From contig NC_010525.1 in NCBI RefSeq assembly GCF_000019805.1, positions 1,538,618-1,602,617 on the forward strand: a stretch of DNA of 64,000 nucleotides. Direction: 5' to 3'. Below, piece after piece: positions 1-64,000 of the stretch. The notes below the pieces were generated by a model that had not been told where the DNA came from, made no database searches, and worked only from the letters and a program-made list of their open reading frames with translations. The stretch comes from Pyrobaculum neutrophilum V24Sta (lineage in GTDB: Archaea; Thermoproteota; Thermoprotei; Thermoproteales; Thermoproteaceae). How positions within the stretch are numbered: the first letter of the stretch is position 1; every line of letters starts with the position of its first letter. The translations under genes were made by a program, and so were the position numbers.

Positions 1-481
1 CGAAGTCGGGGCTCACCACTACGTCTACGCCAGAGAGCCTCTCCGCGTATTCGGTAGCCGGGTAGAGGTTCCTGACGGCCACCCGCGGCACGTAGTCGGC
101 CACGTACGGCTTGTGTAGATCCAGCGTAACGACGGCAGAAATGGGGTAGCCGCCCAGTATCTTAAGCAGAGCCTTGGAGCTTATAGGCTCCCCAGGCCTA
201 AAACGCCGGTCCTGCCTAGTATACGGGAGATACGGAGCCACCAACACCACCCTCTGAACCCCCGCGTCGCTCAAGGCGTCAAGCGCCAGAACCAGTTTTA
301 CAAAGTTGTCGTTGACGTTGGGGTACAGCCTCAGCACCAGGGCCACCTCTCTCCCCACGGGAGGGATGCGGACCAGCACCTCGCCGTCTGGGAAAACCCG
401 CTCCTCCACCTGCTTCACCTCGCCGAGTCCCTCGAACTCGGCGGCGATGTCGAAGGCGTTTTGAAACGCCAGTATGTCCAT
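1..481 (-). CDS. prs: Ribose-phosphate pyrophosphokinase (PRPP synthetase), 3' end cut by window edge
   Basis: Makes phosphoribosyl pyrophosphate from ribose-5-phosphate and ATP for nucleotide, His and Trp synthesis. About 160 N-terminal residues are visible. They carry FPDGE (residues ~30-34), the family's flexible-loop/ATP-site stretch [11 protein letters not shown] (~87-97) and the LDLHKPY metal/substrate region (~119-125). The start is the ATG at 481: an AT-rich box (TTGTTAAATC on the minus strand, centred ~506) lies 25 bp upstream, the usual leaderless geometry here. The C-terminal half, including the PRPP-binding loop, lies outside the window. Confidence 0.93.
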
Positions 482-529
482 GCTCTGGAAAACCGCCGGA
501 GATTTAACAATTACAGCCAGGGGCCCTGG

Positions 530-1303
530 CTACGCGCTCCACTGGGCAGCCTCCCTAAGAGCCTTGGAGACGGCCCCCGTCTTGACGGCGACGACTATCA
601 GCCTGTCGGAACGCCTGTCGTACCTCTCCCCGTTGAAATCGCCGTATACCTCGACGACGGTGAACCCCACAGCGGAGAGGAGAAGCCGTAGCTCGCCTAG
701 GCTGTAGAGGGTTAGCTCAAGCGTCCTCTCCCCCACGTATTGGCCCCCCCGGTATATGTGCCTCACCTCCCGGATGCGCGACGTTAGGGGGTTGTAGTAG
801 GCCGTGCTCAACACCCTGTAGGGCCCCGCCGAGATCCAGAAGTTCCACATCTCGCCGAGCGAGGCGTAGATGTCCTCGATCTTCTCCTTGTTGGCCACAT
901 CTATGAGCAGGCGGCCGCCCTGTTTTAAAACGCCCGAAAGCCAAGTCAGCATCTCCATCTCAGCCTCTTCTCCAAACATGCCGAAGGTGGAGTGCATTAT
1001 ATAGGCGCCGTGGAAGGCCCCCCTCCTAAAGGGCAGATTTCTCACGTCTGCCTGCACCACATCGCCGTGGCGCTTCGCCTGTCTTAGGTAGAGGGCGTTT
1101 ATATCAACGCCGACGACGGAATCCCTAGGCATGTAGGCCATGTGTCTCCCGTGGCCGCAGGCCACGTCTAAGACCCTAACCCCGGGCTCCACCCCCAAAG
1201 CCCGGCGCACCAGCTCCGCCTCAGCTCTAGACGCCTCCTCGCCCCTGTAGTGTTGCATAAAGTCGAGGTAGACGTCGTCGAAAAACCGATCAACCCAGCT
1301 CAT
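530..1303 (-). CDS. Class I SAM-dependent methyltransferase
   Basis: A 257-residue protein with a Rossmann-type methyltransferase fold. SAM-binding motif I is VLDVACGHGRH (residues ~44-54), followed by an acidic loop (GVDIN) and post-motif regions. The substrate cannot be told from sequence; the family includes small-molecule and tRNA methylases. Its start overlaps the 3' end of the Sua5 gene by 14 nt, so the two are probably co-transcribed and translationally coupled. That raises the possibility of a role in tRNA or translation, but this is inference only. Confidence 0.8.
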   Translation of the reverse strand: MSWVDRFFDDVYLDFMQHYRGEEASRAEAELVRRALGVEPGVRVLDVACGHGRHMAYMPRDSVVGVDINALYLRQAKRHGDVVQADVRNLPFRRGAFHGAYIMHSTFGMFGEEAEMEMLTWLSGVLKQGGRLLIDVANKEKIEDIYASLGEMWNFWISAGPYRVLSTAYYNPLTSRIREVRHIYRGGQYVGERTLELTLYSLGELRLLLSAVGFTVVEVYGDFNGERYDRRSDRLIVVAVKTGAVSKALREAAQWSA

Positions 1304-2327
1304 ACCTCAGCAGATCCTCCAGGTTAAAAGCCTCTCTATGGCCCGCCGCCTTCCTAAGCCTGTTCATGACGGCTAGCCCTATTCCCCTTTCCTCCACCGC
1401 CGGCACGAGGCCTACGTCGACCGAGAGCCTATCGAGCTCCCGGAGCGCCCCGTATAGGTTCTTGGCAACCTCATATATGTCGTCCCCCAGCCTCAGCACC
1501 GCGTCGGCCTCCGCGCATTTCCCCACGGCGCATAACACGGCGACCCTCAAACCCCTCGACCTCAGCGCTGCCGCGGCGGCGCTGAGGTCGAAGTGCACCA
1601 CGACCAGCGGCGTGTCTGGAGCGTAGTGTCTATACTTCATCCCCGGGGCGACGGCCACGTCGGCCTCGGAGAGGCCCCTCGCCACAGGCGGCACCTCGAT
1701 AGGGCCGAAGAACCTCTCCAGCTCCTCCACGGTGAAGGGGCCGGGGCGGAGGAGCAGAGGCGGCCTCTTAGTCACATCGATAATTGTAGACTCCACCCCG
1801 AAAAACGTCGGGCCGCCGTCGACCACCACGTCTACCTCCCCCCCGAGGTCCTCTACTACGTGCTCAGCCGCGGTGGGGCTGGGCCTACCCGCCTTGTTGG
1901 CGCTTGGCCCGGCGATCGGCGCCCCCAGCTCCCTAATGATGGCCAGAGGTACGGGGTGCGCAGGCGCCCTCACGGCCACCGTCTCTAGGCCAGCTGTGAC
2001 ACACCGCGAGACAACGCCCTTTGACTTAAGCACAAGCGTTAGGGGGCCCGGCCACACGCGCTTCAACACCTCATACAGCTCAGCCGGCACCTCGGCGACC
2101 TCCGTAGCCATCTCCACGGAATCCACGTGGACGATGAGGGGGTTGTCGGGAGGCCTCCCCTTCGCCTTAAAAACCCTGGCGCAGCCGGCGTCGCTACGCG
2201 CGTCGGCGAAAAGGCCGTAGACGGTCTCGGTAGGCGCCGCGACTATGCCCCCTCTCCTCAAGACCTCAGCCGCCGTCTTCACCACCTGGGGGTCAGGCCT
2301 AAGCGGGTCAGTCCGCAGAATCTTCAC
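1290..2327 (-). CDS. sua5: L-threonylcarbamoyladenylate synthase (Sua5/YrdC family)
   Basis: Forms threonylcarbamoyl-AMP from Thr, bicarbonate and ATP, the first step of the universal t6A37 tRNA modification. The 345-residue product has an N-terminal YrdC domain (APTETVYGL near residue 30, KGRPPDNPL near 55, GPSANKAGRPSPT near 140) and the C-terminal Sua5 domain, giving full Sua5 length. A longer open frame exists to 2447, but I chose the GTG at 2327. A TATA box (minus-strand TTATATATC, centre ~2349) lies 22 bp upstream, and the longer frame would run through that promoter into the divergent gene. Confidence 0.92.
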   Translation of the reverse strand: MKILRTDPLRPDPQVVKTAAEVLRRGGIVAAPTETVYGLFADARSDAGCARVFKAKGRPPDNPLIVHVDSVEMATEVAEVPAELYEVLKRVWPGPLTLVLKSKGVVSRCVTAGLETVAVRAPAHPVPLAIIRELGAPIAGPSANKAGRPSPTAAEHVVEDLGGEVDVVVDGGPTFFGVESTIIDVTKRPPLLLRPGPFTVEELERFFGPIEVPPVARGLSEADVAVAPGMKYRHYAPDTPLVVVHFDLSAAAAALRSRGLRVAVLCAVGKCAEADAVLRLGDDIYEVAKNLYGALRELDRLSVDVGLVPAVEERGIGLAVMNRLRKAAGHREAFNLEDLLRYELG

Positions 2328-2344
2328 GGGAGCGCCGGGGCATA

Positions 2345-2354
2345 GATATATAAG
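2345..2354. promoter_or_regulatory. Shared TATA box for sua5 (-) and dehydrogenase (+)
   Basis: The element GATATATAAG is nearly symmetric. It lies 22-25 bp from both the GTG of sua5 (2327) and the ATG of the plus-strand dehydrogenase (2374). The two start codons are 47 bp apart and no second TATA is visible, so a single TBP site probably serves both leaderless transcripts. Confidence 0.7.
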
Positions 2355-2373
2355 CTTGCGCATACTCCGCCAC

Positions 2374-3174
2374 ATGGACATCACGGTGATTGGGATGGGC
2401 AACATGGGGAGGGCCTTCGCCAAGCGCGCCGCCGCGCAGGGGTTCAACGTCTACTGGTGGAATAGGACGAGGGAGAAGGTCAAGGACGCGCCTGGGAAAG
2501 CCATAGGCAAGCCCTCTGAGGCGAGGGGGCTTGTGGCCGTGTTCGTGTCCGACGACGCCGCGCTCTTCGACGTTTTGCAGAACATAGGCGGCGACTACAT
2601 AGCGCTGTGCGGCACATACTCCATCGACGCCGTGAGAAGGGCCGTGGAGAGCATGGAAAAAGCCTTCGCGATGCCGGTGGTGGGGAGCCCCCGCAACGTG
2701 GAGGGGGGAGACGCCATATACATCGTAGGCGCGCCCGACGACTTGTACATGAAGCTGAGGCCCACCCTTGAGAAGTTCGGCTCTCTGTTCCACGTAGGCG
2801 ACAGCGTGAAAGCCGCCGCCTTGAAACTCGCGTTCAACTCCCTGTTGATTTCCACAGTAGCCGCGTTGGGCGAGTCCCTCGCCCTCGCGGAGAAATACGG
2901 CATAAGGCCTGAGGTTTACAAGGCGCTCCTCTCCATGACGGTATTCAAAGACGTCGCCGGCCGCTACATAGACAGGATGTTAAGCGGCGCGCAACCCACC
3001 TTCACCGTCCGAAACGCCGCGAAGGACATGCGCTACGCGGCACAAGCCGCGGGAGAAGCCGGCGTTGGAAACGCGGCGATTAGCGGAGTAAAAACGCTGT
3101 ATGAGCTCCTCACCGCCTTGGGCCACGGCGAGGAGGACTACGTAAAAGCCGGGTACATCCCCGGGAGGAGATGA
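2374..3174 (+). CDS. NAD(P)-binding 6-phosphogluconate / 3-hydroxyisobutyrate dehydrogenase-family protein
   Basis: A 266-residue beta-hydroxyacid dehydrogenase-like protein. The N-terminal dinucleotide-binding motif is IGMGNMG (residues ~5-11), followed by an all-helical C-terminal domain with the conserved AALKLAFNSLL substrate-side helix containing the catalytic-type lysine. The substrate is unknown; 3-hydroxyisobutyrate, glyoxylate/succinic semialdehyde reductase and imine reductase activities all occur in the family. The ATG at 2374 is placed 25 bp after the shared TATA box. The stop overlaps the next gene by ATGA. Confidence 0.8.
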   Translation: MDITVIGMGNMGRAFAKRAAAQGFNVYWWNRTREKVKDAPGKAIGKPSEARGLVAVFVSDDAALFDVLQNIGGDYIALCGTYSIDAVRRAVESMEKAFAMPVVGSPRNVEGGDAIYIVGAPDDLYMKLRPTLEKFGSLFHVGDSVKAAALKLAFNSLLISTVAALGESLALAEKYGIRPEVYKALLSMTVFKDVAGRYIDRMLSGAQPTFTVRNAAKDMRYAAQAAGEAGVGNAAISGVKTLYELLTALGHGEEDYVKAGYIPGRR

Positions 3175-3425
3175 GCTGGGACTACCTCGCGGTGCTCCTC
3201 ATCTCCTTTATAATGCTGATGTTTTTCATGTACATGTTCTGGAGGGAGTCGGCCGTGAGAAGCCGTGAGAGACCGGCCGAAATGTACACTGTGGTCAAAT
3301 GCGGAGACGGCGTTGAGAGGAAAAGGAAGTACCAGGAGGGCGACTACGTGGGCAAGCCCGTGGAGGACTGCGCAGGGGGCGTCGTCGTGGGAGTTTTTAA
3401 AGAGGTCGCTCAACAACAGCAGTGA
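3171..3425 (+). CDS. Small single-pass membrane protein, unknown function
   Basis: An 84-residue protein. Residues ~5-24 form one hydrophobic segment rich in Leu, Ile, Met and Phe (FIMLMFFMYMFW). A basic, hydrophilic cytoplasmic-type tail follows, with two cysteines (VVKCGDG and VEDCAGG). It sits between the dehydrogenase (4-nt ATGA overlap) and asnS (TGATG overlap), so it is a translated, coupled cistron rather than a chance frame. I do not recognise the family. Confidence 0.65.
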   Translation: MSWDYLAVLLISFIMLMFFMYMFWRESAVRSRERPAEMYTVVKCGDGVERKRKYQEGDYVGKPVEDCAGGVVVGVFKEVAQQQQ

Positions 3426-4720
3426 TGGAGGCGTTCAAGCGGGCTATTCCAATTGCGGAGGCGCTGAGGAGAGGCGAGGGCTACGCCACAGTAAGGGGGT
3501 GGGTCTACCGCAAGAGGTCGCTTAAGGAGAAGGTGTTCGTGGTGCTTAGGGACGCGACGGGCGTGATCCAGCTGGTCTTCCAGAGGGATAAGTTCAAAAT
3601 CGCCGAGGACCTCAACATAGAGTCGGCGCTTGTGGCCACGGGGCGTCTAGTTAGAGAGCCCAGGGCGCCAGGCGGCGTGGAGCTCCACGTGGAGAAGGTG
3701 GAGTGGGCCTACGCTGGGGAGCCCTACCCCATAAACGAAGACGCGGCGGCGGCGGACAGCGAATATCTGCTAGACGTCAGACATCTATGGCTGAGGAGCA
3801 GGAAGATGCAGGCTGTGTTGAAGATAAGACACACGGTATTCGAGGCCATCCACCAGTACTTCAGGAGGAGCGGCTTCTACGAGGTTCAGACCCCCATGTT
3901 TATCACTGCGGCGGTGGAGGGAGGGGCCACCCTGTTTAAGGTGGACTACTTCGGCCAGCCCGTATATCTAACCCAGAGCTCCCAGTTCTACCTAGAGGCC
4001 CTCATCTACAGCCTAGAGAAGGTCTACGTAATAGCGCCGAGCTTCAGAGCTGAGCCCTCTAGGACAAGGAGGCACCTAACCGAGTTCTGGCACGCCGAGA
4101 TGGAGATGGCGTGGGCCGGGATGGAGGACGCCGCCAAGGTGGGGGAGGAGGTGATATCCTACGTGGTGGAGAAGGTGCTCCAGGAGAGAGCCGAGGAGCT
4201 CAGCCTACTCGGTCGGAAGACCGAGCCCCTCGAGAGGGCGAAGCCCCCCTTCTACAGGGTGAGCTACGACGAGGCGGTGGAGATCCTGAGGAAGAAGGGG
4301 GTTTCGATAAGCTGGGGGGACGACATCGGCGCAGATGAGGAAAGAGCGCTCACCCTGGAGTTCGACAAGCCTCTGGTGCTCTACGGCTTCCCCGAGAAGC
4401 TGAAGGCCTTCTACCACAGAAACAACCCAGATAGGCCCGAGGTCACCCTGAGCTTCGACGTTTTGCTCCCCGAGGGCTACGGGGAGGTGATCGGAGGCGG
4501 CGAGAGGATCTACGACCCGGTCGAGTTGGTGGAGAAGATAAAAAGGTTCGGGCTAAACCCGGAGGACTACCAGTGGTACATCGACCTACGCCGCTACGGC
4601 TCGGTCCCGCACGCGGGCTTCGGCCTAGGCGTAGACAGATTAGTCATGTGGATAACGGGGGCGGACCACATAAGAGACGTCGTGCCGTTTCCACGTGACG
4701 TCAGGAGGACGAGGCCCTAA
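3425..4720 (+). CDS. asnS: Asparaginyl-tRNA synthetase
   Basis: Charges tRNA-Asn with Asn. The 431-residue class IIb synthetase has an N-terminal OB-fold anticodon-binding domain (~15-100), motif 2 (FRAEPSRTRRHLTEFWHAE, ~205-225) and motif 3 (GFGLGVDRLVM, ~400-411). The stretch FDVLLPEGYGEVIGGGERI fits AsnRS; archaeal AspRS instead has an LEISSGGQR-type stretch at this position. I prefer the ATG at 3425 (TGATG overlap with the preceding stop) over the adjacent in-frame GTG at 3422. Direct Asn-tRNA charging would make a transamidation route to Asn unnecessary. Confidence 0.88.
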   Translation: MEAFKRAIPIAEALRRGEGYATVRGWVYRKRSLKEKVFVVLRDATGVIQLVFQRDKFKIAEDLNIESALVATGRLVREPRAPGGVELHVEKVEWAYAGEPYPINEDAAAADSEYLLDVRHLWLRSRKMQAVLKIRHTVFEAIHQYFRRSGFYEVQTPMFITAAVEGGATLFKVDYFGQPVYLTQSSQFYLEALIYSLEKVYVIAPSFRAEPSRTRRHLTEFWHAEMEMAWAGMEDAAKVGEEVISYVVEKVLQERAEELSLLGRKTEPLERAKPPFYRVSYDEAVEILRKKGVSISWGDDIGADEERALTLEFDKPLVLYGFPEKLKAFYHRNNPDRPEVTLSFDVLLPEGYGEVIGGGERIYDPVELVEKIKRFGLNPEDYQWYIDLRRYGSVPHAGFGLGVDRLVMWITGADHIRDVVPFPRDVRRTRP

Positions 4721-5300
4721 GGCCCTAATAACGGGCACCCCCGGCGTCGGGAAAACCACGCAGTGTAGGAAGCTGGCCGCTTGGCTCTCCACCGTCTGCG
4801 TATCGGTAGGCGAGCTGCTGGCGGGGACCCCATATGTGCGGTATATCCCCGAGCTGGACACACACGAGATCGTCGACGTTGAGGCCGCCACACGGCACGT
4901 CCATAAAGCCGCGGCTCCCGGCACCGTCGTAGATACCCACGTCGTCGACCTACCCCCAGACCCCGAGTTGGTAATTGTCCTAAGGAAGGCCCCCGACGTT
5001 TTATACAGAGAACTCTCAAGCCGCGGCTGGCCCCAGAGGAAGGTGATAGACAACGTGTGGGCCGAGATACTAGACGTAGTGTATACAGAGGCGAGGGGGA
5101 GGTGGGGGCGGGTCTACCAGATAGACGTCACGCGGAGGGACCCCCAGGACACCTTCGAGCTCATAAGGCGCTGCGTTTTGGGGGAATGCCCAAACGACGA
5201 GGTGGACTGGCTCACCTACTCAGAGGAAACCGGCTTCCTACAGTTCATCGAACGCGAAAGCGCGAAGTTCTACTCCCCGTCTGCCCCTACTCGCACATAG
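4695..5300 (+). CDS. Fap7/AK6-type adenylate kinase (small-subunit ribosome maturation NTPase)
   Basis: A P-loop kinase of about 201 residues with GTPGVGKTT at residues ~13-21, resembling archaeal Fap7/AK6. That family acts as adenylate kinase and ATPase in late 18S/16S rRNA and uS11 assembly. Dephospho-CoA kinase-like annotation is possible but less likely. The GTG at 4695 overlaps the end of asnS by 26 nt and gives only a few residues before the P-loop strand, so a later start is not possible. Translation coupling with asnS is likely. Confidence 0.72.
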   Translation: MTSGGRGPKALITGTPGVGKTTQCRKLAAWLSTVCVSVGELLAGTPYVRYIPELDTHEIVDVEAATRHVHKAAAPGTVVDTHVVDLPPDPELVIVLRKAPDVLYRELSSRGWPQRKVIDNVWAEILDVVYTEARGRWGRVYQIDVTRRDPQDTFELIRRCVLGECPNDEVDWLTYSEETGFLQFIERESAKFYSPSAPTRT

Positions 5301-5779
5301 CTGACGCTGCAAACGGCAAGCCTCGCCCTTTAGGCCCGGGGAGGCGGCAATAGTTGATTAACCGCCGCCGGAGCCCCCCTCAAGCACCTCTTGAGACCCA
5401 GGCCGCGGAGGCCAGATCGTGGCTAACCGGACGGCCATGTAGGCAGACGGGAGAGAGTTTTACCGTCAGCCGACGCTCAGCGGCCCCCTACCTGGATAGC
5501 TGTAACAACAGTCCAGGGCAAGAGGCTTCATTCCCCATCGTTGGTCGGCGTGGCGCAGGCGGAGGGGCTTAAAGCGCGTATCTACAGAGGAAGGGGTATC
5601 TCGTAGGATGCCCCCGAGGAGGAGGGCCGTCCAGCCCCATGCCAGACGACCGCCACGCCCAAGGCGCCGGCGAAGGCGCAGGCGAGGAGGAGACCCCTAG
5701 GCGTGAATCGCCAAGAACTCAGCGGCCGCCTCCGGGCGCCTCAACGGGCGGGCCCCCGGGGCCGGGAGCCGCAGGGGGG
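5301..5779. other. 479-bp intergenic region with hairpins and a candidate RNA gene
   Basis: No convincing protein gene is present. Visible structure: an imperfect hairpin with arms GCCTCGCC/GGGGAGGC at 5320-5346; a perfect hairpin CTCAAG-cacct-CTTGAG at 5379-5395; a two-step hairpin CCTGGA-tag-CTGT-aaca-ACAG-TCCAGG at 5491-5517; and a promoter plus GC-rich element from ~5552 that recurs near 31.3 kb (listed separately). The short open frames here show no family features. Confidence 0.6.
5567..5720 (+). ncRNA. Candidate structured RNA, copy C of a two-copy element (5' end ~5595)
   Basis: A TATA-like GCTTAAAG at 5567-5574 is preceded by GGCGCAGGCGGAGG, and this promoter block recurs at the minus-strand copy near 31.45 kb. 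Downstream, both copies contain a GGGGTRTCTCRT-type 5' segment, a hairpin with stem GCGCC/GGCGC and loop GGCRAA, then GGCGRGGAG and CCTAGGCGYGA. This copy ends with hairpin GGCG-TGAAT-CGCC at about 5700-5712. Conservation of stems and promoter suggests a transcribed RNA. I cannot match it to RNase P, SRP, or known guide RNAs. Confidence 0.4.
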
Positions 5780-6157
5780 CTACCGAACGTCTGTCTCGTT
5801 CTTCTTAACCGCCTTCTTCTCTATTAGGACGAGTAGCCTCCAGCCGTGTGCCGTGAGCTTCCTAAGCAGGCTCCCGAGCTTGTTCTTCTCGGAGATCAAC
5901 ACGGCGTAGTAGACGATCCCCCCATATGTGTAAAACCTAGCCACGAACCTCCTCCCGGCGGTATCTTCCAGAGCCACGTCAAGCGTGTACATGTCCTTCA
6001 GCTTAGGCATGATCTTCACCAGATCCTGTTGGATGGCCTCCAGCGTCTGGGCGTACCTAGCCGGCGCCCCCTCCGCCTCCCTCAGCCCGGCCAGCTTGAG
6101 GTCGAGAAAAACAACGCCGTAGTCCCTATCGACCTTTAGGAAGGCCACTGCCCTCAT
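5780..6157 (-). CDS. Conserved hypothetical protein, 125 aa
   Basis: A soluble protein of 125 residues with mixed alpha/beta character, an acidic N-terminal half and a basic C-terminus (IEKKAVKKNETDVR). There are no cysteines, signal peptide or membrane segment, and no family is recognised. The ATG at 6157 is supported by a TATA box (minus-strand TTTATAAGCC, 6177-6186) at the leaderless distance. It therefore has its own promoter, although it lies just downstream of the DUF354 gene on the same strand. Confidence 0.65.
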   Translation of the reverse strand: MRAVAFLKVDRDYGVVFLDLKLAGLREAEGAPARYAQTLEAIQQDLVKIMPKLKDMYTLDVALEDTAGRRFVARFYTYGGIVYYAVLISEKNKLGSLLRKLTAHGWRLLVLIEKKAVKKNETDVR

Positions 6158-6196
6158 CGACCCAAGCTACGTTTGGGCTTATAAACATACCGTCCA

Positions 6197-7189
6197 TCAT
6201 TTCTTCACCGCCGCCAGGGCCTCCTCCAGTATGAGGGGGGTTGGGTCCTCCAGACGCGGCGGCTGGGTCCTCCCCAGCCGAAGCATCTCGTCTAGAGCTG
6301 AGGCGCACGTCTCGGCATCTCTACAGCGAAACAGCGGCGCCCCCCTCTCCGCCAGGTATCGGTCTAGGTGGTAGTCGCCTGGGAAGTAGGAGAGCGCCGG
6401 CACCCCCAGAAGCGCCGCCTCGGTGGCCATTGTCGCCCCCCCGCTTACGACGCCGGCGGAGAAGTACGCAAGCTGTAGGTGGTCCACGGCCTTGGTCAAA
6501 TTCACCACGCCCTCCACGAGCTGGTCAGGGTACCTCGGCACGTTGACCACCACGTACCCCCGCCTCCTCAGCTCCGCGAGGAGCACGGCCCTGATCCCCC
6601 CCGCGTCCCATCTGTAGTAAGCCGCGTGGGCCTCCTCCGGCCTAAACACCACGTATTCGCCCGGCTTAAGCCCCAGCCTTCTGACGACGTCTTCGTCAGG
6701 CCGAAACCTCGAGATCCACATGTACTCAAACACGCCGTCAAAGGTCACGACGCGCCTCGGGCAGTAAGGCCTCCACGCCTCGGCGGGCACAGCCGCCGGC
6801 GCGATCAGGACGTTGGACAGGGGTATGACGAGCCTGTTTACATGTTCGGCGTGTGGGGTGTCGTTTAAAACCACCAGGGGCTTCCCCAAGCCGAAGAGGA
6901 CCCGCGCGGCGTCGGGAGAGGGGAAGCTCAACATGCCGTCTACCCCCCTCGCCAGCTCAGCCAGACGCATCTGCCTCTCAAGGCCGTAGACGAGCTTCTC
7001 GTAGAGACCAACGCCGTATCTCCCGACGCAGATGTGGGACACGCCGTACATCTCCAAGACGTCCGAGAGGTGGAGGTAGTCGCGGCACGTTATCAAGAGC
7101 TCCACCCCCCTCCCCGCGCCCTCCCTCTGTAGAACCGCCGCTATCCTCGCCTGCTTCGGCGTTAGCGCGTCGAAGAGTAGCTTAGTCAT
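6197..7189 (-). CDS. DUF354-family protein (GT-B-like glycosyltransferase fold)
   Basis: A 330-residue protein resembling archaeal DUF354, a family related to GT-B enzymes such as UDP-GlcNAc 2-epimerase/MurG. Two Rossmann-like halves are visible. The C-terminal half has [29 protein letters not shown] (residues ~240-268), the typical nucleotide-sugar-binding segment with a Gly-rich turn and Glu. It overlaps gltX by 8 nt and lies near a sugar nucleotidyltransferase gene, consistent with a surface glycan or lipid-linked sugar pathway. The reaction is not known. Confidence 0.72.
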
Positions 7190-8894
7190 GGACGTAGACG
7201 AAGTCCAGCCGCCCCACCTTCTTCACGAACCCATACCTAAAGAACTGGAGGTAGGCCCCCTCCTCGACGGCCTCAAGCGCCCTCTCGCCGAGGCCCACCT
7301 CCTCCACCTTCTTCCCCACAGCCACGGGTTTGACGACCCTCACCTCCACGGGGTCCGCAACCCACTGGACTATCGGCGCGCCCACCCGCCTCGCGGCCTC
7401 CAGCTCTAGGCTGTGTAGCCTCCCCCGCGCCGCCCCGCCCCCCACCTCCAGCACCTCCACGTTGGCCAACTCCATCAGCCTAACCACGGCGCCGGGTCTC
7501 ACGTCGCGGGACGACACATATACCTCAACCCTCCCAGGCCCCAGCTTGTACACCCGCTCCCCCCGCTCCCTGTAGCTGGGGTGTAGCGGGATCTTCGCCA
7601 CCAGCTCCCTATCTGACTCAAAGACGAGCTTCACGGGCTCCGTCACAAACATGTACCTATTCGCCGCGGGCTCCACCCTCTTCCTATTCAGCGCAAATAG
7701 GTTGGAGAGAGCCACCGTGGTGTCGGAGGGCTTTATGCCCACCGTCAGTATGAGCTCCCAGATCGCCTCGGGCAGAATCCCCCGGCTTCTCAAGCCGGCC
7801 AGAGTCGGCAGACTCACGTCGTCGTATCTAACCCTCAAGGCCTTCAGCTTAGACTTGCTGAGGGAGGCCCCCTCGATCCTAAGCCTCCCGAAGTGGATCG
7901 TGACTGGCTGCTCCCAGCCGAAGTGTTTAAAGACGTAGGACTGCTTCACCGTGTTTACGCTGTGTTCCTGCGCCCTAAGCACGTGGGTGACCCCCATAAG
8001 GTGGTCGTCTATAGACACGGCGAAGTTGTAGGTAGGCCACACGACGTATCTATCGCCGGTCAGGGGATGAGGCGTCTTGGAGGTGTCGATTACCCTAAAA
8101 GCCACCCAATCCCGCACGCTTGGGTCGGGATGGGAGAGGTCGGTCTTAATCCGCACGACGGCCTCCCCCTCCCCGAAGTCGCCCCTCAACATCCTGTCCC
8201 ACAGCTCCAGCGCCTCCTCGGGGCTCTGACCCCTGTGTGGACAAGCCCTCCCGGCGTTTCTCAGCCTCCTCCACTCCTCAGGCCGGCAGAGGTCGACGTA
8301 TGCGGCGCCCATTGACAGAAGCATCCTGGCGTGGTCGTAGTAGATCTCCATCCTCCTGGACTGGATGTGCTCCTCGTCCCACCTCACCCCCAACCACCTG
8401 AGGTCCTCCCTTATGGCCTCGTACGCGTTCACCTCGTCGGAGACGAGAGGCCTCTTCGTCCGGGGGTCCGTGTCCTCGAACCTAAGTATGAATCTGCCCC
8501 CGTATCTCATCCTGTAGGCGTAGTTCAATATGGCCGGCCTGGCGCTCCCGAGGTGAAGCACGAAGTCTGGATTCGGGGCAAAACGCACCACTACGCCCCC
8601 TCTGACGTTGGGGAGCTCGGGCAGACTCTCTATCCCAGGCCTCCTCTGCTCCACCCGCCGCTCCTCCAGAGCCTCGGGCCACCTCTCCCTAAGCAACCTC
8701 AGTTGCTCCTCCGGCTGCATGGAGTTTACCTTCGCCACGACGGCCTCGACGAGCTGCCTCACCTCCCTAGCCCTAGGCCTTAGGTCCGGCACCTCGGCCA
8801 TTATCTTCGCCATCACGGCCTTGACGTCTGCCCTACCGCCGTATTTCACCGCGTTGGCTAATGCGTACTTGAGAACTACGTCTTCAATGTTCAT
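7182..8894 (-). CDS. gltX: Glutamyl-tRNA synthetase
   Basis: A 570-residue class I synthetase of the archaeal GluRS type. An N-terminal helical extension (~1-95) precedes the catalytic Rossmann fold, with the HIGH-equivalent HLGS at ~114-117 and the KMSKS-equivalent SLSKSK at ~347-352. A beta-barrel anticodon domain follows, as in archaeal/eukaryotic GlnRS/GluRS. Archaea lack GlnRS, so it is expected to charge both tRNA-Glu and tRNA-Gln, with later amidation by GatDE. It overlaps the nucleotidyltransferase by 11 nt and the DUF354 gene by 8 nt, suggesting one operon. Confidence 0.95.
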
Positions 8895-9570
8895 TGCCGG
8901 CGAAGTGCCTATCTACCTCCTCTAGATCCTTCAAGCTGTCTACCGAACGCCAGAAGACGTCCCTAAATACGACGGCCTTTAGACGCCTCTGCTTAGCCAG
9001 CGACGGGAACAGGGTCTCCTCTATGTTGCCGCGGTCGGGTAGCTCAGACAGCACCCTTTTCCTCAGGGCGTAAACCCCCGCGTTTATGTAGAAGCCCTCC
9101 AGAAGCGGCTTCTCCCTAAACCTAGAGATGTAGCCGCTTGAGTCGAACTCCACAACGCCGTAGGGGCTCCTAAGGGGCACAAGCGCTATCGCCCCGTCAG
9201 CGCCCTCTAGCGCCTCCACCAACCCCTCTATTGGGAGGTCCGTGAGCACATCGCCGTTTACAACGATGAACACGTCGTCTGTTATATACGGAGCGGCGTT
9301 TTTTATGGCGCCTCCGGTCCCCAGCGGCTCCTCCTCGACGCTGTAGAAGAGGCGGACGCCGTATTTCCGCCCGTCTCCCAGCGCCTCAAAGATCTTGTGG
9401 CGGAGATAGCCCACCGCCAAGACGATGTCGACAATCCCGTACCTCCTCAGCCACTCGATCTGCCTAACCAAGATAGGCCTCCCCCCCACAGGCAACAGCG
9501 GCTTTGGGACCTCAGAGGTGAGAGGCGCCAGCCGCTTCCCAAAGCCGCCGGCTAGAACAACGGCCTGCAT
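8884..9570 (-). CDS. Sugar-phosphate nucleotidyltransferase (NTP_transferase family)
   Basis: A 228-residue GT-A-like nucleotidyltransferase. The N-terminal signature LAGGFGKRL (~6-14), [12 protein letters not shown] (~22-33), the [10 protein letters not shown] substrate loop (~83-92) and the metal-binding NGDVLTD (~104-110) are present. It activates a sugar-1-phosphate (mannose or glucose type) with NTP; the exact sugar is not deducible. It lacks the left-handed beta-helix domain of longer paralogs. The ATG at 9570 follows a TATA box (ATTTATACGG on minus, centre ~9593) at 23 bp. It is the first gene of the gltX-DUF354 operon. Confidence 0.83.
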
Positions 9571-9659
9571 GGGCGCAGACGTGGAGACCGTATAAATACG
9601 TTACAGGCCGCGGGGGCCCTCTTAAAGCAAAATATAAAAACAGCACCGATGTAGTCGGC

Positions 9660-9872
9660 ATGATTATACACACGTCTCAGATACACCTGATCGAGGACGT
9701 GGAGACGTTGCTGGAGAAGTACAAGGTGAAGCCCGTGGCGGTGAAGGGCTCCCGGGTTAACTTCTACTGGCCGCCTCAGCCCACGGGTGTGCCCATAAAC
9801 CTCCTTAGATATTTCCCCCCGGATATGTACGTGGTATTCAGGGGGAAAAACACGCTGATAGTGGTGCCATGA
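9660..9872 (+). CDS. Small protein, unknown (first of four coupled ORFs)
   Basis: A 70-residue protein that begins IIHTSQIHLIEDVETLLEKY and ends in a beta-rich hydrophobic stretch (YVVFRGKNTLIVVP). No known domain is recognised. TATA box AATATAAAAAC at ~9630-9640, with an AAAGCAA-type BRE before it, lies ~25 bp from the ATG, so it starts a leaderless transcript. The stop overlaps the next start as ATGA. Confidence 0.65.
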   Translation: MIIHTSQIHLIEDVETLLEKYKVKPVAVKGSRVNFYWPPQPTGVPINLLRYFPPDMYVVFRGKNTLIVVP

Positions 9873-10006
9873 GGGGCATCCAGAAGAGGAGGGTGGCAGA
9901 CCTGCAGATAGAGCCCAGGATAAAGGAGGTGCTGATGAAGATCCTCGGCCCAGAGGAGGAGGTGTATGTGGAAACGTCGGGGGGGCGCATTAGGATAATC
10001 ATATGA
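9869..10006 (+). CDS. Very small protein, 45 aa (second of four coupled ORFs)
   Basis: A 45-codon frame too short for standard ORF cutoffs. It begins MRGIQKRRVADLQIEPRIK and ends GGRIRIII. It is basic at the N-terminus and ends in a beta-like strand. Both ends overlap their neighbours by exactly four bases (ATGA at 9869-9872 and again at 10003-10006), which is strong evidence that it is translated. The function is unknown; it resembles no family I know. Confidence 0.62.
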   Translation: MRGIQKRRVADLQIEPRIKEVLMKILGPEEEVYVETSGGRIRIII

Positions 10007-10428
10007 TAGTCGTGAGGTCGAACCACGTGGAGAAGCTGATGTGGCAGCTGAGGAGCCTGATCCCCCAGATGGAGTCTACCCCCATACTGCTGGCCCGGCG
10101 GCAGGTGGGGAACTACGTGGTTGGCCTAGGCACCCTGGGCTACCTATACGCAGCCCTCTCCTCCGTGCTAGAGACGCTGGTGGAGGCCGAGAAGATGGCG
10201 GATGACCTAAAGCTCCGGGACTACACGCTGGTGGTGGGGCCCGAGGAGAGCTATATCACCCAGGCGCAGCTGCCGGAGGTCATACCGCCTCTGCCGCAGC
10301 CAAGAGACATACCGCCGTTGCCCAAGGAGGAGGCTGAGCTAAACAGCTTCGGCTGCCCCAGCCAGACGGCCGGCATGGTCAAGTTCTGCGTAGACAACGT
10401 GGAAATAGCCTACTACCTGTCGCGATGA
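10003..10428 (+). CDS. Hypothetical protein, 141 aa (third of four coupled ORFs)
   Basis: An alpha-rich N-terminal half (VEKLMWQLRSLIPQMES and LETLVEAEKMADDLK) is followed by a Pro-rich linker (LPEVIPPLPQPRDIPPLP, ~88-105) and a short C-terminal segment with two cysteines (FGCPSQ and KFCVDN). No known domain is recognised. It is coupled by ATGA overlaps to the 45-aa gene before and the 109-aa gene after it, so its product probably works with theirs. Confidence 0.62.
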   Translation: MIVVRSNHVEKLMWQLRSLIPQMESTPILLARRQVGNYVVGLGTLGYLYAALSSVLETLVEAEKMADDLKLRDYTLVVGPEESYITQAQLPEVIPPLPQPRDIPPLPKEEAELNSFGCPSQTAGMVKFCVDNVEIAYYLSR

Positions 10429-10754
10429 TACTGGTAACCCTGTCGGAGCTTGAGGCGCTGCTGACCTCGCTGAGGGACTACGCCGAGAAGTACCGCACAA
10501 ACAGGCTTACGCTGGAGGCAGTGGAGGAGAGGTGGCTCAAGTTCCAGGAGCTCGCCTTCGCCTTCGGCATAGAGCTGAAGCCCGCCGAGGGTGTCGAGTT
10601 CTACGCCGGCGGCCCCCTGCCCGACAACGCAGACCTCATCAGAAGGCTCGACAGGATGATCTCCATTGTAAAAAAGATGAAGGAGGTATATGGAGATGTA
10701 AAAGTGATGGTCGATCTAGATCTAGTGATAAAAAGGACCATTATAAAAATTTAA
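10425..10754 (+). CDS. Hypothetical protein, 109 aa (fourth of four coupled ORFs)
   Basis: Mostly helical and charged, with heptad-like leucines in residues 5-45 (LSELEALLTSLRDYAEKY) and again near 80-95 (RRLDRMISIVKKMKEVYG), so a coiled-coil contact is plausible. The last codons run into the AT-rich promoter of the CBS gene. No known family is recognised. It is the last member of the coupled quartet. Confidence 0.62.
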   Translation: MILVTLSELEALLTSLRDYAEKYRTNRLTLEAVEERWLKFQELAFAFGIELKPAEGVEFYAGGPLPDNADLIRRLDRMISIVKKMKEVYGDVKVMVDLDLVIKRTIIKI

Positions 10755-10776
10755 ATAGAGCTGAGAACTAAATGCT

Positions 10777-11196
10777 ATGCCTTTGATAAAAAGACGGGAG
10801 CTACCGCTGAGGGTTTCAGACATAATGGTGAAAAACGTCGTAACTGCGAAGGAAAACGAGAGGGTGAGGGAGGTGGCCATCAGGATGTACGAAAACAAGG
10901 TGGGGAGCGTGGTCGTGGTAGACGACGAGGGAAGGCCCGTGGGGATAGTCACGGAGAGAGATCTGGTGTACGTTGTCGCAAGAGCTCTCGCCCCCGACAC
11001 GCCCGTCTGGATGGTGATGACCGAGGACCCGGTCGTCATAAACGAAAACGCGCTGGTGACCGAGGCCATGGAGAAGATGCGCCAGCTAGACATCAGACAC
11101 CTCCCCGTCGTGGACTCGGCGGGTAAGCTAGTGGGCATGGTGTCCTTTAGAGACATAGTGGACTTCATGGCGGTTTTGATGTCGCTCACCAAGTGA
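10777..11196 (+). CDS. Two-CBS-domain protein
   Basis: A 139-residue protein consisting essentially of a CBS pair (Bateman module): CBS1 ~13-65 (VSDIMVKNVVTA ... GIVTERDLV) and CBS2 ~78-135 (MTEDPVVINENA ... GMVSFRDIVDF). Such stand-alone modules bind adenine nucleotides or SAM and regulate partners. TATA element TTTAAATA at ~10750-10757 is 23-27 bp upstream of the ATG, so it has its own promoter inside the end of the quartet. It overlaps the DUF309 gene by GTGA. Confidence 0.85.
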   Translation: MPLIKRRELPLRVSDIMVKNVVTAKENERVREVAIRMYENKVGSVVVVDDEGRPVGIVTERDLVYVVARALAPDTPVWMVMTEDPVVINENALVTEAMEKMRQLDIRHLPVVDSAGKLVGMVSFRDIVDFMAVLMSLTK

Positions 11197-11717
11197 GGGT
11201 CCTAATAATCGCGGAAAACCCAGGTTTTACCCCAAGCCAGAGGCGCCACCTCATACGCCGCCTTAGGGAAAGGCTTAGGGTGATCACCGTCCGCATCGCC
11301 ACTAGACACGTCGAGATAGACGTGGACGCGGAGGACCCCCCGGCGGCGGCCGCATACGTGGAGCAAGCCGTGGGGAGGGTGCTGGAGGTGGCCGCGCCGG
11401 AGGAGGGAGGCGGCTTCATTAGGTACGTAGAGCTCTTCAACAGGGAGCGGTTCTGGGAGGCGCATGGGGCTTTGGAGAGGATCTGGATGGAGACCAGAGA
11501 CGAGGCGGTGCGGGGGCTGATACTGCTGGCGGCGGCCTTCGTAAAACTCCAGGAGGGGCTCCCGGAAAGGTTCGAGCACATGCTGAGGGAGGCTCTGGGG
11601 TTGCTCAGAGACGTATCGTGTATAAAGGCGGAGGAGATCAAGGCCAAGGCGGAGAAGGCGCTCATGGACAAAACGCCGTTTAAGATAGAGTGTTCAACAC
11701 CCTCTCCGCCAGCTTAG
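11193..11717 (+). CDS. DUF309 domain protein
   Basis: A 174-residue protein. The C-terminal half has the DUF309 signature (ELFNRERFWEAHGALERIW ~85-103, then GLILLAAAFVKLQEG ~112-126), a helical domain whose function is not established. The N-terminal ~75 residues form a separate, unrecognised alpha/beta region. It starts at a GTG overlapping the CBS gene. Its 3' end overlaps the convergent sir2 gene by 38 nt. Confidence 0.75.
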   Translation: MRVLIIAENPGFTPSQRRHLIRRLRERLRVITVRIATRHVEIDVDAEDPPAAAAYVEQAVGRVLEVAAPEEGGGFIRYVELFNRERFWEAHGALERIWMETRDEAVRGLILLAAAFVKLQEGLPERFEHMLREALGLLRDVSCIKAEEIKAKAEKALMDKTPFKIECSTPSPPA

Positions 11718-12438
11718 GCAGAACCACCTCGGCCCTCCCCCTTACGACGTAGTCCGCCAGGTGGTCTAGGGCGGTCTCCTCCGCGTTTATGATCACCAGC
11801 TTTGCCCCCTGCCTCTTGGCGCGGAGTGGGAGGGTGTTGGCCGGGTAGACCGTTAGGGAGGTGCCCACGGCTAGGAAGACGTCTGAAGTCTCAGCGAGCT
11901 CCAGCGCCTCCTCCAGGGCCCCTCTGGGGAGGGGCTCGCCGAAGAAGACCACATCAGGCTTGAGGACGCCCCCACAGAGGGGGCACCTGGGGGCTCCGCG
12001 GCCCTTCACCACGTCGGCAAGGGGGAGGCGGGCGCCGCATTTTGTACACACGGCGTCTTTAAGCGAGCCGTGTAGCTCCACCACCCTCCTGCTCCCGGCC
12101 CTCTGGTGTAGGCCGTCCACGTTCTGGGTCACCACAGCGCAGAGCTTTCCCGCCTCCTCAAGCCTAGCCAGGGCGTAGTGGGCTGGGTTGGGGACAGCGG
12201 CTAGGAGGGGGGTAAACAGAAGCCTGAAGAGGTCCCACACCTCGTCTGGGCTTCTTCTGAAGTAGGCGATGTCGAATTTGTCAGAGTCGACGGTGCGCCA
12301 AAGGCCCTGGGGCCCTCTGAAGTCTGGGATGCCGCTGGCCGTCGATATGCCGGCTCCCGTCAGCGCTACTGTGCAACGGGACCTGGCGACGAGGTCGGCA
12401 ACGCCGTCGAGGACCTCATCTGGGATATCCACCTCCAC
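11680..12438 (-). CDS. NAD-dependent protein deacylase, Sir2 family
   Basis: A 252-residue sirtuin. It has GAGIS (~28-32), GIPDFRG (~36-42), TQNVDGLHQRAG (~104-115), the catalytic His in ELHG, and a Zn site of four cysteines (CTKC and CPLC). Crenarchaeal Sir2 deacetylates Alba and other proteins. The GTG at 12438 lies inside the 3' end of the upstream membrane-protein gene (73-nt overlap). The N-terminal helix before GAGIS needs roughly this start. Confidence 0.92.
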   Translation of the reverse strand: MEVDIPDEVLDGVADLVARSRCTVALTGAGISTASGIPDFRGPQGLWRTVDSDKFDIAYFRRSPDEVWDLFRLLFTPLLAAVPNPAHYALARLEEAGKLCAVVTQNVDGLHQRAGSRRVVELHGSLKDAVCTKCGARLPLADVVKGRGAPRCPLCGGVLKPDVVFFGEPLPRGALEEALELAETSDVFLAVGTSLTVYPANTLPLRAKRQGAKLVIINAEETALDHLADYVVRGRAEVVLPKLAERVLNTLS

Positions 12439-12992
12439 ACTTGATACAGCCAGTAGTAGTATAAAAACCCCGTCGTCACGAGGCTGAGAACTATGTAGAA
12501 GGTGGCGCTGGAGGGCTTAAAGGCCCCCACCCCAGCCACAGCCCTGATGAGGTAGAGATCCCTAGTGAAAACCTCAATGAGGTAGGCCCAGGCCACCAGC
12601 CCCACCCCCACCAGCGCCAGCAGGCCCAGAACCAGGGCGACCACCCCCACAAGCCTTGTCAAATCTTGGCCAACCGGCTGAAAACCAACTGGCTGAAAGG
12701 CCATTGACCTCAGGAGGTCGGTTAAAACGGCCCCCACGGCGTGTACGCCGACGCCCGAGATGACGTAGAGCCATATAGCGGCGACGTACTCCCCGCCTAG
12801 CCACACGCCGGAGATCCTCTCCCAGAAGGCGTCCCTAAGCGCTTGGAGCCACGCGTACGCCCTCGCCAGAGCCAGCCCCGAAAAAACCACAGACGCGACG
12901 CCCGCCGCCGCCGACGCCGCATGCAAACCCGCTATCCCCAGGGCGAAGGACGCGACGTATGCGGCAAGCGAGGCGTAGACGTACTGAAGCAT
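12366..12992 (-). CDS. Polytopic membrane protein, unknown
   Basis: About 208 residues with four to five hydrophobic segments (e.g. YVASFALGIAGLHAASAAAGV, YVAAIWLYVISGVGVHAVGAVL, VVALVLGLLALVGVGLVAWAY) and no recognised family. A longer frame starts at 13022, but the TATA box (GTATATAAAC, 13011-13020) overlaps that region. It sits 23 bp before the internal ATG at 12992, which I take as the start. Residues ~115-124 contain a tandem FQPVG duplication coded by a 15-bp repeat. The 3' end overlaps sir2. Confidence 0.68.
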   Translation of the reverse strand: MLQYVYASLAAYVASFALGIAGLHAASAAAGVASVVFSGLALARAYAWLQALRDAFWERISGVWLGGEYVAAIWLYVISGVGVHAVGAVLTDLLRSMAFQPVGFQPVGQDLTRLVGVVALVLGLLALVGVGLVAWAYLIEVFTRDLYLIRAVAGVGAFKPSSATFYIVLSLVTTGFLYYYWLYQVWRWISQMRSSTALPTSSPGPVAQ

Positions 12993-13010
12993 ATAGGAGG
13001 AGGCGGGCAC

Positions 13011-13020
13011 GTATATAAAC
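13011..13020. promoter_or_regulatory. Shared TATA box: membrane protein (-) and C/D sRNA (+)
   Basis: GTATATAAAC is centred at ~13015. It is 23 bp from the minus-strand ATG (12992) and 25 bp from the predicted plus-strand sRNA 5' end (~13040). This is the same geometry as the other shared TATA boxes in the window. Confidence 0.62.
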
Positions 13021-13036
13021 ATGGGCGCCGCTGGCG

Positions 13037-13093
13037 CCGTGTGAAGAGGATGAACCCCACCGACCAGTGACGAGGTCGTTGCTCGCTGACGGC
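13037..13093 (+). ncRNA. Predicted C/D box sRNA (2'-O-methylation guide) 1
   Basis: Box order and spacing fit archaeal C/D sRNAs: C-like GTGAAGA (13041-13047), 12-nt guide (13048-13059), D'-like CCGA (13060-13063), 3-nt spacer, C'-like GTGACGA (13067-13073), 12-nt guide (13074-13085), D CTGA (13086-13089). GCCG before C can pair with CGGC after D as a terminal stem. C and C' each differ from RTGATGA by one base and D' from CTGA by one. A TATA box 25 bp upstream of the 5' end supports transcription. Targets are not identified. Confidence 0.55.
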
Positions 13094-13124
13094 CAGCGGG
13101 CCGCTCAGTAGCCGCCGGCCGGGC

Positions 13125-13535
13125 TCACGGCCCAGGCCTCCGCGGCCGCTCCACGGCCACCACCGCAGGCGGGGGGAGGTCCGGCCTTAGCTCCAGGACT
13201 TTGTCTCCGTAGCCGCAGATGGGGGTAGTATCAAGCGGCGCGGCTAGAGCAGATTGCGTAACGGTCTCGCCGGCAATCCACACCATCCTCAGGGGGAGGT
13301 AGGTGTTCTTCATCCAGAAGCAGTAGGTCGAGTTCTTGGGGAAGACGAAGAGCATGCCCACGGCCCCCACGCCCCGCGGGTCGTAGGCGGTGACGTTCAT
13401 GTACCCGATGGTCCACCTGGCCAGGTTGTCGGCGGTGTACACGGCGTATTTAGCCCCATCTAGCTCCACAACAGCCGTGTTGGTGAAAGGCGAGGCCAGA
13501 GCTATGGCGACCCCCACTATGAGCCATAGAGCCAT
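13125..13535 (-). CDS. Secreted/membrane-anchored DUF192 protein
   Basis: A 136-residue product from the ATG at 13535. Residues 1-17 are a hydrophobic signal or anchor (ALWLIVGVAIALASPF). A DUF192 domain follows, recognised from GMLFVFPKNSTYCFWMKNTY (~70-90), PLRMVWI, and a conserved Cys near the end (TPICGYGDKV). DUF192 is small and extracytoplasmic with unknown function. The longer frame to 13631 adds a charged leader before the hydrophobic segment and overlaps the upstream gene by 115 nt, so I prefer the shorter start (19-nt overlap with the solute-binding protein gene). Confidence 0.75.
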   Translation of the reverse strand: MALWLIVGVAIALASPFTNTAVVELDGAKYAVYTADNLARWTIGYMNVTAYDPRGVGAVGMLFVFPKNSTYCFWMKNTYLPLRMVWIAGETVTQSALAAPLDTTPICGYGDKVLELRPDLPPPAVVAVERPRRPGP

Positions 13536-14326
13536 CTCTCCACCCATCCGCTGATGAGCCGCTCCAACTCGCCGCTCTGAAGCATGTCGTATATCACCCG
13601 GTCGATCTGGATCTTGAGGTCGTAGGCGCACAGCGGCACCGCCACGGCGCTGTACCGCACCCCGACCGTAAAAGCCTGTTCGAGGTCCGGGAACCTCTTA
13701 ACCAACGCTTTCCCCACGACGCCGCCGACAACGATGGCGTCCACGTCGCCTTTACGTAGCGCCTCAACCATATAGGGATAGACCTTGTCGTACCTCACAA
13801 TCTTGGAGTAGTTGCCCAGCGTCTTCACCGCCCAATCCTCCTGGACCGTCCCCACCTGCACCCCGATGCTCTTCCCCCTAAGCGCCTCTACGCCCGAGAC
13901 CGCCTCGCCTCTCCTCACGATGACCACTGAGGTGTCCACCTGGTACGGGATAGAGAAGAGGACCTGCCGCTCTCTCTCCGGCGTCACAGCCATATCTGCT
14001 ATGACCATATCCACATCCCCCCTCTTCACCGCCTCGATCAACGCGGAGAACTTCATGTCGCGTATCTCCAGCTGAACCCCGAGGCTGTCCGCGATCCTCC
14101 TCGCGATGTCTATATCTATGCCGACGATCCTCCCGCCCTCGACGTATTCATAGGGGGGCCAATCCGCCGAGGTCCCAACCACGAGCTTCCCCCTTTTCTT
14201 TATCGCCTCGACGGAGGTTGGGCAAGCGGCGGCGGTCTGCGGTTGGGATTGGCCGGCGAATAACGCCATAGCCAAAACGCCGAGGGCTACGCCTATGGCT
14301 ATGCCGAGGATCAGCCTGTAGTCCAT
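13517..14326 (-). CDS. Extracellular solute-binding protein, family 3 (amino-acid type)
   Basis: A 269-residue protein from the ATG at 14326. An N-terminal membrane segment (~3-24, LILGIAIGVALGVLAMALFAG) anchors a type II periplasmic-binding domain. KRGKLVVGTSADWPPYEY marks the first strand and GIDIDIARRIADSLG the ligand-contact helix. Family 3 proteins bind polar amino acids or opines. No permease or ATPase gene is adjacent, so the partner is unknown. The TATA box ATATTTAAG (14347-14356) is 25 bp before 14326 and rules out the longer frame to 14347. Confidence 0.83.
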   Translation of the reverse strand: MDYRLILGIAIGVALGVLAMALFAGQSQPQTAAACPTSVEAIKKRGKLVVGTSADWPPYEYVEGGRIVGIDIDIARRIADSLGVQLEIRDMKFSALIEAVKRGDVDMVIADMAVTPERERQVLFSIPYQVDTSVVIVRRGEAVSGVEALRGKSIGVQVGTVQEDWAVKTLGNYSKIVRYDKVYPYMVEALRKGDVDAIVVGGVVGKALVKRFPDLEQAFTVGVRYSAVAVPLCAYDLKIQIDRVIYDMLQSGELERLISGWVERWLYGS

Positions 14327-14345
14327 GTAGGCCTTGGGGACGCTC

Positions 14346-14356
14346 ACTTAAATATC
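14346..14356. promoter_or_regulatory. Shared TATA box: solute-binding protein (-) and C/D sRNA (+)
   Basis: CTTAAATAT is centred at ~14351. It lies 25 bp from the minus-strand ATG (14326) and 24 bp from the first C-box base of the predicted sRNA (14375). Confidence 0.6.
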
Positions 14357-14372
14357 TGTCTCCGCTTAAAGA

Positions 14373-14426
14373 CGGTGTTGAGGTTCGGTCGGCTTGAGGG
14401 GTGAAGAGGCTAGACGACGCTGAAAG
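14373..14426 (+). ncRNA. Predicted C/D box sRNA 2; one guide complementary to tRNA D-arm
   Basis: C GTGTTGA (14375-14381), 12-nt guide (14382-14393), D' TTGA (14394-14397), 3-nt spacer GGG, C' GTGAAGA (14401-14407), 12-nt guide (14408-14419), D CTGA (14420-14423). The spacing is exact for archaeal C/D sRNAs. The D guide GGCTAGACGACG is complementary over ten contiguous bases (GTCGTCTAGC) to positions ~7-16 of the tRNA-Gly gene in this window. That predicts methylation at G10 of a tRNA with that D-arm. The 5' end coincides with the start expected from the TATA box at ~14351. Confidence 0.58.
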
Positions 14427-14492
14427 TTCCACTGTGGGGCGCAGATGGGTTTTTACGCGTTGGAAATATAGCTTGGGGTTGAACCACTAGGC

Positions 14493-14687
14493 GTGAAGGC
14501 CTATCTCGTGACTAGGGATCCGCGGGGGGCGTGGCCCCGCGACGTGAAGATCCTCTACCTCCCCTTCGCGGAGGAAGACGTCTTGTATGTAGTCGACGAG
14601 AGGCGCGGGTTCGTGGAAATCAGCGGGCGGGAGAAGATAGAGGAGTTTATCGGCCAACTGAGAAGCGGGAGGCGAACTTCTCAATAG
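14493..14687 (+). CDS. Small hypothetical protein, 64 aa
   Basis: A charged alpha/beta mini-protein (starts VKAYLVTRDPRG) with no recognised family. GTG start at 14493, with an AT-rich box GGAAATATAG (~14460-14469) 27 bp upstream. Its last 41 nt overlap the convergent gene on the minus strand. Length and promoter support a real gene, but evidence is limited. Confidence 0.5.
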   Translation: MKAYLVTRDPRGAWPRDVKILYLPFAEEDVLYVVDERRGFVEISGREKIEEFIGQLRSGRRTSQ

Positions 14688-15780
14688 CCTCGTAGAACCT
14701 CCCGGGGGTTTCCTCCACCGAGCTAGGGTCGAAGGGCGAGTCCATCCCGGTGGCTCTATCCTCCGGCGGGAGGTAGATGAAGACCCTCTTGTGTGCGGTG
14801 TTTACGGCGTACATTATCTCGCTGAAGACCCCCCTGTGGAGCGTCCTCCTCATGAAGGGCCGGTAGACGGCCACGGCATCCGACTGCAGTATGAACCTGA
14901 AGTCTCTAAACCTTATGAGGTTGTCTATGTCCGCCTCCACCTCCTCCACCTGGTCCGCGGGGATCTCCATGGGGTAAAGCTCTGGCTCGTCGCCGACGGC
15001 CGGCTCCAGCCCCTGGGGTAAAAGCCACCGCTCAGGCCCCTCCAACACGGCGACGTCCCCCCTCCTCTTCGCCGACTTGAGAACCCGCTCGTCCATGGTC
15101 AATGGGTCGAAGGCGTGGTACCTCCTGTGCATCTCCAGCCTGAAGCCGTCTATCTCCCTCCTCGCCTCCGGGTCGCCCCTCACTAGGGATATGGGGAAGG
15201 ACAGGTAGAAGCGTGGCCTGGCGCCCTCCACAGCCATGGCGTAGATGGTCTTGGCGGGGTGCTTCACCGCGGTGACGATGTTGTGGACGCCGATGGCCCT
15301 CGCTATGGTGTCGCCGAGGAGGATGGAGACTGTCCGCCAGGCGAAGACGTCCTTCAGACGGAGTGCCGCCCCGGTCTTCTCCCGGCCCTCCCGGAGCTGG
15401 ATCCTGCGCCACACCACGTGGGCCTCCTCCATCAGCGTGACTACGAGGTCGGGCCTATACGCCTTCACCACCGCGATGTCTACCGCGGGGAAGAACCTGC
15501 TCTTGCGGAAGTAGGGCAGGTTCATGAACAGTATGGCGTGGTCCGGCGCCTCCTCCTCGACTCTGGCGACGGCGCGCGCCACTGCCTCCCTCCACACGCG
15601 CTCCTGCCAGTGGTAGTCGTCGCTGTCTAGGAAGCTCACCCAGTCCACCTCCCTTTTCAGCTCCTCCTCCACGAAGTAGACGCCGAGCCTCCCCCTGCCT
15701 CTCTCACCGTGTACCCTCTCCAGCGACGCCGCCAGCTCCCTCATGTTTAAGCCGGTGGTGCCTATGGCCAACACGCGCAC
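14647..15780 (-). CDS. Conserved hypothetical protein, 377 aa, possible two-domain nucleotide-binding protein
   Basis: The N-terminus RVLAIGTTGLNMREL looks like a beta strand plus Gly-rich turn but lacks a canonical P-loop Lys. The C-terminal half contains FYLSFPIS, REIDGFRLEMHRRYHAFDPLTMDERV, and then ILQSDAVAVYRPFM with GVFSEIMYAV. That arrangement resembles nucleoside 2-deoxyribosyltransferase-like folds, where an Asp and a downstream Ser-x-Glu sit at the base-binding site. This is inference. The start GTG at 15780 is 23 bp from the TATA box at 15798-15807; the long frame upstream of it crosses the promoter. Confidence 0.6.
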   Translation of the reverse strand: MRVLAIGTTGLNMRELAASLERVHGERGRGRLGVYFVEEELKREVDWVSFLDSDDYHWQERVWREAVARAVARVEEEAPDHAILFMNLPYFRKSRFFPAVDIAVVKAYRPDLVVTLMEEAHVVWRRIQLREGREKTGAALRLKDVFAWRTVSILLGDTIARAIGVHNIVTAVKHPAKTIYAMAVEGARPRFYLSFPISLVRGDPEARREIDGFRLEMHRRYHAFDPLTMDERVLKSAKRRGDVAVLEGPERWLLPQGLEPAVGDEPELYPMEIPADQVEEVEADIDNLIRFRDFRFILQSDAVAVYRPFMRRTLHRGVFSEIMYAVNTAHKRVFIYLPPEDRATGMDSPFDPSSVEETPGRFYEAIEKFASRFSVGR

Positions 15781-15797
15781 GTCTAGGCGGCTGAAGG

Positions 15798-15808
15798 TAT
15801 TTATATAC
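15798..15808. promoter_or_regulatory. Shared TATA box for two divergent leaderless genes
   Basis: TATTTATATAC is centred at ~15803. It is 23 bp from the minus-strand GTG (15780) and 24 bp from the plus-strand GTG (15827), a nearly symmetric arrangement with starts 47 bp apart. Confidence 0.7.
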
Positions 15809-15826
15809 GACACGGGGGAGTTAGAT

Positions 15827-16141
15827 GTGAAGATGTGTGAGGTGTTGGCTAGGTTTCTCGTGGAGATTGTGGCGGGGGCCAAGGGCAACGTAGTCAGCTT
15901 CGTAGTCGGCGACGTGTCGCGGTGGGCTGAGGCCAAGATGAGGCCGACGAAGTCGGTGGTGTTTAAAGTCGCCAACATGTGCGAAGCCCTTCTGGCGGCT
16001 GGCTACCTGGAGAAGATCGGGAAGAAGTACATACTGAGGAGGGACACCCCCCTCTGGGCGAAGGCCAAGGCGGGGGACGTGGAGGGGATATGCGACGTCA
16101 TTGAAAACGCTGTTTTCAACTACACCAAGGTTGTTAAGTGA
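15827..16141 (+). CDS. Small DNA-binding-like (winged-helix) protein, unknown
   Basis: About 104 residues from the GTG at 15827; an ATG two codons later is an alternative. The pattern of helices (MCEVLARFLVEIVAG, SRWAEAKMRPTKSVVFKVANMCEALLAAGYLEKI) followed by GKKYILRRDT suggests a winged-helix domain, with ALLAAGYL as the usual helix before the wing. I do not recognise the family. Start chosen from the shared TATA box. The neighbouring genes encode a small membrane protein and a ParA-like ATPase. Confidence 0.58.
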   Translation: MKMCEVLARFLVEIVAGAKGNVVSFVVGDVSRWAEAKMRPTKSVVFKVANMCEALLAAGYLEKIGKKYILRRDTPLWAKAKAGDVEGICDVIENAVFNYTKVVK

Positions 16142-16173
16142 AACAGATATAAGAGGGCGAGCCCCTTCCCACC

Positions 16174-16395
16174 GTGAGGTACGCCATAGGCCTGTCGCTA
16201 AACGCCGCCGCCTTCATACTCGCAGTGCTGTGTCAGTGGCCTATCGCAGCCGCCGTGGTGTACATAGCCAGCGTGGCCCTCCTCCTCCCCACGGCCCAGA
16301 GGAAGAGGGCCGAGGAGAGGCCCCCGGCTGAGGCCAAGAGGGAGCCCACACCCGACGAGATAAAGAGGAGGCCGGTCTCTGCGCCGGAGATATGA
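16174..16395 (+). CDS. Small membrane protein with charged tail, unknown
   Basis: 73 residues. The hydrophobic stretch ~3-40 is probably two closely spaced membrane segments (AIGLSLNAAAFILAVL and WPIAAAVVYIASVALLL), followed by a highly charged tail (QRKRAEERPPAEAKREPTPDEIKRR). GTG start at 16174; TATA-like AGATATAAG ~25 bp upstream. The ATGA overlap with the ParA-like gene argues that the two are co-translated, possibly with the tail contacting the ATPase. Confidence 0.6.
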   Translation: MRYAIGLSLNAAAFILAVLCQWPIAAAVVYIASVALLLPTAQRKRAEERPPAEAKREPTPDEIKRRPVSAPEI

Positions 16396-17159
16396 AGAGG
16401 ATCCTCTTCCTCTCGGGGACGAAGGGGGGCACCGGGAAGACCACCGTCGCGTTGAACACCGCCGTGTTGCTGGCCTACCTCTGGCGCGACGCGGCCGCAT
16501 ACCCCGTGGTCTTCCTCGACCTTACGCCAAACGTGGGCACGGCGGCGCTTGTCCTGATGGGGGACCCCCTGGCCACGTGGGGGAGGCCCTCCCTGTCGGA
16601 CTTCTTCGCGGGGAGGCTCGGGGACCCGCTCAGGGGCTTCTACATGAGGAGGTGGAACACGGAGAAGGGGGCCTTCCAGGTGGTGTTCGCGTACCTGGGC
16701 CAAGACACGCCCGTCGCAAGGCGGCAGCTGGAGCAGGTGTTAAACGCCGTGGAGACGAGGCTGAGGCCCCGGGCCCTGTTTATAGACACGCCGCCGCTCT
16801 CGGCCAACACGCCGGTGGCCGGCCTCGTGGACTACGTCGTGCCGGTGGTGACGCCGGATGTCTCAGCCATAGAGACGACAAAGAGCTACCTGGGGGTCGT
16901 CGGGGGGAGGAGGCTCAAGCCCATTTTGAACATGTACATACCGGAGTACCCAGTAAGCACGGTGCACTCAGCCCCCTGGGATGCCGTGGTGGAGAAGGCG
17001 CTGGGGGAGCGGCCCCACCTGGTTCCCTTCGACAAGTTGCTCCAGGCGGCGAGGCAGGCGCTGGAGGTGGAGGTGCTGAAGCTGAGGCTTTCGGAGTCGC
17101 CGGCCGTCAAAGCGATTATAGAGTACGCAAGGTACCTAGCCGGCGCTATTGAGACCTAG
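16392..17159 (+). CDS. ParA/MinD-family ATPase
   Basis: A 255-residue SIMIBI-class ATPase. The deviant Walker A is GTKGGTGKTT (~9-18) with the signature first Lys, then FLDLTPNVG (A' region) and Walker B LFIDTPPL. MinD/ParA proteins position molecules or complexes on membranes or DNA. No parB, minE or chemotaxis genes are adjacent; the partners in line are the small membrane protein (ATGA overlap) and the HTH-like gene. The C-terminus overlaps the convergent HAD gene by 14 nt. Confidence 0.82.
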   Translation: MKRILFLSGTKGGTGKTTVALNTAVLLAYLWRDAAAYPVVFLDLTPNVGTAALVLMGDPLATWGRPSLSDFFAGRLGDPLRGFYMRRWNTEKGAFQVVFAYLGQDTPVARRQLEQVLNAVETRLRPRALFIDTPPLSANTPVAGLVDYVVPVVTPDVSAIETTKSYLGVVGGRRLKPILNMYIPEYPVSTVHSAPWDAVVEKALGERPHLVPFDKLLQAARQALEVEVLKLRLSESPAVKAIIEYARYLAGAIET

Positions 17160-17901
17160 GGACGCAGCTCTCCGCCTCGTGGAGCACGAGGGGTAGCGTC
17201 TTTAGGCTTTTGACGATGTAGGCTCTACAGGTGACGGACTCCGTCACGTCGCGTTTTGTGTACTGCCCCCACCTGTCTATCAACACTGCGCCGTAGCCCG
17301 CCATCAACGCGCCTAGGAAGTCCTCGTAGAAGTCGTCCCCGATGTGGAGGTAGACGTCTGGCACCACGTCGCCGACGAGCAGAGCCCTAGCCGCTTCGAA
17401 AATCTGAACCGCCGGCTTCACGTAGCCGACGTCGTCTGCGTACAGCTGGAGGTCGACGAGTTGCGATATCCCTAGGTTCGCCAGAAGGCCCCTCGTGGCC
17501 CGTGAGCGCCAGAGCAAGACGTTGGATATTATTCCCACCCTGTAGCCCTCCGCCCTTGCGTGCTTCACCGCCTCAACCGCGTCTTCATAGGGCTGAACCT
17601 CCAGGCGGGAGACCGCCTCGTCTATGGCGTCTTGCACCTGGTATACGTCAAAAGAGGCGTTTATGCCCCTAGACCTCAGCTGGCGCTGGATGTTGAGCAG
17701 GGTGTAGATGGGGGGCACCACCTCCTGCCTCTCCCTCCTGTTTAACTTCATCTTCCTCCTCTCCTCGTTGACGAGGGCGTGTAGCGTCTGATACGGCACC
17801 CGCCCCCCCAGACTTCTGTGTATGGCGTCCACCACCGCCTTAACCGCGGGCTCCACAGGCACCAGGGTGCCCCACACGTCTATAGTCATCAGCTTAACCA
17901 C
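17146..17901 (-). CDS. HAD-superfamily hydrolase
   Basis: About 251 residues. Motif I DVWGTL (nucleophile Asp, haloacid dehalogenase-like form), the helical cap (~18-95), motif II IISNVLLW (Ser/Asn), a conserved Lys in DVGYVKPAVQIF (motif III), and HIGDDFYEDFLGA (motif IV). Probably a phosphatase of small metabolites. The frame extends to 18054, but I chose the GTG at 17901: the box TTATTAAGT at 17920-17928 on the minus strand is 25 bp upstream, and only a short strand precedes motif I. Confidence 0.82.
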   Translation of the reverse strand: MVKLMTIDVWGTLVPVEPAVKAVVDAIHRSLGGRVPYQTLHALVNEERRKMKLNRRERQEVVPPIYTLLNIQRQLRSRGINASFDVYQVQDAIDEAVSRLEVQPYEDAVEAVKHARAEGYRVGIISNVLLWRSRATRGLLANLGISQLVDLQLYADDVGYVKPAVQIFEAARALLVGDVVPDVYLHIGDDFYEDFLGALMAGYGAVLIDRWGQYTKRDVTESVTCRAYIVKSLKTLPLVLHEAESCVPRSQ

Positions 17902-17971
17902 GGCGGAACTACACACAAGACTTAATAACTTTACCCCAGGAACCTTTTTATACGGGGGGCCGGCTGTCCAC

Positions 17972-20389
17972 GTGCGCCTCCTCGTCCTCCCCCTCCTCGC
18001 GGCCTTGGCTTGGGCCTTCCTCTTCGGCCCCACCATAGAGCCCAAGTACGTCAACGCCTACACCTACACCAACCTCACCATCCGCGGCGCGAAGCAGGTC
18101 TATGTGGCTGAGGGCGCCGTGGTCGACTTCAACGCCACGGCTGGAGGCGCTATATACCTAGGCCTAAAGCCGCTGAAGCCCTCTGGCTACGTCGCCCTGG
18201 TGGTGGACAACGAGACGGTGAGGCTCCCCATCCTAGACAGGTGTAGGATCGAGATAAGCGCTTTAAACATGACGTGGAGGATCTCCGTCAACGTAACCGC
18301 GGAGGGCAGCTGCGGGGAGGTCAAGCTCTACGCCAACGGCACAAGGGCGCCGGCGGCTAGCTACATCCCGCCGTACTCCGGCGTGTACGTCGTAACGGCT
18401 ACAGATGGGGTGTTCTACCAAAGGGTTAGAATCGCAGTGGTGCCCAACGTGACCATCGTTGACAACGTCTTCGGCGGCGTCATGAAGATAAGCTTCGCCC
18501 CGCCCCCCAGAGGAGGATCCATCTCGTTGGGGGGGCTGACGTTGCCGGCGTCGGGCAAGGTGGCCGTGGACACGTGGATGCTCGGCGCTGGCAATTACAG
18601 CCTTGTCCTGAGGATCGGAGGCCTGGCGGCGTTCTACAACGTGACGGTGGCCAAGGCGGTGCCCCAGCTGAGGCTGGGCTATAGAGGAGAGTACACCTAC
18701 GGCGAGCCCGTCAACATCACAACCGCCGTGTTGGTGGGCGGCAGGCCCTACAGGACGGCCGTCCAGCTGGCTTTAAACGGGACTAGGTTTGCCGTGGCGC
18801 AGTCGCCGGGGTTCCTCTACATCCCGCTGATCGACGCCGGTCTCTACATCCTGGAGGCGCAGGTCGCCGGCGATAGAAACATCACGTCGGCGTCGGCGCG
18901 CGCGGTCTTCCGGGTGAGCCCCGCGCCCGTCCGCCTTGAGCTGAGGATCAACGGCACCGCGGCGAACCCCTACGTCGCCGAATATGGCAAGGTGCTGTTG
19001 GTGGACGCGAGGGCTATTTCCCTGGTGGAGCCCCGCGGCCGCGTGGCCATATACGTAGACGGGAGGCCTGCCCAAGCCCTCGTCGACACTCTGGAGACGG
19101 GGCCGGGCTTGCACAACATAACCGCCGTCTTTACGCCGGCGAGCGGCAACTTCCGGACTGCGCGCGCCTCGGCTTTGGTATACGTTACCCCCTCCGCGCC
19201 GGAGGTGGCTGTGGAGAAGATCTTCTCCATAGTCTACGGCCAGCCGCTTGAGATCCCCATATATGTGCGGCTGTTTGGGAGGCCGGTAAACGCCGTGGCT
19301 AAGGTGGAGCTGGTCAGTAGGACCTACGTCTTCAACTACACGGTTAAGGTGGTCGGGGGGCTCGGCGTGTTGAAGATCGATAGGTTGCCCGCCGGGACCT
19401 ACCTCGGCACTGTGACTGTGGCGGAGTCCCCAGGTATGCTTTCCGCGAGGGCCACCTTCAACGTGTTCGTAGGTAGCGCATATGTGAAGCTGATCCTCGA
19501 CGTGCCGAAGAGGGGGACCTACGGCGATGCCCTCCCCATAAGGGTAGCCCTCGAGCCCGGCAACGTGCCGGGCAGGCTCTCCCTAGTGATAAACGGGACC
19601 GTGGTGTACTCCGGAAACGCCTCCCGCTACGAAGGGATGTGGGCGCCCCCCCGCGGGGGGGTTTTCAAGATAGCGGCGCGTTTCGAGAGCCTAGACCCCA
19701 ACTACGCCAGCACGGAAAACGTCACCTACGTCTACGTGGACAGGGCGCAGTGCGCCATACGCTTCCAGCTGGAGGGGGACCTACTGCCGAACGCCACGGC
19801 GTATGTCTTGAGGAGCTACGCAGTGCGGGTGCTGTCGCCTCTGCCAGCCCGCATCTATGTAAACGGGAGCGAGGCCGGGCCCCGCCTCGTCTTCAACAGG
19901 ACGGGTCTCTACAACGTCACGGTCTACTTCCCGGGGGACGACAGCTACTACCCCTGCGGCTCCACCCAGCTCTACAGGGTGGTGAGAAACCCGACGGAGG
20001 TGGAGCTCTCGGCCCCGAGGAGGATAGCCCTGGCGGATGGGGGTCTCACCGTGACGATATACGTCAAAAGCCCTGTGGGACACGAGGCCGGCCCCGTCAG
20101 GATCTACATGATAAACAGGACCTACAACTCCACCGAGGTCGTTGACACTACGGCGGAGAGGGAGACGCGGGTGAGCCTCCGCTTCAAGCAGACGGGGGTC
20201 TACACCATATACGTGGAGTACCTCGGCAACAGCTACCTCATGCCGAGTAGGTCCAACCCCATCACGGTCACCGTGGAGCCGAGCTACCTGGGCATCCCCG
20301 CGTTTCTATTCGCCGTATACCTCGTCCCCCTCGCGCTGGGCTTCGCCGCCGCGGCGGTTGCGAAACGCATATTAAAGAGGGGTATATGA
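17972..20389 (+). CDS. Large secreted/surface protein with Ig-like repeats and C-terminal membrane anchor
   Basis: 805 residues from the GTG at 17972. The signal peptide is RLLVLPLLAALAWAFLFGP. A long beta-rich ectodomain follows with repeating ~95-residue Ig-like units: YGEPVNITTAVLV, YGKVLLVDARAI, YGQPLEIPIYVRL and YGDALPIRVALEP are evenly spaced repeat starts. There are many N-x-S/T sequons, and the C-terminal anchor is IPAFLFAVYLVPLALGFAAAAV followed by a basic end. It is probably an S-layer-associated or adhesion protein. TATA TTTTTATAC (17945-17953) lies 23 bp upstream and excludes the longer frame from 17822. Confidence 0.82.
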   Translation: MRLLVLPLLAALAWAFLFGPTIEPKYVNAYTYTNLTIRGAKQVYVAEGAVVDFNATAGGAIYLGLKPLKPSGYVALVVDNETVRLPILDRCRIEISALNMTWRISVNVTAEGSCGEVKLYANGTRAPAASYIPPYSGVYVVTATDGVFYQRVRIAVVPNVTIVDNVFGGVMKISFAPPPRGGSISLGGLTLPASGKVAVDTWMLGAGNYSLVLRIGGLAAFYNVTVAKAVPQLRLGYRGEYTYGEPVNITTAVLVGGRPYRTAVQLALNGTRFAVAQSPGFLYIPLIDAGLYILEAQVAGDRNITSASARAVFRVSPAPVRLELRINGTAANPYVAEYGKVLLVDARAISLVEPRGRVAIYVDGRPAQALVDTLETGPGLHNITAVFTPASGNFRTARASALVYVTPSAPEVAVEKIFSIVYGQPLEIPIYVRLFGRPVNAVAKVELVSRTYVFNYTVKVVGGLGVLKIDRLPAGTYLGTVTVAESPGMLSARATFNVFVGSAYVKLILDVPKRGTYGDALPIRVALEPGNVPGRLSLVINGTVVYSGNASRYEGMWAPPRGGVFKIAARFESLDPNYASTENVTYVYVDRAQCAIRFQLEGDLLPNATAYVLRSYAVRVLSPLPARIYVNGSEAGPRLVFNRTGLYNVTVYFPGDDSYYPCGSTQLYRVVRNPTEVELSAPRRIALADGGLTVTIYVKSPVGHEAGPVRIYMINRTYNSTEVVDTTAERETRVSLRFKQTGVYTIYVEYLGNSYLMPSRSNPITVTVEPSYLGIPAFLFAVYLVPLALGFAAAAVAKRILKRGI

Positions 20390-20395
20390 GGCGGC

Positions 20396-20791
20396 ATGTA
20401 TGCCGTACCCCCCGCGGTTATACTGATCCCGCTGGCCTCCAAGGAGCAAGTGCTCCAGACGGTGAACTACGTCGTTGGGAGACTTAGGCAGATCGGCGCG
20501 CCGGTGAGACACGCCCACTCCGACTCCCCCCTATACCTAGGCTGTAGGGTGGCCAGGGAGGAGGTTGAGAGGGTTGACGTCTATCTCGCCACGGCGGGGG
20601 GAGACTTCGCCAACGTTCTGCCGCAAGCGGAGGAGATCAAGGAGGGGTTCGTCGAGAGGAAAGGCTACGTCCACCTGGTTCAGGGAGTCGCCATATGCTT
20701 CAGGTACCAACTGGGGCAGGAGCCGAGGTTGGCGGAGGTGGTTGTATATACCGTCGGGGCTCCCTACCGGGATTTCAAGCTAAACCTTTAA
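20396..20791 (+). CDS. Hypothetical protein, 131 aa
   Basis: A soluble alpha/beta protein with no recognised family. Visible features are a hydrophobic N-terminal strand (AVILIPLAS), a helix (VLQTVNYVVGRLRQIG) and single cysteines in YLGCRVA and AICFRY. It starts 6 bp after the stop of the surface-protein gene and probably shares its transcript. Its 3' end runs into the promoter of the tRNA-binding-domain gene. Confidence 0.6.
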   Translation: MYAVPPAVILIPLASKEQVLQTVNYVVGRLRQIGAPVRHAHSDSPLYLGCRVAREEVERVDVYLATAGGDFANVLPQAEEIKEGFVERKGYVHLVQGVAICFRYQLGQEPRLAEVVVYTVGAPYRDFKLNL

Positions 20792-20814
20792 ATATATGTA
20801 TAGACGGCGTGGTG

Positions 20815-21141
20815 ATGTCGCTAGTCTCGATAGATGACTTTAAACGCGTCGATCTCCGGGTGGGGAAGGTTCTTGAGGCGGCTAGGGTGGAGGGCTCCAG
20901 GAAGCTTATAAAGCTCGTTGTGGATCTAGGCGCCGAGAAGAGGCAGATCGTGGCGGGCCTAGCGGAATATTATAAGCCGGAGGATCTGGTGGGGAAATAC
21001 GTCGTTGTGGTGGCTAACCTCGAGCCCAAGAGGCTCATGGGCGTGGAGAGCCAGGGCATGTTGTTGGCCACCTGCGACAAGCCTGTACTGCTTACGATAG
21101 AGAGGGGAGGCGATGAACATGTGGGAGAGCGGGTCTGTTAA
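20815..21141 (+). CDS. Stand-alone tRNA-binding (OB-fold) domain, MetRS beta-subunit type
   Basis: A 108-residue protein almost entirely composed of the tRNA-binding domain found at the C-terminus of many MetRS, in Arc1p/EMAP-II and as CsaA/Trbp111: IDDFKRVDLRVGKVLEAARVEG, RQIVAGLAEYY and KYVVVVANLEPKRLMGVESQGMLLA are hallmark segments. The MetRS gene 1.3 kb downstream ends without this domain, so this is probably its trans-acting tRNA-binding subunit. ATG at 20815 follows TATA CTTTAAATATAT by ~25 bp. It overlaps uppS by 29 nt. Confidence 0.85.
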   Translation: MSLVSIDDFKRVDLRVGKVLEAARVEGSRKLIKLVVDLGAEKRQIVAGLAEYYKPEDLVGKYVVVVANLEPKRLMGVESQGMLLATCDKPVLLTIERGGDEHVGERVC

Positions 21142-21835
21142 AATACCAAGCCACATAGCCGTAATTCCAGACGGCAACAGGAGGTACGCGAAGAAGGCCG
21201 GCCTAGACTTCTACCACGCCTACAAGCGGGGCGTGGAGAAGGTGCGGAGCTTCCTCCTCTGGACTCTGGAGCTTAGGGAGATCAGAAACGTCACCTTCTA
21301 CGCCCTCTCCACCGAGAACCTCAGGAGGAGCAGGCTGGAGCTTGAGATACTCTTCAGGATATTCGAGGAGGAGTTTAGGAAGACTCTGGAGGACCCCCTG
21401 ATACACGACAACAGGGTTAGGATAAGGTTCATAGGGGATAGGTCGCCCCTCCCGGGCAGGGTCGTGAAGCTGATGGAGGAGCTCGAGTCCGTCACGAGGA
21501 ACTATACGTCATACAACCTGACCTTCGCCCTGGGCTACGGCGGGAGAGCCGAGATAGTGCGGTGTGTAAAAAGGCTGCTAAGCGGCGAGGTGAAAATCGC
21601 CGATATAAATGAGGACACGCTCTTCCAGTGCCTAGACACCAGGGATCTCCCCAACCCCGAGCCGGACGTGGTCGTGAGGACGGGGGGCGAGAAGAGGCTG
21701 AGCAACTTCCTACTCTACCAGGCGGCCTACTCGGAGCTGATCTTCCTAGACAAGCTCTGGCCCGAGGTGGAGAGGGAGGATTTGGCCTACATAGTGGAGG
21801 AGTACTCCAGGAGGCAGCGGAGGTTCGGCAGATAG
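21113..21835 (+). CDS. uppS: Cis-prenyltransferase (polyprenyl diphosphate synthase, UppS family)
   Basis: Adds cis isoprene units to make the long-chain polyprenyl carrier lipid used for N-glycosylation and surface glycans. 240 residues. HIAVIPDGNRRYAKK (~14-28) holds the catalytic Asp in PDGN, FYALSTENLRR (~62-72) follows, and the C-terminal region is PDVVVRTGGEKRLSNFLLYQ with SELIFLDKLWPE. The ATG at 21113 gives 13 residues before the first motif. It is coupled to the tRNA-binding-domain gene by a 29-nt overlap. Confidence 0.92.
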   Translation: MNMWESGSVKIPSHIAVIPDGNRRYAKKAGLDFYHAYKRGVEKVRSFLLWTLELREIRNVTFYALSTENLRRSRLELEILFRIFEEEFRKTLEDPLIHDNRVRIRFIGDRSPLPGRVVKLMEELESVTRNYTSYNLTFALGYGGRAEIVRCVKRLLSGEVKIADINEDTLFQCLDTRDLPNPEPDVVVRTGGEKRLSNFLLYQAAYSELIFLDKLWPEVEREDLAYIVEEYSRRQRRFGR

Positions 21836-21840
21836 ACGCC

Positions 21841-22458
21841 GTGGACTACGGGCTCCTCGGCGTTTTCCTAGCGGTCCTCCTATCCCACTTCATCCCGTTT
21901 ATCCCCCTGCCGGGGTACATAGCCACTGTGGCGTATGTGGCGGCGCACGGCGATCTTCCCCACATAGCCGCCGCGGTTGTGGCCACCGCCCTCGGCGCGG
22001 CGTTGGGTAAAGTAGCCGTCTTCTTATACGGATACGGCATTGGGAAGGCGGTTATGGGCGAGGAGCTCCAGTACGCCAAGAGGTTCTTCGACAGGGTATC
22101 TAAGTGGGGGCTGGACCTAGCCGTTTTCATATTCGCCGTATCTCCCCTCGCGGACGACGTCTTGTACATACCGCTGGGGGCGGCGGGCTACAGCCTAAGG
22201 CGGTTCTTCCTCGCCGTGTTTGCCGGCAAGCTGGTGCTGTCGGCGGCCATAGCCCTCTTCGCCGACGCCGCGTTGATGGCCGTTGAGAGCTACACGGGGG
22301 ATGTGAGACTGGGGGCGGCGGCGGTGGCGGCGCTCACAGCGGCGGCGACGTTTCTAGTCCTCAGGATAAAGTGGTCGCGGGTGCTGGCGGCGTATGAAGA
22401 CGGCGGGCTTAAAGCCGCCCTCCGGGAGGCGCTCCGCTCAATAGCCAGGCGGAAGTGA
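21841..22458 (+). CDS. DedA/SNARE-associated-like (VTT) membrane protein
   Basis: 205 residues from the GTG at 21841. Hydrophobic segments cover most of the protein. A glycine-rich re-entrant region (AAVVATALGAALGKVAVFLYGYGIGK, ~38-64) and SPLADDVLYIPLGAAGYSLRRFFLAVFAGKL (~98-128) match the VTT/DedA fold, in which an acidic residue and Arg flank re-entrant helices. DedA proteins flip undecaprenyl phosphate and other lipids, which fits the adjacent polyprenyl diphosphate synthase. The link to lipid-carrier recycling is inference. Confidence 0.75.
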   Translation: MDYGLLGVFLAVLLSHFIPFIPLPGYIATVAYVAAHGDLPHIAAAVVATALGAALGKVAVFLYGYGIGKAVMGEELQYAKRFFDRVSKWGLDLAVFIFAVSPLADDVLYIPLGAAGYSLRRFFLAVFAGKLVLSAAIALFADAALMAVESYTGDVRLGAAAVAALTAAATFLVLRIKWSRVLAAYEDGGLKAALREALRSIARRK

Positions 22459-22483
22459 TTTATAGGCGGGCGTTGCATCGCAC

Positions 22484-24181
22484 GTGGCGAAGTACGTAAT
22501 CGGGTCGGCCTGGCCCTACGTACAGACGGTGCCCCACCTGGGCAACTTGATAGGATCCGTCCTCTCGGCCGACGTATACGCCAGGTACCTCCGCCTCCGC
22601 GGCCACGACGTCGTGTTCGTCTCGGGTAGCGACATGCACGGCACGCCGATTGAGGTGGAGGCCATCCAGCTGGGGGTAGACCCCGCCGACTACGCGGCGA
22701 AGATGCATAACATAGTGGCGGAGCTCTTCAAGAGGTGGGACATATCCTTCGACCTCTACACCCACACCCACTCCGATGTGCACATCAAGTTCGTCCAGGA
22801 CTTCTTCCTAAAGATATACAACAACGGCTACATCTTCACTAGGGAGGAGGAGGTGCCCTACTGCCCCAGAGACAGGATATATCTCCCGGACAGGTTCATC
22901 ATCGGGAGATGCCCCTACTGCGGCTACGAGAGAGCCAGGGGGGATCAGTGCGAAAACTGCGGCCGCCTCCTCGACCCCAAGCAGCTGGTTGAGCCGAGGT
23001 GCGCCATATGCGGCTCCAAGCCGGAGTGGCGCCTCACCAGACACTGGTACCTAGACCTGAGGAGGCTCGAGGACAGAATCAGGAGGTACGTGGAGGAGAA
23101 CCCACACCTCCCCCCCAACGCCAAGGAGATGTCTCTCGGTATGCTGAAGGAGGGCCTCAAGCCGAGGGCGATCACGAGGGACAACAGGTGGGGCATACCG
23201 GCGCCTTTCCCAGGCGCCGAGGGGAAAACCATCTATGTGTGGTTCGAGGCGGTGCTCGGCTACATCTCTGCGGTGGCTGAGCTCAAGGGCGAGGAGGGCC
23301 TCCGGCGATACTGGAAGAGCCCAGACACGAAGATCGTCTTCTTTGTGGGGAAGGACAACATACCCTTCCACGTCATAATACTCCCAGCCCTGCTGCTCGC
23401 AAACGGGGATGGCTACGCCCTGCCCACCACCACCGCCTCCACGGAGTACCTCCTCTACGAGGGGGACAAGTTCTCCAAGAGCAGGAGGTGGGGCATATGG
23501 ATAGACGAGGCCCTCCAGCTCATGCCTCCGGACTACTGGCGCTTCGTCCTCGTATACATGAGGCCCGAGAACCGCGACACCAACTTCACCTGGCAAGCCG
23601 CGTTGGAGGTCATAAACAAGGTGTTGAACGACGACGTCGGGAACTACGTAAACAGGGTGCTGACCCTTATCAAAAACAGGATGGGCGGCGCCGTGCCGCC
23701 CCCGGGCACGCCGGCGAAGGAGGACGAGGACTTCGTTGCAAAGGCGACCGACCTCTTCAAAAAAGCCGAGAGGCACTACGATGCGATAGAGCTTAAAGAC
23801 GCGCTACACGCCGTTGTGGAGATAGCCAGGGAGGGCAACAGGTACCTCAACGCCAGAGCCCCCTGGGACCTCCTCCGCAGAGACCGCGAGTCTGCAAACG
23901 CCGTCATGTACCGGGCCTACTGGTCGCTTAAGATGCTGGCGGCGGGTCTAACGCCCGTCACGCCGAGAAGCGCAGAGGAGCTCTGGAGGATGCTGGGGGT
24001 GAGGCAGCCCAGCTGGGAGGAGGCCTACAAGCCGCCGGAGGCCGGGGCCCCCCTCGGCGAAGTAAAGCCGCTGTTTAGGAAATACACGGAGGAGGAGGTG
24101 AAGAACCTCCTCAAGAGGCTGGAGGAGCTGAGGAGCCAGAAGGCCGCCAGGAGGTACCCCTGGGAGCAGGCGCTACTCTAG
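22484..24181 (+). CDS. metG: Methionyl-tRNA synthetase (core, without C-terminal tRNA-binding domain)
   Basis: A 565-residue class I synthetase. HIGH-equivalent PHLGN (~17-21), CP1 with a Zn knuckle ([18 protein letters not shown], ~146-163) plus a second pair (CAIC), KMSKS-equivalent KFSKSR (~329-334), and a helical anticodon domain to the end. The usual tRBD extension is missing; a separate tRBD gene lies at 20.8 kb. GTG start; TATA-like TTTATAGG lies ~23 bp upstream. The last 9 nt overlap the convergent methylthiotransferase gene. Confidence 0.95.
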
Positions 24182-25420
24182 AATCTCGCCGTAGAGGTAG
24201 ACGGGGCCAGCCCCGGCGATTCTCACGTCTACAAACCGGCCCATCAGCTCATCGCCGGCGCCCCTCTTCACCACCACCTGCCTATAGTCGCTTGCCCGCC
24301 CCACCACCAGGCCGTGGTCCACCTCGTCCACGAGAACCACCTCCCGCCTCCCCACACGCTCCCCGTTTCTAAGGAGGGCTACCCTAGCCGCCACCTCAGA
24401 AAGGATTTTGCTCCTCCTCTTCTTCTCGGCGTCTGGAACCTGCCTAGGCATGACGGCGGCCTCGGTGAAAGGCCTGGGGCTGAACCTCGCCACGTGCACC
24501 TTGTCGAACTTCAGCTCCTCCACGAGCTTAACGCTCTCCACGAACTCCTCCTCAGCCTCCCCGGGGAACCCCACTATTATGTCCGTCGCGATGAAGGCGT
24601 CTCCCAGCTCCCTCCTTATCTTACGGACCAACTCCCTATATTCGCCAACGGTGTACCTCCTCCCCATTGCCCTGAGCACTCTATCGCTTCCCGACTGGAC
24701 GGGGAGGTGGAAGTAGCGGTAGACCCTCCCGTCTCTCTTCACCACGTCGAGGAGCTGGTCTGCGAACTTCGCGAAGACCCAGGGCTCAGACATCCCGATC
24801 CTCACCCTGTAGTCCCCCTCGACCTCCCTCAAAATCCTCTCCAGGAGGTCGGGCAGGTTCCAGCCGCCCCTCCACCCCGCGTCGAAGCCGTACGTTATGA
24901 CGTCTTGGCCGGTTAGATACACCTCCCGCGCCCCCCTGGCCACGGCCTCTCTGACGTGCGCCACCACGTCGTCGGGAGACGCGCTTCTTACATAGCCGGC
25001 GCCACCCCTCGTGTACTTCGTGGCGCAGAAGGTGCAGTTCCCGAGGCAACCCACCTGCAGAGGCGCCACGTAGACAACCCCGCCCTCGTACCTCGGCAAC
25101 CTCCTCATCTCCCTCTCCCGGCCCCCCTCCACCTGGGAGGGGTACAGCAGCTCTGCCCCAGGCGCGGCCGACTTAACGGTGTAGGGCCTAAGCCTCGCCA
25201 GGCAGCCGGCGACCACCATCCTCCTCCCCAGCCCAGCCAACTCCCTGATCCTCGCGAGCTGCCTCACCTCGCCGTCTTCCCTAACTGCGCAGGTGTAGAC
25301 CAGTACCAAGTCCGCCTCCTCGGGGCTGTCCGCCCTCTCAAGGCCCAGCCTCTGCCTAACCACCTCCGCGTCCGCCTTGGCCAGCCAGCAGCCGTAGGTC
25401 TCGACGTAGATCTTGCCCAC
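24173..25420 (-). CDS. tRNA-t6A37 methylthiotransferase (archaeal MiaB/CDKAL1-like radical SAM)
   Basis: A 415-residue MiaB-family enzyme: an UPF0004 N-terminal domain with three cluster cysteines (YGCW ~11, YTCAV ~45, AGCLA ~77), a radical SAM domain with CLGNCTFC (~129-136), and a C-terminal TRAM domain (from ~350). The archaeal e-MtaB group converts t6A37 to ms2t6A37, tying it to the sua5 product in this window. GTG start at 25420, with CTTAAG-type box ~25 bp upstream. Confidence 0.88.
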
Positions 25421-25442
25421 GGGAGGGAGGCGAAGTACAAAC

Positions 25443-25745
25443 TTAAGCTTGATGCTCCTTGCAGAGCTTCTTGGCGACGACCCTGTAGGAGACCCTCATC
25501 TGCTCGAAATCCCTCAGCTCCTCCAGCTCCAACACGCATCCGCAGGTCGGCTGTACGTGGATCCTCCTCGCGGAGTAGGTAGGCCCCTCGGCGACTTTCC
25601 TCACCCTGATCTCGCCGCTCTCTATAGAGTAGACGGCGATTTCGCCCTTCTTCGCCAGCTTGCCCCACTTCTCCAGTAGTGTAGCCGCCTCCTCTGGCAA
25701 CTCCCCCTCAAATATGTAGGTCTTTCCGCGAATAATCTTCTGCAT
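25443..25745 (-). CDS. Hypothetical protein, 100 aa, three cysteines
   Basis: A small soluble protein. The C-terminal half has TCGCVLELEE and a third Cys in KLCKEH near the end, so metal binding is possible. The N-terminal half is helical and basic (EEAATLLEKWGKLAKK). No recognised family. ATG at 25745; box ACTATATAT (minus strand, centre ~25768) lies 23 bp upstream. Its promoter interleaves with that of the divergent DHPS-like gene, whose start is only 34 bp away. Confidence 0.62.
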   Translation of the reverse strand: MQKIIRGKTYIFEGELPEEAATLLEKWGKLAKKGEIAVYSIESGEIRVRKVAEGPTYSARRIHVQPTCGCVLELEELRDFEQMRVSYRVVAKKLCKEHQA

Positions 25746-25778
25746 AATCTTTATTTACAGCAGAAATATATAGTTGAT

Positions 25779-26711
25779 GTGGATAAAATAGAGGGGGAGC
25801 TGGGGGGCGTTAAACTAGGCGACGGCAGACCTGTGAGGATCATGGCCGTCTTGAACATATCCCCCGAGTCCTTCTACAAGGGGTCGGTGGCCCTCCAGAA
25901 CGCCCTGGAAAGAGCTCTAGAGCTGGAGAAACACAGCGATATAATCGACGTAGGGGCCATGTCCACGGCCCCCTACCTCGACAGCTGGATACCTCCGGAG
26001 AAGGAGCTGGAGAGGCTAAAGGCCGTTCTGCCCGAGCTTGTGAAGAACCTGAAGGTGCCGGTGAGCGTAGACACCTACAGGCCTCAGGTGGCGGCCTACG
26101 CGCTTAAGGCAGGCGCCTCCATCATAAACGACGTGACGGGCGGCAAGCTGTACCCCGACATCTGCAGAATCGTGGCGGACCACGGCGCCTCGGCCGTCTT
26201 GGTAGCCAGGGAGAGAGCCGCAAGACCCGGGGCAGACCCAGTCGCGAGGGTTTTAGACGCGCTGAGGGAGTCGCTGGAGCACTTCGAAAAATGCGGGGTC
26301 GACCCCAGGAGGGTTGCGGTCGACCCCGGCATAGGGTTCCCCCTCCTCCCCCCCAGGGACGAGCCCCACACGGTAAGAGGCGAGTATAGACACGGAGACG
26401 AGCGGTGGCCCTGGTGGAGGTGGGACCTCTACCTCGTGGCAAAGCTAGAGAGGCTGAGGGCCTTGGGACGGCCCATCCTCGTGGGCGTCTCGAGGAAGTC
26501 CTTCCTGAGGAGGATCGCAGGCGTGGAAAGCCCCGACGAGGTTCTTCCGGCGTCTCTCGCCGCCGAGGTCGCCGCCGTGTTACACGGCGCCCACGCCGTT
26601 AGAACCCACAACCCGCGGGAGACCAGACAAGCTGTTCAGCTAGCCCAGCGGCTGGTAGAACTCCTCCAGGAAGGCCAAGACGGCGTCGGCGAACTCCCCA
26701 GGCTTGTCTAA
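25779..26711 (+). CDS. folP: Dihydropteroate synthase-like TIM-barrel protein
   Basis: A 310-residue pterin-binding-domain protein. DHPS landmarks in order: MAVLNISPESFYKG (~23-36), DIIDVGAMST (~54-63), SVDTYRP (~95-101), INDVTGG (~113-119), VDPGIGFP (~184-191) and GVSRKSFLRRI (~230-240). It is expected to condense a pterin pyrophosphate with an aryl amine in C1-carrier synthesis; archaeal members may use substrates other than p-aminobenzoate. The GTG start at 25779 is 26 bp after TTTATTTA. The last 72 nt overlap the convergent hydrolase gene. Confidence 0.82.
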   Translation: MDKIEGELGGVKLGDGRPVRIMAVLNISPESFYKGSVALQNALERALELEKHSDIIDVGAMSTAPYLDSWIPPEKELERLKAVLPELVKNLKVPVSVDTYRPQVAAYALKAGASIINDVTGGKLYPDICRIVADHGASAVLVARERAARPGADPVARVLDALRESLEHFEKCGVDPRRVAVDPGIGFPLLPPRDEPHTVRGEYRHGDERWPWWRWDLYLVAKLERLRALGRPILVGVSRKSFLRRIAGVESPDEVLPASLAAEVAAVLHGAHAVRTHNPRETRQAVQLAQRLVELLQEGQDGVGELPRLV

Positions 26712-27233
26712 GTAGGCCGCGTGGCCGGCCCCCTCCAGGATCAGCCTCCTCACCCTCCGCCCCCTCAGCGCGTCGGTGGGGCGCGACACCTCGTCTCTCT
26801 CGCCCCAGATGGCCAAAATAGGCACGTCGGCCTCCGCAACGCCTGACAGAAGCTCCTCAGTCAGACCGACGGGCCCCACTACCACAGCGGCTCTGGTGGG
26901 GAGCCGCTGGGCTATATACCACAGCACCACCTCCCCCGAGGCGCTTGGCCCAACCAGAGGCGGATCCGCCAACCCCAACGCGTCGAGGACAGACCTAAGA
27001 AACCTGGCGTACTCCCGACGAGGCGCGGAGAACCTCTCGCTTTTTGTCCTCACGCCGTACGGCATATCGACGGCGTATACGGAATAGCGCTCCGCCAGCC
27101 TGGAGAAGACACCACACTCAGCCCAGGTGTCCGCGTTGAAGGACCAGCCGTGTAGAAGAACTACGGGCCTCCCCGAGCCGCCTGCAAGATACCTAACCCT
27201 CCTGCCCCCCACCTCTATGTACGCCTCCTTCAT
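26640..27233 (-). CDS. Alpha/beta hydrolase
   Basis: A 197-residue, compact alpha/beta hydrolase. Oxyanion-side strand VVLLHGWSFNADTW (~24-37), nucleophile elbow GPSASGE (Ser ~96), acid in IWGERDEV (~144-151) and His in EGAGHAAYLDKP (~167-178). The short cap makes a small ester or peptide substrate likely; the substrate is unknown. It overlaps the upstream THUMP-protein gene by 4 nt and folP by 72 nt at its 3' end. Confidence 0.82.
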   Translation of the reverse strand: MKEAYIEVGGRRVRYLAGGSGRPVVLLHGWSFNADTWAECGVFSRLAERYSVYAVDMPYGVRTKSERFSAPRREYARFLRSVLDALGLADPPLVGPSASGEVVLWYIAQRLPTRAAVVVGPVGLTEELLSGVAEADVPILAIWGERDEVSRPTDALRGRRVRRLILEGAGHAAYLDKPGEFADAVLAFLEEFYQPLG

Positions 27234-27754
27234 GTCGCCGACCTAGCCCTCATCAAGGAGAAGTTCTCCTCCTCCCTAATCACCGAGACGCCGGTTCTGC
27301 TTGGAAACATCTCGATCCAAACCACCTTGTCCGGCTTCGTCAGATCCACCCGCCTCTCCACCGCCTTAGCGACGTATTCGATGACGGCGGCTCTGTCGAA
27401 CTTAACCCCCCTCTTCTTGAGCTCGATCTTGAAGCTCTCGCCGGGCCCGATGTGGGCCTTAGCCAGCTCCCCCACGGCCCTCTGTATCTCGTCTAGGTCA
27501 GTCTTCACCACGACCATTATTGGGGTGGCCCTCAGTATGTATCTCGGGATGTAGTAGCCGCTCCTCACCACCTCTATGAGGAGTTTTACAAACTCAACTG
27601 GGTCGCCCTCGACCTTAGCCGTGAGAAGTCCGTCGAACCCCGTGAACCATATCTCCTCCACCCTCCTCCCAACGATGTCGCCCACCCTATAGAGCTCCTC
27701 CATGCACAGCCTCTCCTGACGCCAACCAGTGGCCACCACCAAATTCCAGCTCAT
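27230..27754 (-). CDS. THUMP-domain protein (Tan1-like)
   Basis: 174 residues from the ATG at 27754. Starts SWNLVVATGWRQE, with the THUMP RNA-binding region over ~60-165 (RYILRATPIMVVVKTDL, ESFKIELKKRGVKF, VDLTKPDKVVWIEMF, then TGVSVI). Lacking a catalytic domain, it resembles Tan1, the cofactor for ac4C12 in tRNA. The frame opens at 27784, but the TATA box GTTTATAAA (27772-27780) lies across that extension and 23 bp before 27754. Confidence 0.78.
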   Translation of the reverse strand: MSWNLVVATGWRQERLCMEELYRVGDIVGRRVEEIWFTGFDGLLTAKVEGDPVEFVKLLIEVVRSGYYIPRYILRATPIMVVVKTDLDEIQRAVGELAKAHIGPGESFKIELKKRGVKFDRAAVIEYVAKAVERRVDLTKPDKVVWIEMFPSRTGVSVIREEENFSLMRARSAT

Positions 27755-27771
27755 GGAAGCCCCCAAAGACC

Positions 27772-27794
27772 GTTTATAAAACATTTTTATAAAC
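27772..27794. promoter_or_regulatory. Twin TATA boxes for THUMP gene (-) and membrane-anchored gene (+)
   Basis: GTTTATAAA (27772-27780) serves the minus-strand ATG at 27754 and ATTTTTATAAAC (27783-27794) the plus-strand GTG at 27811, each at 22-23 bp. Starts are 57 bp apart, ten more than at the single-box promoters. Confidence 0.6.
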
Positions 27795-27810
27795 AGCAGG
27801 TGGATGTGCC

Positions 27811-28569
27811 GTGGATCTGGTCTTCTTCTTCGTGGCGGTGCTCTCAGCCGCCGTGGCCGCCCTAGGTCTGATCATGTACCGCCTCATAAAATCCCTCGAG
27901 ATATACCTCATCCCACTCTACGCCGAGGTCATCAGGAAGAGGGAGAGAGACTACGTACTCGTCGAGTTCCTCACCTCCCTCCTCGTCTCGAAGGGCATCA
28001 TAAGCCAGGCCGAGGCCGGCGCGCTGAAGAGCCTATCGGCCACGGGGCCTCTTACAGCCGAGGACCTAGACCGGGTGGACGAGATACTGGACAAGGACCC
28101 CAAGCAGCTGACCTACGAGGAGATAGTGGACCTCAAGAGAGTCGCCTACAAGCTACTGGGGCGCCTGGACAAGAAGTCGGTAAGACTCGGCCTAAAGCTC
28201 CTCAGATACGCAGCCGGGATAGAGGAGGCCCTCACGGCGGGGGTAAAAGCGCTAGTGGGCGCCCAAGCCGAGAAGGTGGAGATGTCCTACGACCACGACA
28301 CATGCTCCGTCTACCTCACCACCTACAAGCGAGACGGCACAGTGGAGAGGAGCCAAGGCCCAGACGTGGAGTGCGTAACGGAGACAGTCGCCGTGTTGAA
28401 GGCCCTGGCCAGGAGGGACCCCACCGTCGGCGGGGAGCTGGCGGAGAAGGCGCTGGCGCGCTACAGGAAGTGCCGCGGAAGCGACTCGGCAGGGTGTAGA
28501 GCACTCCTAAACGCGTTGACCAACCTGGAGAAGAAATCCCTAGACCTCCTCCTGGAAGACCGGCGTTAG
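27811..28569 (+). CDS. Membrane-anchored protein of unknown function, 252 aa
   Basis: N-terminal membrane segment (LVFFFVAVLSAAVAALGLIMY, ~3-23) followed by a helical, highly charged cytoplasmic-type domain with several cysteines (HDTCSV, DVECVT, RKCRGSDSAGC). No family recognised. GTG start at 27811, 22 bp after box ATTTTTATAAAC. Its promoter is adjacent to, but distinct from, that of the THUMP gene. Confidence 0.62.
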   Translation: MDLVFFFVAVLSAAVAALGLIMYRLIKSLEIYLIPLYAEVIRKRERDYVLVEFLTSLLVSKGIISQAEAGALKSLSATGPLTAEDLDRVDEILDKDPKQLTYEEIVDLKRVAYKLLGRLDKKSVRLGLKLLRYAAGIEEALTAGVKALVGAQAEKVEMSYDHDTCSVYLTTYKRDGTVERSQGPDVECVTETVAVLKALARRDPTVGGELAEKALARYRKCRGSDSAGCRALLNALTNLEKKSLDLLLEDRR

Positions 28570-28581
28570 GTTAAAGTAACA

Positions 28582-28702
28582 TGCGGCGGCCGGGATTTGA
28601 ACCCGGGATCAACGGCTCTCCTCGCCCCCCGCGTGGAAGGCCGCCATCCTACTCCGGGGCGGTGGGCACGCCCACCGTCCCGTCCAGCTAGACGACCGCC
28701 GC
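28582..28702 (-). tRNA. tRNA-Gly (anticodon TCC) with two predicted introns
   Basis: Acceptor GCGGCGG/CCGCCGC with discriminator A, T-arm CCGGG-TTCAAAT-CCCGG, D-stem GTCT with GGAT. The anticodon loop reads C-T-TCC-A, then a ~16-nt insert between positions 37 and 38, with anticodon stem GCGGC/GCCGT re-formed after removal. A second ~32-nt insert lies in the D-loop; it folds as CGGG-a-CGGTGGG with a short loop and CCCACCG-c-CCCG. Without both inserts about 73 nt remain. No CCA is encoded. TATA CTTTATAACC (28723-28732) is 26 bp upstream. Confidence 0.85.
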
Positions 28703-28759
28703 CCGAGTACACAAAAGAGGCCGGTTATAAAGCTTTTCTATGGGCGGTTGCGGTGAGGC

Positions 28760-29713
28760 ATGGACAAGGTCAGGCTTGGGAAAACGGATATGTTGGTGTC
28801 GCGGGTGGGGCTCGGCGCGTGGCAGTTCTCCGGCGACGCCTGGGGCGCCATAACCTACGAGCAGGCCAAGGCCGTCGTGGCAAAGGCGGCCGAGGCCGGG
28901 ATAAACTTCTTCGACACGGCTGCCGTATATGGGAGGGGGAAGAGCGAGGAGTACCTCGGAAGAGCGCTAAAGGAGCTGGGCCTCCGCGGGCACGTGTATA
29001 TAGCCACGAAGATCCACGGCGACTGGCTCCGGAGAGCTGACGTGTTGACCTCGGCGGAGAACCAGCGGAGGAGACTCGGCGTAGACGCCATCGACCTATA
29101 TCAAGTGCACTGGCCCGCTTGCTGGCACAACACGCCCATATGCGAAACTATGAAGACGCTGGAGGAGCTGGTGGACCGGGGCCTTGTGAGGTACATAGGG
29201 GTGAGCAACTTCCCGGTCCAGCTCCTCGACTACGCCCGGAGTTGCCTCTCCAGGGTAGACATAGCCACGTCCCAGAACAGGTACAACCTGGTGGAGAGAG
29301 AAGCCGACAAGGAGCTTCTGCCGTATCTCAAGAGGGAGGGAATAGCCCTCATAGCCTGGAGCCCCCTGGCCAAGGGCCTCCTAACTGGGAAGTACTCGGC
29401 GGAGAGCCCCCCAACTTTTGAAGACGTGCGGAGGGCAGACCCCCTCTTCCTCCCGCAGAACCTAAGGCTCGTCCAGCCCCTGATAGACGAGCTGAAGCGC
29501 CTCGCCGCCGCCTACGGCAAAACGCCGGCCCAGATAGCGCTTAACTGGCTAACCAGGGACCCCTCCGTGGTGCCGATACCGGGGGCCAAGACCCCACAGC
29601 AGGCTGAGGAGAACGCGGGGGCAGCCGGCTGGACCCTCTCGGAGGAGGACTGGAGAAGACTAGACGCGCTCGGCCGGGAGATATCACAGAAGATCACCTA
29701 TGTCGCTTGGTAG
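28760..29713 (+). CDS. Aldo/keto reductase
   Basis: A 317-residue AKR-family TIM barrel. FFDTAAVYGRGKSEEYLG (~53-70) carries catalytic Asp and Tyr; the Lys is in IATKIHG and the His in YQVHWPACW (~114-122). NADPH-contact region VVPIPGAKTPQQAEEN is near the C-terminus. Closest in form to the AKR11/YhdN-like group; substrate unknown. ATG at 28760, about 32 bp from the TATA box shared with the tRNA-Gly gene, so a short leader is likely. Confidence 0.88.
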   Translation: MDKVRLGKTDMLVSRVGLGAWQFSGDAWGAITYEQAKAVVAKAAEAGINFFDTAAVYGRGKSEEYLGRALKELGLRGHVYIATKIHGDWLRRADVLTSAENQRRRLGVDAIDLYQVHWPACWHNTPICETMKTLEELVDRGLVRYIGVSNFPVQLLDYARSCLSRVDIATSQNRYNLVEREADKELLPYLKREGIALIAWSPLAKGLLTGKYSAESPPTFEDVRRADPLFLPQNLRLVQPLIDELKRLAAAYGKTPAQIALNWLTRDPSVVPIPGAKTPQQAEENAGAAGWTLSEEDWRRLDALGREISQKITYVAW

Positions 29714-30150
29714 GTTACAAACCCTCGGCGCCCCACATCGCTTGGCCGTATGTAGGTTCTTACCTCCCATATGGCGGCGGCCCGGCGCGTAGAAAGCCTC
29801 GAAAATTACGCCGGCCCGCGGCGGCTGAGTCCGGCGGGTTAGATAGCGCCTCCACGGCGCCGCTTGCCGACGCCGCTACGGGCTTGCCTGTTTGAACACG
29901 GCGTGGGGCGACAACGGCGGTAGCCGTTCACGACGTCTCCGGCGGTGACGAAGACGGCCTAAGTGGCCAGCGCGTGGCCCCCAACGGCGAGCGCCGCCGC
30001 GGCCCATCTGCGGGCGGCTCCGCGCCCCCTGCCGGAAAAGGAAGGCCGGCGGTCCTCATGTAGGGCTAATCCTCACCCCATCGGCGCCGAACCATCCAGC
30101 CACCCTTTAGTAAGTAAGAACATATTTAAAGGAATTTCAACCGTGGATAC
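29714..30150. other. 437-bp GC-rich intergenic region, no gene recognised
   Basis: Contains several short GC-rich stems (for example GCGCC-tccac-GGCGC near 29,848 and GCCGG-aaaaggaa-GGCCGGC near 30,032) and short frames on both strands without family features. The last ~35 bp hold the nuoB promoter (AACATATTTAAAGG, ~30,119-30,132). It could carry a structured RNA or decayed coding sequence; nothing here is decisive. Confidence 0.5.
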
Positions 30151-30699
30151 ATGTCCCAAGCCCTCAGGGAGTTTCTCATGAGGAAGGCTAAGCTGGAGAA
30201 GCTGTTCAAGTGGGGGGTCCGGTGGAGTCTCTGGCCTGTCCACCTGGTAACGTCCTGTTGTGGGGTCGAGGTGGCTCACACATCTGGCCCTGGCTTCGAC
30301 GCGGAGAGGTGGGGCGTTCTGCCCTTCCACACCATGCGCCAGAGCAACGTCATACTGGTGGAGGGGACCATAACCAGGAAGATGGCCCGCGTCTTAAAGA
30401 TGGTGTATGAGCAGATGCCCGAGCCGAAGTACGTCCTCGCCATGGGCGCATGCGCCGTAAGGGGAGGCCTCTTCTGGAACTCCTACCACGTGGTTCAGGT
30501 AGACACGGTCTTGCCAGTGGACGTCTACATAGCAGGTTGCCCGCCCACGCCCGAGGCCGTGATAAGGGCCTTCATGATGCTCCACAACAAGATAAAAGGC
30601 CAGCCGGGGCCGTACATCGAGCCGACCAAGGTAGATCTAACGCCGTATCTACCGCCTCCGCCAAAACCACAACAGAAGCCGGCGGCCCAGGCGGCGTAG
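30151..30699 (+). CDS. nuoB: Complex I-like subunit NuoB (paralog 1)
   Basis: A 182-residue subunit that carries the terminal [4Fe-4S] cluster (N2). The ligands are visible: tandem Cys in TSCCGVE (~37-38), GACA and IAGCPPTPEA. The C-terminus has a Pro-rich tail (LPPPPKPQQKP). ATG at 30151, 27 bp after the TATA centre. Followed after one base by nuoC. A second nuoB lies 2.6 kb further on the opposite strand. Confidence 0.92.
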   Translation: MSQALREFLMRKAKLEKLFKWGVRWSLWPVHLVTSCCGVEVAHTSGPGFDAERWGVLPFHTMRQSNVILVEGTITRKMARVLKMVYEQMPEPKYVLAMGACAVRGGLFWNSYHVVQVDTVLPVDVYIAGCPPTPEAVIRAFMMLHNKIKGQPGPYIEPTKVDLTPYLPPPPKPQQKPAAQAA

Positions 30700-30700
30700 T

Positions 30701-31234
30701 ATGGCGGTCAAAGCCCCACCCAAGTGCCCGCCGCCCGCCGACCACCCCCTGCTCGAGAAGCTGAGGACAGCGCTGGGGGACGCCCTCCTGAGCCACGGCG
30801 TAACGCCAGAGGGCCACCTGTGCCTCATGGTGCCCCCTGGGAAGGTTAGAGAAGTCGCCGCCAAGCTGAAGGAGCTGGGCTTCGACCACGTCCTCTCACT
30901 AAGCGCGATGGACTACATGGCAGAGGGCAAGTTCCTGGTGATGTACGTCTACGCCTCATACCTCAACCCCGACCTCAAAAACCAGCTCCTACACGTCAGA
31001 GCCGAGATCCCGCGCAACGACCCCAAGATAGCCTCCATAGCCGACATATACCCCTCAGCCGACTACGACGAGAGGGAGTGCCACGAGATGTTCGGCATAT
31101 GGTTCGAAGGAAACCAACACATGGGCAAACGCTTCCTACTAGACCCAGACTGCTGCATAGACGAAAAGACAGGCAAACCCCTCTACCCACTACGCAAAGA
31201 CTTCAAAGTGCCAGACTGGGGACTGATGGGCTAA
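30701..31234 (+). CDS. nuoC: Complex I-like subunit NuoC
   Basis: 177 residues, the 30-kDa hydrophilic subunit. FDHVLSLSAMDY (~63-74), then the family signature ERECHEMFGIWFEG (~123-136) and LLDPDCC plus PLRKDFKVPD at the end. The only nuoC in the window; nuoD is on the other strand. It forms a two-gene plus-strand transcript with nuoB1. Confidence 0.93.
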   Translation: MAVKAPPKCPPPADHPLLEKLRTALGDALLSHGVTPEGHLCLMVPPGKVREVAAKLKELGFDHVLSLSAMDYMAEGKFLVMYVYASYLNPDLKNQLLHVRAEIPRNDPKIASIADIYPSADYDERECHEMFGIWFEGNQHMGKRFLLDPDCCIDEKTGKPLYPLRKDFKVPDWGLMG

Positions 31235-31857
31235 ACCGTTTGCCCCAAGGCGCTCACTGCTGATTACCGCTGCCGCTCGCGCCTAGGCACTTCTCCCCGC
31301 CCGCGCCTTTGCCGGCGCCTCGGGCGCGGGGTCGTGGGGCCGGAGGGCACGCGGCCCACCTCCAGGAGCAGGCCCGGTCGGGGCACAGCCCCTCATGAGA
31401 CACCCCCCACCGCCGTAGACATGTACACGTATTTAAGCCCTCCGCCTGCGCCAGAAATACAGAATTTTTCTCATCATCAAGAAGAGAACTACCCTAAAAA
31501 CCCCGCCCTTTAGGGGGCTGCTGTCTTTTTCTCGCCTCTGTCGTACCTGGGCGTCATGGCTGAATTATCTGTCCACGGAGACTTTGATGTTCATACGGCT
31601 ATTTACAAGTCCGCCATGGGTTTGTAGAGATGTGCCATGTAGTGCAAGTGCCAGTTGATTGTGTACACCCTAGGCTGGCGTCTGCAGGCAGGCGGCTTTA
31701 ACCAGGTATAGAGTCCGCGATAGCTTTTCACCAGACGTCTGTAGCAACCAGGGGAATCTTCTCCCGCCGTTTATCTACATCTATGGTATGTGGTAGGCGC
31801 GTGTGTAGCCATGTTGCTTCCAGTTTGACTGGGTTTGGAGCTAAGTCTGTTGAGGGG
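31235..31857. other. 623-bp intergenic region with RNA-like element, palindrome and possible gene remnant
   Basis: From left to right: the minus-strand copy A of the two-copy RNA-like element (31,250-31,452); a palindrome CCCCGCCCTTTAGGGGG (31,501-31,517) of the type found at IS200/IS605 ends; and AT-richer DNA whose minus strand has open but interrupted frames (about 43 codons ending near 31,731, then about 45 codons in another frame ending near 31,604). No intact gene seen. Confidence 0.55.
31250..31440 (-). ncRNA. Candidate structured RNA, copy A of a two-copy element (5' end ~31,407)
   Basis: On the minus strand, GGCGCAGGCGGA (31,452-31,441) precedes the TATA-like GGCTTAAATACG, as in copy C at 5.55 kb. 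The expected 5' end begins GGGGGGTGTCTCATGAGG. Shared downstream blocks are the GCGCC/GGCGC hairpin with GGCAAA loop, GGCGGGGAG and CCTAGGCGCGA. A local hairpin GGGGCTGTGCCCC lies near 31,388. The sequence between the blocks has diverged while stems remain, as expected for RNA. Confidence 0.4.
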
Positions 31858-32133
31858 TTATGTGGTGGTGAGTCCGTAGAGCGGGTATCGTCTGAAGGCG
31901 ATTACTGTCTTCTTCTGGTTGGCGTAGGCCACTAGCTGTTCTACGTTTGCGGCTGGTACGTAGGCTATCCTCTTCTCGTCGAGTGGGACGCCTATCATAG
32001 CCGCCTCGTTTTGTCTCAAGACGCCCATCTCCTTCAGGCGTCTTATCAGCTCTGTGACGTGGGCTTTGCCGTCTATGTCGACTATGACCTCCCGGCGTTG
32101 GTCTAGGTCGAAGAGGCGGATCTGCATACTCAC
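31858..32133 (-). CDS. Hypothetical protein, 91 aa, downstream of nuoD
   Basis: A small beta/alpha protein (QIRLFDLDQRREVIVDIDGK, HVTELIRRLKEMG, VIAFRRYPLYGL) with no cysteines. No family recognised. GTG start overlaps the nuoD stop by GTGA, so it is co-translated with complex I subunits and may be an accessory or assembly factor. That is inference from position. Confidence 0.65.
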   Translation of the reverse strand: MSMQIRLFDLDQRREVIVDIDGKAHVTELIRRLKEMGVLRQNEAAMIGVPLDEKRIAYVPAANVEQLVAYANQKKTVIAFRRYPLYGLTTT

Positions 32134-33353
32134 CTATCCGCCTCTGGTGGGAAGTAGCCGAATGACATGTACACGGCGGGCATGTCGGCGAGTCTCTCGC
32201 CTCTCATGGCCTCCGCCATGGCCTTTAGGTTGCGCCAGCTCGGGGTGACGTACCTCATCCGGTAGACCCTCTGGGTTCCCGTTGTCCACAGGTGTATGTA
32301 GGTGGCGCCTCTAGCCGCCTCGGCGACCGCGGCGTATTCGCCGGGCTCGGGGTACATGTAGGTGTATACGCCCAAGACACCTCCCATGCCCTCTCTCCGG
32401 TATTCGGGATTTTTAAAGAGTAGCGCTTGGTCTATCACGTCGCCCTCGGGCAGGTTCTTCAGCGCCTGTCTCACGATGTCCATAGAGACGTACATCTCCC
32501 TCCACCTCACCAACACCCTGGCCATGGCGTCGCCCGCTTTCTCTGTGACCACCTCGAAGTCCAGCTCCGGATAGGCGTCGTAGGGGGCGGCCTTTCTAAC
32601 GTCGTGGTCTATCCCGGCGGCTCTGGCGAAGGGCCCCACCACCCCCAGCTCGGCGGCGCGTTTTGCGTCCACAACGCCGACTCCCTCCAGTCGGGCCTTA
32701 GTCACCGGGTTGTCGAGGAAGACGGTTTTGAAGTCCCTGAGCTTCTCCTCGGTCTTCCTCAGCAGCTTCTCCACAGCCTCTATGTGCTCCCTCTTCACGT
32801 CCCGCCTAACGCCGCCTGGGACGGGGTAGGCCACGGTCGTCCTAGCCCCGGTGATCTTGGCGAAGACCTCCGCGTATAGGTCCATGAGGGCGAAGCCCCA
32901 CATGAAGGCCGTGGAGTGGCCGAGGAATATCCCCAGCAGAGCTAGGTCGTAGAGGTGCGTCCTTATCCGCGAAAGCTCAGCCATCGCAGTTCTTAGATAC
33001 TTCGCCCTGGGAGGCGGCTCCAGGCCCAGGGCCTTCTCCAGAGCTAGGGTGATGGGGAGGGTTATGTTCATGCTGTCCATAATCGAGGCCTTCTCCACCA
33101 GGGGGATGAGGGTCCAGTAGGGCCTGTTCTCAGCCAGCTTCTCAACGCCCCTATGGACGAAGCCGGGGTCCGGCACCACCTCCTTTATGATGTCGCCGTC
33201 TAGCACCACGAACAGCCTCATGTGGCCCGAGCCGGGGTGTTGCGGGCCGACCACCACCACCAGCCCCCTCTCGCCTCCCCTCAGCTCCTCCTCGTTCTGT
33301 ACGTAGAAGGTGTTGCCGAACTGCAGGTTGAAGGGCCACTCAGCTCTCTGCAT
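32130..33353 (-). CDS. nuoD: Complex I-like subunit NuoD (49-kDa)
   Basis: 407 residues, related to the large subunit of [NiFe] hydrogenases. GPQHPGSGHMRL (~38-49) and DPGFVHRGVEKL (~63-74) line the quinone site; no NiFe Cys pairs are seen, as expected for a NuoD. The ATG at 33353 overlaps nuoB2 by 14 nt; the frame to 33380 adds nine basic residues and is less likely. Confidence 0.93.
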   Translation of the reverse strand: MQRAEWPFNLQFGNTFYVQNEEELRGGERGLVVVVGPQHPGSGHMRLFVVLDGDIIKEVVPDPGFVHRGVEKLAENRPYWTLIPLVEKASIMDSMNITLPITLALEKALGLEPPPRAKYLRTAMAELSRIRTHLYDLALLGIFLGHSTAFMWGFALMDLYAEVFAKITGARTTVAYPVPGGVRRDVKREHIEAVEKLLRKTEEKLRDFKTVFLDNPVTKARLEGVGVVDAKRAAELGVVGPFARAAGIDHDVRKAAPYDAYPELDFEVVTEKAGDAMARVLVRWREMYVSMDIVRQALKNLPEGDVIDQALLFKNPEYRREGMGGVLGVYTYMYPEPGEYAAVAEAARGATYIHLWTTGTQRVYRMRYVTPSWRNLKAMAEAMRGERLADMPAVYMSFGYFPPEADR

Positions 33354-33783
33354 GGCTGATCCGCTCCTGGACCTTCTCAACGGCTTTTAGAACCGCCTCG
33401 GGGGTAGGCGGGCAACCTGATATGTAGGCGTGGACTGGGACCACCTTGGAGGCGGGCACCATGTGGTAGCTACCGTAGAAGACCCCTCCCTTGATGGCGC
33501 AGGCCCCCATGGCTATGACGTACTTAGGCTCGGGCATTTGGTCGTATATGTATTTTACAAACTTTGCCATCTTAAGCGTTATGGTGCCCTCAAGGATGAG
33601 GATGTTGCTCTGCCTGAGGCTACCCATGGGCAACATGCCGAACCTCTCCGCGTCGTAGGCCGAGCCGAACGCGTGTGCAAATTCGACGCCGCAACACGCC
33701 GTGACCAGATGCGGCGGCCAAAGGCTCCACTTAGTGCCCCACCTAGCTACTCTAGAAACGGCCTGGGAGATTGCACCCTTCAT
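33340..33783 (-). CDS. nuoB: Complex I-like subunit NuoB (paralog 2)
   Basis: 147 residues. Ligands for cluster N2 are all present: TACCGVE (~29-35), GACA, and ISGCPPTPEA. Shorter than paralog 1 because it lacks the Pro-rich tail. ATG at 33783, 25 bp from a strong TATA box (CTTATATAAAG on the minus strand). It heads the nuoB-nuoD-91aa transcript. Both copies appear functional. Confidence 0.92.
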   Translation of the reverse strand: MKGAISQAVSRVARWGTKWSLWPPHLVTACCGVEFAHAFGSAYDAERFGMLPMGSLRQSNILILEGTITLKMAKFVKYIYDQMPEPKYVIAMGACAIKGGVFYGSYHMVPASKVVPVHAYISGCPPTPEAVLKAVEKVQERISHAES

Positions 33784-33873
33784 TATCCCACACTCTTTTT
33801 CTTTATATAAGAATTTCTGAAATTTTATATAATTAAAAATTCGCCAAATTCGAGGAGAGCGCTCGCCAACTGT

Positions 33874-34233
33874 CTAACGGGCGCCTCCGCCCCACCTTCT
33901 GGCGTCTGCCAGCGTCTTGTAATAACGGGCAACAACCGCGGCGACCGCGGCCATGAGGAGGGCTATAGACAGCGCCAGGGGGAGGGGGTAGTTGTTCGTT
34001 AAAACGGCCACTATGGCGAGGCCCAGCGCCGCTTCGACCACGGTCACTAGGTATATGTACCCGATGTACTGCATCACCAGCCTCCTCTGCACTGTGCCGT
34101 AAGGCGGCCCGCCTGCCTCGAACCGCCTGTGTTTAACGTCTGAGGGCTTACGGGGCGCCAGGAGGTAGCTGATCAACACCAGAGCAAGTAGGAGCGCGAG
34201 GAAGAGCGCTACGAAGACAACGACCGCTACCAT
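33874..34233 (-). CDS. nuoA: Complex I-like subunit NuoA
   Basis: A 119-residue membrane subunit with three hydrophobic segments (~3-28, ~56-78, ~82-102). Between the first two is RRFEAGGPPYGTVQRR, a variant of the NuoA loop in which the usual Cys (YECG) is replaced. The third helix has a Glu (VTVVEAALGL). ATG at 34233 overlaps nuoH by 7 nt; the frame opens 24 nt earlier inside nuoH. Confidence 0.82.
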   Translation of the reverse strand: MVAVVVFVALFLALLLALVLISYLLAPRKPSDVKHRRFEAGGPPYGTVQRRLVMQYIGYIYLVTVVEAALGLAIVAVLTNNYPLPLALSIALLMAAVAAVVARYYKTLADARRWGGGAR

Positions 34234-35189
34234 AGCAGATCCACGGCGATTGACCAAGCCACGGCCGCCGCCGAGAGGGCCAGTAGCTTGCCCCAGCCCA
34301 GCCTAAGCGCTTGGTCTATCCTGTAGCGGGGGTAGACGGCTCTAACCAGTAGGGCGGGTAAGACAAAGACCGCCATCTTCGTGGCGGTCACGGCGGCGCC
34401 TAGGAGGCCGGCGGCGGGTGCCCAGCCGCCAAGGAACAAGACGGCGCCTAGTAGAGACAGGGTGTAGAGCTTGACGTAGTTTGCGCCGAAGGCGTAGATG
34501 AAGAGGGTGGAGCCGTACTCCGTATAGGGCCCGAGGACAACCTCGGGCTCGGCCTCCGGTATCTCAAAGGGGAGCCTCGTGGTGGACATTAGAAGGGCCA
34601 CTAGATATACCGCGAAGGCCAGCGGGTTCAGGAGGACGCCCCAGAGGCCGCTCTGCGCCTCCACTACGCCGTATGGGTCAGCCGACTTGTAGAGGATAAA
34701 CATGGCCAGGGCGGCCAAGAGGAGAGGCACCTCATAGGCCGCGGTCAACAAGATCTCCCTCACCGCGCCGATGTAGGTGAACTTGTCGGCCTCCGTCCAA
34801 GCCATAGTCACCACCAGCACTGCCACCAGCAAGACTAGGACGAGGGCGATGGCTAAGCCATACGGCTGATAGGCGATGACGAGGCCGGGCGCCGGCGCTA
34901 TGAAGATAAGGGGCACGGCCTCCGCAAAGAAGAGGAAAATCGGGGTCGCGGCGAAGAGAAGCCTGTTGGTGTGGGCCGGCAGAACCAGCTCCGAGAAGAC
35001 GAGCTTAACCAGATCGGCGATCGGCTGGAGGAAGCCCCCAACGCTCTTGGACACATAGAGAGGCCCGTAGCGCCACTGGATCCTCGCTACTAGCTTTCTC
35101 TCCAGCCAGATGGCCACCACTAAAAAGCCGAAGACGCCTAGTACCCCTGGAAACACCACTGCCGCCAGTATGTCCATCGGGATGGACAT
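34227..35189 (-). CDS. nuoH: Complex I-like subunit NuoH
   Basis: 320 residues with about eight membrane helices; the subunit forming the quinone-chamber floor. ERKLVARIQWRYGPLYV (~30-46), GFLQPIADLVKL (~52-63) and the long charged loop RLPFEIPEAEPEVVLGPYTEYG (~180-201) are diagnostic. ATG at 35189 with TATA-like GATTTTAACC ~23 bp upstream; Met5 is an alternative. Confidence 0.94.
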   Translation of the reverse strand: MSIPMDILAAVVFPGVLGVFGFLVVAIWLERKLVARIQWRYGPLYVSKSVGGFLQPIADLVKLVFSELVLPAHTNRLLFAATPIFLFFAEAVPLIFIAPAPGLVIAYQPYGLAIALVLVLLVAVLVVTMAWTEADKFTYIGAVREILLTAAYEVPLLLAALAMFILYKSADPYGVVEAQSGLWGVLLNPLAFAVYLVALLMSTTRLPFEIPEAEPEVVLGPYTEYGSTLFIYAFGANYVKLYTLSLLGAVLFLGGWAPAAGLLGAAVTATKMAVFVLPALLVRAVYPRYRIDQALRLGWGKLLALSAAAVAWSIAVDLLW

Positions 35190-35270
35190 GTGCCTAGATC
35201 GGGAGTGGTTAAAATCTTTGTATTCTTGATATAGGCGTATACCCTTTCTACGTCTACAGAAAACTTAATT

Positions 35271-35669
35271 TTATATAAGTGACTTTGTGCCGGCAAGAGG
35301 GGCAACGTCGTCGGGGTCCATCTCGGCAGGTTTACGGTATACGTTCAGATCGGTCCAGACTATCTCCGTGTTGTTCACGTACTTGAGGGATCCTGTTGGA
35401 CATGCGTCGACGCAGTAGCCGCAGAGGATGCAACGGCCCCAGTCGATGCCGGGGTACCTCCTCCCATCTGCCTCAAGGTGGAACTTTATGGCCTTGGCGG
35501 GGCAGACCGCTTCGCACAGCTGGCAACTTATGCACTTTCCCCGGTCGTTCACTATGAAGCCTCTCATCCTGTCGCCGTAGTCTCTCCTCTCCTCCGGCCA
35601 CCTAACCGTGATGGGGCGTTGGAAGACGTACTTCAGCGCAACCCCAAACATCTTTAGGTGGGCAATCAT
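35271..35669 (-). CDS. nuoI: Complex I-like subunit NuoI (2x[4Fe-4S] ferredoxin)
   Basis: 132 residues. Two [4Fe-4S] motifs, CISCQLCEAVCP (~49-60) and CILCGYCVDACP (~80-91), relay electrons to NuoB. With NuoEFG missing, this is a plausible entry point for ferredoxin. It overlaps porB by ATGA, so POR and NuoI are translated from one message. Confidence 0.93.
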   Translation of the reverse strand: MIAHLKMFGVALKYVFQRPITVRWPEERRDYGDRMRGFIVNDRGKCISCQLCEAVCPAKAIKFHLEADGRRYPGIDWGRCILCGYCVDACPTGSLKYVNNTEIVWTDLNVYRKPAEMDPDDVAPLAGTKSLI

Positions 35670-36730
35670 TTCCGCTCGGTGAGGCAGGGAAGAGATGGGT
35701 CGACGGGGCCTATGACCTCCCTTCCCATGATCCGGTTGATCTCCTCCACGTCGCGGTCAATCACCTTCTGTATGTACTCTATCTCGTCTGGCTTAAGGTG
35801 TCTGAACCTGCCCTGGAGCTGCAGGAAGCATTTGACGTGCTTCCTCCTGGGCACCGGCAGTGTGACTCTGAACTCGCCGTTTTCGATTTCGTAGTTCACC
35901 CAGTAGCCCGTCTCTGTGGCCAGCTCCAGCACCCTGATGGCGTACTTGGGCTCGAAGCGCCAGCCTGGGGTACAGGACTGTAGCACGTGTATGAAGGAGG
36001 GGCCGTCCACCTCTATAGCCTTCTTGAACTTGTACACCATGTCGTGCACGTAGGCGGGATTCGCCGTGGCGACGTAGGGAATTCCGTGGGCGGCCGCGAT
36101 AGCCGCCATGGGCTTCTTATGCCTCGTGTTGCCTGGCACCACCTTGCCCGCGGGCGATGTGGTGGCTGAGGCGCCGAATGGCGTCGTCCCGCTCCGCTGT
36201 ATGCCGGTGTTCATGTAGCCCTCGTTGTCGTACATGACGTAGATCACCCTGTGGCCCCGCTCCAACATTCCGCTGAGGGCTTGGAAGCCGATGTCTGCAG
36301 TTCCTCCGTCGCCGGCGAAGACAACCACGTTTATCTTCCTACTGGGGTCGATAACGCCACGCCTCTTCAACGCCTTGATCGCGGCCTCTATGCCAGAGGC
36401 AACCGATCCGCCGTTTCCAAAAGCGACGTGGATCCACGGCACAGCCCAGTTGGTGCGCGGGTAGACCACCGTAGAGACCTCGGCGCAGCCCGTGGCGTTT
36501 ACAACGACGGTGTCTGGGCCGAAGACCTTCAGCATGTGTCTTGCAATTACTCCGATAGTACAGCCGGCACAAAGCCCATGCCCTGGCAGGAAGAGCTCCT
36601 CATTTGGAAGCTCAAAGGTTGCATATTCGTACTGGCCCTCGTACTCCTCAGCAGCCTTTACCGCAGTTTTCACCATGTAGTTCTTTCGGATGTAGACGGG
36701 GATCTTGGCGAAGCGGCCTCCGCTACTCAT
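35666..36730 (-). CDS. porB: Pyruvate/2-oxoacid:ferredoxin oxidoreductase, beta subunit
   Basis: 354 residues; binds thiamine diphosphate and one [4Fe-4S] cluster. Cluster cysteines include LCAGCTIG (~53-60), and the TPP/Mg motif is VVVFAGDGGTADIGFQ (~136-151) with a second segment YDNEGYMNTG. The cysteine in LQSCTPGW is also typical. It overlaps porA by 8 nt and nuoI by 4 nt. Confidence 0.92.
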   Translation of the reverse strand: MSSGGRFAKIPVYIRKNYMVKTAVKAAEEYEGQYEYATFELPNEELFLPGHGLCAGCTIGVIARHMLKVFGPDTVVVNATGCAEVSTVVYPRTNWAVPWIHVAFGNGGSVASGIEAAIKALKRRGVIDPSRKINVVVFAGDGGTADIGFQALSGMLERGHRVIYVMYDNEGYMNTGIQRSGTTPFGASATTSPAGKVVPGNTRHKKPMAAIAAAHGIPYVATANPAYVHDMVYKFKKAIEVDGPSFIHVLQSCTPGWRFEPKYAIRVLELATETGYWVNYEIENGEFRVTLPVPRRKHVKCFLQLQGRFRHLKPDEIEYIQKVIDRDVEEINRIMGREVIGPVDPSLPCLTERK

Positions 36731-37931
36731 AGCCGCCCCTCAAGCCGATTGTGTAGGTCTGGTTGGGGGCCCACAGCCCCTTGGCCACCTTCAGAGCCGC
36801 CTCATATATCATGTCGCTGTCTATTGCCCTCATGCCGATAGTCGCCAACGCGTTGTAGACAGGCCTCTGCAGAGTAGCTGCAACCTCAGTTGCCATTGGC
36901 CCTATAAGAGGTCCGCCGTGGTTGATCGCCCTATCTATTACGAAGACCTTATCTACTCTGTCAAGGGCCTTACGTAACTGGTGGCCGGGCCAGGGCCTAA
37001 TGACGCGTAGTCTCAAGGCGCCGGCCTTGACGCCCTCCTCCCTAAGCCTATCTACTACCTTCTTCACCAAGCCGTATATGGAGCCGTAGGTCACTATGGC
37101 GAGTTCGGCGTCCTCCAGCCTGTATGTATGGAAGAGGCCGTAGCTCCTGCCGAACCACTTGCCAAACTCTCTATCCACCTCCTCTACAACCTTGAGAGAC
37201 TCCCTCAGCGCCTCTGCGGCCTGCCACCTCACTTCCCAGTACCACTCCGGCGTTCCCACGGCGCCTAGCTGGAGCGGGTTGTCCACGTCTAGCTTAACCC
37301 AAGATCTGGTGATGGGGGCAAACCTCATGACGTCCTCCTCGTCCTCCGGCACGTCGAGCGGCTGGAGGACGTGGCTGGTCCAGAAGCCGTCGTAGGCCAC
37401 CACGGCGGGTAGGTGGACCCTCTGGTCTTCTGCAACGCGGTATGCCTGTATAATCGTATCAAAGGCCTCTTGGGCATTTTGGACTATATATATGATCCAG
37501 CCTAACTCTCTCATGGTCATCACATCGCTGTAGTCGCCCCATACATTAATAGGCGCAGATATCGTCCTCGCCGCTACCCCCATGACTATCGGTAATCTTA
37601 AACCTACGGCGATGGGGAGGTTTTCGTACATATGCATTAGGCCTTGGGAGGAGGTCTCTGTGAAGGTACGGGCGCCCATGGCGGAGGCGCCTATGGAGGC
37701 AGACATCGCGCTGTGTTCGCTCTCCACTGGTATATATTCGGCGTCTAGCTCGCCGTTGTTTACATACTCGGCCAACTTCTCCACCACTGGGGTCTGCGGA
37801 GTGATTGGGTAGGCCGCGATGACCTCGGGTCTACACATCTTGACGGCTAGGGCAACGGCGTGGTTGCCCGTCAGCGCTATCCTCTTCTGGGCTATCTTCT
37901 TCTCTCTCGGGACTAGGGCTTGGGCCGTCAT
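36723..37931 (-). CDS. porA: Pyruvate/2-oxoacid:ferredoxin oxidoreductase, alpha subunit
   Basis: 402 residues. YPITPQTPVVEKLAEY (~39-54) is the pyrimidine-binding TPP region of the alpha subunit, and EYIPVESEHSAMSASIGAS (~63-81) follows; the C-terminal domain has VIRPWPGHQLRKAL. The ATG at 37931 forms an ATGA overlap with the gamma-delta gene; the frame continues to 37988 inside that gene, which I reject. Confidence 0.93.
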   Translation of the reverse strand: MTAQALVPREKKIAQKRIALTGNHAVALAVKMCRPEVIAAYPITPQTPVVEKLAEYVNNGELDAEYIPVESEHSAMSASIGASAMGARTFTETSSQGLMHMYENLPIAVGLRLPIVMGVAARTISAPINVWGDYSDVMTMRELGWIIYIVQNAQEAFDTIIQAYRVAEDQRVHLPAVVAYDGFWTSHVLQPLDVPEDEEDVMRFAPITRSWVKLDVDNPLQLGAVGTPEWYWEVRWQAAEALRESLKVVEEVDREFGKWFGRSYGLFHTYRLEDAELAIVTYGSIYGLVKKVVDRLREEGVKAGALRLRVIRPWPGHQLRKALDRVDKVFVIDRAINHGGPLIGPMATEVAATLQRPVYNALATIGMRAIDSDMIYEAALKVAKGLWAPNQTYTIGLRGGYE

Positions 37932-38866
37932 ATCTCCCTCACCATCTGTATTGCCCCTGTTGGGCAGACCTCTGCGCAGACACCACACCCCTTGCAGTAC
38001 TGGTAGTCGAAGTCGATGGCCTTGGTCCTAAAGACGCGGCCTCTAGGCCCCGGCGCCTCCCTCCAAGCCTCTATTATGGCGTCGTCTGGACAATACAGCC
38101 AGCACTTCCTACACATTATACACTTGGAGTGGTCTATAATGGGCTTCTCTATCCTCCAGCCGCCTGTGAGATACGGCAAGCTACTGCCGGGGCCGACGGC
38201 GCCGCCTTTATTCACCTGTTGCCAGCCCACAAGCTCGTAGGGCCCGGTTAGGAAGGCCGACGTGGTGGATATTACCCCTTTCGGCTTCGCGGAGGCGTCC
38301 ACCTTCTCGGGCTTGAGGACAACGGCCACCTCGTAGGCCTCCTTCGTGGCGGCGAAGTTCTCCTCAACGGCCTTGCCCAGCTGGTTCTCAAACGCGGTTT
38401 TTATCGACTCAAGCCTGGGGAAGCCCATCACCTTGGAAAAGGCGCCAGCCAGCGGGCCGTTGGGCACGGGGAGACCCACGTGTTTCATGGCGATGCCGAC
38501 AGCGTCTAGCACCACCACGTAGACGTCGTTTCTCCCCACCAGCTTCCGCACCTCCTCGGGCTGCTTAGCGCTGTTTACGATGACGTAGCCGCCGGGCTTC
38601 ACGGCGTCAATGGCGAACCTCATGGGGTCGATGAGCTTGTCGTCGAATATGATGGCGACGTCGGGAGTCTTAATCGGCTCCTGATCCTCGATGGGGTTTT
38701 TATCTATCGTGAGGAAGGCCTTGACGGGCGCGCCTCTCCTCTCCGCGCCGAACTCAGGGTTGGCAATGGCGTAGAAGCCGTCTATCACGGCGGCGTTGGC
38801 GACTATGTAGGTGGCCGTGACGATGCCCTGGCCCCCGCGGCCAAGCCAGATCGTCTCAACCCGCAT
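37928..38866 (-). CDS. Pyruvate/2-oxoacid:ferredoxin oxidoreductase, gamma-delta fusion
   Basis: 312 residues. Residues ~1-180 are the gamma subunit (GRGGQGIVTATYIVANAA at ~9-26, EFGAERRGAPVKAF); residues ~225-312 are the delta subunit with two [4Fe-4S] motifs (CIMCRKCWLYCP and CKGCGVCAEVCP). Separate in many archaea, fused here. First gene of the por-nuoI transcript: ATG at 38866 is ~27 bp from box ATATTTATTA. Confidence 0.9.
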   Translation of the reverse strand: MRVETIWLGRGGQGIVTATYIVANAAVIDGFYAIANPEFGAERRGAPVKAFLTIDKNPIEDQEPIKTPDVAIIFDDKLIDPMRFAIDAVKPGGYVIVNSAKQPEEVRKLVGRNDVYVVVLDAVGIAMKHVGLPVPNGPLAGAFSKVMGFPRLESIKTAFENQLGKAVEENFAATKEAYEVAVVLKPEKVDASAKPKGVISTTSAFLTGPYELVGWQQVNKGGAVGPGSSLPYLTGGWRIEKPIIDHSKCIMCRKCWLYCPDDAIIEAWREAPGPRGRVFRTKAIDFDYQYCKGCGVCAEVCPTGAIQMVREI

Positions 38867-38947
38867 GTATAACCCTCCGTGCGGTCCTAATAAATATTTA
38901 GTTCTGTTTCCAACTACCTCTATGGTTAACCTAGTAGAAAATCTATG

Positions 38948-40051
38948 TTACAATAACGAACTAACATTATAGATAAGCCAGAGCGGAGCCGCCGCGCCTA
39001 GGGCCGCCACGGCGACGCCGACGGCGGCTGGAAACGCGCTACGGCCCTCCGGGATTGACTCCATCAGCCTGAAGTAGTAGGGGGCGACGGCAACGACGTT
39101 GACCAAGACATATAGGGCAAACAGCGGCCCCACCCTCTCCGCAGTTAGCAGAACCAGCAAGGCCTTAGGCCAGAATCCGAACAACGGCGGGAGGCCGATC
39201 TGGTGTAGCGCCAGGACCCTCGCCGCCCAGCGCGGGCCGCCTGAGCCGAGGGCGTAGAAGAGGCCCATCTTCCCGAAGGAGTCGGCGAGGACTAGCGCTA
39301 AGGCCACCTCGGGTGACGCCGGGTATATAAAGAGGGCGAAGCCCGAGTGGGCCACCGTCGAGTAGGCAAGTATCCTCCTCGCATCGGCACTGGTCAATGC
39401 GCCCAAGTTCCCCGTAGCCATAGACAGAGCGCCGAGTACATGCGCGAGGAGGGCGGGCGCCTTCGGCATAAACGCCAACAGGGCGAAGGCCGCAGACAGC
39501 TTGGGCAGGCTGGCCAAAATGGCGAGCCCCACCGCGTTTGTCCTCCCGTATACGTCCGGCACCCAGAGGAACATCGGCGCCACCCCCAGCTCCAGCGCAA
39601 TCGCCAGGAGGATGTACGCCTCGCCGACGGGCGCCCCCCTCTGTCCCAGGCCGATGAATAGGAAAGAGGAGGCGAACACCGACACCACCATGTATCTGAA
39701 GAACCCCTCGAGGCTCCCCCTATCTCTAGCCGTCGCCGCAAGCGCCGCAGGCGCCAACACGGCAAGCACGAACCCCAAGCCCTTTAGATATGCCGCAGGG
39801 AGAAACATCAGGTAGACCCCCGTGAGGGAGAGCGCCGAGGCGAAGCCGGCGTAGTCCCTAAACACGCCGCCTCCCACAGCGGCCGCCGCCAGGTAGAAGG
39901 GGAGGGAGAGGAGGTACAGGGGGGAGATCTGCCACATGAGGAAGGCCAGCAACGCGACGTAGGCCACGTCGACGGCGGCGCCCCACCTGCCGAAGCCCGC
40001 CGCCACCCTCGCGGCGAAATACACCGGCAGGATGAGCTCTATGCCCGCCAT
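38948..40051 (-). CDS. nuoN: Complex I-like subunit NuoN (antiporter-like)
   Basis: A 367-residue polytopic protein of the Mrp-antiporter/NuoLMN family, about 12 helices. Conserved core: LGVAPMFLWVPDVYGRTN (~187-204), LPKLSAAFALLAF with the central Lys (~212-224), and LAYSTVAHSGFALF. Shorter than bacterial NuoN. Last gene of the nuoJKMLN transcript; ATG 40051 overlaps nuoL by 13 nt and replaces the longer frame to 40225, which lies inside nuoL. Confidence 0.85.
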   Translation of the reverse strand: MAGIELILPVYFAARVAAGFGRWGAAVDVAYVALLAFLMWQISPLYLLSLPFYLAAAAVGGGVFRDYAGFASALSLTGVYLMFLPAAYLKGLGFVLAVLAPAALAATARDRGSLEGFFRYMVVSVFASSFLFIGLGQRGAPVGEAYILLAIALELGVAPMFLWVPDVYGRTNAVGLAILASLPKLSAAFALLAFMPKAPALLAHVLGALSMATGNLGALTSADARRILAYSTVAHSGFALFIYPASPEVALALVLADSFGKMGLFYALGSGGPRWAARVLALHQIGLPPLFGFWPKALLVLLTAERVGPLFALYVLVNVVAVAPYYFRLMESIPEGRSAFPAAVGVAVAALGAAAPLWLIYNVSSLL

Positions 40052-41655
40052 AGCGCCACAGCCAAGAAGAAGGCAACTGCTATGCCGACGACGTAGAGGT
40101 AGTAGTCCAGCCTCAGCCCAGACACTCTCACGGAGGCTCTGCGCACGGCGTCCACAAGGCCCCCGTGTAGCGCGGTGTCGACCAACCAATCGACCACCGT
40201 CACCACGTCTACCAAGAGACGCCAACCGGGGGCAGCGGCTCTCAGCGCTCTGTCGACGAAACCGTCGAAGCCCGCCAGCGCCCTCCAGAGCGCCCTATAC
40301 AGCGCGGGCCCCACGCGGTCGAACAGAACGGGCAGATAGAGCCTCCTCTTGAGGAAGGCGGGCTCGCCAGCGAACGCCAGCGCTAGGCCGGCCAGGGAGA
40401 GGAACAGAACCGGCTTGGGCAACGCGAAGAGTAGGAAGTTGGGCGCAACGACGAGCGCGAGGTAGGGCACCCACATGGGCTCCCACTCGGCCGCCGCCGG
40501 CTTCCTCAGTAGCTTCCCGAGGTAGCCCGCGGTTAGCGCCGAAACCGCGAGGGTCCACAGCGGCGCGTCGTTTTTAGCCAGCGCGCCCAGGGGCGTTATG
40601 CCGAGGAGCGTAAGCATGGACAACGCCACGGCGGCTTTGGCGGCCAGGGGGTACTCCTCGGGAAAGCGGCTGTGGCTGGCGTGGATGGCGTGGCCCACGG
40701 CCATGAACAAGGTCGCCTTGGCGAAGCCGTGGGCGTATATGAGGAGAAGCGCCTCGTGGGGCTTCTCAAGAGCCAGTGCCGTGATCATGCCGAGGTACGA
40801 GGCGGTCGACGCGGCGAGCATGAGCTTAGGCTCCCTCTGGCCCAGCGCGATTAAGCCGGAGACGAAGGCGGTTGCGGCCCCCACAGCGAGGGCAACCCCA
40901 GCAGCCCAGTGGGGCATGACGTCGCCGAGCTTGAGGAGGAGGATAGGCCCCGCCTTCACCATGGTGGAGCTGTGCAACAGTGCGCTTACTGGCGTTGGGG
41001 CCGACATGGCCGTCATAAGCCAGTCGGTGAAGGGCAGCTGGGCGGCTTTTACAAAGGCGGCGAGCAGTATAAGTGCCGCGGCCACGTCCCCCAGAGGCCC
41101 CCACTTGCTCATGAAATCGCCGTATTGAGCCGCCGCGGCGGCCAGCCCGATGAGGAGGGCGGCGGTGCCCACCTCCACGGTCAAAATGGCGCGCAGGGCC
41201 GACGCGGAGGGAGGCCACAGCCACCTCATCCCGGCGGCGTATTCCCCATCGCCCACGTAGCCCATCTCGTAGCCGTCTCTATACGTCAAGATGAGGCCCC
41301 AGCTGGCTAGGTCCAGCCCAGCCCACCCCACCACCAGGAGGGCCCAGTGGTCGGCGAGGAGAAACAGCTCCATGGAGGCGAAGAACACACCCATCCACCC
41401 CCAGAACCAGCCCGGCCTCTCGAAGCCCCTCATGTAGAAGTGGGAGTAGACGACGATGGTCAGGTAGATGCCGGCAACGAAGGCAGCAAGCTCCCAGTAC
41501 TTCGCCGTTAGATATGGAGTGGAGGGGGCAACGCCGAGGAGTACGCCTAGGAGAAAGGCGGCGCTTGCGGCCACCGCGGCGTAGCCTCTAGCGGCTAGGA
41601 GGTCGGCCAGCGCTGCGGCGTAGGCAAGCGCCAGGAGTAGCTCTAGCGTAGCCAT
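40039..41655 (-). CDS. nuoL: Complex I-like subunit NuoL (antiporter-like)
   Basis: 538 residues, about 14-15 helices. FVKAAQLPFTDWLMTAMSAP followed by TPVSALLHSSTMVKAG (~205-240) is the NuoL/M core with the pumping Lys. The C-terminal third carries amphipathic segments (VGPALYRALWRALAGFDGFV) and a final helix (YYLYVVGIAVAFFLAVALW), consistent with NuoL's lateral helix HL. Overlaps nuoM by 13 nt and nuoN by 13 nt. Confidence 0.88.
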   Translation of the reverse strand: MATLELLLALAYAAALADLLAARGYAAVAASAAFLLGVLLGVAPSTPYLTAKYWELAAFVAGIYLTIVVYSHFYMRGFERPGWFWGWMGVFFASMELFLLADHWALLVVGWAGLDLASWGLILTYRDGYEMGYVGDGEYAAGMRWLWPPSASALRAILTVEVGTAALLIGLAAAAAQYGDFMSKWGPLGDVAAALILLAAFVKAAQLPFTDWLMTAMSAPTPVSALLHSSTMVKAGPILLLKLGDVMPHWAAGVALAVGAATAFVSGLIALGQREPKLMLAASTASYLGMITALALEKPHEALLLIYAHGFAKATLFMAVGHAIHASHSRFPEEYPLAAKAAVALSMLTLLGITPLGALAKNDAPLWTLAVSALTAGYLGKLLRKPAAAEWEPMWVPYLALVVAPNFLLFALPKPVLFLSLAGLALAFAGEPAFLKRRLYLPVLFDRVGPALYRALWRALAGFDGFVDRALRAAAPGWRLLVDVVTVVDWLVDTALHGGLVDAVRRASVRVSGLRLDYYLYVVGIAVAFFLAVALWRA

Positions 41656-42932
41656 AGGGGCAAAGCCGCCAGCAGAACGTAGGGCGTGGCGGCCGCCGCC
41701 AGAGCGGCGGCGTACATGTCGGGCGGGTACTCCACCTGCGCCTCGCCGGCTCTGTACAGCTGGTTAAGCAAGTAGAAGCTGTAGACCGCGGTGGAGAGAA
41801 GCGCGAAGACGGCCAGCGCTGCCGCCGACAAGGTGGCGGGCACTCCCGCGGCGACGTATGCCTTGCCCAGGAGGTTTATGCCGAAGAGGCCGGCCAGCGC
41901 CACGAAGCCGAGAATCCCGACGGCCAGGAGGTGTCGGTCCCACCTAGCGGCGCCTATCTCCCTTGTGTGCAACGAGACGATGTAGATGCCTGCCAACATG
42001 AAGAGAGCCGCCTTGGCGAAGGCGTGGCCCACGAAGAGGAGCGCGGTAGCTGTATAGCTGAAGTCCCTCGGGATGGAGGCCGCCGCCAACAGAAGACCCA
42101 TGTTGGCAACTGTCGAGTCCGCCAGTGCGCGTTTGAAGTCTGTCTCCCTAAACACAAGCAGGGAGCCGTAGACGGCGGTGGCCAGCCCGTATAGAAACAG
42201 GGCCTCCAGCGGCCAACCTGCGCCGGTTTTGAGACGCCATATCCAGTAGGACATGAGGCCCACGTGTATAGGCGACAAGAGCGCGCTGAGGGGAGTAGGC
42301 GCCTCGGCGTGTGCATAGGGTAGCCAGAAGTGGACCCCCGCCGTGCCCATCTTCACCAGAAGGCCTAGCAACACGAGGAAGGTGGCTAAGTCGAAAGCTA
42401 GGCGAGCCGTCTCGAAGCCGCTGGCGGTAAACCTGCCGGTGAGGGCGACCCCTATTAAGAAGAGTATCGACCCAATCTGGGCCCAGACGAAGTAGAGAAG
42501 CCCCACGAACCTTCTATTGCCGTACCCGAAGTACCATATGAGGAGGAAGCTCGTCACAATGCTGAGCTCCAGCGCCAGGAAGACGAAGAAGAGGTTTTCA
42601 AACAACACGATGTAGACGAAGGAGAGGACGTAGAGGGCGTGGACGCCGTAGTACCAGTTGGGGGCGCCTAGATGTTTTAGATACCGAGGCGCGTAGAAGG
42701 TGACTATTAGGCCCAACAGAACCGAGGCCGCCACAAAGGGTAGCTTGTGCCCGTCCATGGCCACGGCCACCTCCCCCACGTAGGGGAGGGTCACCAAGAC
42801 GGCGGAGCCGGGGGCTAGGAACAGCAACATGGAGGCTATGGAGGCGAGGGCGGCCGGGTAGCCAAGCCTAAGCGCCGCCAGCGCCAGGGCGGCGGACAGC
42901 GCGGTGGCCAGTATAAACACCTCGCTATACAT
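41643..42932 (-). CDS. nuoM: Complex I-like subunit NuoM (antiporter-like)
   Basis: 429 residues, about 13 helices. The helix with ELSIVTSFLLIWYFGYGNRR carries the conserved Glu. LLVKMGTAGVHFWLPYAHAE followed by APTPLSALLSPIHVGLMSYW is the core; here the HAATMVKAG-like segment is modified to SPIHVGL. Overlaps nuoK by 8 nt and nuoL by 13 nt. Confidence 0.9.
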   Translation of the reverse strand: MYSEVFILATALSAALALAALRLGYPAALASIASMLLFLAPGSAVLVTLPYVGEVAVAMDGHKLPFVAASVLLGLIVTFYAPRYLKHLGAPNWYYGVHALYVLSFVYIVLFENLFFVFLALELSIVTSFLLIWYFGYGNRRFVGLLYFVWAQIGSILFLIGVALTGRFTASGFETARLAFDLATFLVLLGLLVKMGTAGVHFWLPYAHAEAPTPLSALLSPIHVGLMSYWIWRLKTGAGWPLEALFLYGLATAVYGSLLVFRETDFKRALADSTVANMGLLLAAASIPRDFSYTATALLFVGHAFAKAALFMLAGIYIVSLHTREIGAARWDRHLLAVGILGFVALAGLFGINLLGKAYVAAGVPATLSAAALAVFALLSTAVYSFYLLNQLYRAGEAQVEYPPDMYAAALAAAATPYVLLAALPLWLR

Positions 42933-43161
42933 AGCCCTCCCTCGCCGCTCTAAACAGCGTGGCTACCATGAGGACGGTCTCGGCTACCCCGGCGACTGTG
43001 GCGGCGGCTACCAGCGATAGGTCTCCCGACAAGGCGGCGCCCCATATGCCGGCCATCGTGGCTACCTCGGCCCCAATTATGACGCGGACCAGCGACCTGG
43101 CCGCGGCCACTATGGCCATGCCCCCCGCCAGCAAGGCGACTAGAAGAAGCGCCTCAATCAT
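42925..43161 (-). CDS. nuoK: Complex I-like subunit NuoK (short)
   Basis: 78 residues with two to three hydrophobic segments; the NuoK-type helix with buried Glu is visible (VRVIIGAEVATMAGIWGAAL), and a second Glu lies in AGVAETVLMVATL. Shorter than the ~100-residue norm. Assignment rests on these Glu helices and the J-K-M-L-N gene order. Confidence 0.8.
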   Translation of the reverse strand: MIEALLLVALLAGGMAIVAAARSLVRVIIGAEVATMAGIWGAALSGDLSLVAAATVAGVAETVLMVATLFRAAREGYV

Positions 43162-43561
43162 GGGTTAACCTCGCCGCTATTATGAAGGCGTAGAGGAGCA
43201 ACGCGGCGGAGATAGGTATGATCCACACGTCGAGGACGGCGTTGGGCGTCTGCGGCTGGGCGCCCGGCAGGAGGGCCATGGGCAACGCGGCAAGGGCGGC
43301 CAGCGCGGCTGGTCTAAGCTCGGCGGAAGCCCCCCTCTCCGTTATGGAGGCCACCGCCACGATGACCAGGGTGAGGGCGGCCACTACATACACCAAGGCC
43401 ACAAGTATAAACGCAACCGACAGCGTTGGGTAGAGGGCCCAGATAGCCCCGGCCACCACTACGCCGAGAAAAGTGAGGGAGATAGCCGCCAGTATGTTAT
43501 CCCTCGTCCTCAACATGGCCGCGATTAGGGCTACCGCTGTGATTAGGAAAGCCCAGAGCAT
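43154..43561 (-). CDS. nuoJ: Complex I-like subunit NuoJ
   Basis: 135 residues with four hydrophobic segments; the third has the NuoJ-type glycine/tyrosine-rich helix (VAFILVALVYVVAALTLVIVAV). First gene of the nuoJKMLN operon: ATG 43561 is ~26 bp from a strong TATA box (AATATATAAAC on the minus strand). Overlaps nuoK by 8 nt. Confidence 0.8.
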   Translation of the reverse strand: MLWAFLITAVALIAAMLRTRDNILAAISLTFLGVVVAGAIWALYPTLSVAFILVALVYVVAALTLVIVAVASITERGASAELRPAALAALAALPMALLPGAQPQTPNAVLDVWIIPISAALLLYAFIIAARLTHD

Positions 43562-43725
43562 GGACGAGCTCTACTACCTGTTTATATATTCACCTAAATG
43601 CACTTCAAAAACTAGATAGCCGCAATTCGAGAATATTCGAATGAAATATCACTATAGATAAAGCAATGCGTGTGGAAACCGCCGCCGTCGTAAAAAGCTT
43701 AAAAACATCCAAATTCAGTATAACA

Positions 43726-43815
43726 GCGGCCGTAGCTCAGCGGGAGAGCGCCCGGCTGAAGACAGCTCGCAGAGCCTTCAACGGGCGGGCCCGGGTTCAA
43801 ATCCCGGCGGCCGCA
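43726..43815 (+). tRNA. tRNA-Phe (anticodon GAA) with 18-nt intron at 39/40
   Basis: Acceptor GCGGCCG/CGGCCGC, discriminator A, D-arm GCTC/GAGC, T-arm CCGGG-TTCAAAT-CCCGG. Anticodon loop is CTGAAGA. The 3' anticodon strand CCGGG is re-formed only if the 18 nt AGCTCGCAGAGCCTTCAA are removed after position 39. Around the sites, GAAG/CTTC pair as the central 4-bp helix, with ACA and AAC bulges cut after their second base: a relaxed bulge-helix-bulge. CCA is encoded at 43816-43818. TATA GCTTAAAAAC (43697-43706) is 25 bp upstream. Confidence 0.87.
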
Positions 43816-44906
43816 CCACTCCTCTGGATCTTCCTCCTCTTTGCGAGCGGGGTCTGCTCCTCCGGGATCAGACCCTCCGGCTTGGCGGCGATAATCGCCA
43901 GGGCCAGGGCGCCGAACAACATGTAGGCCAACCAGACTGGGTCAAAGCCCAGTATAGAGGATAGCTCGTATTTGTACATGTCTATCAGCCGGCGCAGTGT
44001 GACAAAGATAAAGACGCCGTTGACAACCCCCAGATTGTTGCCCATCCCCCCTAGGATCATTATGAGCCAGGGGTAGAACGTGAACGTGATCCTGGTGAAG
44101 GAGCTGGCGTGTACCGCCCCGGCGTAGAGGGCATATAGAGCGCCCGCCGTCGCTGAAACTGCGCCGCCTACCGCCATGGCCCAGAGCCTCAGCGCCGTGG
44201 CTCTGCGGCCGAACACCTCCACGAGCTCGGGGTCCTCCCGGTGGACCCTAAGGGCTCTGCCGTATGGCGAGTTCACCAACCTATCCAGCACAAGGTAGAC
44301 CGCGAGAGCTACCGCCCCGGCTAACACCGCCGCACCTAAGTATCTGGAGAAGCCGCCTCCGAACACCTTTTCCAGTATCGGCGGTATAGAAACCCCGAAT
44401 GTCCCCCCGACGAAGGGCTCGTAGTATCTGCCGACATAGAAGAGGACGTCTCCAAAGGCCAGCAGGGTGATGGCTAAGTAGTCCTCCCTAAGCCTCACGG
44501 CGGGTAGAGACATGGCTACGCCTATGGCGGCACCTGCGGCGAGCGAAAACAGGAGAGAGAGGGCTAGCAGCAGTAGGGCGCCTTGGGGGTCCATGGCCTT
44601 CGCCAGGTTTGACACTATCGTGGGGTTGTCGTAGACGAAATCCCCGCTGACGCCGTAGATCGACATGGCTAACCTAGACACCACGCCGCCGACTATGAAG
44701 GCGCCGGCTGTAACGGTGAGCACCTTTCCGAAGTTCGGTATGCCGCCCACCCCCGCCTCGAGGTTTATAGACAGGGCGATTATGGCGAATATAGCCACGT
44801 CGACGATGGTGCCGAGGATGTACGAGACTACGTCTAGTCCCGACAGCGCTACGGCCGCTACCGAGAGCCCGTAGACGTAGAGGCCGACTAGGGCCAGAGG
44901 TCTCAT
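43797..44906 (-). CDS. livM: Branched-chain amino-acid ABC transporter permease (LivM-like)
   Basis: 369 residues, about ten helices. LPAVRLREDYLAITLLAFGDV is the LivM permease core, and GGMGNNLGVVNGVFIF the EAA-loop side. The reading frame runs 19 nt into the opposite-strand tRNA-Phe gene: its last codons and TGA stop are the complement of the T-arm, giving the C-terminus RSGAAAGI. Overlaps livH by 4 nt. Confidence 0.9.
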   Translation of the reverse strand: MRPLALVGLYVYGLSVAAVALSGLDVVSYILGTIVDVAIFAIIALSINLEAGVGGIPNFGKVLTVTAGAFIVGGVVSRLAMSIYGVSGDFVYDNPTIVSNLAKAMDPQGALLLLALSLLFSLAAGAAIGVAMSLPAVRLREDYLAITLLAFGDVLFYVGRYYEPFVGGTFGVSIPPILEKVFGGGFSRYLGAAVLAGAVALAVYLVLDRLVNSPYGRALRVHREDPELVEVFGRRATALRLWAMAVGGAVSATAGALYALYAGAVHASSFTRITFTFYPWLIMILGGMGNNLGVVNGVFIFVTLRRLIDMYKYELSSILGFDPVWLAYMLFGALALAIIAAKPEGLIPEEQTPLAKRRKIQRSGAAAGI

Positions 44907-45874
44907 TTCTTCCTAAGCGACGTCAGCCCCTGCGGTATGACGATAAGGAAGACGGCCACGGCGATTAGGGGCAACAGAGGTCTATACTGGAGTAGTTGAT
45001 ATGGCTCTACGGCGACGGCATATGCGGCGTATGTGGCGAGGGGCACCTCCACGAAGCCCATGAGGTACGCCCCCAAAACCGCCCCAAAGACGCTGTTGAG
45101 GCCGCCTGCTATGCTCGCCGCGAAGATGCCGGCCAACATCATCCAGCCTGTGTCCGGCTCCACGGTGAGATACAGGGTGAGTAGCGACCCTGAGTAGCCC
45201 GCCAACGCGCCTGCTATAGCCCACGCCGCTAGGTACGCTCTATCTACGTTGATGCCGAGGGATCTTGCCAGCTCCTCGTTTTCTACGGCAGCTCTAAGGG
45301 CGACGCCGAGCTTTGTCTTAGTTAGGAAGAGGTACATCACGATGGAGACGGCTGCCACCATGGACGAGCCGACCACCGCGAGGCCTTGGACATCGCCTAT
45401 GGAGAAGTCGGCTCCCCTAAGCGTGTAGCTCCTGGTGAATACCCCCCACGCCCTCCCCAGGTAGTCTGCGGTGGCGTTTAGAGCGCCGAGCAGTATGATG
45501 TTGTAGGCCATAGACGCCATCATGAGAATTATGGGCGACGAGCCGCGTCTGTAGATCGGCATGAGGGTGTAGTAGAGAGCCACCGAGGCTACTACCGCAA
45601 AGGGCAGGGCGGCCAGGCCCGCGAGATATGGCGAAAGTCCAAACCTCTGGCTGAGCGCGAGGGCGGCGAGAATCCCGATGCCCATCACAGCTCCATGGGC
45701 GAAGTTGGGAACTTTGGTAGTTTGATAGGTCATGGTTAAACCAACGGAGGCTAGGGCCAAGATGCTTGAGTACATTACACCCTCCACCGCGAGCCGGGGG
45801 GCATAGGCCGCTGAGGCGGCCCATCCGACGGCGAGAGCGGCTACGATAAGCCAGAACAGCGCGATTCTTTTCAT
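44903..45874 (-). CDS. livH: Branched-chain amino-acid ABC transporter permease (LivH-like)
   Basis: 323 residues from the ATG at 45874 (the codon before it is TTG). YSSILALASVGLTMTYQTTKVPNFAHGAVM (~35-64) is the LivH signature region, and the EAA-like loop ENEELARSLGINVDRAY (~197-213) contacts the ATPases. Start lies 25 bp from the TATA box shared with the binding-protein gene. Confidence 0.9.
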   Translation of the reverse strand: MKRIALFWLIVAALAVGWAASAAYAPRLAVEGVMYSSILALASVGLTMTYQTTKVPNFAHGAVMGIGILAALALSQRFGLSPYLAGLAALPFAVVASVALYYTLMPIYRRGSSPIILMMASMAYNIILLGALNATADYLGRAWGVFTRSYTLRGADFSIGDVQGLAVVGSSMVAAVSIVMYLFLTKTKLGVALRAAVENEELARSLGINVDRAYLAAWAIAGALAGYSGSLLTLYLTVEPDTGWMMLAGIFAASIAGGLNSVFGAVLGAYLMGFVEVPLATYAAYAVAVEPYQLLQYRPLLPLIAVAVFLIVIPQGLTSLRKK

Positions 45875-45893
45875 CAACGCGTTGGGAAGAAAC

Positions 45894-45904
45894 GCTTAAA
45901 AACG
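45894..45904. promoter_or_regulatory. Shared TATA box splitting the liv transporter into two divergent transcripts
   Basis: GCTTAAAAACG is centred at ~45899, 25 bp from livH ATG (45874) and 23 bp from the binding-protein ATG (45922). It coordinates permease and binding-protein/ATPase expression from one site. Confidence 0.65.
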
Positions 45905-45921
45905 TTATTTATCGAGTGTCC

Positions 45922-47313
45922 ATGAACTCAAAAACTGTAGGAATAATAGTTGGAATAATTGTACTACTGGCAATTGCGGCCTTGCTAATCAACCAACAAG
46001 CCCCAGCCCAGAGGACAACAACGCCCCAGCAGACGACCCCGCCTCAGACTACGTCCGCGCCAACAACAGGCGGCCAAACAACCTCGACACCTCCCCAGAC
46101 CGCTACACAGAGCTGTAGCTGGAAGCTCGTAGGCATGTATATAGCATCCCAGGACAAGGTCGTATTCGGGGAGCCCCAGCCCGTGACGCCTCCCGCCGGG
46201 GCTCAAACGCCGGTCATCGTAAACGTGACCGCCACGCCGGCCGACAACGTTGTTGAGATTGGGGTGTTGCAGCCTCTCTCTGGGAGACTTGGGTCGCTGG
46301 GAGAGCTTGCAAGAGCTGCGGCGGAACTCGCTGCCGATGACGTAAACCGCTATCTAACCAAGATCGGGGCGCCGTTTAGGGTGAAGGTGTTGGCGGACGA
46401 CACTCAGGCGGATCCAAACCTCGCGCTAGAGAAGCTGAAGTCGCTACACACCAGGGGCGTTAAGTACTACCTCGTGAGGACGTCGGGCGAGGTCAGGCAG
46501 ATGAAGCAGTACGCCAACGACAACAAGCTCATTCTAATTTCTGTGTCTTCTACAGCGCCCGGCCTGGTGACCCCCAGCGACTACGTCTTCAGGCTTCCGC
46601 CAGACGACACGAAGCAGGCTAGGGCTTTGGCGGCTGTGCTCAGGGAACATGGGATAAAGGCTGTGGCGCTTATATATATCAACAACGACTACGGCCGCGG
46701 GATAGCTACACAGCTACAGAACATCCTCAAGGGCGAGATGGAGGTGGTGGTAGCCGCGGCTTACGACCCGCAGAAGTCTGAGTTCTCTGCGGAGGTGAGC
46801 GCGCTGGCCGACAAGGTCTCCGGTTTGGTTGGGAAATACGGCGCAGATAAGGTCGCCGTGGTAGCCCCCGGATACGGCGAGCTACAGACCATCTTCCTCA
46901 CCGCGGCTAACTACCCCGTGCTCAGCCAGGTGAGGTGGTATGGGACCGACGGCTCCACGGGACTGAAGGAGCTAACTGATCCAAAGGTGTGTCAGTTCGC
47001 GGTTAGGGTGGGCGGGTTCGTGAGCACGAAGTTCGCGCCTGCTAAAAGCGCCTACTACGACCGCGTCAGGAGCTACATACTGAGCAAATACGGGAGGGAG
47101 CCCGACGCCTACGCCTACAACGCATACGACGCCGTGTGGCTCATAGCGCTAACCATACTGCAAAACGGGGGCGACCCAGACACGACGAAGTTCTTCACGA
47201 AGTTCCCGGAGGTCGCCGCGAACTACTTCGGCGCCTCTGGGCTAACGAAGCTCAACCAGAACCACGATAGAGACTCCGCCGATTATGCCCTCTGGGCTCT
47301 TGTTGCAGGCTAG
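45922..47313 (+). CDS. livK: Branched-chain amino-acid ABC transporter substrate-binding protein
   Basis: 463 residues from the ATG at 45922. N-terminal membrane anchor (VGIIVGIIVLLAIAALLI, ~5-22), a Thr/Pro/Gln-rich linker (~25-62, likely O-glycosylated), then a type I periplasmic-binding fold starting VVEIGVLQPLSGRLGSLG. Such anchored linker-type receptors are typical for crenarchaea. An in-frame GTG two codons earlier is possible. Overlaps livG by 29 nt. Confidence 0.9.
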   Translation: MNSKTVGIIVGIIVLLAIAALLINQQAPAQRTTTPQQTTPPQTTSAPTTGGQTTSTPPQTATQSCSWKLVGMYIASQDKVVFGEPQPVTPPAGAQTPVIVNVTATPADNVVEIGVLQPLSGRLGSLGELARAAAELAADDVNRYLTKIGAPFRVKVLADDTQADPNLALEKLKSLHTRGVKYYLVRTSGEVRQMKQYANDNKLILISVSSTAPGLVTPSDYVFRLPPDDTKQARALAAVLREHGIKAVALIYINNDYGRGIATQLQNILKGEMEVVVAAAYDPQKSEFSAEVSALADKVSGLVGKYGADKVAVVAPGYGELQTIFLTAANYPVLSQVRWYGTDGSTGLKELTDPKVCQFAVRVGGFVSTKFAPAKSAYYDRVRSYILSKYGREPDAYAYNAYDAVWLIALTILQNGGDPDTTKFFTKFPEVAANYFGASGLTKLNQNHDRDSADYALWALVAG

Positions 47314-48025
47314 CGGGGTGGTCAAAAAGTTCGGAGGCCTTACCGCCCTAGACGGCGCCTCTATTTCCGTACCACAGAACTCTTTTGTCATCTTGGCCGG
47401 CCCAAACGGCTCTGGAAAAACCACCTTGCTCAACGTGATCTCGGGCCTCTATAGGCCCGACGGCGGCAAGGTGCTCTACCAGGGCTTGGATATAACACAT
47501 GCGAGGCCCTACGAGCGGGCGCGGCTGGGAATAGTTAGGACTTTCCAAACGCCTAGGGTAGCGACAAAGATGTCTGTTTTAGACAACGTGATTTTTGGGC
47601 ACATCTCAGCCGATGCTCCGTTCGAATTCGGTTGGGCGAGGCGGGAGGGGGAGCTGGTGGAGAAGGCGTTTAAGGTCCTCAAGGTTGTGAAGCTTGACCA
47701 CATGTGGGACAGGGCGGCGGGGGAGCTCAGCGGGGGGCAACTAAAGCTTCTTGAAATCGCGAGGGCCTTGATGGCTGACGCGAAGCTGATATTGATGGAC
47801 GAGCCGGGGGCCGGCCTCAACCCCACCCTCGCCCACGAGCTGTTTAAGCTGATGCGCGAGCTCACCCAGCGGGGCCACACGCTTCTCGTCGTTGAACACA
47901 GGCTGGATATAGCGGCGGAGTACGCAGACTACATGTACGTTCTCTACAACGGGCGGGTTCTGGCAGAGGGGAGGCCCGGCGAGGTGCTCTCCGACCCCCG
48001 GGTTGTCCAGGCGTTTCTAGCATGA
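47285..48025 (+). CDS. livG: Branched-chain amino-acid ABC transporter ATPase (LivG-like)
   Basis: 246 residues. Walker A GPNGSGKTT (~39-47), long LivG-type insertion with LGIVRTFQTPRV (Q-loop, ~79-90), signature LSGGQLKLLEIARAL (~139-153), Walker B LILMDEPGAGL (~160-170), H-loop VVEHRLD. ATG 47285 lies within the end of livK; stop/start overlap with livF is ATGA. Confidence 0.93.
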   Translation: MPSGLLLQASGVVKKFGGLTALDGASISVPQNSFVILAGPNGSGKTTLLNVISGLYRPDGGKVLYQGLDITHARPYERARLGIVRTFQTPRVATKMSVLDNVIFGHISADAPFEFGWARREGELVEKAFKVLKVVKLDHMWDRAAGELSGGQLKLLEIARALMADAKLILMDEPGAGLNPTLAHELFKLMRELTQRGHTLLVVEHRLDIAAEYADYMYVLYNGRVLAEGRPGEVLSDPRVVQAFLA

Positions 48026-48723
48026 TCAAGACCGAGGGTCTCGACGCTGGGTACGGAAAGCTACAGGTTCTATTTGGGGTAGACTTCGTCGCTCAGCCCG
48101 GCAAGATAACAGCCGTCTTAGGGCCCAACGGCTCCGGGAAGTCAACGCTCTTAAAGGCCATTTTCGGCATCGCGAAGATATATGGCGGCCGCGTCTACGT
48201 GGGAGACCGCGACGTGACTAAGTTGCCCACACACGAGCGGGCCCAGCTCGGCGTCGCCTACGTGTCGCAACTTAGAAACGTCTTCTCTACGCTGTCGGTT
48301 CTGGAAAATTTGAGACTCGCAGGCTACGGGCTGTCAAAGGACGAGTTCGAGGAGAGGCTTAGGGAGGTGGCCGAGGTGGTGCCCCTGAGGGACATCCTTG
48401 GGAGACGCGCCGGCGAGCTGAGCGGGGGCTGGAGGCAGTTGGTGGCGATCGCCATGGCGCTTATGAGACGGGCCAACATCTTCATGTTGGACGAGCCGAC
48501 GGCCCAGCTGGCTCCGAAGATGGCAAACCAAGTGCTTGAGGTGGTGGCGAAGCTCAGGGAGGCGGGCCACACGGTGGTGTTGGTGGAGCAGAACGCCAGA
48601 CTCGCCCTAGAGGTTGCGGACGACGCCTATCTCTTGGTGAGCGGGAGAGTACACTGGAGCGGGCCCGCCAGAAAACTGTTGGAGGAGCGGGAGCTCGGGC
48701 GGCTCTACCTAGGCCTCAGGTAG
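48022..48723 (+). CDS. livF: Branched-chain amino-acid ABC transporter ATPase (LivF-like)
   Basis: 233 residues. Walker A GPNGSGKST (~33-41), Q-loop GVAYVSQLRNVFSTLSV (~75-91), signature LSGGWRQLVAIAMAL (~133-147), Walker B IFMLDEPTAQLAP (~153-165), H-loop equivalent VLVEQNARLAL (Gln in place of His, as common in LivF). The stop overlaps the convergent tldE gene by 8 nt. Confidence 0.93.
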   Translation: MIKTEGLDAGYGKLQVLFGVDFVAQPGKITAVLGPNGSGKSTLLKAIFGIAKIYGGRVYVGDRDVTKLPTHERAQLGVAYVSQLRNVFSTLSVLENLRLAGYGLSKDEFEERLREVAEVVPLRDILGRRAGELSGGWRQLVAIAMALMRRANIFMLDEPTAQLAPKMANQVLEVVAKLREAGHTVVLVEQNARLALEVADDAYLLVSGRVHWSGPARKLLEERELGRLYLGLR

Positions 48724-50002
48724 TTACGGCAATGGAGCGGACAACGGCGTAGGGGGCGTTGGCCGGCGTGGGCATGTCCCACCAGTAGATCTGCCTCGCG
48801 GTTTTCGACAGCTCCGCGACGCCCTTTACAACCCTCTCGAGGGTGTCCGCCAACCTGACGTATTTGACGGAGGCGGTGGGCCTTCCGCCCTTTATCAACA
48901 ACGCGACGTCTCTCCCCACCGTCGAGAACTGGCCAAGCTTTACGTTTTGGAAGCGGGTGTACCAGTTGTTGTGTATGTACACGCCGTTGCCCAGATCTAC
49001 AAAGAGGGCCTCTAGGTCGTCCGGCCCGTCCCCCGGCGCCACCCATATATGCCCCGGCGCCGGCCTAGCCCAGCCGTATAGGGCGTGGCCGGTCGGCTCC
49101 ATGCCTAACGCGGCCGCGGTCCCCCTAGTGTGGATGAAGCCGCTCAGCGTCCCCCGTCTGTAGATCTCCACCGGCCTGGGGGCCAGCCCCTCGAAGTCGA
49201 AGGGCGTGTAGCCGTAGACCGACGGGTTGTGGCTCTCCTCGACAAGGGTGAGGACGGGGGCAGCCGCCTCCCTGCCCAGGTCCCCTCTGCCGTATCTGGA
49301 GCTTCCGGCCAAGACGTCGAGGCCGTTCGCCCACGTCTGCACCACCTCCCCCATGAGGTGGCCCAGCACCAGGGGCGAGAGCAGGAGGTCTGCAACGCTG
49401 GGCTCCAGGCGCGTTCTGGGGAGGCCCTTGGCTATGGAGAGGAGGCGCGAGTTCTCCGCGCCGACTGCGTCTGCGTCTATTTCCGAAAGCCTTCTGCCGG
49501 CCGCGGCGCTTGTGGCGGCTAGCTCCCCTAGGAAGGACCTAACCGTCATGTATACCCTGTTGACGGCGTAGTGACCCTCGCCTCCCGCCGTGTCCTCGTA
49601 CCACTTCTGGACGTATGTCAAGTGGACAACCCCCGCGCTCCTCTCCGCCCCCTCGGCCGCGTCTATAGCCCTCTTCACCAGATCTGGAATCCTCTCGAAG
49701 TCCTCCGGCGGCTCGGCGCGGCTCGGGGGCTTGGCCCCCGCCGCCGGCACATACAGCGGGTCGTCGGGGAGAGAGGGCATCCGGGAGACGGCCCTATCTA
49801 CCTCCCTTAGATCGACGGGGCCAGTGAAGCCTAGAAGGGCCGTCTTCCTCCCCTTGGCGAGGCGGAGGTAGAGGCTCTCCGTCCTCCAGCTCTTAAAGAC
49901 GGTTATTTCGTCGTTGGCGAACCTCGCCATGTAGTTCTCCACCACGGTTCTAACGGCTATGGCCTCGTCGACTTTCCCCCTTACGAGCTTGAGCAACGTC
50001 AT
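48716..50002 (-). CDS. tldE: TldE/PmbA-type subunit of the TldD/TldE protease
   Basis: 428 residues of the PmbA/TldD fold. In this subunit the metal-binding HExxxH is absent; GHLMGEVVQTWANGLDVLAG takes its place and EPTGHALYGWARP lies in the C-terminal barrel. TldE pairs with TldD in a heterodimeric metalloprotease that degrades unfolded or RiPP-type peptides. Start overlaps the tldD stop (ATGA), so the partners are coupled. Confidence 0.85.
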   Translation of the reverse strand: MTLLKLVRGKVDEAIAVRTVVENYMARFANDEITVFKSWRTESLYLRLAKGRKTALLGFTGPVDLREVDRAVSRMPSLPDDPLYVPAAGAKPPSRAEPPEDFERIPDLVKRAIDAAEGAERSAGVVHLTYVQKWYEDTAGGEGHYAVNRVYMTVRSFLGELAATSAAAGRRLSEIDADAVGAENSRLLSIAKGLPRTRLEPSVADLLLSPLVLGHLMGEVVQTWANGLDVLAGSSRYGRGDLGREAAAPVLTLVEESHNPSVYGYTPFDFEGLAPRPVEIYRRGTLSGFIHTRGTAAALGMEPTGHALYGWARPAPGHIWVAPGDGPDDLEALFVDLGNGVYIHNNWYTRFQNVKLGQFSTVGRDVALLIKGGRPTASVKYVRLADTLERVVKGVAELSKTARQIYWWDMPTPANAPYAVVRSIAVTT

Positions 50003-50802
50003 ATCACCACCCTTATCCCTCGGCTTCTAAAGGTGGGGCCTCCCATGGACACGGGCACGGGCTGCGGCGGGTTCCCCTTGCCGCACGTCCCCACGTACAG
50101 CTTGAAGTCTCTGCCGACGGCATCTACGCCGCTCCATAGCTCCGGCGTGTCCACCTCGATGAAGCCCTTCACGGGGTCCTTCAGCTCGCCGTTTTCTATG
50201 ACGTAGCCCTCGAATATGCCGTATCTCCCGGAGTACCTCGTATCGTCGATGTTCCACTCGGTGTAGGATACTACATATATGCCGCGGCGCGTGTCCCGTA
50301 TTATCTCGTCGGGGCGCCAGTCCCCCGGCTCGAGGTAGGTGTTGGACATCCTGGGGATGGGCTCTCTGTCGAAGGCGGAGGCCCTTGCCCCTCCGTTGCT
50401 GTGCAGGCCCACCACGGCGGCGTACTGCCTATTGGCTATGAACTCCGTCGCAACTCCGCCGCTGACCAGCCTCTTGGGCCTAGCCACTACCCCCTCGTCG
50501 TCTACTAGGTAGAAGCCGTAGGCGCCTGGCACAGCTGGGTAGTCGGTTATGTTGACGAGGCCGCTCCCTATCTTCACCCCGGCGGCGCCGGGCTTTATAT
50601 ACGACTCGCCCGCCTCGGCGCCTTCGCGCCCATATATTCTATCCAGCTCGAAGGGGTGCCCCACGGACTCGTGCACAAATATGCCCGCCATCTCGGGACC
50701 GAAAACCACGTCGTATCTCCCCGGCGTCACCGCCTTGGCCTTCTCCAGGAGAGCCAACGCCTTCCTAGACTCCTCCTCCACGGCCCTCTCGGCGTCTTTC
50801 AC
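49999..50802 (-). CDS. tldD: TldD, C-terminal part (separated by a +1 frameshift)
   Basis: About 267 residues beginning GTG-AAA-GAC-GCC. Contains the protease motif HESVGHPFE (HExxxH, ~44-52) and the C-terminal Cys segment VGTCGKGNPPQPVPVSMGGPT, both diagnostic for TldD. It lacks the N-terminal domain, which is encoded in another frame just upstream (50765-51376). The frames join across a run of five C (ACCACCCCCAGAC on the minus strand, near 50,815). One C fewer would give a single ~460-residue TldD. Confidence 0.8.
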   Translation of the reverse strand: MKDAERAVEEESRKALALLEKAKAVTPGRYDVVFGPEMAGIFVHESVGHPFELDRIYGREGAEAGESYIKPGAAGVKIGSGLVNITDYPAVPGAYGFYLVDDEGVVARPKRLVSGGVATEFIANRQYAAVVGLHSNGGARASAFDREPIPRMSNTYLEPGDWRPDEIIRDTRRGIYVVSYTEWNIDDTRYSGRYGIFEGYVIENGELKDPVKGFIEVDTPELWSGVDAVGRDFKLYVGTCGKGNPPQPVPVSMGGPTFRSRGIRVVI

Positions 50803-51376
50803 GAAGTCTGGGGGTGGTCCCGCCGAGGAAGATATCCCTCTGGAGGCTACCCAGGGAGGGCTCGTGTGCTATAAACATGCCGAAGAGGTAAGCCCTCGGC
50901 ACCCTGCTGTATACGTCAGCCCCATCGCTTGTTAAAATGCGCTTTTCCGTGGTCCAGACGGAGGCGTAGAGCCTCCTCACGGCTAGACCCCCGGCGGCGT
51001 ATCCGTCGAGGGTTTTCACGAGCTCCAGCGGGTCGAGCTCCACCGCCGGCAGGCTGTAGCTCACCTTCGCCAACTTCTCCTCACTCAAAGCCACAGGGCC
51101 TTTCCTGGCCCTAGCGGCGGCCTTGGCGAGCTTTACGGCTCTCTCCACCGCGGCGAGCACCTCCTCCAGCTCGGCCTTCGGCACCGCGGCGAATCCCATG
51201 CCTCCTCCGGCCACAGCCCTGACCGCAACCCCCTCCGAGGAGAAGGAGGCCGATAGCTCGTACTGGCCGTTTCTCACGGCGGCCGCCACGCCGCCGTCTC
51301 TCTGCCACCTCACCTCGACGTAGGATGCGCCGAGGGACAGCCCGTAGTCCACCGCCCGCCTAAGGAGATCCTCCAT
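50765..51376 (-). CDS. tldD: TldD, N-terminal part (separated by a +1 frameshift)
   Basis: 203 residues, of which ~1-187 are the TldD N-terminal domain (DLLRRAVDYGLSLGASYVEVRWQ; GVAVRAVAGGGMGFAAV). The last ~15 residues (PRLRERRREGRGGGV) are out-of-frame read-through after the C run; the expected continuation PDFVKDAERAVEEE lies in the next frame. ATG 51376 is 23 bp from the TATA box shared with the divergent membrane-protein gene. True mutation, programmed frameshift or sequence error cannot be separated here. Confidence 0.78.
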   Translation of the reverse strand: MEDLLRRAVDYGLSLGASYVEVRWQRDGGVAAAVRNGQYELSASFSSEGVAVRAVAGGGMGFAAVPKAELEEVLAAVERAVKLAKAAARARKGPVALSEEKLAKVSYSLPAVELDPLELVKTLDGYAAGGLAVRRLYASVWTTEKRILTSDGADVYSRVPRAYLFGMFIAHEPSLGSLQRDIFLGGTTPRLRERRREGRGGGV

Positions 51377-51392
51377 GTGGAACCCGCCAGCT

Positions 51393-51404
51393 GTATATAA
51401 AAAC
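51393..51404. promoter_or_regulatory. Shared TATA box for tldD (-) and a membrane protein (+)
   Basis: GTATATAAAAAC is centred at ~51,399: 23 bp from tldD ATG (51376) and 24 bp from the plus-strand ATG (51423). Starts are 47 bp apart. Confidence 0.68.
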
Positions 51405-51422
51405 AGTGACGCGGTTTAAGCC

Positions 51423-52394
51423 ATGTGGCACGCGATCGGTAGATCGGACGACTCCGCCTTCTTCAACGCCATGATGGATCTCGTAACATCGGCGAGGGCG
51501 GCCCTCCTCCTCTCGGCGGCGTTTTTCCCGGCGGGCGTCGCGGCGGCTGGCCATGCCCCATGGCTCCACGGCTACCTCATGACGGCCGGCCTCATCGCGT
51601 TTTACCACGCCGTCATGTACGTCCAGCTACCCGGCTTCATAAACGCGGCTCCTCACAGAGCCGCCACGTGGCTCCTCACGGCCCTACTCCTGCTGGGCCT
51701 CCTGGCGCAGCCTCGCCTCGGCTACGCGGCCTACGCCCCCTACGCCCTCCTCCACGCCCTGCTCTACCTAAGGGGGCTCTGGGGCAAGCCTACATACTAT
51801 CCAAACGTCATAACGGTGGCGGGCCTGCTCCTCCTCCCCCTATCTCGAAACCACCTAGAGGCCGCCATGTCCTTCCCCCTGGCCTCCGTCTACTCCCTCC
51901 TCTACAGGGTCGAGTTCTCCAGGGCGAGGAGGAGGTTCTCCGCCTCGACGGCCCTCTCGATCGCCGCCTTATATGTGGCCGCGTACCTCGCTGCGTGGGC
52001 GGGCCATGCGTGGGCCTTTGCCCTCCCCTCCCTCGCGCTGACGCTATATGCAAAACCCCGTGTGGAGGACCCCTACGGCGCAGGCGCCTTCTTCTTCCGA
52101 TGGGCTGTGGCGCTTACGCCGGCGGGCGCCCACCTCCTCTACATGGCCTTCGCGGTGATCATGTCGGCTCTCTGCGTGCCCTACTTCGTCCCCTCTATAC
52201 TCTACCGCCAAGCCCCCAGCTACGGCTGGGAGCTCGTGGCGGCGGCCTCCGCGGCCTACCTCCTGAGAAACGCCGGAGTTCTGGCCGCCTCCGCCGCGCT
52301 GGTCGCCGCGTTGGTGTTATACGCCGCGGTGCGTTCCCTGAGGGAGAGGTACTACCCCCCTACGAAAACACCAGAGCGAGCAGAAAGAGGGTAA
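51423..52394 (+). CDS. Polytopic membrane protein, unknown, 323 aa
   Basis: About nine hydrophobic segments ([66 protein letters not shown] and others). Histidines sit near or in membrane segments ([16 protein letters not shown]). No recognised family. Its 3' end overlaps the convergent haem O synthase gene by 35 nt, and it shares a promoter with tldD. A role in haem or redox chemistry is only a positional guess. Confidence 0.65.
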
Positions 52395-53196
52395 GGATGG
52401 GGCTGGAGGCCTTGTACATCCTCCACATGGCTCTGTCGCTTTTTTCCCTGAGCGCTAGGGCGCTGGTTGCCACCGTGCCGGCCACCCCCGCGAGAACCAG
52501 GGCGAGGCCGGGGAGTCCGCGGCCGAAGACCAGATAGAGCCAGAGGATGTAGGCGGCGCTTGCTATATTCAGCGCCGAGATTATAGCCACGGCCTTCCCC
52601 TCGTCTATAATGGCGGGCAACATGGGGACGCCAGCCCTTCTGTAGTCCTCTCTGTATTTATACGCCAGCGCCCATATGTGGGAGGGTATCCAGAGGTATA
52701 TGGCGAAGGAGATGAGGACGGCCGGAAGATCCACCGTCCCCTTCCCCAGGGCGTAGCCGCCGAGGAAGGTGGCGTTACCCGCAAAGCCCCCGCCCAGTAT
52801 GTTCAGCCAAGTCCTCCTCTTTAGCCAGACGGTGTAGACGACGGCGTAGAAGAACCAGCCCAGAGCGACGAATACGCCGGGGAGAGGGCCCAGGAGGTAG
52901 AAGCCCAGCAGTATGCCGGTGGCGGAGAGGGCTAGGGAGTAGACAAGGGCGTTTGAAGGCGGTATCGCCCCCGCCGGCAGAGGTCTCCTCGCGGTTCGCG
53001 CCATAGCGGCGTCTATATCCCGCTCCCAGTAGTGGTTGAAGGCGGCGGAGCCCCCCACCGCGAGCGTGGCGGCGGCTGTCAGTGCCGCAAGCCGACCCCA
53101 GTCCACCGTCCCCGCGGCGTATACGTACCCCACGACGCTGGATAGGATCAAAAGCCAGATGACCCGGGGCTTCAGCAAAACGATATAGGGATTCAT
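52360..53196 (-). CDS. ctaB: Haem O synthase (protohaem IX farnesyltransferase, UbiA superfamily)
   Basis: 278 residues, about nine membrane helices. First Asp-rich motif region [20 protein letters not shown] (~54-73), then [22 protein letters not shown] followed by AGVPMLP (~165-193), matching CyoE/CtaB rather than other UbiA enzymes. Product haem O is needed for haem-copper oxidases, implying an oxygen- or NO-reducing branch in this organism. ATG 53196 is ~25 bp from box GATTTTAATACC. Confidence 0.85.
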
Positions 53197-53264
53197 AGGA
53201 ATGAATCCGCTATGGTATTAAAATCTTGATTGGACAACTTTTTAAAAGCGGTGTAGTAGAGGCT

Positions 53265-54170
53265 ATGCGTATCGAGGGCGTGGTGGTGGCCACGGTAACG
53301 CCTTTTGCCAAAGACGGCGTAAACTACGAGGGGCTGAGGGCGCTCCTCTCCAAGATAGTGGAGGAGGGCTACCAGGGGGTCTTCCCAACCTCATCAACCG
53401 GCGAGGTGACGAAGCTGACCTTCGAGGAGAGGGTCAAGGCGATGGAGGTGGCCAAGGAGGTGGCGGGGGGGAGGGCTCTGGTGGTTGCAGGCACCGGCAC
53501 GGGGGACCACCTCTCCACGATCGAAATAGCCAGGAGGTACAGAGACGTGGGCGTAGACGTCCTCCTCATCACGCCGCCGTACTACATACAGTACGACTGG
53601 GCCGCCGTCTACGCCTTCTACAAGAGGGTGTTGGACAAGGTGGACATGCCCGTCGTCCTCTACACCATACCCCTGGCCACGGGATACAACATACCCGTGG
53701 AGGTCTTCGAGCTGGTGGCCAACGAGTACAGCCAGGTGGTGGGGGTGAAAGACAGCTCGGGTGACTTCCGCTACCACCTAGACCTCATACACCTCCTCGG
53801 CAAGAGGCTTTCGGTGCTACAGGGCCTAGACCTCCTGTTTGTCCCCTCCCTCCTCATGGGGGCACACGGGGGCGTCCTGGCGGGGCCGAACTTCCTCGGC
53901 AGAATCACGCTTGAGCAGTACAGGCTGGTGAAGGAGGGCAAGACGGCAGAGGCGGTGGCGCTCCACAACAAGCTCATGCCCCTATGGAGGTTCATGGGCG
54001 GTTGCGGCCTCGTGGGGAAGCTCGGCGGTAAGTGGCCCACCCTCTACAAGGTGGCCACCCAGATGGTGCGGGGGATAGACATGGGCCCGCCTAGGGAACC
54101 GTTGCCGCCGATAGACGACAGAGACAGGAAAGAGCTTGAGAAGTTGCTCAAGGACCTAGGCCTTATCTAA
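53265..54170 (+). CDS. DapA-family class I aldolase (KDG aldolase / dihydrodipicolinate synthase-like)
   Basis: 301 residues, TIM barrel. Substrate-carboxylate motif TSSTGEV (~43-49), Tyr in VLYTIP (~133-138), Schiff-base Lys in VGVKDSSGDF (~160-169). The family includes 2-keto-3-deoxygluconate aldolase of the branched Entner-Doudoroff pathway and DHDPS; residues alone do not decide. ATG 53265 follows TTTTTAAAAG by ~23 bp; upstream in-frame codons offer no normal start. Overlaps taw3 by one base. Confidence 0.82.
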   Translation: MRIEGVVVATVTPFAKDGVNYEGLRALLSKIVEEGYQGVFPTSSTGEVTKLTFEERVKAMEVAKEVAGGRALVVAGTGTGDHLSTIEIARRYRDVGVDVLLITPPYYIQYDWAAVYAFYKRVLDKVDMPVVLYTIPLATGYNIPVEVFELVANEYSQVVGVKDSSGDFRYHLDLIHLLGKRLSVLQGLDLLFVPSLLMGAHGGVLAGPNFLGRITLEQYRLVKEGKTAEAVALHNKLMPLWRFMGGCGLVGKLGGKWPTLYKVATQMVRGIDMGPPREPLPPIDDRDRKELEKLLKDLGLI

Positions 54171-54823
54171 TGGGGGCCGTAGATAGGAGGGTTTTTGAGG
54201 CCCGAAAGCGCGTGTTCGTAGAGCGGCTCGAGAGAGAGGCCCTCCAGGAGAGGGTAGACGGCGATATCCTCCCCCTCCTCCGCCTCCTGAACCGGCACCC
54301 TGCCATATACACTACTTCCAGCTGTAGCGGGAGGATAATGGTGGCAGAGGCGGTGAGGCCGAGCTACAGCAAGGGCAGGGGGTTCAGGCCGGTGGCTAAG
54401 TGGCACCACCCGGCGCCGCCCGACCTGGTGAGGGCGGCCGCCGACCAGGTGGACAATGCGTGGCTAATGGTGAGGGGGGCGATTCTACATCTGGCGGCCG
54501 CAGACGCCAAGACGGCATACCGGCTGGTTGAGGTGGGTAGGGAGACGGGGCATAAACACAGCGGCATAATCGCGATAAACAGAGGCGGCATCTTCGTCGA
54601 GATACTGGGCGAGGAGCGGCTGGACATACCGCTGAAGAGAGGCGGCATCTACGTCTCAGATCTAGAGACGGCGGTGGACATGGCAAACAAAACCCTGGTG
54701 CTGGCGAAGCTGAGGCTGTACTGGCTGGCGGCCCGCCTAGAGGCGGAGCTCTTCGGCCTAGAGACGCCGGAGAGCGACGAGATCAGGAGAGCCATCCGCC
54801 GGGCGGCAAACTGCCTCGGATAA
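54170..54823 (+). CDS. taw3: tRNA(Phe) wyosine-derivative methyltransferase Taw3
   Basis: 217 residues. Motifs TTSSCSGRI (~47-55) and KWHHP (~77-81) are the TYW3/Taw3 hallmarks, with GHKHSGI and NRGGIFVEI later. The enzyme N4-methylates 4-demethylwyosine at position 37 of tRNA-Phe; a tRNA-Phe with G37 lies in this window. Start overlaps the aldolase stop (TAATG). Confidence 0.9.
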   Translation: MGAVDRRVFEARKRVFVERLEREALQERVDGDILPLLRLLNRHPAIYTTSSCSGRIMVAEAVRPSYSKGRGFRPVAKWHHPAPPDLVRAAADQVDNAWLMVRGAILHLAAADAKTAYRLVEVGRETGHKHSGIIAINRGGIFVEILGEERLDIPLKRGGIYVSDLETAVDMANKTLVLAKLRLYWLAARLEAELFGLETPESDEIRRAIRRAANCLG

Positions 54824-54827
54824 CCGC

Positions 54828-55046
54828 GCTCCCCGCCCTGAAGGGCGGGGTTTCCCGGGGTCTCGGCCGTTGCCCGGGGTTGGTGAGCCGCGTCGGTGCG
54901 GGTATCGGGGGGTGTCCCCCCTCTCCGCCGGGGCTATCTGCCGTCGACCCGCCGTATGGAATGTACTGCTGAGCCCTTCTCAGCCCTCTTCACCGCTCCC
55001 ATGGAAATAGCTTAAATCTATCCCCGCCCTAGAGGGCGGGGCTTTC
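54828..55046 (+). mobile_element. Palindrome-bounded element, possible non-autonomous IS200/IS605-type (PATE/MITE-like) remnant
   Basis: Two same-orientation palindromes, CCCCGCCCTGAAGGGCGGGG (54832-54851) followed by TTTCC, and CCCCGCCCTAGAGGGCGGGG (55021-55040) followed by CTTTC, lie ~190 bp apart. Sub-terminal hairpins in the same orientation are characteristic of IS200/IS605 ends, and no transposase gene lies between. A weaker relative occurs at 31,501-31,517. The inside is GC-rich with no frame. Confidence 0.5.
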
Positions 55047-55097
55047 GGTTGTAACGGCGCTACGCAAAATTTTTTAAAATGGATAAACGCCGTACAC

Positions 55098-55337
55098 ATG
55101 GCGAGGGCAAAGTCGGCAACTTCCCTTTCGGACCCGAGGAGGGCCGAACTACTGAAGTTAATCGAGGAAAACGGCCCTCTAACCCAGGGCCAGATCGCGA
55201 AGGCGATGGGCATGACGTGGGGGCAGGTTCAGTGGCACCTCTACGTCCTAGAGAGGGATAGGAAGGTTAGGAGGGTGGTAAAAGACGGCGTAACATACTA
55301 CGTCTCGGCTAACGCTCCTGTCGAGCTCCTAGAATAA
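55098..55337 (+). CDS. Winged-helix transcription regulator, small (MarR/ArsR-like)
   Basis: 79 residues. DPRRAELLKLIEENGPLTQGQIAKAMGMTWGQVQWHLYVLERDRKVRRVV is a complete winged helix (recognition helix MTWGQVQWHLYVLE, ~40-53; wing KVRRVVKDGVTYYV). No ligand domain, so it may act as a simple DNA binder. ATG 55098; TATA-like TTTTTTAAAATGG ~25 bp upstream. Overlaps the convergent secreted-protein gene by 29 nt. Confidence 0.8.
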   Translation: MARAKSATSLSDPRRAELLKLIEENGPLTQGQIAKAMGMTWGQVQWHLYVLERDRKVRRVVKDGVTYYVSANAPVELLE

Positions 55338-56124
55338 GCGTGTCGTAGACAAGAGGCTTGTTGACGAACTTTATCACGAGGGTGGCGTTGCCTCCCCCCT
55401 GTAGCGTCGCCGGCGTCACTTCAACGTCGGGAGGAGCCGCAATGCGGTAGAGGCCCGGCGGCACGGTTATGTTTACGACGTAGGGCACGTCGGTGGGGAT
55501 GAGGTTCAAGAAGCCTCGGGTCAGCGCCGTCCTGTTAAATGCCCCCTTTATCTCTATCCTCTTTATGCATGCCACGTAGACTACCTTCTCTATCGGGTAC
55601 CTCCGGCCCAGGTACTCCACGGCGTTTATCTGGAGGGGGACGCTACTCACAAGCTCTAGGTAGACGTTTACAACCCCCGTGCGGTTGAGTTCGGCTTGGT
55701 TATACGGCATGAAGTAGTATCTGTTGAGGGGGAGTAGCGCCGCGGTGGTTAGGTCGTAGGTGGCGTTGGCGGAGACCGCTTTGAAGACGTATACGCTGAC
55801 GGGGTCCTCCAGCCTCTTCCTATCCACCGTGATGTTGAAGTAGTATATGTACTGGGGGCCTATGCCTGCGCAACGTGTGACATTTGGCGTCGATATGTAG
55901 AGGGCCACGTGGAGGATCCTGGTTGCTTCTGTGGTTGCGGCCGACGTGGTGGTTGGGGGCGGCGTGGTGGCCGTCGGCGTGGCGGCGGGGGTCGTGGGGG
56001 GGACTGTGGTTGGGGCGGGTTTGGGCGCCGTTGTGTGTATGTAGAGGACGTAGGCGAGGGAGGCCGCCGCGGCGGCTAGTAGGGCGGCGGCGATAGCTAT
56101 GGCGTAGTTGGCTACCGACGTCAT
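55309..56124 (-). CDS. Membrane-anchored extracytoplasmic protein with Thr/Pro-rich linker
   Basis: 271 residues: N-terminal anchor (~6-29, [23 protein letters not shown]), a Thr/Pro/Ala-rich linker (~33-66), then a beta-rich domain with several N-x-S/T sites (NITVDR, NATYDL, NRTALT, NITVPP, NATLVI). Two cysteines (TRCAGI, VACIKR) could form a disulfide. No family recognised. Overlaps surE by 4 nt. Confidence 0.68.
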
Positions 56125-56918
56125 AGAGATCTGTTGACGTGGTCCAGGAGCCTTCTAAGCTCTTCTAGGTCTGCGGCTCCTCCCCCGTCTAAGGAGTTCA
56201 TGTTTAACGTCAGGGGGGTGACGGCTATGTTGCCCTCCTTGAGAACCACGTAGACGTCTGTGTCAGGCTCTGGGTCGAGGTTTACGCCGTAGAGCCAGTA
56301 GTAGGCGGAGCCCCTTGGGTCCACCCTCCTCTCCACCTGCTGGGCGTATCTCAGCTTCGCCGCCTTTACAAGCTTGGCTTTGACCCCCTTCTTCAGCCTC
56401 CGCGGGAAGTTGACGCTTATTACGTCTACGCCCTTCGGCATCCCCCGCCTCGTCACGTACTCCGCCGTGGCGTACACCGCCGACTCCATCAGCGAGAGCG
56501 CCTCCCCGTCGTTGAGGACGTCGCCCCAGCTGTCGACGTATGCGGAATACGCCACGGCGGGTATGCCCAGGAGCGCCGCTTGGAAGGCCGCGCCCAGGGT
56601 GCCGGAGGAGAGTATCACCTGGAGGGAGGTGTTGTCGCCCAGGTTTATCCCCGAGAGCACCAGGTCGTAGCTTCTCCCCAGGCCGTAGGTGGCTAGGTAT
56701 ATCGTGTCGGAGGGCGTGCCCGAGGTGGCGTAGGCCTTAAAGCCGCAGAGGTCCACCTCGTACATCCGGAGGGGCTTGTGGAGAGTGATGCCTAGGCCCA
56801 CCGCCGACTTGGGCGACTCAGGCGCCACCACGTCCACAGGCCCGAGCCTCGAGGCGAACCTGTGGAGGAGGCGGAGGCCTGGGCTGTGCACCCCGTCGTC
56901 GTTGGTGACCAGAATCAC
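56121..56918 (-). CDS. surE: 5'/3'-nucleotidase SurE
   Basis: 265 residues. N-terminal metal-site motif [14 protein letters not shown] (~2-15), SGINLGDN (~89-96) and GTPSDT (~67-72) are the SurE hallmarks. Metal-dependent survival-protein phosphatase acting on nucleoside monophosphates. GTG start at 56918; TATA box AATATATAGG (minus strand, ~56,943) is 25 bp upstream, so it is leaderless despite lying next to rps10. Confidence 0.93.
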
Positions 56919-56947
56919 AGAGGATAGTTTTCAAACCTATATATTGG

Positions 56948-57268
56948 TTAAATAAGCTGTAGCTCGATCTTGACGGTGTCTGGCACCCTGATCGTCATGA
57001 GCCTCCTCAGAACCCTCTCGGAGGCCTCTATGTCGATTAGGCGTTTCGAGATCCTCATCTCCCAGTGGTCGAAGGTGTGGTAGCCCTGGCCAGAGGGGGC
57101 TCTTCTCACGGTCACCATAAGACGCCGGGTGGGGAGGGGTATCGGGCCCCTCACCTGGACGCCCATCTTCTTGGCGAGATCGACGATCTCCCTCGCCACC
57201 TGATCCACGTCGGTTGGGTTTGTGCCGTAGAGCCTTATCCTCACCTTTCTCCTAGAGGCAAGAGACAT
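56948..57268 (-). CDS. rps10: Small ribosomal subunit protein uS10
   Basis: 106 residues, complete S10: RRKVRIRLYGTNPTDVDQVARE, GVQVRGPIPLPTRRL and HFDHWEMRISKRLIDIE-type segment (here HTFDHWEMRISKRLIDIE). Binds 16S rRNA in the 30S head. ATG 57268 is ~25 bp from box GTTTAAATACC. No EF-1A gene is adjacent, unlike many archaea. Confidence 0.96.
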   Translation of the reverse strand: MSLASRRKVRIRLYGTNPTDVDQVAREIVDLAKKMGVQVRGPIPLPTRRLMVTVRRAPSGQGYHTFDHWEMRISKRLIDIEASERVLRRLMTIRVPDTVKIELQLI

Positions 57269-57299
57269 GTGGCACCACTGTAAAGGGGGTATTTAAACT

Positions 57300-57355
57300 T
57301 GACTAGGGAGAGCCGGGCAGGGCCCCGCGCTGGGGCGGGGCGCCGAGGTCATTAA
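57300..57355. other. GC-rich hairpin between divergent rps10 and prf1
   Basis: GCCCC-GCGCTGGGGC-GGGGC (57322-57341) forms a strong stem-loop between the rps10 TATA box (~57,293) and the prf1 TATA box (CTATTTAAAG, ~57,360). It lies about 25 bp past the rps10 TATA in the plus direction, so it could be the 5' part of a short plus-strand RNA or a regulatory stem. No closer identification is possible. Confidence 0.4.
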
Positions 57356-57385
57356 CTATTTAAAGGCATCGCGGGGGTTTAGGCC

Positions 57386-58543
57386 ATGAGTTTCAACAGG
57401 CCGCCTAACGGCGTCTACTACATCAAGACGCCCGTGGAGATGAGGGCGTTTATCAACCTGCTGAAGAAGTTCAGGGGCTACGCAACTACCTTGATCACCC
57501 TCTACATAAACTCGGAGAGGCCTATCCCCGACGTGTTGAACCTGCTGAGGTCTGAGTGGTCCACCGCCTCCAACATCAAGGACAAGACCACCAGGACCCA
57601 CGTCCAGGACACACTGGAGCGTATAATAAACAACCTTAAGGGCGAGGCGAAGGCTCCCGAGAACGGGATGGCCGTCTTCGCCGGGTTCCACATGATAAAC
57701 CAGGGCAACTACGAGTGGGTTTACTACGTCGTTGTGCCTCCCCAGCCCATATACACCTTCAAGTACATATGCGACACCGCCTTCCACACCGAGATACTGG
57801 AGGATCAGATGCACGCCGGCGTTGTATACGGCATCGTCGTCGTCGAGAGGGGGGAGGCCGTCATCGCGCTACTGAAGGGGGGACAGTGGGAGGTGGTGAA
57901 GACCGTGGAGTTCTTCGTGCCGAGTAAACACCACGCCGGCGGCCAGTCGGCGAACCGCTTCAAGCGGCAGACTGAGCATCTGGCGGAGACCTTCTACAAG
58001 GTGCTGGCGGAGGAGGTAAACAAGATCTTCCTCCAGATACCGACGCTGAAGGGCATCATAGTGGGGGGTCCGGGCCCCACCAAGGAGGACTTCCTAGAGG
58101 AGGGGGGTCTCGACTACAGGCTTAAGGATAAGGTCTTGGCGGTGGTGCCGGCCTGTTGCGCCAACGAATACGGGGTTGTGGAGGCGATAAAAAACGCCCA
58201 GGAGCAGCTCAAGGAGAGCGAGTACGTCCACGCCAAGGAGGTCATGGAGAAGGTGATGTACTACGCGGTGAGGAAGAGCGACTACATGGTATACGGAAAG
58301 GAGAGGGCGCTCAAGGCCCTGGAGATGGGGATGGCCGAGACCATAGTCGTGGCCGAGGAGCTCGGCGAAGACGCCGTACTTGAGGTGGTGATGAAGGCCG
58401 AGGAGAAGGGGGTCAAGGTGGAGGTCGTCCCAAAGGGCGTCGAGGAGTCTAAAACGCTGATGCAGGCCTTCGGCGGATACGTCGCGCTCCTCTCCACCCC
58501 AGTGTGGGTGCTGGAGCAACAGATCCAGGCAGAGGCCGCTTAA
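57386..58543 (+). CDS. prf1: Peptide chain release factor aRF1
   Basis: 385 residues, three domains. Stop-codon-reading N domain: TASNIKDKTTR (~62-72) replaces the usual TASNIKS, and the YxCxxxF motif is YICDTAF (~128-134). The middle domain has catalytic GGQ in HAGGQSANRFKRQTE (~183-197). The C domain binds aRF3/ABCE1. ATG 57386 follows CTATTTAAAG by ~26 bp. TAA, TAG and TGA all appear as stops in this window. Confidence 0.95.
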   Translation: MSFNRPPNGVYYIKTPVEMRAFINLLKKFRGYATTLITLYINSERPIPDVLNLLRSEWSTASNIKDKTTRTHVQDTLERIINNLKGEAKAPENGMAVFAGFHMINQGNYEWVYYVVVPPQPIYTFKYICDTAFHTEILEDQMHAGVVYGIVVVERGEAVIALLKGGQWEVVKTVEFFVPSKHHAGGQSANRFKRQTEHLAETFYKVLAEEVNKIFLQIPTLKGIIVGGPGPTKEDFLEEGGLDYRLKDKVLAVVPACCANEYGVVEAIKNAQEQLKESEYVHAKEVMEKVMYYAVRKSDYMVYGKERALKALEMGMAETIVVAEELGEDAVLEVVMKAEEKGVKVEVVPKGVEESKTLMQAFGGYVALLSTPVWVLEQQIQAEAA

Positions 58544-58575
58544 GCGAGCTAGGCCGAACCCGCCCGGCCAGCCCC

Positions 58576-60684
58576 CTACAGCTGTATCACCACGTCGGCC
58601 ACCTCCTCGAACTCTCCCAGGTGCGATGTGACGACTACAGTCGGCACGACGGAGGTGAGGTCTCTCACCAGCTCCACGATCTTCCTCCTGTGTTCCTCGT
58701 CGAGGTGCTCAGTCGGCTCGTCAAACATCATGAAGGGGGCACCGCCGAGGAGAGCTCTGGCGAGCGCCACGCGTAGGGAGAGGGCGAGGAGGTTCTGCTC
58801 ACCCAGCGAGAGGAGCCTGTGGTCTATTGGGCCGGAGGGGGTGCTCACCTTGAGGACGTACCTCCCGTCTACCTCTGCCAGGTGGGCGGATTTAAAGGAC
58901 TCCTTGTGCCTCAGCTTTAGAAACACGGCGTTGAGCTCCTCGTTTATGGCCTTCGTCAGTATCTGCCTGGCGAGGGGCTTCAGCTCCCCCAACACGGACC
59001 TGATGTTTCTAGCCGCGCCGAGCCCACGCTCCAGCTTCTCCGCCTCGGTGCGGGCCTTCGCCAGCTCCGCCTCCACAGCCGCCAGCTCCCCCCGGGCCTC
59101 CTCCAGCTGACGCCTGAGCTCCAACGCCAGCGACTTAGCCCTTAGGTACTCCTCGTGTCTAGCCCTAAGCACCGCGTACTCCTCCTCAGCCTTCTTGACC
59201 TCCGCCTCTAGTGTCTTAAGCTCCGCCTCCACAGCCGCCAGCCTCCCGTTGGCCTCCGCTATCTTCCTCTCGGCCTCGGCCTTCCTAGCCCTAAGCTCGG
59301 CCAGCCGCCTCTCCGCCTCCCCCCTCCTGGACACAAGCGCTGAGAGGTAGGCCCTCCTCCTCTCCACCTCCCTCTTCCTCTGGTAGAGCGCTTCCAGCTC
59401 CGCCAGCCTCCTCCTTGCCGCTTGGACATCCACGGAGAGGTACTGGGCGTATGTCCTGTATGTTCTGTCCAGCGCCTCCAGCCTCTTGATCTCGGCTTGA
59501 AGCTGCTCGATCTGCCTAGAGAGCCGCTCCTCCTCCTTCTCCAGCCCCAGCGCCTCCAGCTCGTGCCTCTGAACGGCCTCCCGCGTCAGAGGAGCCCCGC
59601 AGACGGGGCACCTCCCGCCCTCCGACATCTTGGCAACCCTCAACACGTCCCTCAGTAGCTCAAGCCTGGACCTCACCTCCGCGTGCTTCCTAGCCGCCTC
59701 CTCGTAGCGCCTCCTCGCCTCCTCCAGAGCCCTCGGGTCGTAGCTCCTCACCTCAGGCGGGACCCTCTCGGCGGTGGCCAGAAGCTGCCGAAGCTGGTGG
59801 TACTCCCCCTCCACATCGCCCACCTCGGGGAGTGACTTAAGCTCCTCCTCCGCCTTCCTCACCTCCTCCAGCTCCCGCTCCAGCTGCTCCAGATCCCTCT
59901 CCAGCTCAAGGGCGGCGCGCGCCCCGTCCTCCAGAGCCTTCTCAAGGGACTCCCTCTCCTTGCTAAGCGATATGTAGCGCTCCCTAAGGGCGAGGTACCT
60001 CCTCTCCGCCTCCACGAACCTCGCCTCGTCGGCCTCAAGCCTAGCCAACGCCTCCTCCGCCTCGGAAAGCCTCCTAGAGAGCGCCTCTATCCGCGACCTC
60101 AGCTGGGGGGCCCTTCTCTCGAGCTCCTCCGCCCTCCCCCCCACCCTCTCCCTCTTCGCCTTGAGTTCGTTGTAGGCCTCCCGCACCAGCTCGTCCACTT
60201 TGTCGAACTCATCTAGGCGGAGAACCCTATCTATATACTCGGGCTCCTCCAATATGAGCCTCAGCTCCCCCTGCCTAATGTATAGAAGGTGTCTAAACTC
60301 CTCAACGCCGATGCCCAGCTTAGTGGCCACAGCAGCCGTGACGTCCGCGTCCCCCCTGGCGACCGTCGACCCGTCGATGGAGAGATAGGTGCCCGAGTGG
60401 GAGCTCCCCCCCTCGCCGAACCGCCTAACGACCACCACCTCCCGCCCCATGTGGCTTAGGTGTAGCTTGACCTCCCCGGCGGCCGCCCCCCTCCTGAGGT
60501 AGTCGGCCCACCTGCCCCCCGTCCTCCTCACCCACTGGGAGCCGAACAAGGCCACGGCCACGGCCTCCATGAGGGAGGTTTTTCCAGACCCGTTGGGGCC
60601 GTATATGAAGTTCACCCCCTCCCCCAGCTTGAAGACGGCCTTCGCGTGGGCCTTGAAGTTGTACAGCTCTATCCTCCTAATCAT
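58576..60684 (-). CDS. rad50: DNA double-strand break repair ATPase Rad50
   Basis: 702 residues from the ATG at 60684. N-terminal Walker A GPNGSGKTS (~31-39), long coiled coils, central zinc hook CPVCGAPL, C-terminal signature SLGEQNLLALSLRVALA and Walker B PFMMFDEPTEHLD. Works with Mre11 on DNA ends. The frame extends to 60777 inside mre11; ATG 60684 directly before IRRIELYNFKAHAKA is the conserved family start. Shorter than many archaeal Rad50 (~880) because the coiled coil is short. Confidence 0.95.
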   Translation of the reverse strand: MIRRIELYNFKAHAKAVFKLGEGVNFIYGPNGSGKTSLMEAVAVALFGSQWVRRTGGRWADYLRRGAAAGEVKLHLSHMGREVVVVRRFGEGGSSHSGTYLSIDGSTVARGDADVTAAVATKLGIGVEEFRHLLYIRQGELRLILEEPEYIDRVLRLDEFDKVDELVREAYNELKAKRERVGGRAEELERRAPQLRSRIEALSRRLSEAEEALARLEADEARFVEAERRYLALRERYISLSKERESLEKALEDGARAALELERDLEQLERELEEVRKAEEELKSLPEVGDVEGEYHQLRQLLATAERVPPEVRSYDPRALEEARRRYEEAARKHAEVRSRLELLRDVLRVAKMSEGGRCPVCGAPLTREAVQRHELEALGLEKEEERLSRQIEQLQAEIKRLEALDRTYRTYAQYLSVDVQAARRRLAELEALYQRKREVERRRAYLSALVSRRGEAERRLAELRARKAEAERKIAEANGRLAAVEAELKTLEAEVKKAEEEYAVLRARHEEYLRAKSLALELRRQLEEARGELAAVEAELAKARTEAEKLERGLGAARNIRSVLGELKPLARQILTKAINEELNAVFLKLRHKESFKSAHLAEVDGRYVLKVSTPSGPIDHRLLSLGEQNLLALSLRVALARALLGGAPFMMFDEPTEHLDEEHRRKIVELVRDLTSVVPTVVVTSHLGEFEEVADVVIQL

Positions 60685-61837
60685 AAAGCGCCTTGAGGAT
60701 GAGCTTGTACGCCGCCTCCTTCTCCCCCTCTCTAAGGAGCTCCATAGCCCTGAGCACCACCTCGGCGTGTTGCCCAAGCTTCTCCCTCATCAGCCGCCAC
60801 AGCTCCTCCATGGCGGACCCCCTTAGAGACACGGCCCTCTGCGGGGCGGCGGTTCTGTCAACAACGTCGACGTAGAGGGCTTTTGTAAACAAGGTAGCCA
60901 TCTGCCTAGGCCTTAGAGCCTCCTCCAACGTACCCCACACCTCGACTCTAACCACCGCCCCCGGTTTGTCAAAAAGCTTCGCCGCCTCCTCCGCAGCCCC
61001 GTAGGCCTCCCTCCTCTCCCTGACATAGAGCCTGACCCTGTACAGAGGCCTCCCAGGGGGGATGGGGATAGCTCTGAGGGAGACCGCCCTACCGGCTACG
61101 TCTATTAAGACAGCGCCTTTCTCAGCTCTGTCCTGCGCCTTCTCAAAGCCCCCTCTGTAGTCCCAGGTCTCGAACTCCCCGACGTCCCAGACCTCAAGCG
61201 ACCCCGCCCACACGGCGCCTACCGGATGCCTCGCCAGATGGTCGTGTATGTGGCCAGCGGCGATGTGTACATACGGCAGGCCTTGGAAAACCTCCTGGGG
61301 CATGGTGTATTCGTCGTCTTCGGCGGGGTACCTGGCCTTGACCCCCTCCACCGCCTGATGTATGGCGAGGACAGCCCCCGGCGGCATCCTCTGGAGAGCC
61401 CGGCGGTACTCCGCCGCGTAGTCCCTAGGCGTTGCGCATGCCCCAAATATGTGAACGCCCCCGGCGTCTACGGACTCCCAACAGAGGAGCTTCGCCAGCC
61501 TCAGCCTATCTAGAAGCCTCAGCGCCGTGTCGTAGAGGCACTCCGCCGGCCGCGGACACCTCTCCGCCTCAGCCCTATACCGGACGTAGCTGAAGTCGTG
61601 GTTTCCCCCGATTAGGTAGACAGGCGCGCCCGCCGCCTCCACGGCCTCCACAAACTTCACGAGCGCCCTCGTGGAGGGCCTCTTGAGGTCGAAGAGGTCG
61701 CCCGTTATCAAGACGGCGTCTGCCCCCCTCCCCCTCCTCAGCGCCTCCTCAAACGCTCTGAAGTAGTCCTCCTCCCTCTCCGGGAGGTGGTACTGGGCTC
61801 TGCCGAGGTGCGCATCCGAGATGTGTAGGAGCTTCAT
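60677..61837 (-). CDS. mre11: DNA double-strand break repair nuclease Mre11
   Basis: 386 residues from the ATG at 61837. Phosphoesterase motifs in order: HISDAHLGR (~5-13), ITGDLFDLKRP (~48-58), GGNHDFS (~83-89), AIHQ, and AAGHIHDHLA (~186-195). Binds two Mn ions; 3'-5' exo- and endonuclease. Overlaps herA by ATGA and rad50 by 8 nt. Confidence 0.95.
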   Translation of the reverse strand: MKLLHISDAHLGRAQYHLPEREEDYFRAFEEALRRGRGADAVLITGDLFDLKRPSTRALVKFVEAVEAAGAPVYLIGGNHDFSYVRYRAEAERCPRPAECLYDTALRLLDRLRLAKLLCWESVDAGGVHIFGACATPRDYAAEYRRALQRMPPGAVLAIHQAVEGVKARYPAEDDEYTMPQEVFQGLPYVHIAAGHIHDHLARHPVGAVWAGSLEVWDVGEFETWDYRGGFEKAQDRAEKGAVLIDVAGRAVSLRAIPIPPGRPLYRVRLYVRERREAYGAAEEAAKLFDKPGAVVRVEVWGTLEEALRPRQMATLFTKALYVDVVDRTAAPQRAVSLRGSAMEELWRLMREKLGQHAEVVLRAMELLREGEKEAAYKLILKALYD

Positions 61838-63660
61838 ACCACCTCCAGCGCCTCCTCCAGCGCCTTGTAAACATGGTGGCACGGCTTGCCGACTCCGCAG
61901 ACGGTGCAGGCGGGCCTCCCGTCTTCAATATAGACCGCCACCTCCCTGTCTCCATCCTGGAGGAGAACGCCGACGCGGCCGCCCTCCTTCCACTTGCGCA
62001 GTAGCTTAAGCCGCGAGGCGGCCATCATCACGCTGGGCGGCGGCGCCGCGTTGTATAACCTCCTCCAGTGTTGTACGACATCTGCCGTTTTGTCCCTCCT
62101 CCAAGCGCTCGCCAGATCTATGTCGGCGCCGCCGTAGTCGAGCACCCTGTCGCGTACCTTCACCACCACGGGCAACTTCGCCAGAGGCCCCAGCACCACG
62201 GCCTCCCCAACGTCTAGCCCCGGCAGGTTTTCGAGGAACTCCTGGGCTAGAAGCTCGCTGCTCTCACGGACAGCCTCCTGGTCCTTGGGGTTGACGATGC
62301 GCATTATCACCTGGCTCTGGCACTGGCTGATGACGTCTGGGTCGACCTTGCTGGGCCTCTGGCTGACGATGACTAGGTAGACGCCGAACTTCCTGCCCTC
62401 GGAGGCGACCCGGGAGAGCGCCTCGTAGGAGCGGGTCTTCCTAAGCGTTTTGGGGGGCGCGAACCGGTGGGCCTCCTCCACCAGAAGCACGACTGGCCAA
62501 GGTATCTTCAGCCCCTTCAGCGACCTCACGTGCCTCACCCTTGCCTGAAATATCCTGTTGACTATGTGGGATACGACGTAGTCCTGAACCTCCTCGTTTA
62601 CCCCCGCCAGGTTTATGATGGTGATGTCGGCGAGCATCTTCGACAGGGGGGTGGACCTGGAGGAGAACACCCCCAGCCTCTGTAGCTTCTTGAGGTACGT
62701 CAAGGCGCTGAACACGGCGTGGCGATCCTTCTTCGCAATCTGCCGGAGGTCCTCCATGGGGAAATCGCCCTCTATCTTGTACTGCTGAAACAGCTTGTTG
62801 AGGGCGTTTTCCCCCCTCAGCGCTGTGTGCAACACCATGCGTAGGAAGGAGAGGCCGACGGGCTTCCCCGTGGCCTTCCTCACCTTCCTGGCGTAGGACC
62901 ACGCGAGGTATATCGCGTAGCGGATCTTCTTGGCTCCGGGGGGCACCCCCGCGGCGTTGGCCAAAGCCTCAGGTTCGCCGTCTAACACGCCGATCTTGTA
63001 CATAAGGTCGCCGGAGTGGTGCCTAGACACCTTCACGACGGTTGCGCTGTAGGGCCCCAGCTTGTATATCGAGTCCTTGATGGGCACGTACTCCCCGTGG
63101 GGGTCCACCACCACGATCTTGGCCCCCTTCTTCAGAAGCTCCTCGATTAAGACCACCGAGAACCACGTCTTCCCGCTGCCCGTGGCCGCGATGATGGCCA
63201 CGTGCCGCTTGACGCCGTTTAGGTCGAGGCAGACCTCCAGATCCCGGCTCGCCAGCCTCCCAACGCAGAGCCCGTTCTCCACCTTGAACAGCTCCTCTAT
63301 CTCGCCGTTTTCGGCCAGGTAGACCGGGGCGCCTATCCTCGGCGGGTGTTTAGGCTGCCTAAGCTCGCCCCCGTTGACGTAGCCCAGCACCTTCACCTTC
63401 GCGATCTGGACCTCCAGTATGTTGTCGGACACCTCCCTCATCACGCTGTAGAGGGGGAGGTCCCTCTTGGCGGAGTAGGGGTCTCTATACAGCTTCACGA
63501 TCTGGCCAAGCAACCTCACGTTTGCGTAGTCTCCGCCCGCCGCGTCGTACTCCACGTGGTCAACGGCGACGTAGTCGTAGAGGCTGACCGGCCTCTCCGG
63601 GTCGAGGGTCGCGACGAACTCGAAGGGCGTGGCCGCGGCGACGACGTAGCCAACCCTCAT
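61834..63660 (-). CDS. herA: Bipolar DNA helicase HerA
   Basis: 608 residues from the ATG at 63660. HAS-barrel N-terminal domain, Walker A AATGSGKTW (~157-165), Walker B VVLLVEEAHRFAPP, and Arg-finger region SQRPSKVDPDVISQCQSQV. Hexameric FtsK-HerA translocase that, with NurA, resects DNA ends. Unusually, the extreme C-terminus carries CTVCGVGKPCHHVYKAL, a CxxC...CHH cluster that may bind zinc. Start forms an ATGA overlap with nurA. Confidence 0.94.
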   Translation of the reverse strand: MRVGYVVAAATPFEFVATLDPERPVSLYDYVAVDHVEYDAAGGDYANVRLLGQIVKLYRDPYSAKRDLPLYSVMREVSDNILEVQIAKVKVLGYVNGGELRQPKHPPRIGAPVYLAENGEIEELFKVENGLCVGRLASRDLEVCLDLNGVKRHVAIIAATGSGKTWFSVVLIEELLKKGAKIVVVDPHGEYVPIKDSIYKLGPYSATVVKVSRHHSGDLMYKIGVLDGEPEALANAAGVPPGAKKIRYAIYLAWSYARKVRKATGKPVGLSFLRMVLHTALRGENALNKLFQQYKIEGDFPMEDLRQIAKKDRHAVFSALTYLKKLQRLGVFSSRSTPLSKMLADITIINLAGVNEEVQDYVVSHIVNRIFQARVRHVRSLKGLKIPWPVVLLVEEAHRFAPPKTLRKTRSYEALSRVASEGRKFGVYLVIVSQRPSKVDPDVISQCQSQVIMRIVNPKDQEAVRESSELLAQEFLENLPGLDVGEAVVLGPLAKLPVVVKVRDRVLDYGGADIDLASAWRRDKTADVVQHWRRLYNAAPPPSVMMAASRLKLLRKWKEGGRVGVLLQDGDREVAVYIEDGRPACTVCGVGKPCHHVYKALEEALEVV

Positions 63661-64000
63661 AGGCCCCACGCCAGCTTCACCCTCCTGGCCACCCCCACCT
63701 CCTCGGCCATCTTCTTAAGATACACCGCGTATTCCGAAAGCTGGCTGGACTTGAAGGACGCCACCGTGTGGGCGTACCAGAGCCAGGTGTTGTAGTGCGC
63801 CGGGTCCCTGTACTGGGCCGCCAGCGTGGACGCCACATCCTCCACCTTGGCCGCGGGGTAGAAGGCCTTGACCGGGGAGCCGTCAAACATCTTGGTCCCC
63901 TCCGCCGGGAGCTCCACCAGGAGGGGGGTGTCGTCGCTCCTCAGCCGGAGGTAGAAGAGGTATATCTTGGGGAGAGCCTCCAGAGACTCCCTGATGAGGC
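63657..64000 (-). CDS. nurA: DNA end-resection nuclease NurA (5' end beyond window)
   Basis: The C-terminal ~113 residues are visible, open to the window edge (LIRESLEALPKIYLFYLRLRS ... ARRVKLAWGL). YFYLRL, an acidic patch and a conserved C-terminal helix (YAVYLKKMAEEVGVARRVKLAWG) fit NurA; the identification also rests on its coupling to herA (ATGA) in the standard nurA-herA-mre11-rad50 order. Confidence 0.82.
   Translation of the reverse strand, partial: LIRESLEALPKIYLFYLRLRSDDTPLLVELPAEGTKMFDGSPVKAFYPAAKVEDVASTLAAQYRDPAHYNTWLWYAHTVASFKSSQLSEYAVYLKKMAEEVGVARRVKLAWGL

Follow-up and report, generated by a model that had tools for sequence, protein, structure and literature searches.

The window analyzed here, 64,000 nucleotides in length, forms part of the 1.77-Mb single-contig genome of Pyrobaculum neutrophilum V24Sta. 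At 1,548 kb of that genome lie four small genes, designated A through D and together ABCD, which are read from one strand behind a TATA-like box and are followed by two genes of recognizable family. The features of the locus are listed below in coordinates of the window.

9630..9639, + strand: TATA-like box AAATATAAAA, centered ~26 nt upstream of the start of gene A
9660..9872, + strand: gene A, 70 amino acids, basic (pI 9.45), without transmembrane segment and with no assigned family
9869..9872, + strand: A/B overlap of 4 nt (ATGA), kept at 4 nt in 17/17 readable genomes
9869..10006, + strand: gene B, 45 amino acids, basic (pI 9.5), defined by its open reading frame, relatives, and an AF2 model
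10003..10006, + strand: B/C overlap of 4 nt (ATGA), kept in nearly all relatives
10003..10428, + strand: gene C, 141 amino acids, acidic (pI 4.9), defined by its open reading frame, relatives, and a low-confidence model
10425..10428, + strand: C/D overlap of 4 nt (ATGA), 1 nt or 14 nt in some relatives; D unlinked in genome G033
10425..10754, + strand: gene D, 109 amino acids, defined by its open reading frame and relatives
10777..11196, + strand: flanking CBS-domain gene (Pfam CBS, E 1e-32), 22 nt after D
11193..11717, + strand: flanking DUF309 gene (Pfam DUF309), with a 4-nt overlap with the CBS gene

This arrangement confirms the description given in an earlier, sequence-only reading of the window, namely four open reading frames of 70, 45, 141, and 109 codons with ATGA at all three joints. 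The same reading placed the genes behind a single TATA promoter, and the box at 9630-9639 agrees with that view. An AT-rich box ~26 nt before A recurs in nearly all relatives; its presence at a matching distance makes plausible a leaderless mRNA that would start at 9660. One conclusion of the earlier reading, that strict coupling of the frames implies fixed stoichiometry, does not follow. ATGA overlaps are common in the window, where they join 7 of the 42 same-strand neighbor pairs of long open reading frames, and the C/D joint loosens among relatives.

All four proteins appear to be soluble; neither a signal peptide nor a membrane segment was seen in any of them. The character of A and B is basic, that of C and D acidic. 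Each protein ends in a short hydrophobic stretch of the β type (for example LIVVP, RIRIII, EIAYYL, and TIIKI), and these C-termini could contribute to a shared sheet.

Comparison of genomes revealed that the cluster extends well beyond a single strain. A, B, and C occur in this order in all 19 Thermoproteaceae genomes searched, which represent three genera, and D is the next gene in every one of them except G033, in which A-B-C and D are found on different contigs. C was detected in 19 of 398 Thermoproteota genomes, all of them Thermoproteaceae, and in none of the 379 others. D is likewise present in 19/19 Thermoproteaceae genomes and gave two further weak matches outside the family, in G008 (E 2e-4) and G054 (E 5e-3), that look like chance. 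The former is a longer, unrelated protein containing helical stretches, the latter falls within a 439-codon frame, and neither genome yielded a match to C. Synteny across the Thermoproteales, which the earlier reading had proposed as a check, holds in part: the block is conserved in the Thermoproteaceae, but the order is too wide a frame for it.

The junctions between the genes vary unequally. The A/B overlap is constant. The B/C overlap measures 4 nt except in one genome, which has a 2-nt gap, and in G033, which has a gap of ~2 nt. The C/D overlap is 4 nt in Pyrobaculum-type genomes and in two of the Thermoproteus type; four genomes have 1 nt at this joint, and the third genus has 14 nt. Apart from the split cluster of G033, the only exceptions to conservation are frame breaks in two draft genomes, which affect A and B in G036 and A in G037. 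One of these breaks falls at a long run of C, which makes draft error likelier than decay. Apart from these exceptions, ABCD withstands both conditions that the earlier reading had named as refuting, restriction to one strain and broken frames in relatives.

Two lines of evidence, position-specific changes and the comparison of dN with dS, indicate that A, B, C, and D all evolve under purifying selection. Per site, third codon positions change well over twice as fast as first and second positions, including in the 45-codon gene B, and dN lies far below dS wherever dS is computable. B was found in 19/19 genomes and keeps its bounds even in relatives as distant as ~40% identity. This conservation, together with purifying selection, establishes B as a gene.

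Despite their conservation, A-D yielded nothing above threshold in Pfam, NCBIfam, PHROGs, or PADLOC. Searches of PDB chains with sequence profiles returned no match for A and C and only chance-level matches for B and D; the solved Thermoproteales proteins ThermoDBP and crenactin/arcadins gave no profile match to A-D in this search. The earlier statement that none of the proteins resembles a family known to that reader thus stands for all of these collections. AF2 models were generated for B and C, each from two sequences (that of the window and that of L002). The model of B shows a strand-helix-strand-strand arrangement (pLDDT 88.6). C comprises an α/β N-terminal part, a proline-rich linker, and a C-terminal hairpin that contains an invariant pair of cysteines (C118 and C129); its model is poor (pLDDT 56), and a fold search with this poor model found no match. 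D is probably mostly helical with a β-type C-terminus, as judged from its sequence.

Several relationships were considered for these proteins and rejected. The order of structural elements in C and the literature on type IV pili (T4P) had raised the idea of a roadblock/LC7 domain (PF03259); hhalign assigned it a probability of 0.5%, which is below the best column shuffles. The similar N-termini of A, C, and D (MI..S...) raised the possibility of a common origin, and hhalign found nothing; in the pairs compared, the four families proved unrelated to one another. An origin in mobile elements was sought for C in IMG/VR and phage records and for D in IMG/VR and plasmid records, in each case without a match.

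The first indication of function came from genomic position. ABCD, or in G033 its A-B-C part, lies within or beside a cluster of ATPase, TadC, and pilin genes in 3 of the 19 genomes (G043, G044, and G033), which belong to two lineages. In the third genus, g3, a single strand of G043 (L039/L144) encodes a pilin, a second pilin-like protein, a TadC-like protein, an ATPase, and a 168-aa membrane protein. A-B-C-D starts on the same strand 47 nt after the gene for this membrane protein, and beyond it, in convergent orientation on the opposite strand, lies a gene for a large protein anchored in the membrane by its C-terminus. G044 agrees with this arrangement as far as its contigs reach. The second lineage is represented by G033, which belongs to Pyrobaculum, as the window does, but is divergent. 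On its contig (L143), genes for a pilin and a large protein precede C-B-A, which is read from the opposite strand; the genes w124, TadC, ATPase, and a 170-aa membrane protein run divergently from A, with ~50 nt in between. In the other 16 genomes, ABCD lies away from pilus genes and the pilus parts are scattered.

Because gene order differs between g3 and G033, the two clusters do not represent one inherited string, and their different arrangements suggest two linkage events. Phylogenetic trees place G033 ambiguously, branching off either ahead of the Pyrobaculum group or inside it (support 74 and 69); this unsettled placement makes a single ancestral linkage followed by dispersal possible. 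Both histories point to a functional tie, two events more strongly than one.

The pilus system itself consists of recognizable parts. Its ATPase matches T2SSE (E 7e-26), and its closest solved relatives are GspE, FlaI, and CpaF. The cognate ATPase occurs in the same 19 Thermoproteaceae genomes at 54-75% identity, split or partial in a few; it scores ~700 bits where intact, and the other families of the order have nothing closer than distant paralogues scoring 170 bits or less. The TadC-like protein is also found in 19/19 Thermoproteaceae genomes. Its match to T2SSF is weak (E 0.011), and the name therefore rests in addition on context, length, and membrane-protein character. In the window genome, a TadC-ATPase-170-aa block is located at 17.8-21.5 kb, and a second pilus locus at ~93.9-98.4 kb encodes a roadblock protein, an XylR_N/V4R-like protein, a pilin, a second pilin-like protein, and a large anchored protein. 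Pilus genes thus occupy two distant loci in this genome, both far from ABCD, which renders the link invisible there.

Some features of the pilus genes merit separate description. The pilin locus of the window genome (L148, L182) opens with a true roadblock/LC7 gene followed by the XylR_N/V4R-like gene, and a roadblock/LC7 protein encoded beside a pilin raises the possibility of MglB-like control of an archaeal pilus. In G041 (C1:778263-779733, L138), the coding sequence of the ATPase is divided between two frames and contains an internal stop, which reflects a pseudogene, a sequencing error, or recoding; ABCD is intact in this genome. In G036 (L013; C12:28.6-30.9 kb), several stops interrupt the gene for the large pilus protein, and a search for a pilin gave none; the frames of ATPase, TadC, C, and D are intact in this genome, while those of A and B are shifted. 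The breaks in its pilus genes are either draft errors or decay of the pilus. In G038 (G038:C55:16183-23453), ~5 kb separate TadC from the C-terminal part of the ATPase, as if something had been inserted between or into them.

On balance, we lean toward a model in which ABCD encodes a cytoplasmic accessory complex that is specific to this lineage and belongs to one T4P system of the Thermoproteaceae. The proposed partner system comprises the FlaI/CpaF-type ATPase, the divergent TadC/FlaJ-like platform, the ~170-aa membrane protein, the PilA-family pilin, and the large C-terminally anchored protein. The tie between ABCD and this pilus rests on synteny and co-occurrence, the phyletic range of ABCD being that of the cognate ATPase/TadC pair (19/19 Thermoproteaceae genomes), and the mechanism that we infer would be as follows. 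A-D would be produced from one leaderless mRNA by coupled translation and would assemble into a small complex at the cytoplasmic side of the pilus base, outside the filament itself. There, the complex would dock on the ATPase or on TadC and modulate the ATPase-TadC motor through docking, on/off switching, or choice of substrate. Action at the cytoplasmic face of the base is suggested by the solubility of the four proteins and by the fact that none is a core T4P part: with no membrane segment and no family match, none of them is a pilin, ATPase, TadC, or prepilin peptidase. For the same reason, their role would be accessory at most. Archaea are not known to have a PilT-type retraction ATPase. 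ABCD might perhaps switch the single pilus ATPase between extension and retraction, with four families that are unrelated to known ones; we regard this bolder version as quite unlikely.

Certain observations weigh against the link to pili. A single arrangement in an ancestor, and not two events, may underlie the linkage in the two lineages. Co-occurrence throughout a family is weak evidence, because many genes share the pattern. In addition, no fold or motif ties A-D to pilus function in family scans of all four proteins or in fold searches with B and C. The most serious competitor is a housekeeping complex of the Thermoproteaceae that has nothing to do with pili, such as an accessory complex of nucleic-acid or metabolic function, whose adjacency to pilus genes would be a coincidence or a single inherited accident. 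We consider it improbable but deserving of weight. The usual surroundings of the cluster favor this explanation: in 16 of the 19 genomes, ABCD adjoins non-pilus genes, namely a nucleotidyltransferase gene together with DUF309 or CBS genes, and the neighborhood of nucleotidyltransferase, GltX, and Sir2 is well conserved in two genera. The presence of ABCD in every genome of the family would also fit an essential role. On the other hand, a random block would come to rest within a few kb of the loci of this pilus system in only ~1% of relocations, by a rough estimate from genome size, and ABCD is found there in two different arrangements. The match between its phyletic range and that of the cognate ATPase and TadC likewise speaks against a housekeeping role.

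Two of these neighbors require comment. The CBS gene follows ABCD in 9 of the 10 other genomes of the genus Pyrobaculum, G033 being the one from which it is absent, and it was not found beside ABCD in Thermoproteus-type genomes or in the third genus. It is probably co-transcribed with ABCD in Pyrobaculum-type genomes. The DUF309 gene adjoins ABCD in two genera only; in Pyrobaculum-type genomes it comes after the CBS gene, with which it shares 4 nt, and in Thermoproteus-type genomes it follows D. Neither gene is part of the ABCD module.

If ABCD does serve the pilus, the nearest alternative to modulation of the motor is a role in which A-D act primarily as chaperones or targeting factors for secreted parts of the pilus, either the prepilin or the large anchored protein. 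The linked loci lend themselves to this interpretation: A-B-C of G033 is wedged between the gene for the large anchored protein and the TadC/ATPase operon, and ABCD of g3 lies between the membrane-protein gene and the large-protein gene. However, distance to either partner does not separate a chaperone from a motor regulator, and A-D exhibit no known chaperone fold or similarity. This role seems to us clearly unlikely.

Less probable still is a regulatory function, in which B (AbrB/MazE-like) and A (HicA-like or nucleic-acid binding) would control pilus or neighbor genes or would constitute a domesticated toxin-antitoxin pair. B resembles the swapped hairpin of AbrB/MazE in length, order of elements, and profile. 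Over 38 columns, its profile aligns weakly (p ~1e-4) with the AbrB/MazE domains (PF04014) encoded in the same genomes, and none of 400 column shuffles was as good. No direct family match accompanies this likeness, since hmmscan found no match to the MazE family in 16 members of B, and a fold search with the confident model of B gave no AbrB fold among the PDB matches listed. A is basic like B, and its only Pfam matches are below threshold: HicA (PF07927) at E 0.02 and, in one relative, LSM at E 0.015. The HicA match is confined to residues 12-46, scores 15.4 bits against a cut-off of 27, and occurs in just 2 of 15 members of A. The toxin-antitoxin variant is further disfavored in that ABCD neither hops nor varies in presence, and no phage copies of C or plasmid copies of D were found. 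A transcriptional role for B, and with it A, is nonetheless possible. Finally, the notion that the small frames, above all B with its mere 45 codons, are open by chance has a negligible probability and is refuted by the retained bounds of B and the purifying selection on it.

The accessory complex that we favor can be compared with known systems. The T4P systems of the Thermoproteales are diverse and fall into clades 4B, 4D, 4E, and 4G according to the main text of a census built from gene neighborhoods, which also offers a precedent in the small, uncharacterized cytoplasmic proteins that it links to some archaeal T4P loci (Makarova et al. 2016, PMC4858521). The system described here resembles the Thermoproteales pili presented in that text in its FlaI/VirB11-type ATPase, divergent TadC, PilA-family pilin, and large C-terminally anchored protein. 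In contrast to the loci treated there, ABCD lies far from pilus loci in cultured Pyrobaculum and Thermoproteus genomes, so that the census probably did not link it to pili. Its main text describes no block of four genes at a site remote from the pilus loci. The pilin encoded at the pilus locus of the window genome is a homologue (E 1.7e-19) of the protein of the solved P. arsenaticum T4P filament (6W8U, PMC7347861). That structure comprises the filament only, with the base and cytoplasmic parts outside it, and a filamentous virus of Pyrobaculum was found to use this type of pilus as its receptor (PMC7347861).

Archaella and pilus systems possess cytoplasmic accessories, among them ArlC/D/E, ArlH-KaiC, and roadblock/LC7 proteins (arCOG02603), that are small soluble partners of an ATPase-platform pair, as we propose for A-D. 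A-D show no profile similarity to roadblock domains, and the searches of Pfam and of PDB sequences brought up no match to ArlCDE or KaiC. The sequence-only reading had nominated ABCD as an undescribed system. What survives of this proposal is that four unnamed families are maintained as a unit; instead of a system of its own, ABCD most plausibly represents a previously undescribed accessory module that belongs to a machine of known kind, the archaeal T4P.

The analysis provides four orphan families, which are universal in a family of hyperthermophiles, with their first testable functional link. If the link is correct, a whole cytoplasmic module would be added to a type of pilus whose filament has been solved. 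Pilus parts are scattered in the Thermoproteaceae, and censuses of gene neighborhoods in cultured genomes would therefore miss them. The proposed module bears on how archaeal pili may be regulated or retracted without a PilT ATPase.
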